A stretch of 37,764 nucleotides of DNA from NCBI RefSeq assembly GCF_027622855.1, contig NZ_JAPZVR010000012.1:84542-122305 (forward strand), written 5' to 3'. Shown piece after piece: positions 1-37,764 of the stretch (positions within the stretch are counted from its first letter, which is position 1; the number at the start of each line of letters is the position of its first letter). Origin of the DNA: Glycomyces algeriensis (lineage in GTDB: Bacteria > Actinomycetota > Actinomycetes > Mycobacteriales > Micromonosporaceae). The translations under genes were made by a program, and so were the position numbers. The notes under the pieces are model-generated. The model was not told the origin of the DNA, did no database searches, and saw nothing but the letters and a program-made list of their open reading frames with translations.

Positions 1-98
1 CCCCCACCCCCCCCCCCTACCCCTCTCTCTAACGCGGTCCCGGGCGGGGGCCCCCCCCCCGCCCCCCCCCCCCCCCCCCGCTTCGGCGTTGTGCGCTA
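1..98. other. Low-complexity poly-C sequence at window edge
   Basis: The first ~80 bases are almost pure C with scattered A, T and G, and end just after the desD stop codon. No gene, promoter or hairpin with a credible loop can be supported. A run this long is more typical of a contig end or poor base calls than of biological sequence, so these bases should not be trusted. A terminator for the des operon would be expected here but cannot be recognised. Confidence 0.7.
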
Positions 99-1859
99 TC
101 AGCGCCAGGCGTGGAGGGGGTTGTCGAGGCGGCCGGCGTAGATCAGGCTCTCCTCCTGGTTCTCGATGTCGACCATCTGCTGGTTGTTCTTGAGCTGCAG
201 GCGGTTGAGGCACGAGAGCGTGAAGCTTTCCTCGAACAGGGGGAAGCGCTCGAACGCGTCGGCCAGGTCCGGGTGAGCGGCCTGGTAGTCCTTCAGGGAC
301 TCGGCCGCGACGCGCCAGAACTCGTCCTCGCCGAGGACGCCGTCGAGGTGGAGGTGTCCGGCGAGGAACCGCAGGAAGCAGTCCACGACGTCGGTGAGGA
401 TCGACAGGGCCCGCACGTTGTCGGGGATCTCGACCTTGATCCGGGCGATCTCCTCGGGCACCTCCGTGGAGGGCTCGACGACGGCGCACTCCTCGCCGAT
501 GTCCTTGAAGAACACCCGCTCGACGGCACCGTCCTTGAGCACGAGGATCACGTTCTCGCCGTGGGGCATGAACACCAGCCCGTACCGGTACAGGCAGTGC
601 GCGACGGGCACGAGGTAGGCGTCGAGGTAGCCGCGCAGCCAGTCGGCCGGGCGCAGCCCGGAGCGGCGGATGAGGGCCGATGCGAGCGGCTTGCCGTCGG
701 CGTCCACATGCAGCAGCGAGGCCATGGTGGCCACCTGCTCGCCCTTGGCGAGCTTGGGGATCGGGCTCTCGCGCCACAGGGCCGCGAGCATCTTGCGGTA
801 CGGCGAGCCCTTCGGCGCCCCGGCCGTGTAGGCCGGGTGGCGGTAGCCGACCGAGGCGCGCTCGCGCAGGATCGTCACGCCGTGCCGCTTCAGGGTCGGG
901 TCGCCGTGCACGAGGTCGGCCACGTAGTCGCTGATCGCGGGTGTGACCTCCATGTACTCGGTCGAGAGCCCGCGCATGAAGCCCATGTTGAGCACCGAGA
1001 GCGCGGTCTTCACGTAGTCGGCCCCGGGCCGGGAGCGGTTGAAGAACGTGCGGATCGACTGCTGCGCCTGGAACTCGTCGTGGCCCTCGCCGAGGGGGAT
1101 GAGGCGTCCGGCGGCGATCTCGGGCGCGAAGGTCACGGAGATCTTGTTGCGCCACTGCCAGGGGTGCACCGGGATCAGGTACACGTCCTCATAGGTCAGT
1201 CCGCGGTCGGTGAGCATGGACTCGAAGTACTCCCGCGAGTCCGCGTCGAGCTGCGTGTCGAGCAGCCAGTCGAAGCCGAGCTCCGGGGAGGACGCGAACA
1301 TGGCGTGCTCGCGCGGCGCGGCCAGCCACATCAGGCGCACGCCCGCGCCCGCTTCAGGCGCGTACGAGCGGTAGTCCTCGGAGGTGAAGCCGAGACGGCC
1401 CGAACCGGCGACGAAGCACGGGTGCCCGCCGGTCATGCCCGCCTCGATCGCCTGGAACCCGGCGTCCACCAGGGCCGCGGCGCTGAGCTGGCCCTCGCCG
1501 AGCTGGTACGCCCCGCGGTTGATCGTCGCGGCGACCTCTTCGAGGTACACCGGCAGCACCGTGTCGCTCAGGCCGAGCTCGCCCCGGAACGAGAGGAAGA
1601 ACGCGGCCGCGTCCAGTTCGAGGCCCTCGCCCGCGGCGTCCGTGCGCTCGATCGAGGCCGGGTCGACCACCCAGTGGTCGAGCTTGAAGCGGTGCGCCGC
1701 GAACCGGTACCGCTCCGACCCGGCGGCGAGCGCGTACCCCTCGCCGTCCTTCACGGGCACCAGCAGCCGCTCGTGGGCGAACTCGCCGATGGCCTTGGCC
1801 AGCAGGTTCCTCGTGGCCTGCTGCCACAACTGCGGGGTGAGGTGGTCGATGGCGCTCAC
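99..1859 (-). CDS. desD: DesD-like NIS siderophore synthetase (desferrioxamine)
   Basis: A 586-aa IucA/IucC-family (NRPS-independent siderophore) synthetase. By family knowledge it uses ATP to condense and cyclise N-hydroxy-N-acyl-cadaverine units into desferrioxamine in the cytoplasm. Motifs seen include TGGHPCFVAGSGRLGF, the ATP-site-type VHPWQWRNKI, NRSRPGADYVKTALS and the C-terminal HGENVILVLKDG, and the length is normal for DesD. The start chosen is GTG at 1859, giving [12 protein letters not shown]; it overlaps the desC stop in a GTGA tetranucleotide, as the other junctions of this operon do. The reading frame stays open upstream to 2336, but that part is a shadow of desC. It is the last gene of desABCD, and downstream is only poly-C sequence. 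Acyl specificity (acetyl versus succinyl, desferrioxamine B versus E) cannot be read from sequence. Confidence 0.93.
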   Translation of the reverse strand: MSAIDHLTPQLWQQATRNLLAKAIGEFAHERLLVPVKDGEGYALAAGSERYRFAAHRFKLDHWVVDPASIERTDAAGEGLELDAAAFFLSFRGELGLSDTVLPVYLEEVAATINRGAYQLGEGQLSAAALVDAGFQAIEAGMTGGHPCFVAGSGRLGFTSEDYRSYAPEAGAGVRLMWLAAPREHAMFASSPELGFDWLLDTQLDADSREYFESMLTDRGLTYEDVYLIPVHPWQWRNKISVTFAPEIAAGRLIPLGEGHDEFQAQQSIRTFFNRSRPGADYVKTALSVLNMGFMRGLSTEYMEVTPAISDYVADLVHGDPTLKRHGVTILRERASVGYRHPAYTAGAPKGSPYRKMLAALWRESPIPKLAKGEQVATMASLLHVDADGKPLASALIRRSGLRPADWLRGYLDAYLVPVAHCLYRYGLVFMPHGENVILVLKDGAVERVFFKDIGEECAVVEPSTEVPEEIARIKVEIPDNVRALSILTDVVDCFLRFLAGHLHLDGVLGEDEFWRVAAESLKDYQAAHPDLADAFERFPLFEESFTLSCLNRLQLKNNQQMVDIENQEESLIYAGRLDNPLHAWR

Positions 1860-2443
1860 GCGGGCACTCCTCTCGCGGCGGACCGCTCGAAATCGATTCG
1901 GGTGCAGAAGCTCAGCAGCGCCTGCTTGTCCTTGAGCCCCACGCTCCGCTCGGGCTTGAACCCGACGAACTCGTTGAGGCGGTGGATGGCCTCGTTGCCC
2001 ACGTCCGGCTCCACGACGACCCGCTGCGCGCCGAAGCCGTCGAACAGCAGGTGCATCACGGTGTCCATGACGCCCTTGGTGAACCCGGGGATCGGCTTTT
2101 CGGTGGGGGCGGTCAGCACATGCATGCCGATGTCGCCCGGCGCGGGGTCGTAGACGCCCGCGAGCTCGGAGGCCGCCGGGTCGTAGACCTCGACGAGGAA
2201 CCGGGCCCGGTAGTGGTAGAGCCCCATGTACGCGAAGTGATCGGCGTCGACCTCGATGCCCTCGTGCTCGGCGAGCACGTCGGCCACGGAGGCGTCCTGC
2301 ATCATCCAGTACTTCGCCTTCGGGTGCGTCACCCACTCGTGCAGGAGCGGCGAGTCGGTGGGCGGGTCGACCGGCCGCAGGCCGAAGTCGCCCAGCTGCG
2401 GGTGCAGGTGGTAGAACGTGCTGGGGGCCTTCAAGGTCATCAC
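1856..2443 (-). CDS. desC: DesC-like N-hydroxycadaverine acyltransferase (GNAT/IucB-type)
   Basis: A 195-aa protein of the siderophore acetyltransferase (AlcB/IucB/RhbD-like GNAT) family, predicted to acylate N-hydroxycadaverine using acyl-CoA. Family-type segments are [17 protein letters not shown] near the N terminus, [13 protein letters not shown], and the C-terminal acyl-CoA fold with [20 protein letters not shown]. The start is GTG at 2443, overlapping the desB TGA by 4 nt (GTGA); an ATG immediately after, at 2440, is an equally possible start that would share one base with that stop. The end overlaps the desD start by 4 nt, so all three downstream genes look translationally coupled. Function follows from family and operon; the acyl donor is inferred. 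Confidence 0.93.
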
Positions 2444-3744
2444 TCCGGTGCTCCGAATTCCTGGAAGCCGATGCGGCGCTCGATGGGATAGACCTCCCGG
2501 CCGGTCAGCGACCGGATGATCCAGGAGTTGCGGTAGGCGGCCATGCCGAGGTCGGGGGAGACGAAGCCGTGGGTGGCGAGTTCGGCGTTCTGGACGAAGA
2601 TCTCGCCGCGGTGCTCGGCGCCGCCGGAGGCGTCGACGCTGTAGTCGCGGCGGGCCTCCAGGCGCCCGGTCGCGTCGAAGCGCAGCCGGTCGCGGACCCC
2701 GTCGAGAAACGCCGGGACGCGGTAACTGTAGCCGGTCGCCAGGACCAGGCCCTCGGTCTGGAGTTCGAAGGACCGGTCCTGCTCGTGCTGGCGCACGGAG
2801 AGCCGCACGCTCCCTACCCCGGCGTCCCTCTCCGCAGTGCTTTTTTCAACAGTGCAGTTCGTGAACAGCCGGGTCGGCACGGACCCGCGCTCGAACCGCT
2901 TCTGGTACAGGAGGTCGAAGATCTCGTTGATGAGCTCGGTGTTGATGCCCTTGTACAGGTTCTTGTGGGCCGCGTTCAGCTCGTCGCGCTTCGGCGCGGG
3001 CAGCGCGTGGAAGTAGTCCACGTACTCCGGGCTGGTCATCTCGAGCGTGAGCTTGGTGTACTCGAGCGGGAAGAACCGGGGCGAGCGGGTGACCCAGTTC
3101 AGCTCGTAGCCGCCGCCTTCGATGTCGACGAGGAGGTCCCGGTAGACCTCGGCGGCGCTCTGGCCGCTGCCGACCACGGTGATCGACCCGCATTCGCGCA
3201 GGCGGTCGCGGTGCTCCAGGTACGCGGAGGCGTGGCAGACCGTGGGGCTCTCGAGGTCCCGGCACGCGGGCGGGATCCAGGGCGGCGTGCCGGTGCCGAG
3301 CACGATCCGGCGGGCGTGGTCGACGGCGGCCCCGCCGGGCCCGTCGGAGCGCACCGCGTAGACCCCGTCTTCCCAGGTCACGGCGGTCACGGTCTGCTCG
3401 AAGCGGAGGTTGTCGAGCTTCTCGGCGGCCCATCGCAGGTAGTCCTGGAACTCGGTGCGCAGCTGGTAGAACGACTCGCGGATGTAGAACGGGTAGATCC
3501 GCCCGCTCTCCTTGAGGTAGTTGAGGAACGAGTACTCGGAGGTCGGGTCGGCGAGGGTCACGAGGTCGGCCATGAACGGCACCTGCATCGTGGTGCCCTC
3601 GATGAGCATCCCGGGGTGCCAGTCCACGTTCGCCTTGCGCTCCAGGAAGATGCCGTCGAGGCCGTCGATCGGCGCGGTGAGCGCCGCGAGGCCGAGGTTG
3701 AACGGCCCCAAGCCGATCCCGATGAAGTCGTGCACCTTGCTCAT
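2440..3744 (-). CDS. desB: DesB-like FAD/NADPH-dependent cadaverine/lysine N-monooxygenase
   Basis: A 434-aa flavin-dependent N-hydroxylating monooxygenase (IucD/PvdA/DesB family). It is predicted to hydroxylate the terminal amine of cadaverine using NADPH and O2. The FAD-binding site is at residues ~9-20 ([12 protein letters not shown], a typical GxGxxN variant), the NADPH site at ~181-189 (VGSGQSAAE), and a late ATGYSYRVP motif is characteristic of the family. The start is ATG at 3744, giving [11 protein letters not shown], and overlaps the desA stop as ATGA. The frame extends far upstream, but that translation is Arg/Pro-rich antisense-like noise over desA. Length and motifs are complete. 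The gene sits between the decarboxylase and acyltransferase in reaction order. Confidence 0.95.
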
Positions 3745-5243
3745 GCCGCTTCCTGCGCCTTCTTGCCGTGGCGCGCGAGGGCTTCGAGCACGGGGACGAT
3801 GTCGGCGAGCCCGGTCTCCGGGTTCAGCAGCGTGAGCTTGAGGGCGGTGCGTCCCTCCACTTTGGTGGCCGCGACCATGCCCTCGCCGGAGGCCGCGAGG
3901 GACTCCCGGGCGATGCGGTGGGTGTCGTCGTCGGCCCCGGCGAGCCGGAAGAGCACGGTGGAGAGCTGCGAGGGCGGCGCGGCGACCTCGAAGCGCGGGT
4001 CCGAGGCGAGCCAGTCCCAGGTCTGGTCGGCCAGGCCGCACACCCGGTCGAACATGGCGCCCAGCGTGTCGGGCCCCAAGGTGCGCAGGGTCATCCACAG
4101 TTTCAGCGCGTCGAAGCGGCGCGTGGTCTGCAGGCTCTTGTCGACCTGGTTGGGGAAGGCGGCCTCGGCGGGGTTGAGGTAGTCGGCGTGGTGCGTGACG
4201 TGCCGCAGCGAGGCGCGGTCGCGCACGATGAGCGCGGAGGAGCTGACCGGCTGGAAGAACGACTTGTGGTAGTCCACAGTGACCGAGTCGGCATGCTCGA
4301 TGCCGCCGAGGAGCCCGCGGTGCTGCTGCGAGACGAGGATGCCGCAGCCGTAGGCCGCGTCCACGTGGAACCACACCCCGTGGGCCGCAGTGATCTCGGC
4401 GATCGGGCCGAGCGGGTCCACGGACCCGAAGTCGGTGGTCCCGGCGGTCGCGACGACCGCGGCGGGGACGAGCCCCTGCTCGCGGCAGGTCTCGATCGCC
4501 GCGTCCAGCGCGGCGGGGTTCATGCGGAACCAGTCGTCGGCGGGCACGGTGACCACGGCTTCCTCGCCGAGGCCGAGGAGCCGGGCCGCCTTGACGACGG
4601 AGAAGTGCGAGTGCGGGGAGGCGAAGAAGCGCAGGCGGGGGAGCACCTCGACGCCGCGCAGCGGCGTGCCCGCCTCGACCTGGTGCTTGAGGAGGATGGT
4701 CTCGACGGCCTCGTCGCGCGCCAGGAGCAGCGCCTGCAGGTTCGACTGCGTCCCACCGGAGGTGAAGATGCCGTCGGCGTCGGGCCCGAGGCCGATGCGC
4801 CGGGCGGTCCAGTCGATGAGCCGCTGCTCGATGAAGGTGCCGCCGGCGCTCTGGTCCCAGGTGTCGACCGAGGTGTTGACGGCGGCGAGCACGGTCTCTG
4901 CGGCGACGGCCGGGAGCGCGACCGGGCAGTTCAGGTGCGCGAGGTAGCGCGGGTGGTGGAACCAGACCGCGTCCTTGAGGTAGAGCTCGCCGACCTCGTC
5001 CATCGCGTCCTCGAAGGACTCCAGGGGCCGGTCGAGGTCGACCGCGGCGATGGCCGGGCCGAGGTCGGCGGGGGCGGCGCCGGTCCACGGCCGGTCGACG
5101 GCGGCGAACCGGTGGGCAAGGCGCCCTGCGACATCGACGATCATGCCGCGGTAGGCGGCGGCCGATTCGCGGCCCAGGAGGGCCGGCGGGTCGGAGCTGG
5201 TGATAGGCGCGGGAGCCGGACGGAGGTCGGCGCTTGTCAGCAC
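3741..5243 (-). CDS. desA: DesA-like PLP-dependent L-lysine decarboxylase
   Basis: A 500-aa group II PLP-dependent decarboxylase that by context converts L-lysine to cadaverine, the first step of desferrioxamine synthesis. PLP-site features visible are [10 protein letters not shown] at ~161-170, HSHFS at ~211, DAAYG with the pyridine-contacting Asp at ~295, and DYHKSFFQP with the Schiff-base Lys at ~327. The start is GTG at 5243, preceded by AAAGG about 9 nt upstream. The product could be mistaken for DOPA or glutamate decarboxylase by similarity alone, but desB, desC and desD follow with 4-nt overlaps. The iron-box palindrome lies 64-82 nt upstream, so the whole operon is expected to be repressed by an IdeR/DmdR1-type regulator when iron is plentiful. 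Confidence 0.94.
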
Positions 5244-5306
5244 GGAGGGTCACCTTTCGGAGAAGTACAGCGCGGAGGGACGGGAACTCGCATGGCCGGG
5301 GAACGT

Positions 5307-5325
5307 GTAGGTTAGGCTAACCTAA
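5307..5325 (-). promoter_or_regulatory. Iron box (IdeR/DmdR1-type operator) of the des operon
   Basis: The 19-bp site reads GTAGGTTAGGCTAACCTAA on the plus strand. It contains a perfect inverted repeat, TAGGTTAG (5308-5315), a central G, and CTAACCTA (5317-5324). It matches the actinobacterial iron-box consensus TTAGGTTAGGCTMACCTAA at nearly every position. It lies upstream of desA, where it would overlap the promoter. Repression by an iron-loaded DtxR-family protein is inferred from site and context. No convincing separate -35/-10 pair could be fixed. Confidence 0.93.
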
Positions 5326-5608
5326 ATGGTGACCGTGCAGAAGGGCTGATCCCGAATGGTGACGTTCTCCACGAATTCTTGCGAAAGCTTCCCGATCAAG
5401 GCATTTGCGCGCGGCGCCTCACGCACCGAAAAGTCCTTTGTGGACTGTGAGAATCGGCTGCGCCGGAATGAAAACCGTGCACGCGCCGTCTACCGGAAGA
5501 TGTTGCGGCGGGGGCCCGGGGGGAGCCGCCGCCGCGCTCATATCGTGCAGTACGGGGCCTGAACTGTCTGTCACCAATCCGACAACATCCCGTCAGGCCC
5601 CGGAATCC
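5326..5608. other. Intergenic region between desA promoter and DUF885 gene
   Basis: This 283-base stretch holds no supportable gene. A 68-codon frame on the plus strand (5356-5562) has no Shine-Dalgarno sequence and no family resemblance, with an Arg-rich end that looks like chance. The first half is noticeably less GC-rich than the flanking genes. The second half contains an inverted repeat near the end of the DUF885 gene, listed separately. Confidence 0.5.
5553..5602 (-). terminator. Candidate long-loop hairpin after DUF885 gene
   Basis: CGGGGCCTGA (5553-5562) and TCAGGCCCCG (5593-5602) form a perfect 10-bp stem with a ~30-nt loop, starting 6 nt beyond the DUF885 stop codon. There is no U-run on the minus-strand side, so it may be an L-shaped actinobacterial terminator or simply an mRNA-stabilising hairpin. 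Confidence 0.4.
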
Positions 5609-7279
5609 CTAGGCGGACTCGGCGATCCAGTCCTCCACGACCGCCGTCATCGTCTCCAGCGGGATCGACCCGTTCGAGAGGACGCGGTCGTGGAAGTGCC
5701 GCAGGTCGAACGCCTCGCCCAGCGCCTCGCGGGCCCGCTCCCGCAGCGCCCCGATGTGCCGGCGCCCCACCATGTAGGCGAGCGCCTGGCCCGGCCACGC
5801 GATGTAGCGGTCGACCTCGTTGGCGATGTTGGCCTCCGAGAGCGCGGTGTTCTCGCGCATGTACGCGACCGCCCGCTCCCGCGACCACCCGAACACGTGC
5901 ATCCCGGTGTCCACGACCAGGCGGCAGGCCCGCCACGCGTCGAACGAGACCATGCCCAGCCGCTGCAGATCCCCGCTGTAGAGCCCGATCTCGTCGCAGA
6001 GCCGCTCGGTGTACAGGCCCCAGCCCTCGCCGAACGCGGTCACGTACGCGAACCGCCGGAACTGCGGCAGCCCCTCCAGGGTCTGGCCGAGCGCGAACTG
6101 GAGGTGGTGCCCGGGCACGGACTCGTGGAACGCGAGCGCCTCGTACTCGTACCGGGCGCGGCTCTCGGGCTCGTACGTGTTCACCCAGTGGGTGCCCGGC
6201 CGGGACCCGTCCGCGGCGGGGACGGTGTAGTAGGCGAGGGTCGAGCCCTTCGCGGCGGCCTCGGGGATCACCTCGACCGAGCAGGGCGCGATGTCGTAGT
6301 CCAGGAACGCCTTCGGCAGCGCCGCCTCGGCCCGCCGGAGCGCCTCGGTGACGTCGGCGAGGATCTCGTCCGAGCTCGCGTACCGCAGCGACCGGTCGTT
6401 GCGGAGCCGGTCGACGACCTCCGCGACATCGGCGGTCCCCAGGGCCCGCGCACCGATCTCGGCGAACTCGCCGCGCAGCCGCTCGACCTCCTCGAGGCCG
6501 ATCCGGTGGACCTCCTCGGGCGTCAGGTCGGTGGTCGTGAACTGCCGCGACGCGGCCGCATACCCTTCCAGCCCACCGGGAACGTGGCACACGCCGACCT
6601 CGTCGTCACCGCGCGAGACCGGCAGGAACTCGGTCTCCAGGGCCTCGCGCCACCGCTGAAGCGACGGCCGGACCCGCTCGGCGACCAAGGCGACGGCCTG
6701 CTCCTTCCAGCCGTCCACACCAGTGGGCGTGGGGCCCACCAGCGGATCGCTCTCCAGGTCGGTGCCGAGGTAGTCGTCGATCTGCTCGATGACCGCGAGC
6801 ACGCCGCGGCGGGTCTGGTGCCGCCCTTCGGCGGCGGCCTGCCGGTACCTGTCGAGCACGGCGTCGAAGTACCCGCCGAGCGAGCCGAGCCGCACGAGGT
6901 AGTCGCGGCTGCGCTGCTCCGAGTTCAGGCTCATGCGCGGCAGCGAGGAGAGCATCGTCGAGACGGGCCCGGTGATGGTGTTGGAGAGGCCCACCTCCCC
7001 GAGCGCCGCCTCGATGCTCGCCGACTGGTCGGCGGTGAGCCGCGCGAGCATGGAGTACGTGATCCGGTCCTGCCCTTCGAGGACGCGCGCGTCGATCGCG
7101 TCGAGACCCGTGCGGATCTCGGCCTGGTGCGCGAGCCGCGCCCGGTCGCCGTCCCGGCTCGGGTCCGGCAGCTTGTCGTCGTATCCCGCGATGCCGTAGA
7201 AGCTCGCCGACGTGGGGTTGTCGGCCAGGTGGAAGTCGAAGTACCGCTGCGCCAGCGCAGCGAGCTGAGGGTCGCCCAT
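5609..7279 (-). CDS. DUF885 family protein, putative zinc metallopeptidase
   Basis: A 556-aa DUF885 protein. The family signature HESVPGHHLQ lies at residues ~385-394, and a second conserved segment FGEGWGLYTE follows at ~416-425. The HExxxGH-like arrangement and downstream acidic residue suggest a metal-dependent hydrolase, and DUF885 is commonly regarded as peptidase-like, though substrates are poorly known. No signal peptide or membrane segment is evident, so it is probably cytoplasmic. The start is ATG at 7279 (MGDPQLAALAQRYFDFHL); no strong SD was seen. Length is typical for the family. It is monocistronic, with intergenic DNA on both sides, and no regulatory site was recognised upstream in the ~140 bases shared with the divergent NADAR gene. 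Confidence 0.88.
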   Translation of the reverse strand: MGDPQLAALAQRYFDFHLADNPTSASFYGIAGYDDKLPDPSRDGDRARLAHQAEIRTGLDAIDARVLEGQDRITYSMLARLTADQSASIEAALGEVGLSNTITGPVSTMLSSLPRMSLNSEQRSRDYLVRLGSLGGYFDAVLDRYRQAAAEGRHQTRRGVLAVIEQIDDYLGTDLESDPLVGPTPTGVDGWKEQAVALVAERVRPSLQRWREALETEFLPVSRGDDEVGVCHVPGGLEGYAAASRQFTTTDLTPEEVHRIGLEEVERLRGEFAEIGARALGTADVAEVVDRLRNDRSLRYASSDEILADVTEALRRAEAALPKAFLDYDIAPCSVEVIPEAAAKGSTLAYYTVPAADGSRPGTHWVNTYEPESRARYEYEALAFHESVPGHHLQFALGQTLEGLPQFRRFAYVTAFGEGWGLYTERLCDEIGLYSGDLQRLGMVSFDAWRACRLVVDTGMHVFGWSRERAVAYMRENTALSEANIANEVDRYIAWPGQALAYMVGRRHIGALRERAREALGEAFDLRHFHDRVLSNGSIPLETMTAVVEDWIAESA

Positions 7280-7417
7280 GCCACGACCCTACTGGGACGC
7301 CGAGGGGTGCGGACGGGACCCGGCGGCGGGGCCGAGGGAAGCGCGGAGGTCCGCCGGACGCATGGGCGTTCGCGATCCCGTGCCAATCCCGGGCCGCGTT
7401 ATGGCAAGGTGGGCGGC

Positions 7418-7987
7418 ATGTCTGCAGCACTCGTTCTGCCGCGCAGCGTCGACGAGGCCGTCGCGCTGACGTCCGCCGGCCAGACCTTCACGTACGTGCA
7501 CTTCTGGGGCCACTCGCCGAACGCCGACGGCAGCGCCGGCCGCGGCTGCCTGAGCCAGTGGTGGCCCGCGGCGTTCACCGAGGACGACCACCGCTTCGCC
7601 TCGGCCGAGCATTACATGATGGCGCACAAGGCGTGGCTCTTCGGCGACGACGCCGGCGCCCGGAAGATCCTCGCCGCAGGCCACCCGGGCGAGGCCCAGG
7701 CCCTGGGCCGCAAAGTCCGCGGCTTCGACCAGCGGACCTGGGAGGCCGAGCGGTTCGGCATCGTCGTGCGCGCGAGCCTCGCCAAGTTCGGTCAGCACCC
7801 GGACCTCTCGGCCTACCTCCTCGGCACCGGCGACCGCGTCCTGGTCGAGGCCAGCCCCCGCGACCGCATCTGGGGCATCGGCCTCGGCGAGACCGACCCG
7901 CTCGCCGCGTCCCCGCACACCTGGAAGGGCCTCAACCTCCTCGGCTTCGCCCTGATGCAGGCCCGCGCGCAGCTCGCCGACGCTTGA
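7418..7987 (+). CDS. NADAR family (YbiA-like) N-glycosidase
   Basis: A 189-aa NADAR-domain protein. Hallmarks are FWGH at ~29-32, LSQWWPAAF at ~45-53, ASAEHYMMAHKAWLFGD at ~61-77 (the conserved Glu is E64), KFGQHPDLSAYLLGTGDR at ~123-140, and SPRDRIWGIG at ~146-155 with the family Asp/Trp. Family members cleave N-glycosidic bonds in riboflavin-pathway intermediates (YbiA), and other NADAR proteins act on ADP-ribose-type conjugates, including ADP-ribosylated guanine in DNA. Which applies here is not visible. The start is ATG at 7418 with AAGGTGGG upstream. The TGA stop overlaps the next gene's ATG by one base (TGATG), so the two are translationally coupled. Confidence 0.88.
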   Translation: MSAALVLPRSVDEAVALTSAGQTFTYVHFWGHSPNADGSAGRGCLSQWWPAAFTEDDHRFASAEHYMMAHKAWLFGDDAGARKILAAGHPGEAQALGRKVRGFDQRTWEAERFGIVVRASLAKFGQHPDLSAYLLGTGDRVLVEASPRDRIWGIGLGETDPLAASPHTWKGLNLLGFALMQARAQLADA

Positions 7988-8463
7988 TGCGCATCGGCAT
8001 CACCGGCCACATGAACCTCACGGCCGCAACGATCGAGCTCGTCCGCACCGCCCTCCAGCGCGAACTCGAACGGTTCGATCCCGCTGACCTGACGGGCGTC
8101 TCCTGCCTCGCCGAAGGCGCGGACGCGATCTTCGCCCAGGCCGTCCTCGACGCCGGCGCCCGCCTCGAAGCGATCCTCCCCTCTCGCGACTACCGCGACA
8201 CCCAGGCGGGCCCGAGCCACCGGCCCGTCCTCGACGCGCTGACCGCCCGCGCGCACCGGATCAGCTACGTCGCCGAGACCTCCTCGGTCGCGGCCTACGC
8301 CGCCGCGAACGACGCGATGCTCGCCTCCGTCGACCGCCTCCTCGCCGTCTGGGACGGCCTCCCGTCCCCCAAACCCGGAGGCACCGCCGACGCGGTCGCC
8401 ACCGCCCGCGCCCTCGACATCCCGGTCACCGTCATCTGGCCCGAAGGCGCGCAACGCGGTTAG
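7987..8463 (+). CDS. SLOG/Rossmann-like putative nucleotide-binding protein
   Basis: A 158-aa single-domain protein. The N terminus MRIGITGHMNL looks like the first strand and glycine-rich loop of a Rossmann/SLOG fold. SCLAEGADAIFAQAVLDAGA follows, then ILPSRDY, then NDAMLASVDRLLAVWDG and TADAVATARALDIPVTVIWP. This order (strand-loop, G-AD-x-F helix, conserved polar loop, late D-LLAVWDG strand) resembles SLOG superfamily proteins such as YpsA, which are proposed to bind or process nucleotide-derived ligands. No assay-level function can be assigned. The start ATG at 7987 shares its A with the upstream NADAR stop codon, implying a stoichiometric partner. Its stop overlaps the stop of the convergent SDR gene by 4 bp, leaving no room for a terminator between them. 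Confidence 0.75.
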   Translation: MRIGITGHMNLTAATIELVRTALQRELERFDPADLTGVSCLAEGADAIFAQAVLDAGARLEAILPSRDYRDTQAGPSHRPVLDALTARAHRISYVAETSSVAAYAAANDAMLASVDRLLAVWDGLPSPKPGGTADAVATARALDIPVTVIWPEGAQRG

Positions 8464-9332
8464 CGCTGGTTCCCGGCCGGGGTGGTCGGGAGCGCGGCGA
8501 GGAGCGCTTCCGTCGCCGTCGCAAGTCGTTCGGCGGCAACGGGATCGAGGGAGCTCAAGGTGAGCGGGAGCGGGTCGCCGCGGTCGATCGCGGTGAGCGG
8601 CGCCGCCGGCGGATGGTCGATGAACCCGTGGATCGGCGCGACGGACCGCTCGACGGGGCGCCCGGCGAACCTGATCGAGCGGAGGAGGAGCCGGGCGGCC
8701 GCGGGCAGCGGGCCGAGGTCGCCGCTCCTGGTGAAGCCCGGGTGGTACAGGACGTACCGGGCGGGGTGCTCCGGCCGGGCGGCGTAGGCGACGCCGAGCA
8801 GATCGGTGGCGCGGCCGGCCTGCAGCTGCGCGGTGACGGTGCCGTACCGGTGCTCGAGTTGCATGTCGTCCCAGTGGATCGCGCCCTTCGTGGTGCCGAC
8901 GCCGGCGACGCTGACGATCACCGGGGCCTCGCTCCGCCGCAATTGCGGCGCGAGCCCGTGGCCGAGCAGGTACCGGCTCAGGTAGTAGAGGGCGAAGGTC
9001 TGTTCGAGCCCTTCCGGGGTCTCGGTGCGCTCGGGGGACAGCCGGTTAGCGAACAGGCACAGGGCATCGACGACCTGCTCCGCTGCGGCGATCTCCCGGA
9101 CCGCCGCCCGTGCGGCCTGCACGCTCGACAGGTCGGCTCTGATGAACCGCACCCGGTCGGCGGCCCCGATCCGGGCGGCCTCGGCGAGCAGCCGCTCCCC
9201 TTTCTCCGGGCTGCTGCCGAGCGCGATGACGCGATCGCCGCGTTCGGCCCGGGCGAGGGCCAGCGCGCGGCCCATCCCGTCGGTGCCGCCGCTGACGACG
9301 ATGACGCGGGGGTTCGGTTCCTGGTCTGGCAT
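8460..9332 (-). CDS. Atypical short-chain dehydrogenase/reductase family protein
   Basis: A 290-aa SDR-fold protein. The cofactor loop GGTDGMG is at residues ~15-21, followed by an acidic ADLSS motif at ~66-70. The usual NNAG is replaced by LFANR at ~93-97. The catalytic Tyr-x3-Lys is not intact where expected: the region after SVAGVG reads HRYGTVTAQLQAGRATDLLG, with Arg in the probable Lys position, so ordinary oxidoreductase chemistry is doubtful. The start ATG at 9332 has an excellent GGAGGAAA 5-6 nt upstream; an upstream in-frame GTG is unlikely. It is divergent from an HxlR regulator gene (74-bp gap), which is probably its regulator. It ends overlapping the SLOG gene tail-to-tail by 4 bp. 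Confidence 0.85.
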   Translation of the reverse strand: MPDQEPNPRVIVVSGGTDGMGRALALARAERGDRVIALGSSPEKGERLLAEAARIGAADRVRFIRADLSSVQAARAAVREIAAAEQVVDALCLFANRLSPERTETPEGLEQTFALYYLSRYLLGHGLAPQLRRSEAPVIVSVAGVGTTKGAIHWDDMQLEHRYGTVTAQLQAGRATDLLGVAYAARPEHPARYVLYHPGFTRSGDLGPLPAAARLLLRSIRFAGRPVERSVAPIHGFIDHPPAAPLTAIDRGDPLPLTLSSLDPVAAERLATATEALLAALPTTPAGNQR

Positions 9333-9364
9333 ATGCGGTTTCCTCCGGTGTGCGCCTTGCGAAC

Positions 9365-9378
9365 TACCATCGTCGGTA
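9365..9378. promoter_or_regulatory. Candidate HxlR operator in SDR/HxlR divergent promoter
   Basis: TACCATCGTCGGTA is an imperfect 14-bp palindrome (TACC...GGTA arms) centred in the 74-bp gap between the divergent SDR and HxlR genes. Position and symmetry suit a winged-helix dimer; no consensus match is claimed. Confidence 0.35.
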
Positions 9379-9406
9379 ACCCTGCGCCGCAGCACAAGGA
9401 GGCACT

Positions 9407-9835
9407 TTGCAGTCCGGTACGCACACGCATGTGCCTTCCATGGTCAGCGCGGCCCTCCCCGATCCGGTGCCGGCCGAGGAGTACGAGCGGTGCCCGGTCA
9501 CCGACGTGCTCCACCGGGTCGGCGACAAGTGGTCGATCCTGATCGTCGTGCTCTTGGGGAAGCGCCCGCACCGCTACAACGAGCTCCACCGCGGCATCGC
9601 GACCATCAGCCAGCGCATGCTGACCCGCACCCTCCGCGCCCTCGAGGCCGACGGCCTCGTGCACCGCGAGGTGTTCCCCACCAACCCGCCCAGCGTCGAG
9701 TACCGCCTCACCCCGCTCGGCCGGAGCCTCCTCACGCCCCTCTCCGCCCTCGCCGACTGGGCGGTGGCGCACCACCCCGAAATCGAAGCCGCCCGCGCCG
9801 AACACCTTCCGGTACAGAACGAACCGCGGCAGTAG
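9407..9835 (+). CDS. HxlR-family winged-helix transcriptional regulator
   Basis: A 142-aa HxlR protein. The family core runs from CPVTDVLHRVGDKWSILIV (residues ~29-47) through RYNELHRGIATISQRMLTRTL to EYRLTPLGRSLL. The Cys (C29) preceding the first helix is the residue that senses electrophiles or oxidants in several HxlR relatives. The start TTG at 9407 follows a strong AAGGAGG after only 4 nt; the next in-frame ATG is at ~9439 (MVSAALPDPVP), and a shorter protein starting there is possible. It is divergent from the atypical SDR, which it probably controls. Confidence 0.9.
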   Translation: MQSGTHTHVPSMVSAALPDPVPAEEYERCPVTDVLHRVGDKWSILIVVLLGKRPHRYNELHRGIATISQRMLTRTLRALEADGLVHREVFPTNPPSVEYRLTPLGRSLLTPLSALADWAVAHHPEIEAARAEHLPVQNEPRQ

Positions 9836-9917
9836 TCACCGTCTCCCGAACTGCCCGGAGAGCACTACGCTCGGTCGGAGACCGCGCCCCGCCGGCGCGG
9901 ACAGTGGGAGGCAGGAC

Positions 9918-10493
9918 ATGACCGAACTCGCGGGTGCCGCCGGGTACCTCTTCGAAGCCGGGATGCTGAAGCGCGCCCGGCGCTCCGGCTGGTGGGTCGC
10001 GGGGGTCCGCGACCCCGAGAGCATCGCCGAGCACAGCTGGCGGGCGGCGGTGACCGGCATGGCCATCGCGAGTCTCGAAGGCGCCGATCCGGCCCGGACC
10101 GCGCTGCTGTGCGTCCTCCACGACACCCCGGAGACGCGGATCGGCGACATCCCCAAGCTCGGGCAGGCCTACCTCACCGCCGCCGGCGCGCTCGACGTCG
10201 TGGCCGATCAGACGGCGCAGTGCCCGCCGCGCATGAGTGACACCATCCGCGACGCCGTCGCCGAGTTCGAGGCGGGGGAGACCCCGGAGGCGATCTGCGC
10301 GAACGACGCCGACAAGCTCGAATGCCTGGTCCAAGCCGTCGAGTACCGCCACCAAGGCGTATCGACCGTGCAGCCCTGGATCGACAGCGGCCTCGCCGCC
10401 CTCCGCACCGACACCGCCCGGCGCCTCGCCCGCGAGGTCCTCGACCAGGACCCCCTCGCCTGGGAGCAGGCCCGCCGCAACCCCGCGCCATGA
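9918..10493 (+). CDS. HD-domain protein, YfbR/HDDC2-like nucleotidase
   Basis: A 191-aa HD-superfamily metal-dependent phosphohydrolase. Visible metal and catalytic residues are H39 in SIAEHSWRAA, the H68-D69 pair in CVLHDTPETRIGDIP, and the late Asp in ANDADKLE (~D132). This spacing is typical of YfbR-type 5'-deoxynucleotidases and HDDC2 proteins, which remove the 5' phosphate of deoxynucleoside monophosphates. Substrate here is inferred from family only. The start ATG at 9918 has GGAGGCAGG upstream with good spacing. It is monocistronic, and its transcript meets the terminator of the opposing tRNA-Asn just after its stop. Confidence 0.85.
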   Translation: MTELAGAAGYLFEAGMLKRARRSGWWVAGVRDPESIAEHSWRAAVTGMAIASLEGADPARTALLCVLHDTPETRIGDIPKLGQAYLTAAGALDVVADQTAQCPPRMSDTIRDAVAEFEAGETPEAICANDADKLECLVQAVEYRHQGVSTVQPWIDSGLAALRTDTARRLAREVLDQDPLAWEQARRNPAP

Positions 10494-10503
10494 CCGGAGC
10501 ACG

Positions 10504-10535
10504 AAAAAGCCCGGACCGGCTTTCGCCGTCCGGGC
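10504..10535 (-). terminator. Rho-independent terminator of tRNA-Asn
   Basis: GCCCGGA (10509-10515) pairs with TCCGGGC (10529-10535), and CGGC with GCCG, around a TTTC loop (GAAA on the minus strand), with a single bulged C. On the minus strand the hairpin is followed by TTTTT (10508-10504). It lies 20 nt beyond the encoded CCA of tRNA-Asn and 15 nt past the HD-gene stop. Confidence 0.85.
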
Positions 10536-10554
10536 CGTTCCCACTGTCTCAAGG

Positions 10555-10630
10555 TGGCTCCCCAACTTGGACTCGAACCAAGAACCTGCCGATTAACAGT
10601 CGGCTGCTCTGCCAATTGAGCTATTGGGGA
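10555..10630 (-). tRNA. tRNA-Asn (GTT), CCA encoded
   Basis: Reading the minus strand, acceptor halves TCCCCAA and TTGGGGA pair perfectly. The D-arm (AGCTC...GAGC), anticodon arm (CGACTGTTAATCG, anticodon GTT) and T-arm (CTTGG TTCGAGT CCAAG) all fold. The discriminator is G and the gene encodes its CCA end (10555-10557). A terminator follows. No integrase or attachment duplication was found next to it. Confidence 0.97.
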
Positions 10631-10807
10631 AGGGGTTCGAGCTCGGCTTTCGCCGTGCGAACCGGATATGACAGTACAGGACCGGCGCGGGCGGGTGCCA
10701 CCGGGGTGGGTGTGGTGTGGGTCCGATCCGGGGCGGGAAAGCGGGTCGGAAACGGGCGGCGCGTTTCCGTCATGGGCCGCGTGGGCACCCTCACATGGGG
10801 CAGAATG

Positions 10808-10822
10808 GCCGCTATATGCGGC
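10808..10822 (+). promoter_or_regulatory. Palindrome with embedded -10-like TATATG upstream of YtxH-like gene
   Basis: GCCGC (10808-10812) and GCGGC (10818-10822) are perfect inverted arms around TATAT, so a -10-like TATATG sits inside the palindrome. The candidate -35 17 bp upstream (CTCACA) is weak. It lies about 70 nt ahead of the start codon at 10890 and could be a promoter with an overlapping operator. Confidence 0.35.
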
Positions 10823-10889
10823 GACGCACAGTGAACTCCCGAGCACATTGAAACGAGATCGGCCTGCGGGCCGGCCGAGGAGGCAAATA

Positions 10890-11222
10890 ATGCGGAAGTG
10901 GTATCTCGTAGCAGGGTTCGCGGTCGGTTACGTCCTGGGGGCGAAGGCCGGGCGGGAACGCTACGACCAGATCGTCGACTACACCCGGCGCGTGACCGGG
11001 AACGACAAGGTCCAGGAAGTCGCGTCGACGGTGCGCACCCAGGCGAACAAGGCCGTGGACGCGGCCCAGGACAAGATCAAGGGCACCAAGTTCGGCGACA
11101 TCGTGGAGAGCTTCACCTCGAGCGCCGATGAGACCCCAAAAGCTGAGCCCTGGGACTCCGCCGGGGTGACCACGCCGGTCCGGAGCGACAGGGCGCTGCG
11201 CGGGGACGCCCCCGGTTTCTGA
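10890..11222 (+). CDS. Small YtxH-like membrane-anchored protein
   Basis: A 110-aa protein. MRKWYLVAGFAVGYVLGAKAG gives a short N-terminal hydrophobic glycine-rich segment followed by GRERYDQIVDYTRRV. This arrangement is typical of YtxH/DUF883-like actinobacterial envelope proteins (membrane segment, then AKAGRERYxQI). The middle is an amphipathic, Lys/Gln/Ala-rich helix (ANKAVDAAQDKIKGTKF), and the tail is disordered. Function is unknown, with a stress or envelope role only suggested by the family. The start ATG at 10890 has GAGGAGG 6 nt upstream. It is monocistronic, convergent with the GH3 gene, with a G/C homopolymer block between. Confidence 0.8.
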   Translation: MRKWYLVAGFAVGYVLGAKAGRERYDQIVDYTRRVTGNDKVQEVASTVRTQANKAVDAAQDKIKGTKFGDIVESFTSSADETPKAEPWDSAGVTTPVRSDRALRGDAPGF

Positions 11223-11323
11223 TCTTCAGAGGCGCATGGCGCGGGGGGGGGGGGGGAGGGGGCCCCCCCCCCCCCCGCGGGGCCGGGGGGGGGGGGGGGG
11301 GGGCCCGCCGCGGGGGCGCTCTG
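11223..11323. other. G/C homopolymer block between convergent genes
   Basis: Between the YtxH-like stop and the GH3 stop, positions ~11241-11308 consist of runs of G and C (up to about 21 identical bases) with only one A. The runs can be drawn as poly-G/poly-C hairpins, but homopolymers of this length are hard to sequence and often mark assembly gap-filling. No terminator can be reliably named, and base counts here should not be trusted. Confidence 0.6.
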
Positions 11324-13801
11324 CTATGCCGGTTTGACCGAGGCGCGCAGGCGCAGGTCGGCGACGCTGCGGCCCGCGGCGACGGTCCAGCCGCCCGGGA
11401 CCTGCCGCCAGGCGTGCTCGGCCTCGTCCCAGTACTGGAAGGAGCGGTCTTCGAGAGGGATCGCGACGTCGACGGTCTCGCCCGGGGCCGCTTCGATCGC
11501 GGCGAAGCCCGCGAGGCGGTGGGGCTCGATGCCGCCGGGGAGGTCCAGGCCGGCCTCGGGGGAGAGGTAGACCTGGACGACCTCGCGGCCGGTCACGGTG
11601 CCGCTGTTGCGGACCCGCACGGTCACTTCGCCCGCGTCGACCTGCAGGTCCTCGTACGTCCACTCGGTGTAGGAGAGGCCGTGGCCGAACCAGAACGCGG
11701 GCTCGGCGGCGTCGCGCTGCTCCCAGGCGCGGTAGCCGATGAACACGCCTTCGTCGTAGTGGAGCTCGCCGTCTGTGGGCACGACCTGGACGACGGGTGC
11801 GTCCTCGAGGCGGCGCGGCCAAGTGGTGGTGAGGCGGCCGCCCGGTTCGGCGCCGAGCAGGACGTCGGCGAGGGCGTGCCCGCCCTCCTGGCCGGGGAAC
11901 CAGGTCAGGAGGATCGCGGCGACCCCGTCGGACCAGGGCATCTCGACCGGGGAGCCGGTGTTGACGACGACGACCGTGTTCGGGTTCGCCTCGGCGACGG
12001 CTGCGACGAGTTCGTCCTGGCGGCCGGGCAGGCGCAGGTCGCGCCGGTCGAAGCCCTCGGATTCGGTGAGGGCGGTCGTAGAGACCACGACGACCGCCAC
12101 GTCGGCGGCGCGGGCCGCTTCGACCGCTTCGGCGATGAGCCGGTCTTCGTCCGGGCGGGGCCCGGCGTGCATGAGCCCGAACAGGACCGACGGCGGGTAG
12201 CCGGGCGGGAAGACGGAGACCGGCGTGTGCTCGTGGCGCACCGAGACCTGCTGCCCGGCCTCCAGGTGGACCGTCGCGCGTTCGACGGCGGGCCCGAAGA
12301 ACGCCTCGAACGGGTCGTCGCTGGAGGGCACGTGCTCGCCGTCGAAGACCACTTCGCCGCCGATGACGAGGCGGTGGAGGCCGGTGCCCCTGGTGCCGAA
12401 GACGTGCTCGCCCGTGGTCTCGACGGTGAAGACGCCTTCGACGACGGCGTGGGAGAACTCGTCCTGCGCGAGGTCGCCGGGCAGGTACCCCATCCACTTG
12501 ACGTCGCCGCTGGCGAGCGCCAGGGGAGGCAGCCCGGTGCCGTCCTTCCGCACCGGGTACGCCTTGAGGTCGAAGCCCTTGCCGGCGGCCTGGATCTTCT
12601 CGAAGAGGTCCACGCCCTGCGCATACCGGACGCGGTCGCCGAGGGCCTCGCGGAGGCCGTCGAGCGGCGACACCACCTTGCTGGGGAAGACGGTGGCCGA
12701 GCCGCCGCCGAGGATGCGGGCCTCGGCCGCGGCGGGGCCGATGAGCGCGAGGCCGCCGATCGCGTCGGCCGCGAGCGGCAGGGCCGGCGCGCCGCCGTCC
12801 TCGGGGGCATTGTTCTGCACGAGCACGAAGGAGCGCTGGGCGATCTCGCGCAGCAGCGCTTCGGGATCGGCGATCGCTTCGACGCGTTCGTCCACCGCGG
12901 CCCGGACGCCTTCGAGGGCGCCGACGCGGGCGGCGAGCTTGAGCATGCGGCGCACGGCCTCGTCGACGTGGTTCTCGCCGGTGCGGCCTTCCCGGACGGC
13001 GGCCACGAGTGCCTTGCCGTACACGGTGAACGGCCCGGGCATGGCGAGGTCGAGCCCGGCCTCGACGCCCTCGACGGTGTGGCGGGCCGCCCCCCAGTCG
13101 GAGACGTTGAACCCGTCGAACCCGAACTCCTCGCGCAGGACGGCCATGAGCTCCCGGTGCGCGGTCATGGTGTGGCCGTTGACGGCGTTGTAAGCGGTCA
13201 TGACGCCCCACGGCCGCACGGCGGCGGTGATCATCTCGAAGGGCCGCAGGTACAGCTCGCGCAGTGCCCGCTCGCCGATGATGTTGTCCACAGTGAACCG
13301 GTCGGTCTCGGCGTCGTTGGCGACGTAGTGCTTCATCGTGGTCCCGACGCCGCACTCCTGGATCCCGGCCACGTACGCCTGGGCGATGCGCCCGGTCAGG
13401 TACGGGTCCTCGCTGAACGCCTCGAAGTGGCGCCCGCCGAGCGGGGAGCGCTGGAGGTTGATGGTCGGTGCGAGCAGCACGTCCACGTCCTTGCGGCGGG
13501 ACTCGGCGGCGAGCAGGTTCCCGATGCGGCGCACCAGCTCCGGGTCCCACGAGGCGGCCTGCGCGGTGGGGCTAGGCAGCGCCAGGGACGGGTCGGCGGC
13601 GGTCCAGAAGCGGCCGCGCACGCCGATGGGGCCGTCCGACACGGTCATCGACCGCAGCCCGGCCTCGGGCACCGGGATGGTGCGCCACATGTCGAGCCCG
13701 GCCAGGAGGTCGGCCTTCGTCTCCAGGTCCATCTTCGCGAGGGCCGCTTCCACGGCCTCTGCGTACTCGGGCCGGTCGTCCGGGATGACCCAGTCGCTCA
13801 T
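11324..13801 (-). CDS. GH3 beta-glucosidase with PA14 insertion
   Basis: An 825-aa family 3 glycoside hydrolase. The N-terminal barrel contains KHYVAND (~157-163) and the nucleophile Asp in FNVSDWGA (D235). The second domain carries the likely acid/base Glu in TESEGFDRRDL (E582). A PA14-like carbohydrate-binding module is inserted at ~405-530, and a fibronectin-III-like domain (VTVRVRNSGTVTGREVVQVYL) is at ~735-810. No signal peptide is present, so the enzyme is probably intracellular, cleaving imported beta-glucosides or glycosylated small molecules. The start ATG at 13801 follows AAAGGAAGGG at good distance; the upstream frame is rejected. It is divergent from a TetR gene with operator-like repeats between. 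It ends beside the G/C homopolymer block. Confidence 0.93.
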   Translation of the reverse strand: MSDWVIPDDRPEYAEAVEAALAKMDLETKADLLAGLDMWRTIPVPEAGLRSMTVSDGPIGVRGRFWTAADPSLALPSPTAQAASWDPELVRRIGNLLAAESRRKDVDVLLAPTINLQRSPLGGRHFEAFSEDPYLTGRIAQAYVAGIQECGVGTTMKHYVANDAETDRFTVDNIIGERALRELYLRPFEMITAAVRPWGVMTAYNAVNGHTMTAHRELMAVLREEFGFDGFNVSDWGAARHTVEGVEAGLDLAMPGPFTVYGKALVAAVREGRTGENHVDEAVRRMLKLAARVGALEGVRAAVDERVEAIADPEALLREIAQRSFVLVQNNAPEDGGAPALPLAADAIGGLALIGPAAAEARILGGGSATVFPSKVVSPLDGLREALGDRVRYAQGVDLFEKIQAAGKGFDLKAYPVRKDGTGLPPLALASGDVKWMGYLPGDLAQDEFSHAVVEGVFTVETTGEHVFGTRGTGLHRLVIGGEVVFDGEHVPSSDDPFEAFFGPAVERATVHLEAGQQVSVRHEHTPVSVFPPGYPPSVLFGLMHAGPRPDEDRLIAEAVEAARAADVAVVVVSTTALTESEGFDRRDLRLPGRQDELVAAVAEANPNTVVVVNTGSPVEMPWSDGVAAILLTWFPGQEGGHALADVLLGAEPGGRLTTTWPRRLEDAPVVQVVPTDGELHYDEGVFIGYRAWEQRDAAEPAFWFGHGLSYTEWTYEDLQVDAGEVTVRVRNSGTVTGREVVQVYLSPEAGLDLPGGIEPHRLAGFAAIEAAPGETVDVAIPLEDRSFQYWDEAEHAWRQVPGGWTVAAGRSVADLRLRASVKPA

Positions 13802-13866
13802 GGCGCCCTTCCTTTCGGTGTTCCTCGTCGATCCCCGCAGGGCGGCAAGAGCGAGTCTCGCACTTT

Positions 13867-13903
13867 TACCGATCAACCGGTAGGTTTAGTCGCCGAACCG
13901 TTA
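13867..13903. promoter_or_regulatory. Candidate TetR operator(s) in GH3/TetR intergenic region
   Basis: TACCG (13867-13871) and CGGTA (13878-13882) form 5-bp inverted arms with a 6-bp spacer. AACCGGTA (13875) and AACCGTTA (13896) are near-identical direct repeats 21 bp apart, about two helical turns. The cluster lies 47-83 bp upstream of the TetR start and 66 bp upstream of the GH3 start, where a repressor could control both divergent genes. Confidence 0.45.
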
Positions 13904-13949
13904 CCATCTATGCTCTGTCCAACCCGACCCCCGCAGATTCGAGACGCCC

Positions 13950-14537
13950 ATGCCGAGCATCCAGCACAGCGCCCGCGGGCACGCCCGCCGCGAGGAGATC
14001 GTGAGGGCCGCGATCGAGGTCATCGCCGAGCGCGGCTACCGGGGCGCCAGCCTCGCCGCCGTCGCCGAGAAGGCCGGCCTCAGCCAGCAGGGGCTCCTGC
14101 ACTACTTCCGCAGCAAGGAGGACCTGCTCATCGGGGTCCTCCAATGGCGCGCCGAGACCGACACCGGCGGCCGCGACATCGTCGCCGATCCCATGTCCCT
14201 CGCCGCCACCCAGGGCGTCGTCGAGGCCAACGCGCACCGCGAGGCCATCGTCCGCACCTTCTCCGCGCTGCTCGGCGAGTCCGTCACCGGCGACCACCCC
14301 GCCGCCGAGTACTTCCGGATCCGCTACCGCCGCGTCCGCGAGGCCATGACCGCCACGCTCCGCCTCGAATGGGGTGACCGGCTCCCGTCCGGGCTCACCC
14401 CGGAGGAGGCCGCGCCGCTCGTCGTCGCGATCATGGACGGTCTCCAGTACCAGTGGCTCCACGAGCCCGAGTCGTTCGACATGCCCGCTGCATTCAAGGC
14501 CTTCGTCCGGCTCCTCGATCCGAAAGCGGCACCTTGA
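13950..14537 (+). CDS. TetR-family transcriptional regulator
   Basis: A 195-aa TetR/AcrR protein. The N-terminal HTH runs through REEIVRAAIEVIAERGY, GASLAAVAEKAGLSQQGLLHYF and RSKEDLL (residues ~14-64). The C-terminal ligand domain is all-helical, with a final LVVAIMDGLQYQWLHEPE typical of sugar-gene TetR repressors next to glycosidases. The ligand is unknown. The start ATG at 13950 lacks a strong SD. The TGA stop overlaps the TTG start of the downstream methyltransferase (TTGA), implying cotranslation. It is divergent from the GH3 beta-glucosidase, which is its most likely target together with its own operon. Confidence 0.92.
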   Translation: MPSIQHSARGHARREEIVRAAIEVIAERGYRGASLAAVAEKAGLSQQGLLHYFRSKEDLLIGVLQWRAETDTGGRDIVADPMSLAATQGVVEANAHREAIVRTFSALLGESVTGDHPAAEYFRIRYRRVREAMTATLRLEWGDRLPSGLTPEEAAPLVVAIMDGLQYQWLHEPESFDMPAAFKAFVRLLDPKAAP

Positions 14538-15415
14538 CAGACAGCCCAGTGACCCTGCCCGCCCTCGACGCGCTGGCCTGCCCGAACTGCGCAGGGCCGC
14601 TCACGCAGGCCGACCGCCGCCTGTCCTGCCCCGACGGCCACTCCTTCGACCTGGCCAAGCAGGGCTACGCGCCGCTGCTCGCGCCCGGGTCGAACACCAC
14701 CACCGGCGACACCGCCGACCAGATCGCCGCCCGCGAGGACTTCCTCGACTCCGGCGTCTACGACCCGCTCATGGCCGCCGTCGCGACCGCCTCGCTCACC
14801 GACGCCCCCGGCGTGTTCGTCGAACCCGGTTGCGGCACAGGGCACTACCTCGCCGTCGCGCTCGCCGCCGACCCCTCGCGCGAGGGCATCGGCCTCGACA
14901 CCTCGAAGTACGCGCTGCGGCGCTGCGCCAAGCGCACCGTCCCCGGAAGCGAACCGGGCGCCGGACCGCGGCCGCGCATCGCCGCGGTCCTCGCCGACGC
15001 GTGGCAGCGCCTGCCGATCCGCGACGGCGCCGCCGCCGCGGTCCTCAACGTCTTCGCCCCCCGCAACGCCGAGGAGATCGCCCGCGTCCTCGACCCGCAG
15101 GGAGCGCTCGTCGTCCTCACCCCCCGGCAGGACCACCTGCGCGAACTCGTCGGCACCCTGGACATGCTGAGCGTCGACCCCGAGAAGGAGCAGCGGACCG
15201 CCGACCAGCTCGGCACCCTCTTCGAGGCCGAGCGCACCGACGAGGTCGTGTACTCGATCGACTTGGGCCACAACGAGGTCCTGCGCCTGGTCGGGATGGG
15301 CCCGAGCGCCCGCCACCTCGACGCCGCCGCCCTCGCCGCGACCGTGGCCGCACTGCCCGAGCGGATCGAGGTCCAGGTGGCCGCGAACGTCACCCGGTGG
15401 CGCAAGAAGCATTGA
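14534..15415 (+). CDS. RlmA/TlrB-type 23S rRNA guanine-N1 methyltransferase
   Basis: A 293-aa SAM-dependent methyltransferase. A zinc ribbon near the N terminus is formed by C16, C19, C32 and H36 (CPNC...CPDGHSFDLAKQGYAPLL), the signature of RlmA(I)/RlmA(II) enzymes. The SAM-binding loop is EPGCGTGHY at ~97-105. Gram-positive RlmA(II)/TlrB members methylate G748 of 23S rRNA, and in the tylosin producer this contributes to macrolide resistance; the exact target here is inferred. The start is uncertain: TTG at 14534 overlaps the TetR stop (TTGA), and GTG at 14549 would shorten it by 5 residues. Neither has a clear SD, which fits translational coupling to the upstream gene. Confidence 0.86.
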   Translation: MTDSPVTLPALDALACPNCAGPLTQADRRLSCPDGHSFDLAKQGYAPLLAPGSNTTTGDTADQIAAREDFLDSGVYDPLMAAVATASLTDAPGVFVEPGCGTGHYLAVALAADPSREGIGLDTSKYALRRCAKRTVPGSEPGAGPRPRIAAVLADAWQRLPIRDGAAAAVLNVFAPRNAEEIARVLDPQGALVVLTPRQDHLRELVGTLDMLSVDPEKEQRTADQLGTLFEAERTDEVVYSIDLGHNEVLRLVGMGPSARHLDAAALAATVAALPERIEVQVAANVTRWRKKH

Positions 15416-15516
15416 TCGATCTCGATCGGTGAGTACCCCTCACGGGGCACTTGTCCTCCTTTGCCGTGACCAGTACGGTACGAAGCATCACCCCTGACCG
15501 GCTGGAGATGAGCAGA

Positions 15517-16356
15517 GTGTTCGACGACAAACGCGCGACGCGGCGCGCCCTGGCCCTCGGCGCGGCCGGACTCCTCGCCCTCGCCGGCTGCGGCACCGAC
15601 GACGCCGCAGCGGAGGAGCAGATCACGGTGCCTGAAGACGCGGGCGTCGAGGAGCTCCAGGTCGAAGTCCTCGAGACCTTCGACCACGACGCGACCTCCT
15701 TCACCCAGGGCCTCCAGCTCGCCGAGCACCCCGAGCACGGCACCGTCCTCTACGAGAGCGCCGGACTCTACGGCGAGTCGGACGTCCGGATCACCGACCC
15801 CGCCACCGGCGCTGTGCTCGCCTCCCAGGACCTCCCGGCCGACCAGTTCGCCGAAGGGCTCACCCTCACGGACGACTCGATCTGGCAGATCACCTGGCAG
15901 GAGCATGTGGCCCACCGGCGGGACCCGGTCACGCTCGACATCGTCGAAAGCGTCCAGTACGAAGGCGAAGGCTGGGGCATCTGCTTTGACGGCGAACAGC
16001 TCGTCATGAGCGACGGCTCCTCGACGCTGACGTTCCGCGACCCGGTCACGTTCGAGGAGACCGGCACCGTCGAGGTCGCGCTCGAGGGCGAGCCGGTCTT
16101 CCAGATCAACGAGCTCGAGTGCACCGGCGGCCAGGTCTGGGCCAATCTCTGGCAGACCGACCAGATCGTGCGCATCGACCCCGCCACCGGCGAGGTCGGC
16201 GCGGTCGTCGACGCCGCCGGCCTGCTCCCGCCCGAAGAGGCCGGCGGCGCCGACGTCCTCAACGGCATCGCCGCGGCCGAGGAGGAAGGCACCTTCTACG
16301 TCACCGGCAAGCTCTGGCCCAAGCTCTACCTGGTGCGGTTCACACCGGTCCGATAA
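15517..16356 (+). CDS. Glutaminyl-peptide cyclotransferase (plant-type) lipoprotein
   Basis: A 279-aa Glu_cyclase_2 family protein. It converts N-terminal glutamine to pyroglutamate, by family knowledge, with a five-bladed beta-propeller fold. Signature segments are TSFTQGLQL, FAEGLTL, QITWQEHVAH, GEGWGICFDG, INELEC, VWANLWQTDQIVRIDP, LNGIAA and TGKLWPKLYLVRF. The N terminus has RR followed by a hydrophobic stretch and the lipobox LAGC with Cys at residue 25, so it is an extracytoplasmic lipoprotein. The start chosen is GTG at 15517 because GGAG lies 9 nt upstream; ATG at 15508 (3 residues longer) abuts that GGAG and is a weaker ribosome site. It is monocistronic and followed closely by a GNAT gene. 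Confidence 0.88.
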   Translation: MFDDKRATRRALALGAAGLLALAGCGTDDAAAEEQITVPEDAGVEELQVEVLETFDHDATSFTQGLQLAEHPEHGTVLYESAGLYGESDVRITDPATGAVLASQDLPADQFAEGLTLTDDSIWQITWQEHVAHRRDPVTLDIVESVQYEGEGWGICFDGEQLVMSDGSSTLTFRDPVTFEETGTVEVALEGEPVFQINELECTGGQVWANLWQTDQIVRIDPATGEVGAVVDAAGLLPPEEAGGADVLNGIAAAEEEGTFYVTGKLWPKLYLVRFTPVR

Positions 16357-16396
16357 CGCAGTGCGGCCGGGCCGCGTCCATGGCAGCATTCGGGCC

Positions 16397-16906
16397 ATGA
16401 CGCCGACCCTGCGCACCGAGCGCCTCGTCCTCGACCCGTACGTCCCCGCCGACGAAGAGGACTTCGTCGCGCTCTTCGGCGACACACGCGTCTCGCAGTG
16501 GATGGGCGACGGACCCGAGCCCGAGGAGGCCAACCGGGCGCTGTTCCACCGCGTCTTCACGCACGTCTACGACACCGGTAAGTTCGACGTGTGGGCCGTG
16601 CGCGAGGACGGCGACCTCATCGGCCACGCCGAGATCAAGCCGACCGAGGAGTCCGGCGGCCATGAGCTCATCTACGCCCTCGCCCACCGCGCCTGGGGCC
16701 GCGGCCTCGGCACCGAGCTGGCGCAGGCGATCATCGACTACGGCTTCGACCGCCTCGGTCTGGACGCCGTGCACGCCACCGTCGCCGACCAGAACACCGG
16801 CTCGCTCGCCGTCATGAAGAAGCTCGGCTTCGAGCATGTGCGCGACAAGCCCGAGGACGACGGCTCCGTCACGAAGGTGCTCACCCTGAAGCGCCCGAGC
16901 GCGTAG
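16397..16906 (+). CDS. GNAT family N-acetyltransferase (RimJ/RimL-like)
   Basis: A 169-aa GNAT of the RimJ/RimL ribosomal-protein or small-molecule acetyltransferase type. It opens with LRTERLVLDPYVPADEEDF, has the acetyl-CoA pyrophosphate loop in HRAWGRGLGTELAQAI (~95-110), and the final VADQNTGSLAVMKKLGFEHV motif typical of this branch. The acceptor substrate cannot be predicted. The start ATG at 16397 lies 40 nt after the glutaminyl cyclase stop and lacks a strong SD. It is probably either cotranscribed with the preceding gene or expressed alone; no terminator was seen between them. Confidence 0.88.
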   Translation: MTPTLRTERLVLDPYVPADEEDFVALFGDTRVSQWMGDGPEPEEANRALFHRVFTHVYDTGKFDVWAVREDGDLIGHAEIKPTEESGGHELIYALAHRAWGRGLGTELAQAIIDYGFDRLGLDAVHATVADQNTGSLAVMKKLGFEHVRDKPEDDGSVTKVLTLKRPSA

Positions 16907-16992
16907 GGAACTGCACACTCACCGTCCTCAGTGAACGGACCGCCGCCGAATCGGGAATTGCGCGGGAGGTGCGGGTAGGCCATGATGAGGTC

Positions 16993-18156
16993 ATGGCCAT
17001 CACACCCCTGGACCGATTGCTGGAGTACAAGATGCACCTCTTGACCGACTCCCGGCAGCCCCGCGCCTACGCCACCTGGTGGCAGGACCTCACCACCGCG
17101 GCCCTCTCCGCGTGGTTCTTCGGCGGCCTCATCCTCGACGTCACCGCCCACGCCCGCGGCTGGGCCGAATCGTTCTTCACCTGGTGGCACCTGGCGTTCT
17201 ACACCGGATTCTTCGCCACCGCCGCCTGGATCGCCTGGATCGCCGTCCGCGCCCACCGCGCCGAAGGCCGCACCGGCATGGCCGCCGTCCCCCACGGCTA
17301 CGGCCCCGCCGTCATCGGCATCCCGCTCTTCCTCGCCTCCGGCATCGCCGACATGATCTGGCACGAAGTGCTCGGGGTCGAGACGAACCTTGCGATCCTC
17401 TTCAGCCCCTCGCACCTCACCCTCGCCGTCGGCGGCGTCCTCATCGTCGCCGCGCCGCTCCTCTCGGCCTGGCGCCGCGCCGTGCTCGCGGCCGAACCCG
17501 AGCCGATCCCGCTCGAAGCGCGCATGGCCGCCCCGGCGCTCTCCTTGGGCTACATCACGACCGCACTCGTGCTGTTCCTCGCCTACCTCGTGCCGCACAC
17601 GAACTCGCCGTTCGCCGTCGCGGCGGCCCTGGAGGGCCCTAACGTCTTCGAGGGCTTCCCGGTGGCGGGCATCGTGTTCACCACGGTGCTGGTGCTCGCG
17701 CTGGCGGTCCTCATGACCGGCCGGTTCCGGCTGCCCCTGGGATTCTTCACGGTGGCGTTCGCGTACCCGGCGCTGATGGCCGGCGCGTACTCGGGCTTCG
17801 AGTACGGCGGGTACGTGTGGATCTTCCTGCTCTCGGGCGCGTGGCTCGACTTCCTGGTCTGGCTCATCCGGCCCGAGCTGCGCCGCCGCCGCGACCTGCT
17901 CGTGCTCGCCGGGGCCTGGGCGGTGCCGATCTGGGCCGCGTTCCTCATCGCGACGGGCGCCGCCACCGGCGTGTGGCCCGCCGCGGAGATCGGCCTCGGC
18001 GCCCCGCTCGTCGCGGCCGCCGTCGGCGGCCTGTTCATGCTGGTGGTCCAGCCCGAGCGGCGCGACGCGGTGCGCACGGTGCCCGTCGAGCCCTCCCCGT
18101 TCGACGACGTGATCGCCCGCGCGAAGGCGATGACCGCCAACAAGCCCGCGGAGTAG
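16993..18156 (+). CDS. Histidine-rich polytopic membrane protein of unknown function
   Basis: A 387-aa integral membrane protein with about 10-11 hydrophobic segments. Conserved-looking polar residues lie inside or at the edges of the helices: LDVTAHARG (D49, H53), FFTWWHLAFYTGF (H66), GIADMIWHEVLG (D120, H124) and LFSPSHL (H141). Such paired His/Asp positions in membrane helices suggest a metal, heme or quinone site, but no named family was recognised and no function is assigned. The start ATG at 16993 (MAITPLDRLL) is chosen because it begins the clean reading; GTG at 16969 and ATG at 17029 are alternatives, and the local SD is poor. A strong hairpin follows the stop. Confidence 0.8.
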   Translation: MAITPLDRLLEYKMHLLTDSRQPRAYATWWQDLTTAALSAWFFGGLILDVTAHARGWAESFFTWWHLAFYTGFFATAAWIAWIAVRAHRAEGRTGMAAVPHGYGPAVIGIPLFLASGIADMIWHEVLGVETNLAILFSPSHLTLAVGGVLIVAAPLLSAWRRAVLAAEPEPIPLEARMAAPALSLGYITTALVLFLAYLVPHTNSPFAVAAALEGPNVFEGFPVAGIVFTTVLVLALAVLMTGRFRLPLGFFTVAFAYPALMAGAYSGFEYGGYVWIFLLSGAWLDFLVWLIRPELRRRRDLLVLAGAWAVPIWAAFLIATGAATGVWPAAEIGLGAPLVAAAVGGLFMLVVQPERRDAVRTVPVEPSPFDDVIARAKAMTANKPAE

Positions 18157-18161
18157 CGAAC

Positions 18162-18186
18162 GGCCCCGGCGCACTGCGCCGGGGCC
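18162..18186. terminator. Bidirectional hairpin between convergent genes
   Basis: GGCCCCGGCGC (18162-18172) pairs perfectly with GCGCCGGGGCC (18176-18186) around a 3-base ACT loop. It lies between the stops of the membrane-protein gene (18156) and the kinase gene (18192). There is no U-run, which is common for actinobacterial terminators. Confidence 0.75.
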
Positions 18187-18191
18187 CTCGC

Positions 18192-19124
18192 TCACTCGTT
18201 CAGCGCCGCAAGGCTTTCGGTCATCAGCTCCGCGGAGATGAGGGCCGTACTCGTGCCCTTGGTGCGGCACGCGTACGCGCCCGCGACGCGGCCCGCGTCG
18301 ATGGCGGCGGCGAGGTCGCCGCCCTGGGCCCGCGCCCAAAGCAGGCCCGAGACGAACGCGTCGCCCGCGCCGTTGGAGTCGACGGGGGACCAGTCGGCCC
18401 ACGCCGGGACCGCCGCGCCGAGCTGGGCGACCGGGTCGATCGCGTCGTAGTGCTCGAGGGACCCGCCGCGTTCGAGGACGTACCCGCCGTGCTCGCCGTC
18501 CGTGGCGATCACGACCGCGGCGCGGCCGTTGTCGAGGATCCAGCGCATCGCCTTCTCCGGGTCGCCGCCGAGCTTCGCGGCGGAGAGGGTCACGAGGTCG
18601 GCGCGCAGGGCGAAGGCCTTCTGGTGCTCGGCCTCGCCGTCCCAGCCGTGCAGGTCGGTCGAGACGGTCACGCCCTCGGGGATCGCGGTCAGGACGTCCC
18701 TGGTGTGGTTGGGGATCGAGACGTGGACGTGCTTGGCCTCGGCGACGTGCGGGCCGAAGAACTCGGCGGGCATGCGCAGATCGGCGTCGTGGCGGTAGTC
18801 GTAGAAGGAGTAGCGGCGCCCGGCGGCGTCGACGAGGTTGACCGATCGCGAGGTCCCGTTGGGGGAGATGAGGTGCCGGAAGTCGAGGCCGTGCCGCTCG
18901 TAGTGGCCGAGGACCAGCCGGCCCTGCTCGTCGTCGCCTATGTAGTCGATGAACCGGGTGGCGAGCCCGAGGTGGAGGCAGCCGAGCGCGACCCCGTTGC
19001 CGGTGTGGGCCACGTAGTCGTGGATCGGTTCCACGCCGAGCGAGTCGCCGTCCCCGATGGCGATCTCGGGGACGCGCACGATGGTGTCGACGCCGACGCC
19101 GCCCACGACCAGGATGTCGAGCAT
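18192..19124 (-). CDS. PfkB-family carbohydrate/nucleoside kinase
   Basis: A 310-aa ribokinase/PfkB-fold kinase. The N-terminal ILVVGGVGVDTIV begins the Rossmann-like fold, with a substrate-binding GNGVALGCLHLG segment at ~42-53 and signature DSNGAGDAFVSGLL at ~249-262, containing the catalytic base Asp255 and anion-hole GAGD. It phosphorylates a sugar or nucleoside with ATP; the specific substrate is not readable. The length is standard. The start ATG at 19124 has AAAGGAAG 7 nt upstream. A TGCAA-N4-TTGCA palindrome and additional TTGCAGG repeats in the leader suggest repression by a LacI/DeoR-like sugar regulator encoded elsewhere. The neighbouring membrane-protein gene upstream on the same strand could be a transport partner, but this is unproven. 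Confidence 0.9.
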   Translation of the reverse strand: MLDILVVGGVGVDTIVRVPEIAIGDGDSLGVEPIHDYVAHTGNGVALGCLHLGLATRFIDYIGDDEQGRLVLGHYERHGLDFRHLISPNGTSRSVNLVDAAGRRYSFYDYRHDADLRMPAEFFGPHVAEAKHVHVSIPNHTRDVLTAIPEGVTVSTDLHGWDGEAEHQKAFALRADLVTLSAAKLGGDPEKAMRWILDNGRAAVVIATDGEHGGYVLERGGSLEHYDAIDPVAQLGAAVPAWADWSPVDSNGAGDAFVSGLLWARAQGGDLAAAIDAGRVAGAYACRTKGTSTALISAELMTESLAALNE

Positions 19125-19137
19125 GTGTTTGCTTCCT

Positions 19138-19176
19138 TTGCAAGAATTTGCAGGTTTGTTCGGAATTGATTGCAGG
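19138..19176. promoter_or_regulatory. Operator-like TTGCARG repeats upstream of PfkB kinase
   Basis: Three plus-strand copies occur: TTGCAAG (19138-19144), TTGCAGG (19148-19154) and TTGCAGG (19170-19176), spaced 10 and 22 bp, about one and two helical turns. The first two also form the inverted repeat TGCAA-GAAT-TTGCA (19139-19152). The cluster abuts the kinase ribosome-binding site, a location that would allow repression. Confidence 0.5.
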
Positions 19177-19214
19177 ACTCGACCTTAGGTCGGGTCCCGC
19201 AATCGGTCAAGCCC

Positions 19215-20327
19215 CTATCGGACCACTCCCGTGTCGACCTTGCCCCGCCGGATCGCGTAGGCGAAGGTCGCCGCGCCGAGGGCGGGGCCCCACAGCCAGA
19301 ACGGGAACGACCAGATCAGCTCGGGCGCGTCCTGGCGGATCCCCAACGCCGCCATCGGCACCGCCATGAACGTGAACAGCCCGGCCATGATCGCCCCGGG
19401 GATGATCGCGATCATCGGCGGCACCGGGCGGCCCTTGAGGGCGAACATCCAGAACGGCCAGCGCTCGCCCCACCGCTGGGTCAGGCCCAGGCAGAGGACG
19501 CCGCCGCCGAGTGCGGCGAAGCCGAGGAGCAGCCCCCAGATCCGGGTCTCGAGCGGGAAGTCCTCGCCGACCGGGCCGCCCGCGTAGGCCCACGGGGTCA
19601 GCCAGCTCATGCGCACCAGCCCGTAGGGGAGGGCGCAGGCGAAGGCGATCCAGGCGGCGGTCCGGCCCCACTTCGCGGCGCGTTCGGGGGCGAGCCACTC
19701 GGCCGCGGGCTCGCCGTCGCGGCGCTGCATGAGCAGCTGCATGGTGAGCGCGGTCCAGATGACGGCCCCCGCGACGGTCCAGATCTGCGAGAAGAAGTAG
19801 CCGCCGATGCCGACCATGGTGCTGCCGAGTTCTTTCGCGAACCCGGCGACGGCGGCGTAGTCGACGATCCCGGTGACGCCGAGGGCGACGAGGATCGCGG
19901 CGATCACGGCGGCGGTGACGAGGCGGGCGGTCGTGCCGCGGGCCACGAGGACCGGGACGACCACGGCGGCGATCGGAATGAGGAACGCGCACAGGTAACC
20001 GGCGAGCGAGATCGGCGCGATGGTGGTCAGCAGCAGCCCGAAGACCGCGGCGTAGAGCGCGGTGAGCGGCCAGAGCCGCGTTCGGACCCTGCTGATGAGG
20101 AGCCCGCCGAGTCCGGCGGCGATGAGCGCGGCGGGCGCGATCCAGTCGGGAAGCGCTGCGGGGAGCGGGATCGTGGGCTCGTAGAGGTCGTGCGAATACG
20201 GGCCGCTCTCGGGGTCGAGGAGCTGCCACAGGCCGAACGGCAGGGCCAGGAGCGACCAGAGGAAGGCGGCGAGCACGGTCGTCCGTGCGAGGCGGGTGGG
20301 CCGGCGGAGCGGCGTTCGCGTTGTCAT
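19215..20327 (-). CDS. Polytopic membrane protein of unknown function
   Basis: A 370-aa integral membrane protein with roughly ten hydrophobic segments, e.g. VLAAFLWSLLALPFGLWQLL, WIAPAALIAAGLGGLLI, LTALYAAVFGLLLTTIAPI and AIIPGAIMAGLFTFMAVPMA. Small Trp/Gly/Pro-rich loops such as FWMFALKGRPVPP and WSFPFWLWGPALGAATFAY resemble other uncharacterised actinobacterial membrane proteins, but no transporter family motif was recognised. The start ATG at 20327 (MTTRTPLRRP) gives a positively charged cytoplasmic N terminus before the first helix; the reading frame upstream is in GC-rich noncoding DNA. It lies 90 bp upstream of the PfkB kinase on the same strand; the intervening repeats argue for a separate kinase promoter. 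Confidence 0.78.
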   Translation of the reverse strand: MTTRTPLRRPTRLARTTVLAAFLWSLLALPFGLWQLLDPESGPYSHDLYEPTIPLPAALPDWIAPAALIAAGLGGLLISRVRTRLWPLTALYAAVFGLLLTTIAPISLAGYLCAFLIPIAAVVVPVLVARGTTARLVTAAVIAAILVALGVTGIVDYAAVAGFAKELGSTMVGIGGYFFSQIWTVAGAVIWTALTMQLLMQRRDGEPAAEWLAPERAAKWGRTAAWIAFACALPYGLVRMSWLTPWAYAGGPVGEDFPLETRIWGLLLGFAALGGGVLCLGLTQRWGERWPFWMFALKGRPVPPMIAIIPGAIMAGLFTFMAVPMAALGIRQDAPELIWSFPFWLWGPALGAATFAYAIRRGKVDTGVVR

Positions 20328-20643
20328 GCATACAGACTCGCGGCTTCCCGGGCCCGGCCCCTCCCGCGAGCGGGCGAGCGGGCTCCCCTTGCGGGGGCTT
20401 CCGCGCTCCCCCTCCCGGGGGAGCCGCCCCCGGGGGAGGACGGCCCGAACGTCGCTGGGCGGCAACACGGACGACCTGCGATTGCAATACCTGTACGAGA
20501 AGGTCACGGACTCATCACGAACTGGACGGGGTGTGGTCACGACCCCTGCCAACAGGTTCCCCACTGCCATAGTGTGTAACTCGGATCACGCAAACCTCCA
20601 ATCTCTGCCGCGTGTCCTCTCGAACAGCAAACTAGGAGCAACC
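20328..20643. promoter_or_regulatory. Divergent intergenic region upstream of the ABC receptor gene
   Basis: This 316-base region has no supportable gene. The half nearer the membrane-protein gene is a run of GC-rich hairpins, including GCTCCCCC/GGGGGAGC at ~20405-20423 and further C/G-rich repeats. The half nearer the receptor gene is less GC-rich and probably holds its promoter; CATAGTGTG at ~20568 is a possible -10 with no clear -35. AGGAG at ~20634-20638 is the receptor-gene ribosome-binding site. Confidence 0.45.
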
Positions 20644-21888
20644 ATGTCTCGCTTTCCCCGAGCTCTGCTGGCAGTGGCCACAGCGGGTATCACAGCGCTC
20701 TCACTCACCGCGTGCGGCGACGATTCCGACTCCGGCGGCGGCGCCGACTGCGAAAGCGACGGCTTGAAGATCGGCACGATCCTGCCGCAGACGGGCTCCC
20801 TCGCCTTCCTCGGCCCGCCCGAATTCGCCGGCGTCGACCTCGCCATCCAGGAGATCAACGAGGCCGGCGGCGTACTCGGCTGCGACGCCTCGGTCATCCA
20901 CCAGGACTCGGGCGACACCACCTCGCCCATCGCCAGCGAATCGGCGGACGCGCTCATCCGCCAGGGCGTCCACACCGTCATCGGCGCCGCCTCCTCCAGC
21001 GTGTCGCTCAGCTTCATCGACAAGCTCTACCAGGAGGGGATCGTCCAGATCTCCCCGGCGAACACCTCGCCCGAGTTCACCACCTACGCGAACGGCGACT
21101 ACTACTTCCGCACGGCCCCTTCGGACATCCTCCAGGGCCGCGTCCTCGCCGACACGATCATCCAGGACGGGCACGAGAAGATCATCATCCTCGCGCTCCA
21201 GGACTCCTACGGCACGGGCCTGGCCGACGCCGTGGCCCAGAACTTCACCGACTTCGGCGGTGAGGTCATCGACACGATCGTCTACGACCCGGCCGCCACC
21301 GAGTTCTCCGCCGAGGCCGGCCAGGTGGCCGACTCCGGCGCCGACGCGGTCGTCCTCATCACCTTCAACGAGATCGTGAACCTCGCTCCCGCGCTCGCCG
21401 AAGAGAACATGAGCGCCCAGGACCTCGGCTGGTACTTCGTCGACGGCAACCTCTCCAACTACGGCGACCAGTTCCCCGAGGGCTTCCTCGACGGCGCCAA
21501 GGGCACCTACCCCGGCGCCGACACCGCCGCCATCCAGGAGCGCCTCCTCGAGGTCGACCCCGAGCTGACCGACTTCACGTACGGCCCCGAGTCCTACGAC
21601 GCCACCGTGCTCGCGGCCCTGGCCGCACTCCAGGGCGGCGAGGTCGACTCCGAGGTCATCAAGGACAACCTGATCGACGTCAGCCGCGAGGGCACCAAGT
21701 GCAACGGCTACACCGAATGCGCCGACCTCCTGGCGGACGGCGAGGACATCGACTACGAGGGCTACTCCGGCCCCATCGAGTTCTCCCCTGAGGGCGACGT
21801 CTCCGCCGCCACCATCGGCGTCTTCCAGTACAAGGCCGACAACACCTTCGAGAACCTCGGCTACACGTTCGGCGACCTCGAAGAGTAA
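20644..21888 (+). CDS. Branched-chain amino acid-type ABC transporter receptor lipoprotein
   Basis: A 414-aa periplasmic-binding-protein-like I receptor (Peripla_BP_6/LivJ type). The signal ends in lipobox LTAC with Cys24, followed by a Gly/Asp/Ser linker. The ligand domain starts LKIGTILPQTGSLAFLGPPEFAGVDLAIQEINEAGG and continues DTTSPIASESADALI, IGAASSSVSLSFID, QISPANTSPEFT and YYFRTAPSDILQG, all typical of Liv receptors. Cys pairs in GTKCNGYTECADLL and ADCESDG may form disulphides. The ligand may be branched-chain or other amino acids, amides or urea-like compounds. The start ATG at 20644 follows AGGAGCAACC. It is convergent with livHMGF, which lack their own receptor gene, so this is the probable receptor of that importer. 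Confidence 0.92.
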   Translation: MSRFPRALLAVATAGITALSLTACGDDSDSGGGADCESDGLKIGTILPQTGSLAFLGPPEFAGVDLAIQEINEAGGVLGCDASVIHQDSGDTTSPIASESADALIRQGVHTVIGAASSSVSLSFIDKLYQEGIVQISPANTSPEFTTYANGDYYFRTAPSDILQGRVLADTIIQDGHEKIIILALQDSYGTGLADAVAQNFTDFGGEVIDTIVYDPAATEFSAEAGQVADSGADAVVLITFNEIVNLAPALAEENMSAQDLGWYFVDGNLSNYGDQFPEGFLDGAKGTYPGADTAAIQERLLEVDPELTDFTYGPESYDATVLAALAALQGGEVDSEVIKDNLIDVSREGTKCNGYTECADLLADGEDIDYEGYSGPIEFSPEGDVSAATIGVFQYKADNTFENLGYTFGDLEE

Positions 21889-21906
21889 GCAGCAGTAGGC
21901 AAGACA

Positions 21907-21951
21907 AAGGCGATGCCCCTCGGGACCACAGGACCCGAGGGGCATCGCCTT
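21907..21951. terminator. Perfect 18-bp bidirectional terminator hairpin
   Basis: AAGGCGATGCCCCTCGGG (21907-21924) pairs without mismatch with CCCGAGGGGCATCGCCTT (21934-21951) around a 9-nt loop. It lies 18 nt after the receptor stop, with livF ending at 21990 on the other strand. An AA/TT pair at each end gives short U-rich ends in both directions. It most likely ends both transcripts. Confidence 0.92.
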
Positions 21952-21989
21952 ATCCGTGTTCTAGCGAGCGGTGCCCGCGGACGCTGACG

Positions 21990-22826
21990 TCAACTTGCCC
22001 GGCCCAGCGTCCCCAGGTACAGCTCGACCACCTTCGGATCGTCGATGAGGCTCGCACCAGGACCGGTGTAGGCACTGCGGCCCTGGTCCAGCACGTAGCC
22101 CCGGTCGCAGATCTGGAGGCACCGCCGAGCGTTCTGCTCGACCATGACCACCGTGACCCCGGTCTGGTTGATCTGCTTGGTGTTGAAGAAGACCTCGTCC
22201 TGCATCGCCGGGGACAGCCCCGCCGACGGCTCGTCCAGCAGCAGCACCGTGGGCTCCATCATGAGCGCCCGGCCCATCGCCACCATCTGCCGCTCGCCGC
22301 CCGAGAGCGAACCGGCGCGCTGCGCGCGCCGCTCGCCCAGGATCGGGAAGAGGTCAACCACGAACCCGAACCGCTCCCTGAACGCCTTGGGCCGCAGGAA
22401 CACCCCCATCTCGAGGTTCTCCTCCACGGTGAGCGCCGCGAACACGTTGTTCGTCTGCGGCACGAACCCCACGCCCAGCGGCACCAGCTGGTGCGCCTTC
22501 CGGTTCGTGATGTCCTCCCCCCGCAGGGTCACCTTGCCCGAGGTCACCCCGACGAGCCCGAACATCGCCTTCAGCAGGGTCGACTTCCCGGCCCCGTTCG
22601 GGCCGATGATGCCCACCAGCTCGCCCTCGTTCGCGTACAGGTCCGTGCCGTTCAGGATCGACACGCCCGGCAGGTAGCCGGCCTCCACCTCGTCGGCGCG
22701 CAGCAGCGCCTCCTGCGAGGCGGCCAGGTGCCCCTCGCGGGAGCACACCTCCGTGTCGGAGTCCGGCACCGCCTCCAAAGGCGCGCCTGTCGGTCCGATG
22801 CCGACCGCAGTCTCGTTGTCGCTCAT
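21990..22826 (-). CDS. livF: LivF-type ABC transporter ATPase
   Basis: A 278-aa ABC ATPase of the LivF class. Walker A GPNGAGKST is at ~75-83, signature LSGGERQMVAMGRAL, Walker B TVLLLDEPSAGLSP, and the LivF-typical VVMVEQNARR replaces the usual His switch segment. An N-terminal extension of ~40 acidic residues (EAVPDSDTEVCSREG) precedes the domain, whereas canonical LivF begins almost directly. The start ATG at 22826 has AGGAG 5-6 nt upstream. It is the last gene of the livHMGF operon, 8 nt after livG. It powers import with LivG as a heterodimer. Confidence 0.93.
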   Translation of the reverse strand: MSDNETAVGIGPTGAPLEAVPDSDTEVCSREGHLAASQEALLRADEVEAGYLPGVSILNGTDLYANEGELVGIIGPNGAGKSTLLKAMFGLVGVTSGKVTLRGEDITNRKAHQLVPLGVGFVPQTNNVFAALTVEENLEMGVFLRPKAFRERFGFVVDLFPILGERRAQRAGSLSGGERQMVAMGRALMMEPTVLLLDEPSAGLSPAMQDEVFFNTKQINQTGVTVVMVEQNARRCLQICDRGYVLDQGRSAYTGPGASLIDDPKVVELYLGTLGRAS

Positions 22827-22834
22827 GTCGTCTC

Positions 22835-23782
22835 CTAACGCTGAGCCGCGTCGTGGTGGGCGCCCAGATAGGCGTCGATGACCCGCCGGTCCGCCGAGAT
22901 CTGGTCCGGCGTGCCCTCCGTGATGAGCTGACCGGCCGCCATCACCGCGACCCAGTCCGCGATCTCGTGGACCATGTCCATGTCGTGCTCGACGAACAGG
23001 ACCGTCATCCCCTCCTCGCGCAGGTTCTTGATGTGCTCCAGCAGGGTCTGCTTCAGGGCCGGGTTCACCCCGGCCATCGGCTCGTCGAGCATCACCATCT
23101 TCGGGTCGAGCATGAGCGCGCGGGCCATCTCCAGCAGCTTGCGCTGGCCGCCGGAGAGCTCCCCGGCGTAGTCCTCGCGCTTGTCGATGAGCTTGAACCG
23201 CTCCAGCAGCTCCATCGCCTTGGCCCGGTTCGCCGCCTCCTGCGCCTTCCACAGGGGCGGGATCAGGCCGGCCCAGAAGCGCTCGCCGATCTGGTCGGCG
23301 GCCCCGATGAGCATGTTGTCCATGACGCTCATCCGGGTGAGTGCCTTCGTCAACTGGAACGTGCGGACCATGCCCGCCCGCGCCACCTGGTACGAGCGCA
23401 TCCGGTCGGCGCGGCGGCCGTCGAACACCCACTCGCCCCGGCTCGGCCGGTCGAAACCGGTGAGCAGGTTGAAGAACGTGGTCTTGCCCGCGCCGTTGGG
23501 CCCGATGAGGGCGGTGATGGTGCCCCGCTGGACCTCCAGGTGCGCCACGTCGACGGCCACCAGGCCGCCGAAGGCCCGGCGCACGCCGGTGGCGTTGAGG
23601 ATCGCGTCCTGTTTCGGCGCACCGGGTTCGGGCCGCACGTCCGCCAGCGACGCGCGCGCCGCGGCGATGCCCGCCCTGGCGTTCTTGTCCTCGGCGGGCG
23701 GTGCGGCCGCTTCGGCCTCCGGCGCTTCCCCGGACTGCGTTTCGTCGAATGGTGCTTCGTCGGGCTGCGCTTTATCTGACAT
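22835..23782 (-). CDS. livG: LivG-type ABC transporter ATPase
   Basis: A 315-aa ABC ATPase of the LivG class. Walker A GPNGAGKTT is at ~94-102, followed by FFNLLTGFDRPSRGEWVFDG, VRTFQLTKALTRMSVMDNML, signature LSGGQRKLLEMARAL, Walker B MVMLDEPMAGVNP and the switch FVEHDMDMV. These are all standard LivG features. A ~60-residue N-terminal extension rich in Glu, Ala and Pro has no counterpart in classical LivG (~255 aa). The start ATG at 23782 overlaps the end of livM by 11 bp, so the extension is translated only if this start is used; the next candidates would lie inside the low-complexity part. Its SD is weak, consistent with coupling to livM. Confidence 0.92.
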   Translation of the reverse strand: MSDKAQPDEAPFDETQSGEAPEAEAAAPPAEDKNARAGIAAARASLADVRPEPGAPKQDAILNATGVRRAFGGLVAVDVAHLEVQRGTITALIGPNGAGKTTFFNLLTGFDRPSRGEWVFDGRRADRMRSYQVARAGMVRTFQLTKALTRMSVMDNMLIGAADQIGERFWAGLIPPLWKAQEAANRAKAMELLERFKLIDKREDYAGELSGGQRKLLEMARALMLDPKMVMLDEPMAGVNPALKQTLLEHIKNLREEGMTVLFVEHDMDMVHEIADWVAVMAAGQLITEGTPDQISADRRVIDAYLGAHHDAAQR

Positions 23783-24815
23783 CGAGCATCAGCTCCCTCT
23801 TGTTGCCGAGGATGCCCTGCGGCCGGAAGATCAGCAGCAGGACCATGCCGAGGCCCAGCAGGAAGAACACGAGCGGCCCCACCTGCGTCTGGTTGATGAG
23901 CTCGGGCGAGATCAGGTCGGCCGTGATCGCCTGGCTCAGGCCCTGCGAGAAGATGGTGTACAGGAACCAGAACAGCGCCGCCCCGAGCACGGGCCCGAAG
24001 ATCCGGGCCGCGCCGCCGAGGATCAGGACCACGTAGAAGTAGAACGTGAAGTCCGTCGAGAACGTGTCCGGCTGCACGTTCGCGCGGCTCAGCGCGAACA
24101 CGAACCCGGCCACCGCGCCGATGAGGCCGCCGATGACCAGCGCCTGCATCTTGTACGCGAACACGTTCTTGCCCAGGCTCCGCACGGCCTCCTCGTCCTC
24201 GCGGATCCCCTTGAGGACCCGGCCCCACGGGCTGTGGACGAGCAGGGCCAGGACGATGCAGAAGAACGCCACCAGCGCCCAGCCGATCGTCATGACCCAC
24301 AGGTCGCGGTGCGAGTACTGGAGGTCGAACAGTCCGAAGTCGACGGTGAGGCGGCCGCTGTCCATCGAGAGGAACGCGAACGTCCAGGTCGCGTCCTCCG
24401 AGAGCGGGTTCAGCTCGAAGAACGGGTCCGAGAACCCGCGCATGCCGTCCGAGCCGCCGGTGTGCTCCGACCAGACCGTGGCCCGGAAGAGGCGGCGCAC
24501 GATCTCGGCCGCGGCGATCGTGACGATCGCGAGGTAGTCGGCGCGCAGCCGCAGTGTCGGGATGCCCATGAGCAGGGCCAGGACCACTGCGCAGCCCAGC
24601 CCGACGATGATGCCCCACCAGAACGGCAGCCCGAAGGCCACCACCGCCAGTGCGAGGCCGTACGCCCCGACCGCGGCGAACGCGGCCTGGCCGAAGTTGA
24701 GCAGGCCCGTGTAGCCGAACTGGAGGTTCAGGCCGATGGCGCCGAGCGCGTACACGAGCATCGTCGGCCCGATGGCCTGCGTGAGCGCCTGGCTGAAGAC
24801 GAAGTGCCAATCCAT
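23772..24815 (-). CDS. livM: LivM-type ABC transporter permease
   Basis: A 347-aa inner-membrane permease with about ten transmembrane helices. Family segments include GLNLQFGYTGLLNFGQAAFAA near the N terminus, LRLRADYLAIVTIAAAEIVR, the cytoplasmic EAA-like loop GRVLKGIREDEEAVRSLGKN that contacts the ATPases, and the terminal RPQGILGNKRE. It pairs with LivH to form the translocation pore. The start ATG at 24815 has AGGAGAGCGAA upstream. It lies 9 nt after livH and overlaps livG by 11 bp. A ~45-residue insertion around FFELNPLSEDATWTFAFLSM is likely an extracellular loop. Function is well supported by family and operon. Confidence 0.93.
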   Translation of the reverse strand: MDWHFVFSQALTQAIGPTMLVYALGAIGLNLQFGYTGLLNFGQAAFAAVGAYGLALAVVAFGLPFWWGIIVGLGCAVVLALLMGIPTLRLRADYLAIVTIAAAEIVRRLFRATVWSEHTGGSDGMRGFSDPFFELNPLSEDATWTFAFLSMDSGRLTVDFGLFDLQYSHRDLWVMTIGWALVAFFCIVLALLVHSPWGRVLKGIREDEEAVRSLGKNVFAYKMQALVIGGLIGAVAGFVFALSRANVQPDTFSTDFTFYFYVVLILGGAARIFGPVLGAALFWFLYTIFSQGLSQAITADLISPELINQTQVGPLVFFLLGLGMVLLLIFRPQGILGNKRELMLDVR

Positions 24816-24824
24816 TTCGCTCTC

Positions 24825-26210
24825 CTAGCCGATTCGCTCGCGGCGGCCCAGGATGCCCTGCGGCCGGGTGAGCATGATGATGATGAGGACCGCCAGCGCG
24901 CCGACGTACTTCAGCTCGGGCGCGACCACGAGGGTCGACATCTGCACGAACACGCCGATGAGCATCGCGCCGACGAACGCGCCGAACGCGGTGCCGAGCC
25001 CGCCGAGCACGACCGCGGCGAACACCATGAGCAGCAGGTGCTGCCCCATGTCGAACTTCACGCCGTCGCTGATGCCCAGGAAGACGCCGGACATGGCCGC
25101 GAGCGCGCCGCCGATCGTCCACACCAGGCGCACGACCTGGTTCACGTCGATGCCGGTGGACTCCGCGAGCGAGGGGTTGTCCGCGACCGCGCGGGTGGCC
25201 TTGCCGAGCCGCGTGTAGACGAGGGCGAGGCCGACCGCGATGCAGACGACGAGCGCGATCGAGCCCGTCACCACCTCCTTCGGGGTGATCACGAGCCAGC
25301 CGAAGTCCCAGGGCTGCTGCCCCACGAACTCGTTGTAGCGCTGGCGTTCGCCGCCGACGAAGAACAGGGTGACGTTGCGGATGAGCAGGGCCACGCCGAT
25401 GGAGATGATCATCATCGAGACGAGGCCGGTGCCGCGTCGGCGCAGCCGCGCCCACAGGCCCCAGTCCTGGAGCCAGCCGAAGGCGGCGCCGAGGAGGACG
25501 GCGGCGATGGCCGCGATCCACACGGGGACGCCGAAGGTGAGGTTGAACAGGAGGGCCATGACGGCGCCGAAGGTGACGAGGTCGCCGTGGGCGAAGTTGG
25601 TGAGGCCGGTCGTGCCGAACACCATGGAGAGGCCGACCGCCGCCAGGGCGATCATGAGTCCGAAGTGGAGTCCGGAGAACAGGAGGCTGACGGCGCGGGT
25701 GGCGCCGCCCTCGTCCTCGATCTCGGCGAGGTTCTCGCCGTTCTCCGCCTCGTCGGCGCCGGTGCTCGACTCGTCGCCTTCGGGGGTCTCGCCGGTCGCG
25801 TCGCCGCCGGAGGAGGGTTCGTCCCCGCCGGGTTCCGCGCCGCCGGCGACCTGTGTGTCGAGCGGGAACAGCACGGTCCTGTCGGAGCTGATGGTGACTT
25901 CGAGCTCCGGCTTGCCGTTGCGCACGACCAGCCCGTCGGGCAGGGTGGACTCGTCGAGCACGACGACGTAGTCGCCGCCCGCCTCGAGCGGTACGGCCCA
26001 GGTGCCGTCCTCGGCGCTCTGGACCGTGGCGACCTCGGTGCCGGCGGCATCGGTCACGGTGATCGAGACCCCGGCGACCGGTTCGTCCTGCTGGTTCTCC
26101 AGGGTGCCGTGGACGCCGAAGGCGTCCTGGGCGGTGGCGCTGCTGTTCACCCCCAACCCCAGCAACAGGCCGGCGAACGCAGCCGACAGCAACAACACTG
26201 CACGTCTCAA
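24825..26210 (-). CDS. livH: LivH-type permease with N-terminal secreted Ig-like domain
   Basis: A 461-aa protein. Residues 1-27 are a signal peptide (hydrophobic core then SATAQ). Residues ~30-120 form a carboxypeptidase-regulatory-like/CNA-B-type beta-sandwich (VHGTLENQQDEPVAGVSITV, EDGTWAVPLEAGGDYVVVLD). Residues ~121-168 are an acidic Gly/Glu/Ser linker. The classical LivH permease follows from ~172, with VGLSMVFGTTGLTNFAHGD, the cytoplasmic loop GKATRAVADNPSLAESTGID and the terminal RPQGILGRRERIG. The permease alone (~290 aa) is normal LivH length, so this is a fusion. The start TTG at 26210 follows GAGGGG by ~6 nt. It is the first gene of livHMGF; a possible promoter and inverted repeat lie upstream. 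Confidence 0.9.
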   Translation of the reverse strand: MRRAVLLLSAAFAGLLLGLGVNSSATAQDAFGVHGTLENQQDEPVAGVSITVTDAAGTEVATVQSAEDGTWAVPLEAGGDYVVVLDESTLPDGLVVRNGKPELEVTISSDRTVLFPLDTQVAGGAEPGGDEPSSGGDATGETPEGDESSTGADEAENGENLAEIEDEGGATRAVSLLFSGLHFGLMIALAAVGLSMVFGTTGLTNFAHGDLVTFGAVMALLFNLTFGVPVWIAAIAAVLLGAAFGWLQDWGLWARLRRRGTGLVSMMIISIGVALLIRNVTLFFVGGERQRYNEFVGQQPWDFGWLVITPKEVVTGSIALVVCIAVGLALVYTRLGKATRAVADNPSLAESTGIDVNQVVRLVWTIGGALAAMSGVFLGISDGVKFDMGQHLLLMVFAAVVLGGLGTAFGAFVGAMLIGVFVQMSTLVVAPELKYVGALAVLIIIMLTRPQGILGRRERIG

Positions 26211-26522
26211 TGGGCCCCCTCGGGAGGTTTGGGCTTCGGAACCCGCGCATCGTGGATTGTTCGAGAAACACGAAACGACGGGAGTGAGTCGGATCTTATG
26301 GAGAGCTGGGTAACAACTGCAGGTGTCGTTATCAAACCGTTGCAGTTGTGGCCCAGATGTTATCGGAGGCCACCCTCGTCTCGCCCTGTTGTTCCTTACG
26401 CCCGTTGCGACCGCATTCGAGACCGATGAAGTCCCCGCGACGTTCCCGCGACGCCGACCTGGTCGGCGCCTTCCCCTCCGGACACCGGGCGGCCACGCGG
26501 TGTGAGAGGATATTGCCCGCTC
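26211..26522. promoter_or_regulatory. Regulatory region of liv operon and tRNA leader
   Basis: This 312-base region has no supportable gene. On the minus strand, TAAGAT (plus 26293-26298) is a good -10 for livH. An inverted repeat, ACAACTGCA (26313-26321) and TGCAGTTGT (26341-26349), 9-bp arms with 19 bp between, covers the expected -35 area and is a candidate operator. The half nearer the tRNA is GC-rich; GATATT just upstream of the tRNA may be its -10. Confidence 0.5.
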
Positions 26523-26596
26523 GGGGCAGTAGCTCAGCTGGTTAGAGCAGGGGACTCATAATCCCTGGGTCGCGGGTTCAAGTCCTGCCTGCCCTA
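26523..26596 (+). tRNA. tRNA with anticodon CAT, probably tRNA-Ile2 (else elongator Met)
   Basis: Acceptor GGGGCAG pairs with CTGCCCT (one G-T), the D-arm is GCTC/GAGC, the anticodon arm GGGGA-CTCATAA-TCCCT, and the T-arm GCGGG/CCTGC. The discriminator is A and no CCA is encoded. The anticodon arm and following TGGGTCGCGGGTTCAAGTCC closely resemble bacterial tRNA-Ile2, whose C34 is changed to lysidine by TilS to read AUA. Initiator features (three G-C pairs in the anticodon stem with a mismatched 1-72 pair) are absent. Confidence 0.9.
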
Positions 26597-26603
26597 CAGA
26601 GCG

Positions 26604-26640
26604 AAGGCCCCGCGATAGGCGGGGCCTTCCTGTTTCCCTT
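26604..26640 (+). terminator. Terminator after tRNA (CAT)
   Basis: AAGGCCCCGC (26604-26613) pairs perfectly with GCGGGGCCTT (26619-26628) around a 5-nt loop, followed by a T/C-rich stretch CCTGTTTCCCTT. It begins 8 nt after the mature tRNA end. Confidence 0.88.
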
Positions 26641-26674
26641 GTCGTGCAACCGGCTCAGCGCCGGGCCGAGATCC

Positions 26675-27433
26675 CTACCAGGGGACCACTTCGGTGTCGA
26701 AGTAGTCGTTGCCCTCCTGGAAGAACCCGCCGTTCGGGCCGTCCTCGCCGATGAGGGCCAGTTCGACGGCTGCTCTCGCGGCGTCCTCGGGGCGGCGTGT
26801 GCCCTGGTTGTTGTTCAGGTCGGTCGCGGTGTAGCCCGGGGTCATCGCGTTGATCTTGATCCCGGTGGGCGCCAGCTCCTTCGACCAGGACACGGTGAGC
26901 ATGTTCAGCGCCGACTTGGACGCGCCGTAGGCGCCGCCCTGCATGGACGCGAACGGGTGGTCGCCGGTCATGAAGGCGAGCGAGCCGACCTCGCTGGAGA
27001 CGTTCACGATCCGGCCCGCGTCCGCCTTGCGGATGAGGGGCAGGAGCGCGTTGGTCACCGAGACGACGCCGATGACGTTGGTCTCGAAGACCTTCCGGGC
27101 GGTGGCGACGGTGAGCTCGCTGGTGTTCCAGTCCCCGTCCGCCAGTGCGATGCCCGCGTTGTTCACGAGGATGTCGAGGCGGCCGTACTCGGATTCGATG
27201 CGCTTCGCGGCGGCGGCGACCGAGCCCTCGTCGGTCACGTCCAGTTGGAGGAAGCGGGCGTCCAGGCCCTCCTCGCGCAGGGCCGCGGCGGCGGCCTCGC
27301 CGCGCTCCTCCGAGCGGGCGCCGACGAGGACGGTATGGCCTCGCTGGCCGAGGGCGCGGGCGATGTGGAAGCCGATGCCCTTGTTGGCGCCGGTAATGAG
27401 TGCGGTCCGGTTGAGTGCGGTGGTCTCGTTCAT
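26675..27433 (-). CDS. Classical SDR family oxidoreductase
   Basis: A 252-aa classical short-chain dehydrogenase. The cofactor loop TGANKGIGF is at ~14-22 with basic residues in VGARSEERG, suggesting NADPH. LVNNAG is at ~89-94, the catalytic Ser in NVSSEVGS (~144-151), and Tyr169-x3-Lys173 in YGASKSALN; all key residues are present. It resembles carbonyl-reductase-like plant/bacterial SDRs with the NxxxVTxALLPL segment. The substrate is unknown. The start ATG at 27433 begins MNETTALNRTALITG. It is divergent from the XRE-type regulator at 27535, with a palindrome between the two, so regulation by that protein is likely. Confidence 0.92.
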   Translation of the reverse strand: MNETTALNRTALITGANKGIGFHIARALGQRGHTVLVGARSEERGEAAAAALREEGLDARFLQLDVTDEGSVAAAAKRIESEYGRLDILVNNAGIALADGDWNTSELTVATARKVFETNVIGVVSVTNALLPLIRKADAGRIVNVSSEVGSLAFMTGDHPFASMQGGAYGASKSALNMLTVSWSKELAPTGIKINAMTPGYTATDLNNNQGTRRPEDAARAAVELALIGEDGPNGGFFQEGNDYFDTEVVPW

Positions 27434-27477
27434 GCCACGAGCCTGCGCGCGATCGCTGGCGCTGCAAAGAGGACCGC

Positions 27478-27499
27478 TTATGGTGGTACCGGCCGTACC
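27478..27499. promoter_or_regulatory. Candidate -10 and operator palindrome between SDR and XRE genes
   Basis: GGTAC (27485-27489) and GTACC (27495-27499) are perfect arms around CGGCC, immediately after a -10-like TTATGG (27478-27483) reading toward the XRE gene. The site lies 36 bp upstream of the regulator start and about 50 bp upstream of the SDR start, suitable for autoregulation and divergent control. Confidence 0.45.
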
Positions 27500-27534
27500 T
27501 GGTTCCGGGCGCCGAACCGGGGGATGATCGTCCC

Positions 27535-28389
27535 ATGGACCGCCAGCAGCTCGCCGACTTCCTCCGCACCCGCCGCGCCGCGCTCAAGCCCGGCGACGTG
27601 GGCCTGCCCGAGGGGCCGCGCCGGCGCACCCCCGGGCTGCGGCGCCAGGAGGTCGCGCAGCTCGCGGGGATCTCGGTGGAGTACTACATCCGCCTCGAGC
27701 AGGCGCGCGGGCCGAAGCCGTCGCGGCAGGTCCTCGGGGCGCTCGCCCGGGCGCTCATGCTCGTCCACGACGAGCGCGCCCACCTGTTCAATCTCGCCGA
27801 CGAGCGGCCGGACACGAGCGCGGCGAGCCGCGGCGAGGTGCCGCCGACCATCCTCAACCTCCTGGCCGGACTGGGCGACCACCCGGCCTACGTGGTGAAC
27901 GCGGCCTACGACATGCTCGCCTGGAACCCGCTCGCGGACCGGCTGATGGGGTGGCTCTCGCGGCTGGAGCCCGCGCAGCGGAACATCCTGCGCACGAACT
28001 TCGCGGGTCCGCACGCCGCCGCGGCGCTCGCGGACGAGCGGTATGCCGGGTTCCTGCGCCAATGCGTGGCCGACGTGCGCGCGTCACTCGCCCGCGACCC
28101 GGCGGACGCGGTGCTGCGGGCGCTCGTGGACGAGCTCCTGCGGTCGAGCCCGGAGTTCGGCGAGCTGTGGTCCGACCACGAGGTCGGCGTCCGCACCGTC
28201 CAGACCAAGCAGGTCGTGCACGAGGAGTACGGGCCGCTCGAGTTCGACTGCCAGGTGCTCGAGGTCCCCGGCACCTGCTTCCGGATGATCTTCTATGTGC
28301 CGCAACCGGATTCGCGCACCGCCGAGGTGTTCGCGATGATGGGGGCATTGACGCAGGTCACCGCCGAAACCCCCGGGGGCGGTTCGTAA
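27535..28389 (+). CDS. XRE/MmyB-type helix-turn-helix transcriptional regulator
   Basis: A 284-aa regulator. The N-terminal HTH (~1-85) contains RRTPGLRRQEVAQLAGIS, VEYYIRLEQARGPKPSRQVL and GALARALML, the hallmark of actinobacterial XRE proteins. The C-terminal ~190 residues match the MmyB-like ligand-binding domain (YVVNAAYDMLAWNPLADRLM, VADVRASLARDP, LVDELLRSSPEFGELWSDHEV), which binds fatty-acid-like ligands in characterised relatives. The start ATG at 27535 begins MDRQQLADFLRTRR; an upstream in-frame start at 27415 would read through the promoter palindrome and is rejected. It is divergent from a classical SDR, its most probable target. Confidence 0.93.
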   Translation: MDRQQLADFLRTRRAALKPGDVGLPEGPRRRTPGLRRQEVAQLAGISVEYYIRLEQARGPKPSRQVLGALARALMLVHDERAHLFNLADERPDTSAASRGEVPPTILNLLAGLGDHPAYVVNAAYDMLAWNPLADRLMGWLSRLEPAQRNILRTNFAGPHAAAALADERYAGFLRQCVADVRASLARDPADAVLRALVDELLRSSPEFGELWSDHEVGVRTVQTKQVVHEEYGPLEFDCQVLEVPGTCFRMIFYVPQPDSRTAEVFAMMGALTQVTAETPGGGS

Positions 28390-28433
28390 CGCGGCGGCGA
28401 CGGACATCACGCCGGGATTTCACCTCCAAGACT

Positions 28434-28462
28434 TTTACTCCGCGGGCGAGTGTATTTATGAT
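28434..28462 (+). promoter_or_regulatory. Promoter of the MFS exporter gene
   Basis: TTTACT (28434-28439), exactly 17 bp, then TATGAT (28457-28462) make a sigma70-like promoter in a locally AT-rich stretch. CCGCG (28440-28444) and CGCGG (28466-28470) flank the -10 as inverted arms and may mark an operator. The transcript start would be ~28470, about 105 nt upstream of the start codon. Confidence 0.7.
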
Positions 28463-28574
28463 TGACGCGGAGGCACGAGCCTCCCGTTCTTGACAGCGAC
28501 CGGTACGGCAAGGAAGCAGCCGGTGACAGCCTCAGCGTTCTCACCCTCCTTCTCTTCATCCCGGAGCTGCTCTC

Positions 28575-29783
28575 ATGCGCATGCCCCTGTTCGCCATGTC
28601 AATCGGCGCATTCGGCATCGGCACCGCCGAGTTCGTCATCATGGGCATCCTGCCCCAGGTGGCCGCCTCCTCGGGCGTCTCGCTCGCCGAAGCCGGCCTG
28701 GCCGTCTCGGCCTACGCCATCGGCGTGGTCCTCGGCGCCCCGCTGCTCACCGTCGCCACCACCCGCGTCCCCCGCAAGCCGCTGCTCATCGCTTTGATGG
28801 CGTGGTTCGCGGTCGCCAACCTCGTCACCGCAGCGGCCCCCGACTTCGGGACCCTGCTCGCCTCCCGGTTCTTCGCCGGGCTGCCGCACGGCGCCTTCTT
28901 CGGCGCGGCCGCGGTGGTCGGCGCGAGCCTGGTCTCCTACGAGCGGCGCGCCCGCGCCATCTCGGGGATCATGTCCGGCCTCACGGTCGCGACGATCATC
29001 GGCGTCCCGGTGAGCGCCCTGCTCATCGGCCAGTTCTCCTGGCGCTGGATCTTCGCCGCCGTCGCCGCGCTCGGCCTGGTGGCCGCCGCCGCGATCTGGG
29101 CCACCGTGCCCGACACCCGCGGGGTCATCGTGCCGACCAAGGCCGCCGACGAGATCCGCGCGATCCGCTCCAAGCGCGTCCTGCTCCCGCTCGTCACGGG
29201 CGCGGTCGGCTTCGGCGGCATGTTCGCGGCCTACACCTACCTGACGCCGATCCTCGAAGAGGTCACCGGCATGGGCACCGTCGCCATCGCGATCACCCTC
29301 GCGGTGTTCGGCCTCGGCCTCACGGCCGGGAACATCGTCGGCGGCCACGTCGCCGACCGCGCCCCGATCCAGGGCCTGTTCGCCTCGTTCACGACCATCG
29401 CGGCCGTCATGCTGATGATGTTCTTCACGATGGCGAACCCGGCGCTGGCGATCGCGGGGGTGTTCCTGATGGCGCTCTCGTCCTCGCTGGTCGGCCCGAT
29501 CATGCAGCGGCTGCTGCTCGACGGCGCGCACGCCGCCCCGTCGCTGGCCTCCTCCCTGCACCACGCGGCCTTCAACCTCGCCAACGCGAACGGCGCCTGG
29601 CTCGGCGGCCTGGCCCTCTCGGTCGGGCTCAGCCTGACCGCGCCGATCCTCGTCGGCGTCGGCCTGGCCCTGGCCGGCCTCGCCCTCTCGGTGCCGCTCG
29701 CGCGGGCCCACGCCGAGGCCGAGGCCGCGATGCCGGTGGTCCCGAGCCACCTGACGACCGCAGAGTTGGCGCGCGCCTCTTAA
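28575..29783 (+). CDS. MFS transporter, DHA1 family (AraJ/CmlR-like exporter)
   Basis: A 402-aa major facilitator with 12 predicted helices. FGIGTAEFVIMGILPQVA in the first helix is characteristic of the DHA1 arabinose-efflux/chloramphenicol-exporter group. The loop 2-3 motif is VATTRVPRKPLLIALM, and helix 4-5 contains SRFFAGLPHGAFFGAAAVVGASL. This group exports sugars, purine analogues or drugs; the substrate is not predictable. The start ATG at 28575 has GGAG about 9 nt upstream. It has its own clear promoter and a very strong terminator, so it is monocistronic. No regulator gene is adjacent except the XRE gene upstream, which is oriented the same way. Confidence 0.92.
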   Translation: MRMPLFAMSIGAFGIGTAEFVIMGILPQVAASSGVSLAEAGLAVSAYAIGVVLGAPLLTVATTRVPRKPLLIALMAWFAVANLVTAAAPDFGTLLASRFFAGLPHGAFFGAAAVVGASLVSYERRARAISGIMSGLTVATIIGVPVSALLIGQFSWRWIFAAVAALGLVAAAAIWATVPDTRGVIVPTKAADEIRAIRSKRVLLPLVTGAVGFGGMFAAYTYLTPILEEVTGMGTVAIAITLAVFGLGLTAGNIVGGHVADRAPIQGLFASFTTIAAVMLMMFFTMANPALAIAGVFLMALSSSLVGPIMQRLLLDGAHAAPSLASSLHHAAFNLANANGAWLGGLALSVGLSLTAPILVGVGLALAGLALSVPLARAHAEAEAAMPVVPSHLTTAELARAS

Positions 29784-29807
29784 CCAGAGCCGCTCGAGCA
29801 CCGCCGC

Positions 29808-29844
29808 CCCGGCTGCAAGCCGGGGCGGCGGTGCCGTTTCCCGC
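29808..29844 (+). terminator. Strong terminator after MFS gene
   Basis: A perfect 17-bp stem pairs 29808-29824 with 29828-29844 around a GCA loop, 24 nt after the MFS stop. It is followed by CGTTTCCC, a weak U-run. It probably also acts on transcripts of the convergent oxidoreductase gene. Confidence 0.88.
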
Positions 29845-29956
29845 CGGCGCACTGCGCAGGCCCGACCCCGTTGTGACCGTTCCGCTGTCGCGATCGCCGT
29901 CGTTCGCGCTGCGACCGCAACGGTGCCGGTCCTGTTCGGCCTCCCCGTGCGGTCGC

Positions 29957-30937
29957 TTACGGGATCAGCACCACCTTGCCGGTGGTGCCCCGGTGCTCAA
30001 GGGCGCGATGGGCTTCGGCGGCCTCGGCGAGCTTGAAGGTGTGCACCGCGGGGCGCAGGCGCCCAGCCGCGAGCTCGGCCAGCGAGCGCTCTTCGAGCGC
30101 CCGGAGGCCGCCCAGCTTCTCGAGGAGTTTCGGGCCGAGCGCGCCGGAGACCGTGAGGCCGCGGCCGACGATGTCCTCGACCGTGGCCTCGGTGGCCTTC
30201 CCGGCCGACCATCCGAAGACCACCATGCGGCCTCCGAATCCCAGCCGGTCGAAGGCCGCCCGGCCGGTCTCGCCGCCGACGGAGTCGAACAGCAGGGTCG
30301 CCTCCCGGCCCTCCAACGCCTTGTCCAGCACCGAGGTCCAGTCCGCGGCCTTGTAGTCGATGGCCGCGTCCGCCCCGTTCTCGGCGACCTGGCGCACCTT
30401 GTCCGGCCCGCCCGCGAGGCCGACCACGTACGCCCCGGCGTGCTTCGCGGCCTGCACCAGGAGGGTGCCGATGCCGCCCGCGGCGGCCGGCACGATCACC
30501 ACGTCGTCACTGCTCACCGGGCCGACCGAGAGGACCATGAGCGCGGTCCGGCCGGTGCCGATCATCGCGATCGCCTCCGCGAACCCGGCGCCCTCGGGGA
30601 TCTCGTGCACGTTCGCGACCTCGCGCACGGCCTTCTCGGCGTAGCCGCCGGAGGCGAACCCGAGGTGGGCGACCACGCGCTTGCCGAGCCACGACGGGTC
30701 GACGCCCTCGCCGACCGCGTCGACGATCCCGGCGGCCTCGCGGCCGGGGACCATCGGCAGGTCCGGGAGCGGGTACGGGCCGGTCTTGTCGCCGCTGCGG
30801 AAGGTGGTGTCGAGCAGGTGGACGCCGGCGGCGCGACTGTCGATGCGCAGCTGCCCGGGGCCGGGCTCGGGGTCGGCCACCTCCTCGTACACGAGCACTT
30901 CGGGGCCGCCGAATTCGTGATGCCGGATCGCGTGCAT
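29957..30937 (-). CDS. NADP-dependent quinone oxidoreductase-like MDR
   Basis: A 326-aa medium-chain reductase of the zeta-crystallin/quinone oxidoreductase type. The GroES-like N-terminal domain starts MHAIRHHEFGGPEVLVYEE and contains MVPGREAAGIVDAVGEGV. The nucleotide-binding loop is AAAGGIGTLLVQAAKHAGA at ~151-169. The Cys/His zinc ligands of alcohol dehydrogenases are absent, so it is the zinc-independent class. It probably reduces quinones or enals with NADPH. The start ATG at 30937 follows GAGGAAACGAC; a GTG further upstream (30991) would add 18 residues without support. It is monocistronic. Upstream to 31209 (272 bases) no gene was seen. Confidence 0.92.
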   Translation of the reverse strand: MHAIRHHEFGGPEVLVYEEVADPEPGPGQLRIDSRAAGVHLLDTTFRSGDKTGPYPLPDLPMVPGREAAGIVDAVGEGVDPSWLGKRVVAHLGFASGGYAEKAVREVANVHEIPEGAGFAEAIAMIGTGRTALMVLSVGPVSSDDVVIVPAAAGGIGTLLVQAAKHAGAYVVGLAGGPDKVRQVAENGADAAIDYKAADWTSVLDKALEGREATLLFDSVGGETGRAAFDRLGFGGRMVVFGWSAGKATEATVEDIVGRGLTVSGALGPKLLEKLGGLRALEERSLAELAAGRLRPAVHTFKLAEAAEAHRALEHRGTTGKVVLIP

Positions 30938-31209
30938 GTCGTTTCCTCGCCGTCGCTCAGATGCGTTCGCATCGGTGGGTGTGCTCACCACTGTAGGAAC
31001 CGGCCGACTGGGGCCGCATCTGTCGAACGACTAGAACCACCCCTGCCCAAAGTCATGGCGGGCACGGGCGCTCACGCTTTCGGGTGAACATCGGCGGCGT
31101 GACGACTCGTTACCCGATTTCCTGTCGGACCTGCCGGAGACGATTGACGAGCAGGCCGGTCGGCCCCCGGGTGGGTGGGGTGGGTTCGTACACCGGTCGG
31201 TCAGCTCGG
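30938..31209. other. Intergenic region between MDR and AfsR-like genes
   Basis: No gene, tRNA or convincing hairpin was recognised in these 272 bases. They should contain the MDR promoter (reading minus) and the 3' end of the AfsR-like transcript, but neither a -35/-10 pair nor a terminator stands out. Confidence 0.4.
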
Positions 31210-34200
31210 TCAGCCCGGGTCGATGCCCAAGCCGCTCAAGAGGTCCCGCGCCTCCTCGCGGCACCGCTCGGCCTCCGCCGCGAGCCCGCCCGCCCGGTAC
31301 GCGTTGGCCAGCGCGAGCAGGCTGCGGGCCTGGCGCAGCGGGTCGGGCATGGCCGCGAAGACGTCGCACGCCTGGCGGCCCATGCCGATCGCCCTGCGCA
31401 GGTCGCCCTCGGCGGTGTGGAGCTTGCACATGACCCTGGCCTTGACCGCGAGCGACTCCGAGGTCTCGTACCGGGCCAGGTGCGCGACCCGCCCGAGGGT
31501 GTCCCGCACCTGCTCGAACTGCTCGGTGTCGACGTACAGGTCGGCCAGCCAGTAGGTGTAGATGAGCTGGTGGCGCCAGTTGTTGAACTGCTCGACGAGT
31601 TCGAGGCTGCGCAGCAGGGCGGCCTCGGCGCGCGGGAAGTCCTCGTCGGCGCGGTGGACCGCGAACTGCCGGAAGTAGAGCCTCGACCGGTAGTACTTCG
31701 AAGGGTGGTCGCGGAGCATCTCGGCGATCTCGCGGCTGAGGTGCTCGGCGGCGCTGATGCGGCCCTGATCGACGTACAGCTCCGAGAGCGACAGCAGCGG
31801 GTACACGGTTGTGGGCCCGTCAGGGGCGGTCGCGTCGAGATCGCGGGCCTTGAGCAGCAGCGCTTCGGCTTCGGCGAAGATGCCCATGCGCCGCAGGACG
31901 GTGCCCAGCGAGGTGAGGACCTCCACGCGCACGTTCCGGTTGCCGGAGCGCTCGGCCGCGACCACGGCCTCGCGCAGGAGCGACACGGCCTCCCGGTACC
32001 GGCCGAGCTGGGTGAGGGTGGTGGCGAGGTCGTTGCGGGCCTTGCCCGTGGCGTCGCCGTGCGGGGTGAGGCGGAGGTACTCGAGGGTCTTCTCGGCGTA
32101 GGCCTTCGACTGGTGGAGGTCGCCGGAGGCGAAGGCCACCGCGTCGGCGAGGGCGTAGGCGCGCACGGCGTCCATGGGCTCGTCCGAGCGCTTGCCGGTC
32201 TCGATGCCGAGTTCGGCGACGCGGGCGAGCTCGGGCAGTTCGTACAGGGAGTCGGAGAGGGCCCGCCGGTTCGCGGCGTCATCGCGATAGCCGGCGTCGG
32301 CGAAGGAGATGAGGCGGGCGAGGAGGCGCGAGACGTGCGGGTGGCCGTTCCATTCGAGGAACGTGGCCACGATGTTGCGGTACTCGAGCACGGGCAGGCG
32401 GGTGGAGCCCTTCGCGTACCAGGCGACGGCCTGCTCCCTGAGGCGTTGCAGCGCAGCGGGGTCGAACGCGGACTCGGCTTTGCGGCGGGCGTACTCGCGC
32501 ACCAGGTCGTGGAAGCGGTAGCGGCCGGGCCGGTACTCGTCGATGCGGTGGGCGGCCACGAGGTTCGCCAGGAGCCGTTCGGCCGCTTCGGGTTCCCAGG
32601 TGACGAGCGCGCACGCGAGCCCTTTGGAGAAGTCGGTGCCCGGCAGGTACGCGAGGTTGAGGTACAGCAGCTCCTCTTCGGGTTCGAGCGCCTGGTAGGA
32701 CAGGTCGAACGCGGCGGCCACCGTGGTGGTGGGGTCGCCTTCGACGGCGAGGCGGGAGAGCCGGTCGTGTCCGGCGAGCGCCGCCGCGGTCGCCTCCAGG
32801 GTGGTGCCGGGCTGCGCGTCGAGGTTGGTGCCGACGATGCGCAGTGCGAGCGGCAGGCCGCCGCAGAGCTCGGCGACCCGTTCGGCTGCAACGGGTTCGC
32901 GTCCCACGCGGCCGGTGCCGATGAGGCTCTCCAGGAGGCGCACGGATTCGCGGTCGTCGAGTGCGCCCACGGTGACCTGCCGGATGTCGTGGGCGGCGGC
33001 GAGGTCGGGGAGCCGGCCGCGGCTCGTCACCACGGCGACGCAGCCGGCGGTGGCCGGCAGGAGCGGCAGCACCTGGGCGGAGTTGCGGGCGTTGTCGAGG
33101 ATGAGCAGGGTCCTGGTGTCGGCCAGGCGCGAGCGCAGCAGTGCGGCGGCCTCGTCGAGGTCGGAGGGGATGGCCTCGGTCGGGACGCGCAGGGCCCGCA
33201 GGAATCCGGCGAGGGCGTCCAGTGGGGCGAGCGAGGGCGTGCGGTCGAACCCGCGCAGGTTCACGTAGAGCTGCCCGTCGGGGAACCGCTCGCGCACCAG
33301 GTGCGCCCAGTGGAGCGCGAGCGTGGTCTTCCCCGAGCCGCCGATCCCGGAGATCACGGCGACCTGCGGGCCGCCGTCGAGGAGCCGGTCGAGCGCCGCC
33401 AGCTGCGCGGCGCGGCCGGTGAAGTGGACGCTGTCCGAAGGCAGCTGCGCGGGCGCAGGGAGCTCGGCGCGGGGCGTGGGCGCCTTGGTCCGCGTTGCGG
33501 CCCTGAGGGACGGGTCGTCGCGCAGGATCGCGGTGTGGAGCTCCCTGAGGCGCCGGCCGGGGTCGATGCCGAGCTCTTCGGCGAGCTGGCGGCGGATCGA
33601 CTCGTACACGTCGAGGGCCTCGGCGGGCCGGTCCTCCCGGTAGAGCGCGGCCATGAGCAGCTCGGCCGAGTGCTGCCGGTACGGGTGGGCGTCGAGGACC
33701 CGCCGCAGGTCGGCCACCACGGACACGCCGGTGGCGAGCGCGAGTTCGAGTTCGGCGCGGGATTCTTCGGCGGCGGCGCGCTCCTCGTCCCAGCGGCGCG
33801 CGCCCGCCTCGATGACGCGCCCGCCGAGCCCGGCGAGGGTCGGGCCGCGCCACAGGTCGAGGGCCTCGCGCAGACTCGCAAGGGCCGCTTCGGGTTCGGA
33901 GGCCGCCTCCTGCTCGCGGGCGATGCGCACGGTGCGCTGGAACCGCAGCGAGTCCAGCTGCTCGGGCCGCACCCGCAGGCGGTAGCCGTCGCCGACGGTC
34001 TCGAGTTCGCTCGTGCCGTTCGGCAGCAGGATCCCGCGGGCGCTGGCGACGGTGTTCTGGATCTGGCGCCGCGCGGTCGCGGGCGGCAGCTCCCCCCAGA
34101 TCGCGTCGACGAGCTTCGGCAGGGGCACCACGTGCCCGGCCTCCAAGAGCAGCACGGCGAGCAGCCGGGGCAGGGTCCGCCCTGGCAGCGCCACGGGCAG

Positions 34201-34245
34201 GCCCTCCAAGGCCAGCTGCAGGGGCCCGAGGATGCCGAAGTCCAC
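31210..34245 (-). CDS. AfsR/SARP-type regulator (BTAD, NB-ARC, TPR)
   Basis: A 1011-aa regulator of the AfsR class. Residues ~1-95 form an OmpR-like winged helix (FGILGPLQL, LLAVLLLEAGHVVPLPKLVDAIWG, TVASARGILL). Residues ~100-250 form the bacterial transcriptional activation domain (WRGPTLAGLGG, ADLRRVLDAHPYRQHSAELLMAALYREDR, LAEELGIDPGRRLRELHTAIL). An NB-ARC ATPase follows with P-loop GIGGSGKTT at ~300-308, RTLLILDNA and CGGLPLALRIVG. Roughly 400 C-terminal residues are TPR-like repeats (LATTLTQLGRYREAVSLLREAV, LGTVLRRMGIFAEAEALL). Such proteins activate secondary-metabolism or developmental genes. The start GTG at 34245 has GGAGG 7 nt upstream. No biosynthetic cluster adjoins it; it is divergent from the DUF1445 gene. 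Confidence 0.95.
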   Translation of the reverse strand: MDFGILGPLQLALEGLPVALPGRTLPRLLAVLLLEAGHVVPLPKLVDAIWGELPPATARRQIQNTVASARGILLPNGTSELETVGDGYRLRVRPEQLDSLRFQRTVRIAREQEAASEPEAALASLREALDLWRGPTLAGLGGRVIEAGARRWDEERAAAEESRAELELALATGVSVVADLRRVLDAHPYRQHSAELLMAALYREDRPAEALDVYESIRRQLAEELGIDPGRRLRELHTAILRDDPSLRAATRTKAPTPRAELPAPAQLPSDSVHFTGRAAQLAALDRLLDGGPQVAVISGIGGSGKTTLALHWAHLVRERFPDGQLYVNLRGFDRTPSLAPLDALAGFLRALRVPTEAIPSDLDEAAALLRSRLADTRTLLILDNARNSAQVLPLLPATAGCVAVVTSRGRLPDLAAAHDIRQVTVGALDDRESVRLLESLIGTGRVGREPVAAERVAELCGGLPLALRIVGTNLDAQPGTTLEATAAALAGHDRLSRLAVEGDPTTTVAAAFDLSYQALEPEEELLYLNLAYLPGTDFSKGLACALVTWEPEAAERLLANLVAAHRIDEYRPGRYRFHDLVREYARRKAESAFDPAALQRLREQAVAWYAKGSTRLPVLEYRNIVATFLEWNGHPHVSRLLARLISFADAGYRDDAANRRALSDSLYELPELARVAELGIETGKRSDEPMDAVRAYALADAVAFASGDLHQSKAYAEKTLEYLRLTPHGDATGKARNDLATTLTQLGRYREAVSLLREAVVAAERSGNRNVRVEVLTSLGTVLRRMGIFAEAEALLLKARDLDATAPDGPTTVYPLLSLSELYVDQGRISAAEHLSREIAEMLRDHPSKYYRSRLYFRQFAVHRADEDFPRAEAALLRSLELVEQFNNWRHQLIYTYWLADLYVDTEQFEQVRDTLGRVAHLARYETSESLAVKARVMCKLHTAEGDLRRAIGMGRQACDVFAAMPDPLRQARSLLALANAYRAGGLAAEAERCREEARDLLSGLGIDPG

Positions 34246-34332
34246 GGTCCACCTCCCGGGGGAGTCGAGGTGCGGCCGTCATTGGCGGGGACGGTTCCAG
34301 TCTATGGGCAGAAGGTGATCATTTGGGAACGG

Positions 34333-34364
34333 TTGCAAAGGGTTTGCGCAGAGTGACTGCGCAG
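34333..34364. promoter_or_regulatory. Repeat cluster between AfsR-like and DUF1445 genes
   Basis: TTGCAAA (34333), TTGCGCA (34344) and CTGCGCA (34357) are related heptamers spaced 11 and 13 bp; GCAAA-GGG-TTTGC (34335-34347) is also a perfect inverted repeat. SARP proteins bind heptameric direct repeats about 11 bp apart, so this may be a site for the neighbouring regulator. It lies ~85-115 bp upstream of each gene. Confidence 0.35.
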
Positions 34365-34448
34365 GTACCGCCGTGTGTCTCATGAACGACTCGTGAAGGT
34401 CTTGACGCCGCCGCAACGATGCTCGACGTATCGAGCAGAGGAGGAGCG

Positions 34449-35264
34449 ATGTTCACGAGACAGCGTCCCGAGGCCCAGACCAGGCCTCAAGAGGCCCGGG
34501 CCAGGTTCCGCGGCGGCCTGGTCGCCACCACGAGCGGCTGGTCGCACGGGTACGTGCAGGCCAACCTGGTGTCGGTGCCGTCCCACCATGCGATCAGCCT
34601 GCGCCGCTTCGCGGTGCGCAACCCGCGGGCCTGCCCGCTGCTGGACGTGGTCGCGCCCGGGCATTACTGGACCGACCTGGCCTTCGGCGCGGACCTGCGC
34701 CGCGACCTGCCCGCGTACCGGGTGTGGCGCAAGGGCGAGCTGGTCGCCGAGCGCACCGACGTGGCCGACCTGTGGCGCCCGGACCTGGTGACCTTCCTGA
34801 CCGGCTGCACCTTCACGTTCGAGCCGTTCCTGGAGCGGGCGGGCATCCCGCTGCGCCACCTCGAGCAGGGCGTCAACGTCCCGATGTACCGCACCTCGCT
34901 GAAATGCCTGGGCGCCAGGCGGTTCCGCGGCCCCGTGGTGGTCTCGATGCGGCCGATGCCGGCCGCGATGGTGGACCACGCGGCGGCGGTCACGGCCGAC
35001 ATGCCGTACGCGCACGGCGCGCCCGTCCACATCGGCCGCCCCGGCGCGATCGGCATCCGCGACCTCGACCGGCCCGACTTCGGCGACCCGGTGCGCCTCC
35101 ACGAGGGCGACGTGCCGGTGTTCTGGGCCTGCGGGGTCACGCTGCAGGAGGCGGTGGTCAAGGCGAAGCTGCCGTTCGCGATCACCCACGCGCCCGGGCA
35201 CATGCTCATCACCGACCGCCGCACGAAGACCGGCGGCACCGGCGAGATCCGCCTGATCCGTTGA
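34449..35264 (+). CDS. DUF1445/UPF0317 protein, D-glutamate cyclase-like hydro-lyase
   Basis: A 271-aa member of the DUF1445 (UPF0317, putative hydro-lyase) family. Conserved blocks appear in order: GYVQANLVSVPSHHA, RNPRACPLLDV, DLRRDLPAYRVWRKGELV, FLTGCTFTFEPFLERAGIP, NVPMYRTSLKC, HGAPVHIGRPGAIGI, DRPDFGD, PVFWACGVTLQEAV and FAITHAPGHMLITD. The family's human relative DGLUCY converts D-glutamate to 5-oxo-D-proline, and bacterial members are poorly characterised, so the substrate here is inferred. The start ATG at 34449 follows AGAGGAGGAG. A TTGACG (34402-34407) with a weak -10 may be its promoter. It ends 4 bp before the stop of the convergent HxlR gene. Confidence 0.88.
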   Translation: MFTRQRPEAQTRPQEARARFRGGLVATTSGWSHGYVQANLVSVPSHHAISLRRFAVRNPRACPLLDVVAPGHYWTDLAFGADLRRDLPAYRVWRKGELVAERTDVADLWRPDLVTFLTGCTFTFEPFLERAGIPLRHLEQGVNVPMYRTSLKCLGARRFRGPVVVSMRPMPAAMVDHAAAVTADMPYAHGAPVHIGRPGAIGIRDLDRPDFGDPVRLHEGDVPVFWACGVTLQEAVVKAKLPFAITHAPGHMLITDRRTKTGGTGEIRLIR

Positions 35265-35268
35265 GGCC

Positions 35269-35949
35269 CTAGACCGGGCCCGGCCTCGCCCCCGCCGACG
35301 CCGCGGCCGGCTCCGGCAGGCGGAACAGCCCCAGGAACCGCTCGGCCATGGCCTGGTCGCCCTGGACGGTGACGCGGCCGGCGTGCAGGGAGACGTCGAG
35401 GCTGCGGCTGCCCAGGGTGAGGCGCTTGAGCGTCTCGGCGTCGGTGCGGATCACCGCGTGCGGGTGCTCGGGCCGGCCCGGCGCCAGCAGCAGCTGCGCG
35501 TCGATGATCTCGGCGATGAACGGCCGGTCGTCGACCCACAGCTCGAACGCCGCGTCGAAGCCGCGCGCCGCCACCGGCATGAACAGGGTCCGCATCGAGA
35601 GGATCAGCGCGTCCGCGCCCATCGGGGCGTCGAGCGGGATCGCGGCCGAGCGCGCGCCCCAGCGCAGGAGGAACACGATGACCGGTTCGAGGTCGCGGCC
35701 CCAATCGGTGAGCTCGTACACCTTCGACGCGGCCGGGGGCGGCAGGCGGCGCTTGGAGACCACGCCGTGCGTCTCAAGCTCGCGCAGCCGCTGGGAGAGG
35801 ACGTTCGCGCTGGCCCCGTGGAGCCCGGCGCGGAGGTCGGTGAAACGCTTGGGCCCCAGGAGCAGTTCGCGGACGATGAGCAGGGACCAGCGCTCGCCCA
35901 CGAGGTCGAGCGCGTGTGCGGCCGGGCAGCCGTCGCCGTAGGTGCGCAC
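35269..35949 (-). CDS. HxlR-type regulator with C-terminal SCP2-like domain
   Basis: A 226-aa protein. The N-terminal ~95 residues are an HxlR winged helix (CPAAHALDLVGERWSLLIV, GPKRFTDLRAGLHGASANVL, VYELTDWGRDL), with Cys8 in the family sensor position. Residues ~130-215 resemble a small SCP2/sterol-carrier-like domain found in many actinobacterial HxlR proteins, suggesting binding of a hydrophobic ligand. The start chosen is GTG at 35949 (MRTYGDGCPAAHAL) because GGAGGAGACCC precedes it; an in-frame ATG at 36000 has no SD. A good promoter lies at 36018-36046. It converges on the DUF1445 gene with only 4 bp between stops. Confidence 0.88.
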   Translation of the reverse strand: MRTYGDGCPAAHALDLVGERWSLLIVRELLLGPKRFTDLRAGLHGASANVLSQRLRELETHGVVSKRRLPPPAASKVYELTDWGRDLEPVIVFLLRWGARSAAIPLDAPMGADALILSMRTLFMPVAARGFDAAFELWVDDRPFIAEIIDAQLLLAPGRPEHPHAVIRTDAETLKRLTLGSRSLDVSLHAGRVTVQGDQAMAERFLGLFRLPEPAAASAGARPGPV

Positions 35950-36017
35950 GGGTCTCCTCCAGAACGCAGAGCAAGGTGAGAAACCGCTGGTGAATGCCAT
36001 CGCGGTGGTACGTCTTA

Positions 36018-36046
36018 ATCATAGAGTCACGTAAGGCGAGCTTCAA
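36018..36046 (-). promoter_or_regulatory. Promoter of the HxlR-SCP2 gene
   Basis: On the minus strand TTGAAG (plus 36041-36046), 17 bp, then TATGAT (plus 36018-36023) form a near-consensus sigma70-type promoter. Transcription would begin near 36010, leaving a ~60-nt leader before GTG 35949. Confidence 0.75.
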
Positions 36047-36160
36047 GTCCTGGTAAATGACCAGCAGATCTCGAAACGGTAACGTGCGGTCTGTAAAAGG
36101 TGCGTGTCCGACCCCCGGTCCCGCTTGCGCCGAGCGGCATCGTGCGGCACCATTCAGGGC

Positions 36161-36772
36161 GTGCCAGAACTGACCGCCTCCTCGCTGATGGAGCACCACC
36201 AGGCCGCCAACACGCTGGTCGCCCTCCTCGAGGGCAACGGCCGCTTCATTGCCGGCGAGCCCCGCTACAAGCGCGACATCGTCGCGGCCCGCGAGGCCGC
36301 GCCCGGGCAGACGCCCAGTGCCGCCGTCTTCACGTGCATCGACTCCCGGGTGACCGCCGAGAGCGTCTTCGACTGCGACTTCGGGCAGCTGCTCGTGGTG
36401 CGCACGGCCGGCCACGTGCCCGACCGGGCCGCCGTCGGCTCGCTCGAGTTCGCCGCCGCCGAGCTCGGCATCGCACTCGTGGTCGTGCTCGGCCACGAGC
36501 GGTGCGGGGCGATCAACGCGGCCCTCCACGCGGTCGAGGACGACGCGCACGACCCGCGCACCGACTACCTCGTCGAGCAGCTGTGGCAGCCGGCCTCGCA
36601 GGCATGGTCGGAGACGAAGGACCCGGAGGACGCCGCCTCGCGCGCGCTGCGCCTCCAGGTGCGCCGCACCGTCGCCGATCTGGGCCGCCGCGAGAGCCTC
36701 GACGGCGTCCTCGTGGTCGGCGCGGTCTACGACCTGGACACGGGCAAAGTAACCCTCATCGACGAGAACTGA
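36161..36772 (+). CDS. Beta-class carbonic anhydrase
   Basis: A 203-aa beta-carbonic anhydrase interconverting CO2 and bicarbonate. Zinc ligands are C59 in FTCIDSRV, H112 and C115 in GHERCGAINA, and the catalytic dyad D61-R63 is intact. RTAGHVPDRAAVGSLEFAAAELG is also typical. No signal peptide is seen, so it is cytosolic. The start is uncertain: GTG at 36161 begins at the point where homology-like sequence starts; GTG at 36104 would add 19 Arg/Ser-rich residues, and ATG at 36188 would trim 9. None has a strong SD, so a leaderless transcript is possible. It is followed 26 bp later by the dehydratase gene. Confidence 0.9.
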   Translation: MPELTASSLMEHHQAANTLVALLEGNGRFIAGEPRYKRDIVAAREAAPGQTPSAAVFTCIDSRVTAESVFDCDFGQLLVVRTAGHVPDRAAVGSLEFAAAELGIALVVVLGHERCGAINAALHAVEDDAHDPRTDYLVEQLWQPASQAWSETKDPEDAASRALRLQVRRTVADLGRRESLDGVLVVGAVYDLDTGKVTLIDEN

Positions 36773-36798
36773 TCGCGAAGAGCTGTCAGAATCGGGGT

Positions 36799-37089
36799 AT
36801 GAGCGACCAACCCTTGACCGAGGCCGAGATCGAGCTCGCGCTGTCGGAACTCCCCGGCTGGAGCCACGTCGGCGACCGCCTGGAGCAGACCTGGACCTTC
36901 GACGGCCACCTCCGGGCCCTCGCCGCCGCGACCGCGGTCGGCTTCCTGAACGAGCAGCGCGGCCACCACGCCGACCTCACGATCAACTACAACAAGCTGC
37001 GGGTCTCCGCGACCACCCATTCGGCGGGCAACCAGGTGTCCGCGAAGGACACCGACCTGGCGCGGGCGGTCAGCGGCCTGCTCGACTGA
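36799..37089 (+). CDS. Pterin-4a-carbinolamine dehydratase (PhhB/DCoH-like)
   Basis: A 96-aa protein of the 4a-hydroxytetrahydrobiopterin dehydratase family. The signature is complete: LSELPGWSHVGDRLEQTWTF at the N terminus, then the catalytic histidine pair in QRGHHADLTINYNKLRVSATTHS (H56, H57 and H74) and KDTDLARAVSG. It dehydrates 4a-hydroxypterin produced by aromatic amino-acid hydroxylases, or salvages oxidised pterins. No hydroxylase gene is present in the window. The start ATG at 36799 follows GGGG by a few bases. It is probably cotranscribed with the carbonic anhydrase gene upstream. Confidence 0.92.
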   Translation: MSDQPLTEAEIELALSELPGWSHVGDRLEQTWTFDGHLRALAAATAVGFLNEQRGHHADLTINYNKLRVSATTHSAGNQVSAKDTDLARAVSGLLD

Positions 37090-37188
37090 CCCGGCCCATA
37101 TGAACGGCCGCGCGGGAGTGGCTCCTGCGGCCTGTGGTGCACCCGTGCCACCTATGCGTACTACCAGCGAAAATGGGGAATGCATAGG

Positions 37189-37214
37189 GTCTTCATCTCT
37201 GCGAAGATGAAGAC
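37189..37214 (+). promoter_or_regulatory. Perfect hairpin in leader of DUF1707 gene
   Basis: GTCTTCATCT (37189-37198) pairs perfectly with AGATGAAGAC (37205-37214) around CTGCGA. It ends 17 nt before the start codon and just upstream of the GGGAG ribosome site. It is not GC-rich and has no U-run, so an operator or a translation-modulating leader hairpin fits better than a terminator. Confidence 0.5.
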
Positions 37215-37231
37215 AGCACAGGGAGCACCTC

Positions 37232-37594
37232 ATGGACGCAATGGACGACGCCTTTGCCGCGCGGCCTTCCAGTACCGACAAGCGCATCGCCCTCGACCGC
37301 CTCGCCACGGCGCGGCGCAAGGGCGTGTTCGACGCCCGGGAGTACCGTCTGCGCCGCCGCATGGCCCAGCGGGCCCGGAGCGTCGCCGACCTCCAGACAC
37401 TCCTGCTGGACGTCGGCGACGACGAGCTCGGCGGCGAGGACCACTGGCGCTACGGCCGCTGGCGCGGGCCGGTCCGGGAAGGCCGCGAACTCGAGATCCA
37501 GCGCTTCGTCGGCGCGCTGTTCGTCGTGGCCGCCATCGTGGCGGTGATCGTCTGCGTCTCCGTGGCGATCGTCCTCTACCGCCACTTCAGCTAG
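37232..37594 (+). CDS. DUF1707-type membrane protein
   Basis: A 120-aa protein. Residues ~15-60 (TDKRIALDRLATARRKGVFD, REYRLRRRMAQRARSVADLQTLLLDV) match the DUF1707/SHOCT-like helical hairpin common in actinobacterial envelope proteins. One C-terminal transmembrane helix follows at ~92-115 (VGALFVVAAIVAVIVCVSVA). The domain is probably cytoplasmic with the membrane helix anchoring it; function is unknown. The start ATG at 37232 has GGGAG ~8 nt upstream. It is monocistronic, with a leader hairpin and a strong downstream hairpin. Confidence 0.85.
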   Translation: MDAMDDAFAARPSSTDKRIALDRLATARRKGVFDAREYRLRRRMAQRARSVADLQTLLLDVGDDELGGEDHWRYGRWRGPVREGRELEIQRFVGALFVVAAIVAVIVCVSVAIVLYRHFS

Positions 37595-37650
37595 GCCTGT
37601 GCACCAGACCGGTCGTTATCCGGCCCATTCGCCCGCTCGCTGCGTTGTCG

Positions 37651-37687
37651 GGGGCCGCTGCATACAACACCGGTATGCAGCGGCCCC
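37651..37687. terminator. Hairpin terminator after DUF1707 gene
   Basis: GGGGCCGCTGCATA (37651-37664) pairs perfectly with TATGCAGCGGCCCC (37674-37687) around a 9-nt loop, 56 nt past the stop. No U-run follows. The remaining ~75 bases of the window hold no recognisable gene. Confidence 0.8.
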
Positions 37688-37764
37688 TCCGCGGTCTCGG
37701 CGAAGCTTGCGAGCCGTCGATCGGCCTTGCGAGCGAACGAACGGACACGGATAACGCCGCGCCC

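Follow-up and report, generated by a model that had tools for sequence, protein, structure and literature searches.

The window, i.e. the whole 37,764-nucleotide stretch of Glycomyces algeriensis DNA analysed here, carries on its plus strand two genes joined by a stop/start overlap. The first (7418 to 7987, 189 aa) is predicted to encode a NADAR N-glycosidase of the YbiA subfamily and ends with the TGA at 7985-7987; the second (7987 to 8463, 158 aa) encodes a YpsA-like SLOG protein and starts with the ATG at 7987-7989. Reading the plus-strand sequence directly at 7985-7989 gives TGATG, as a preliminary description of the locus had stated, and the single base shared by the two genes is the A. 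The start at ATG 7987 is common to most aligned SLOG relatives, which begin with MRIGITGH or a similar sequence.

On the 5' side, a DUF885 gene (5609 to 7279, minus strand; PF05960, E 2.1e-160) diverges from NADAR. On the 3' side, a short-chain dehydrogenase (SDR) gene (8460 to 9395, minus strand; PF00106, E 3.6e-13) converges with SLOG. It is followed by a gene for an HxlR-type regulator, divergent from SDR (9407 to 9835, plus strand; PF01638, E 3e-28), by an HD-domain (YfbR-like) gene (9918 to 10493, plus strand; PF13023, E 3.2e-25; PF12917, E 4.4e-7) and by a tRNA-Asn (gtt) gene identified with ARAGORN (10555 to 10630, minus strand). SLOG and SDR, facing each other, share bases of their stop codons at 8460-8463. 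The pair had been described as having no other partner, which is correct for its own strand.

Families of the two proteins

The first protein belongs to the NADAR family, as had been proposed: it matches the Pfam model PF08719 with 180.2 bits (E 4.6e-53), for a cut-off of 35.1. It also scores 155 bits against the NCBIfam model of the riboflavin-intermediate N-glycosidase, TIGR02464, above the equivalog-domain cut-off of 73.7, and such an activity is thus predicted. Residues were compared with those of the Phytophthora nicotianae NADAR (8bau), using the numbering of PMC11543638, to which the PDB chain adds two. Passages of that paper list E43, K50, R79, W89, R93, E125, D130 and W133 as contacting or catalytic. 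In the HMMER alignment, the ADP-ribose-contacting E43, K50, E125, D130 and W133 correspond to E64, K71, E144, D149 and W152 of our protein, and R79, W89 and R93 are also kept, as R98, W108 and R112. Y84, D86 and K75 are replaced by F103, Q105 and Q94.

Two of these positions bear on the subfamily. In the parts of PMC11543638 concerned, the YbiA subfamily is recognised by a Glu at the E125 position, where other NADARs have Asp or His, and the DarT1-linked NADARs (BC4488 subfamily) have an Asp there together with a conserved Lys at K75/K115. Our protein has E144 in the last strand and keeps E64 and K71, which places it in the YbiA subfamily. Like YbiA of E. coli (2b3w) and the P. nicotianae protein, it combines the Pfam family with the E, K, E, D and W residues, and it differs from YbiA by some 10 extra residues after the WG motif. 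E144 and Q94 set it apart from the BC4488 subfamily, as does the lack of a DarT match in a model search of the window's own genome, the model giving a match in 1 of 14 control genomes. A DarT-type antitoxin reading was rejected on these grounds. Among defence-related models, the match to the anti-phage NADAR model NF053876 is weak (35 bits, cut-off 240), and that to the PADLOC candidate PDC-M42C is good (E 1.3e-41). NADAR is most likely an N-glycosidase of the YbiA type that works on its own, and most genomes of the genus have retained it. By analogy with the family activities known from the literature, it would most likely clear ribosyl N-glycosides, i.e. riboflavin intermediates and/or ADP-ribosylated guanine.

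The second protein is not captured by family models. It stays below the cut-off of every Pfam and NCBIfam model; its match to the Pfam YpsA model PF06908 is sub-threshold (E 0.072, 13.5 bits, cut-off 27.7). Of the HMM check proposed for both proteins, the NADAR half thus succeeded by a wide margin and the SLOG half did not. Other matches were at chance level (NCBIfam, E 0.048; PADLOC ShosA, E 0.055), as were both matches of a sequence search in the PDB. In PHROGs, weak similarity was seen to a 'GTP-binding domain' family (2.3e-5) and to one resembling DprA (4.9e-4).

The family is nevertheless a large one: of 3030 candidates, 1688 are homologues at E ≤ 0.001, and among the best 120 of the 1688, those with an organism name are all actinobacterial. 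The AlphaFold model is confident (mean pLDDT 95.8), and its top Foldseek match in the PDB is Bacillus subtilis YpsA (2nx2, E 1.9e-8, TM-score over the query 0.79). DprA, ShosA and LOG come next, with 21 matches in all at E ≤ 0.001. The homologues and the confident model matching YpsA together indicate that the gene is genuine and conserved and that its product adopts a SLOG fold, and the SLOG-like character claimed from motifs was borne out by fold. In a 45-member alignment of SLOG relatives, the invariant columns are G37, G44, D46, W122 and G124, and G44-x-D46 fits the GxD/E signature, a feature of YpsA described in part of PMC6459960. On the predicted model, the protein is a SLOG protein nearest to YpsA. 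We consider it YpsA-like rather than YpsA proper, because it falls below the PF06908 cut-off although the GxD motif is kept. It resembles 2nx2 in predicted fold and in this motif, but shares only 17% identity with it and has other gene partners.

LOG phosphoribohydrolases carry the motif PGGxGTxxE. This motif is absent here, so that a LOG-type phosphoribohydrolase was rejected, and binding or sensing would be favoured over LOG-type hydrolysis. The SLOG domain of Thoeris ThsA (7uxs) shares the fold and is a weak structural match (TM-score 0.49, rank 34); unlike it, our SLOG stands alone, and no sirtuin or TIR domain was found with Pfam in the 8 neighbouring frames scanned. The SLOG protein is most likely a sensor that would bind a small nucleotide ligand, perhaps of the ADP-ribose type.

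Conservation of the adjacency and break in synteny

NADAR is present in 18 of 22 Glycomyces genomes and the SLOG family in 10 (E ≤ 1e-3), one of the latter through a weak and broken match. Positions were compared by eye, and the two genes adjoin in only one of the 22 genomes, the window's own; in the others each is on a contig of its own, except in G009, where some 23 kb separate them. We also searched 76 SLOG loci (the own locus in 3 copies, 8 duplicates and 65 others) with a NADAR profile, from which matches shorter than 120 residues or containing a stop were excluded; the flanks extended to 1.5 or 6 kb, or less where the contig ended. It found NADAR at the own locus only, and beside none of the 65 other non-redundant loci. 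These adjacency counts are drawn from a named genome collection that may leave out near relatives of the window's genome, and they refer to loci other than the closest SLOG homologues (79-82% identity), which are on short contigs and in Glycomyces tritici. Should NADAR also precede these copies, the pair would predate this species. The preliminary description had made its case depend on adjacency conserved beyond close relatives; with a single occurrence among the 22 genomes and none at the 65 other SLOG loci, the pair is not kept across diverged genomes, and a dedicated NADAR-SLOG cassette was rejected on this ground.

Orthologues of NADAR 86-89% identical to ours are found in G015, G005, G007 and G002, with no SLOG in the 16-kb stretches examined. 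In G015 and G005, where identity is 89%, the HD gene starts 10 bp after the NADAR stop (L046, L047). In blastn alignments with the longer loci of these two genomes (L099, L100), homology to the window ends at the NADAR stop, at 7987, and resumes at the HD start, at 9917/9918. The window thus carries between NADAR and HD a 1.9-kb stretch, 7988 to 9917, which comprises SLOG, SDR, HxlR and 82 bp of intergenic DNA and is absent from that place in both relatives. The other side of NADAR is conserved, with DUF885 beside it in G015, G005, G007, G002 and G006 (L099-L103); it was not found in the G010 stretch (L104).

The tRNA-Asn gene is the boundary of a variable stretch. It is also found in L099-L102, and not in the stretches L103 (G006) and L104 (G010). 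The interval from NADAR to the tRNA gene is about 2.6 kb in the window and about 6.8, 4.8, 6.0 and 2.9 kb in G015, G005, G007 and G002 respectively; among these five genomes, in which both genes were found, the gene content of the interval is partly shared and partly different. This stretch (7988-10554 in the window, and its counterparts in L099-L102) is a possible integration hot spot. SDR homologues with 68-74% identity were found in 5 other genomes of the genus, four of them on contigs without NADAR or SLOG matches. Since G010 (L104) has a similar SDR-HxlR pair some 5.9 kb away from its NADAR gene and no SLOG there, SDR-HxlR may predate SLOG in the neighbourhood.

The presence of block 7988-9917 is most simply explained by insertion, as far as can be judged from sequence comparison; a deletion of the block in G015 and G005, or in their ancestor, could in principle have left the same pattern. 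Repeats at the block edges were sought as the trace of a mobile element, and the direct and inverted repeats listed are short and imperfect. No direct repeat brackets both edges, and this trace was rejected. SLOG and SDR-HxlR would have been inserted exactly between the NADAR stop and the HD start, within the variable stretch before tRNA-Asn. We infer this direction and these steps, and SLOG may have come with SDR-HxlR or separately. Owing to this landing site, SLOG is probably co-transcribed and translationally coupled with NADAR.

Recurrent partners of the SLOG family

A census of upstream partners covered 62 non-redundant SLOG loci, one of them the window's own, and read 1.5 kb to either side of SLOG; it excluded duplicates as well as loci at which the match covered less than about 120 residues of the query. 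At the 61 other loci, the same-strand gene upstream of SLOG encodes an HTH-type regulator in 24 cases, a TrkA_N-RyR protein in 12 and neither in 25. The 24 regulators were identified with an iterated full-length profile, and four of them (L024, L026, L075, L081) are partial or displaced pieces. A Pfam scan of upstream proteins covered 44 of 52 loci, namely those with a usable upstream frame, some frames probably not being genes; it gave HTH_31, HTH_3, RyR and TrkA_N in 12 proteins each, and TPR models in at most 4 each. The regulators are long proteins, and the spacing between partner and SLOG is mostly -1 to 30 bases.

SLOG lies directly 3' of HTH-type regulators in several actinobacterial families, as at L001, L003, L004, L005, L006, L008, L010-L014, L077, L085, L087, L088, L097 and L098, likely forming a regulator-sensor pair. 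In a tree of the SLOG proteins, from which one of the 62 rows was dropped for a stop inside the matched stretch, regulator-linked copies are scattered and RyR-linked copies form one clade (98/99). The SLOG of the window groups with 5 other Glycomyces rows (84/99, the bootstrap being lower than the 95 set by the program), and in 4 of these the regulator is directly upstream. The regulator of L001, used as query, had no match in the window's own genome at E 1e-3. It matched all 5 comparison genomes, four of them at E ≤ 3.3e-115 beside SLOG, and G015 only distantly (2.3e-12). Given its nearest relatives and the lack of a regulator match in its own genome, the SLOG of the window probably once belonged to a regulator-SLOG pair and is now orphaned. 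SLOG genes without a partner are common enough, 25 of the 61 loci having neither of the two, and the loss of a partner here is our reading of these comparisons.

The second arrangement, seen at L128-L134, is a protein of about 600 aa with TrkA_N and a C-terminal RyR domain, followed by SLOG some 10-26 bp later. In these seven longer loci, the RyR protein and SLOG are the sole genes common to all, SLOG being found in 7 of 7 by tblastn and in 6 of 7 among the frames picked. In the two RyR proteins examined, the N-terminal part holds one or two hydrophobic stretches. The 12 RyR loci all belong to genomes assigned to the window's family. Among the papers listed in literature searches, none was evidently devoted to a SLOG-regulator or a SLOG-RyR pair; Burroughs et al. 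2015 may cover such contexts.

Origin and meaning of the NADAR-SLOG pair

Taken with the families and the fold, the break in synteny, the lack of conserved adjacency and the other partners of the SLOG family are direct observations, and from these comparisons of sequence we consider it probable that NADAR-SLOG is a lineage-specific juxtaposition, in which a relocated SLOG sits behind a stand-alone NADAR, and not a dedicated module. The pair occurs together only here among the genomes checked, and its SLOG lies in a variable stretch beside a tRNA gene, so that there is probably no dedicated two-gene system. The SLOG of the window seems to have lost a partner, such as an HTH-type regulator or a TrkA_N-RyR protein.

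If an older functional pair has been disturbed at this locus, it could be that of NADAR with the HD-domain protein, interrupted here by the SLOG-SDR-HxlR block. Their direct order, 10 bp apart, in G015 and G005 would fit this, and both proteins could act on nucleotides or nucleosides. However, the order is not widely kept, as no HD gene was found in the roughly 16-kb stretches that surround NADAR in G007, G002, G006 and G010, and we regard such a pair as rather unlikely.

The preliminary description had proposed a sensor-hydrolase cassette. In its dedicated form this did not survive, since adjacency is not conserved, HD directly follows an 89% identical NADAR in two relatives and SLOG has other recurrent partners. 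Another version would be a real pair that arose by a recent exchange of partners, in which SLOG would bind an ADP-ribose-type signal and NADAR would hydrolyse this signal or remove ADP-ribose adducts. Through the exact overlap, SLOG immediately follows another gene here, as it does in many relatives, so that its capture into a new functional pair is possible. Members of the SLOG family are repeatedly found in second position, after various partners; the main catalytic residues of NADAR are also kept. In addition, combinations of SLOG and NADAR in DNA viruses, as neighbourhoods or as one polypeptide, are described as recurring in sections of PMC9503650. They involve the same two domain superfamilies, but they recur, whereas the pair of the window is found in one bacterial genome, with its SLOG in a stretch that relatives lack. 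Against the 21 other genomes of the genus and the 65 other loci without the arrangement, a block that also holds the SDR-HxlR pair and a genome in which no DarT was found, we judge this exchange unlikely.

A broader proposal, equally unlikely in our view, is that the SLOG family is a portable sensor of ADP-ribose signals, placed second in two-gene operons and exchanged between HTH-type regulator, TrkA_N-RyR and NADAR outputs. NADAR-SLOG would then be a freshly captured sensor-eraser module, and SLOG/RyR the bacterial counterpart of cADPR-RyR signalling. Parts of PMC9503650 and of a preprint (PMC13232231) link SLOG, NADAR and RyR domains to ADP-ribose derivatives, and the preprint reports, in the part concerned, that phage RyR-domain enzymes cleave 2'cADPR and 3'cADPR, degrading cADPR signals. 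By analogy, an ADP-ribose theme could conceivably be shared by NADAR, SLOG and the RyR-linked partners.

Finally, that NADAR is the antitoxin half of a DarT1-NADAR or YarT-YbiA type system, its toxin lost or elsewhere and SLOG incidental, is very improbable: YbiA-family NADARs can act as antitoxins, according to passages of PMC11125620, and the good PDC-M42C and weak NF053876 matches would fit, but Gln94 stands here in place of the lysine on which DarT1 antitoxin function has been linked to depend (K75 of the P. nicotianae protein, K115 of that of E. coli C7), the genome has no match in a search that covered DarT only, and the neighbours are DUF885, SLOG and SDR.

The juxtaposition that we favour carries a caution for the reading of operons: two genes with a common theme may overlap exactly at stop and start without forming a functional module, if the arrangement is missing from relatives. 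As a lead, the SLOG/RyR pair is better than NADAR-SLOG. The comparison also draws attention to a SLOG family of actinobacteria that is uncharacterised; its recurrent upstream partners, an HTH-type regulator and an RyR membrane protein, make the presumed nucleotide sensing directly testable.
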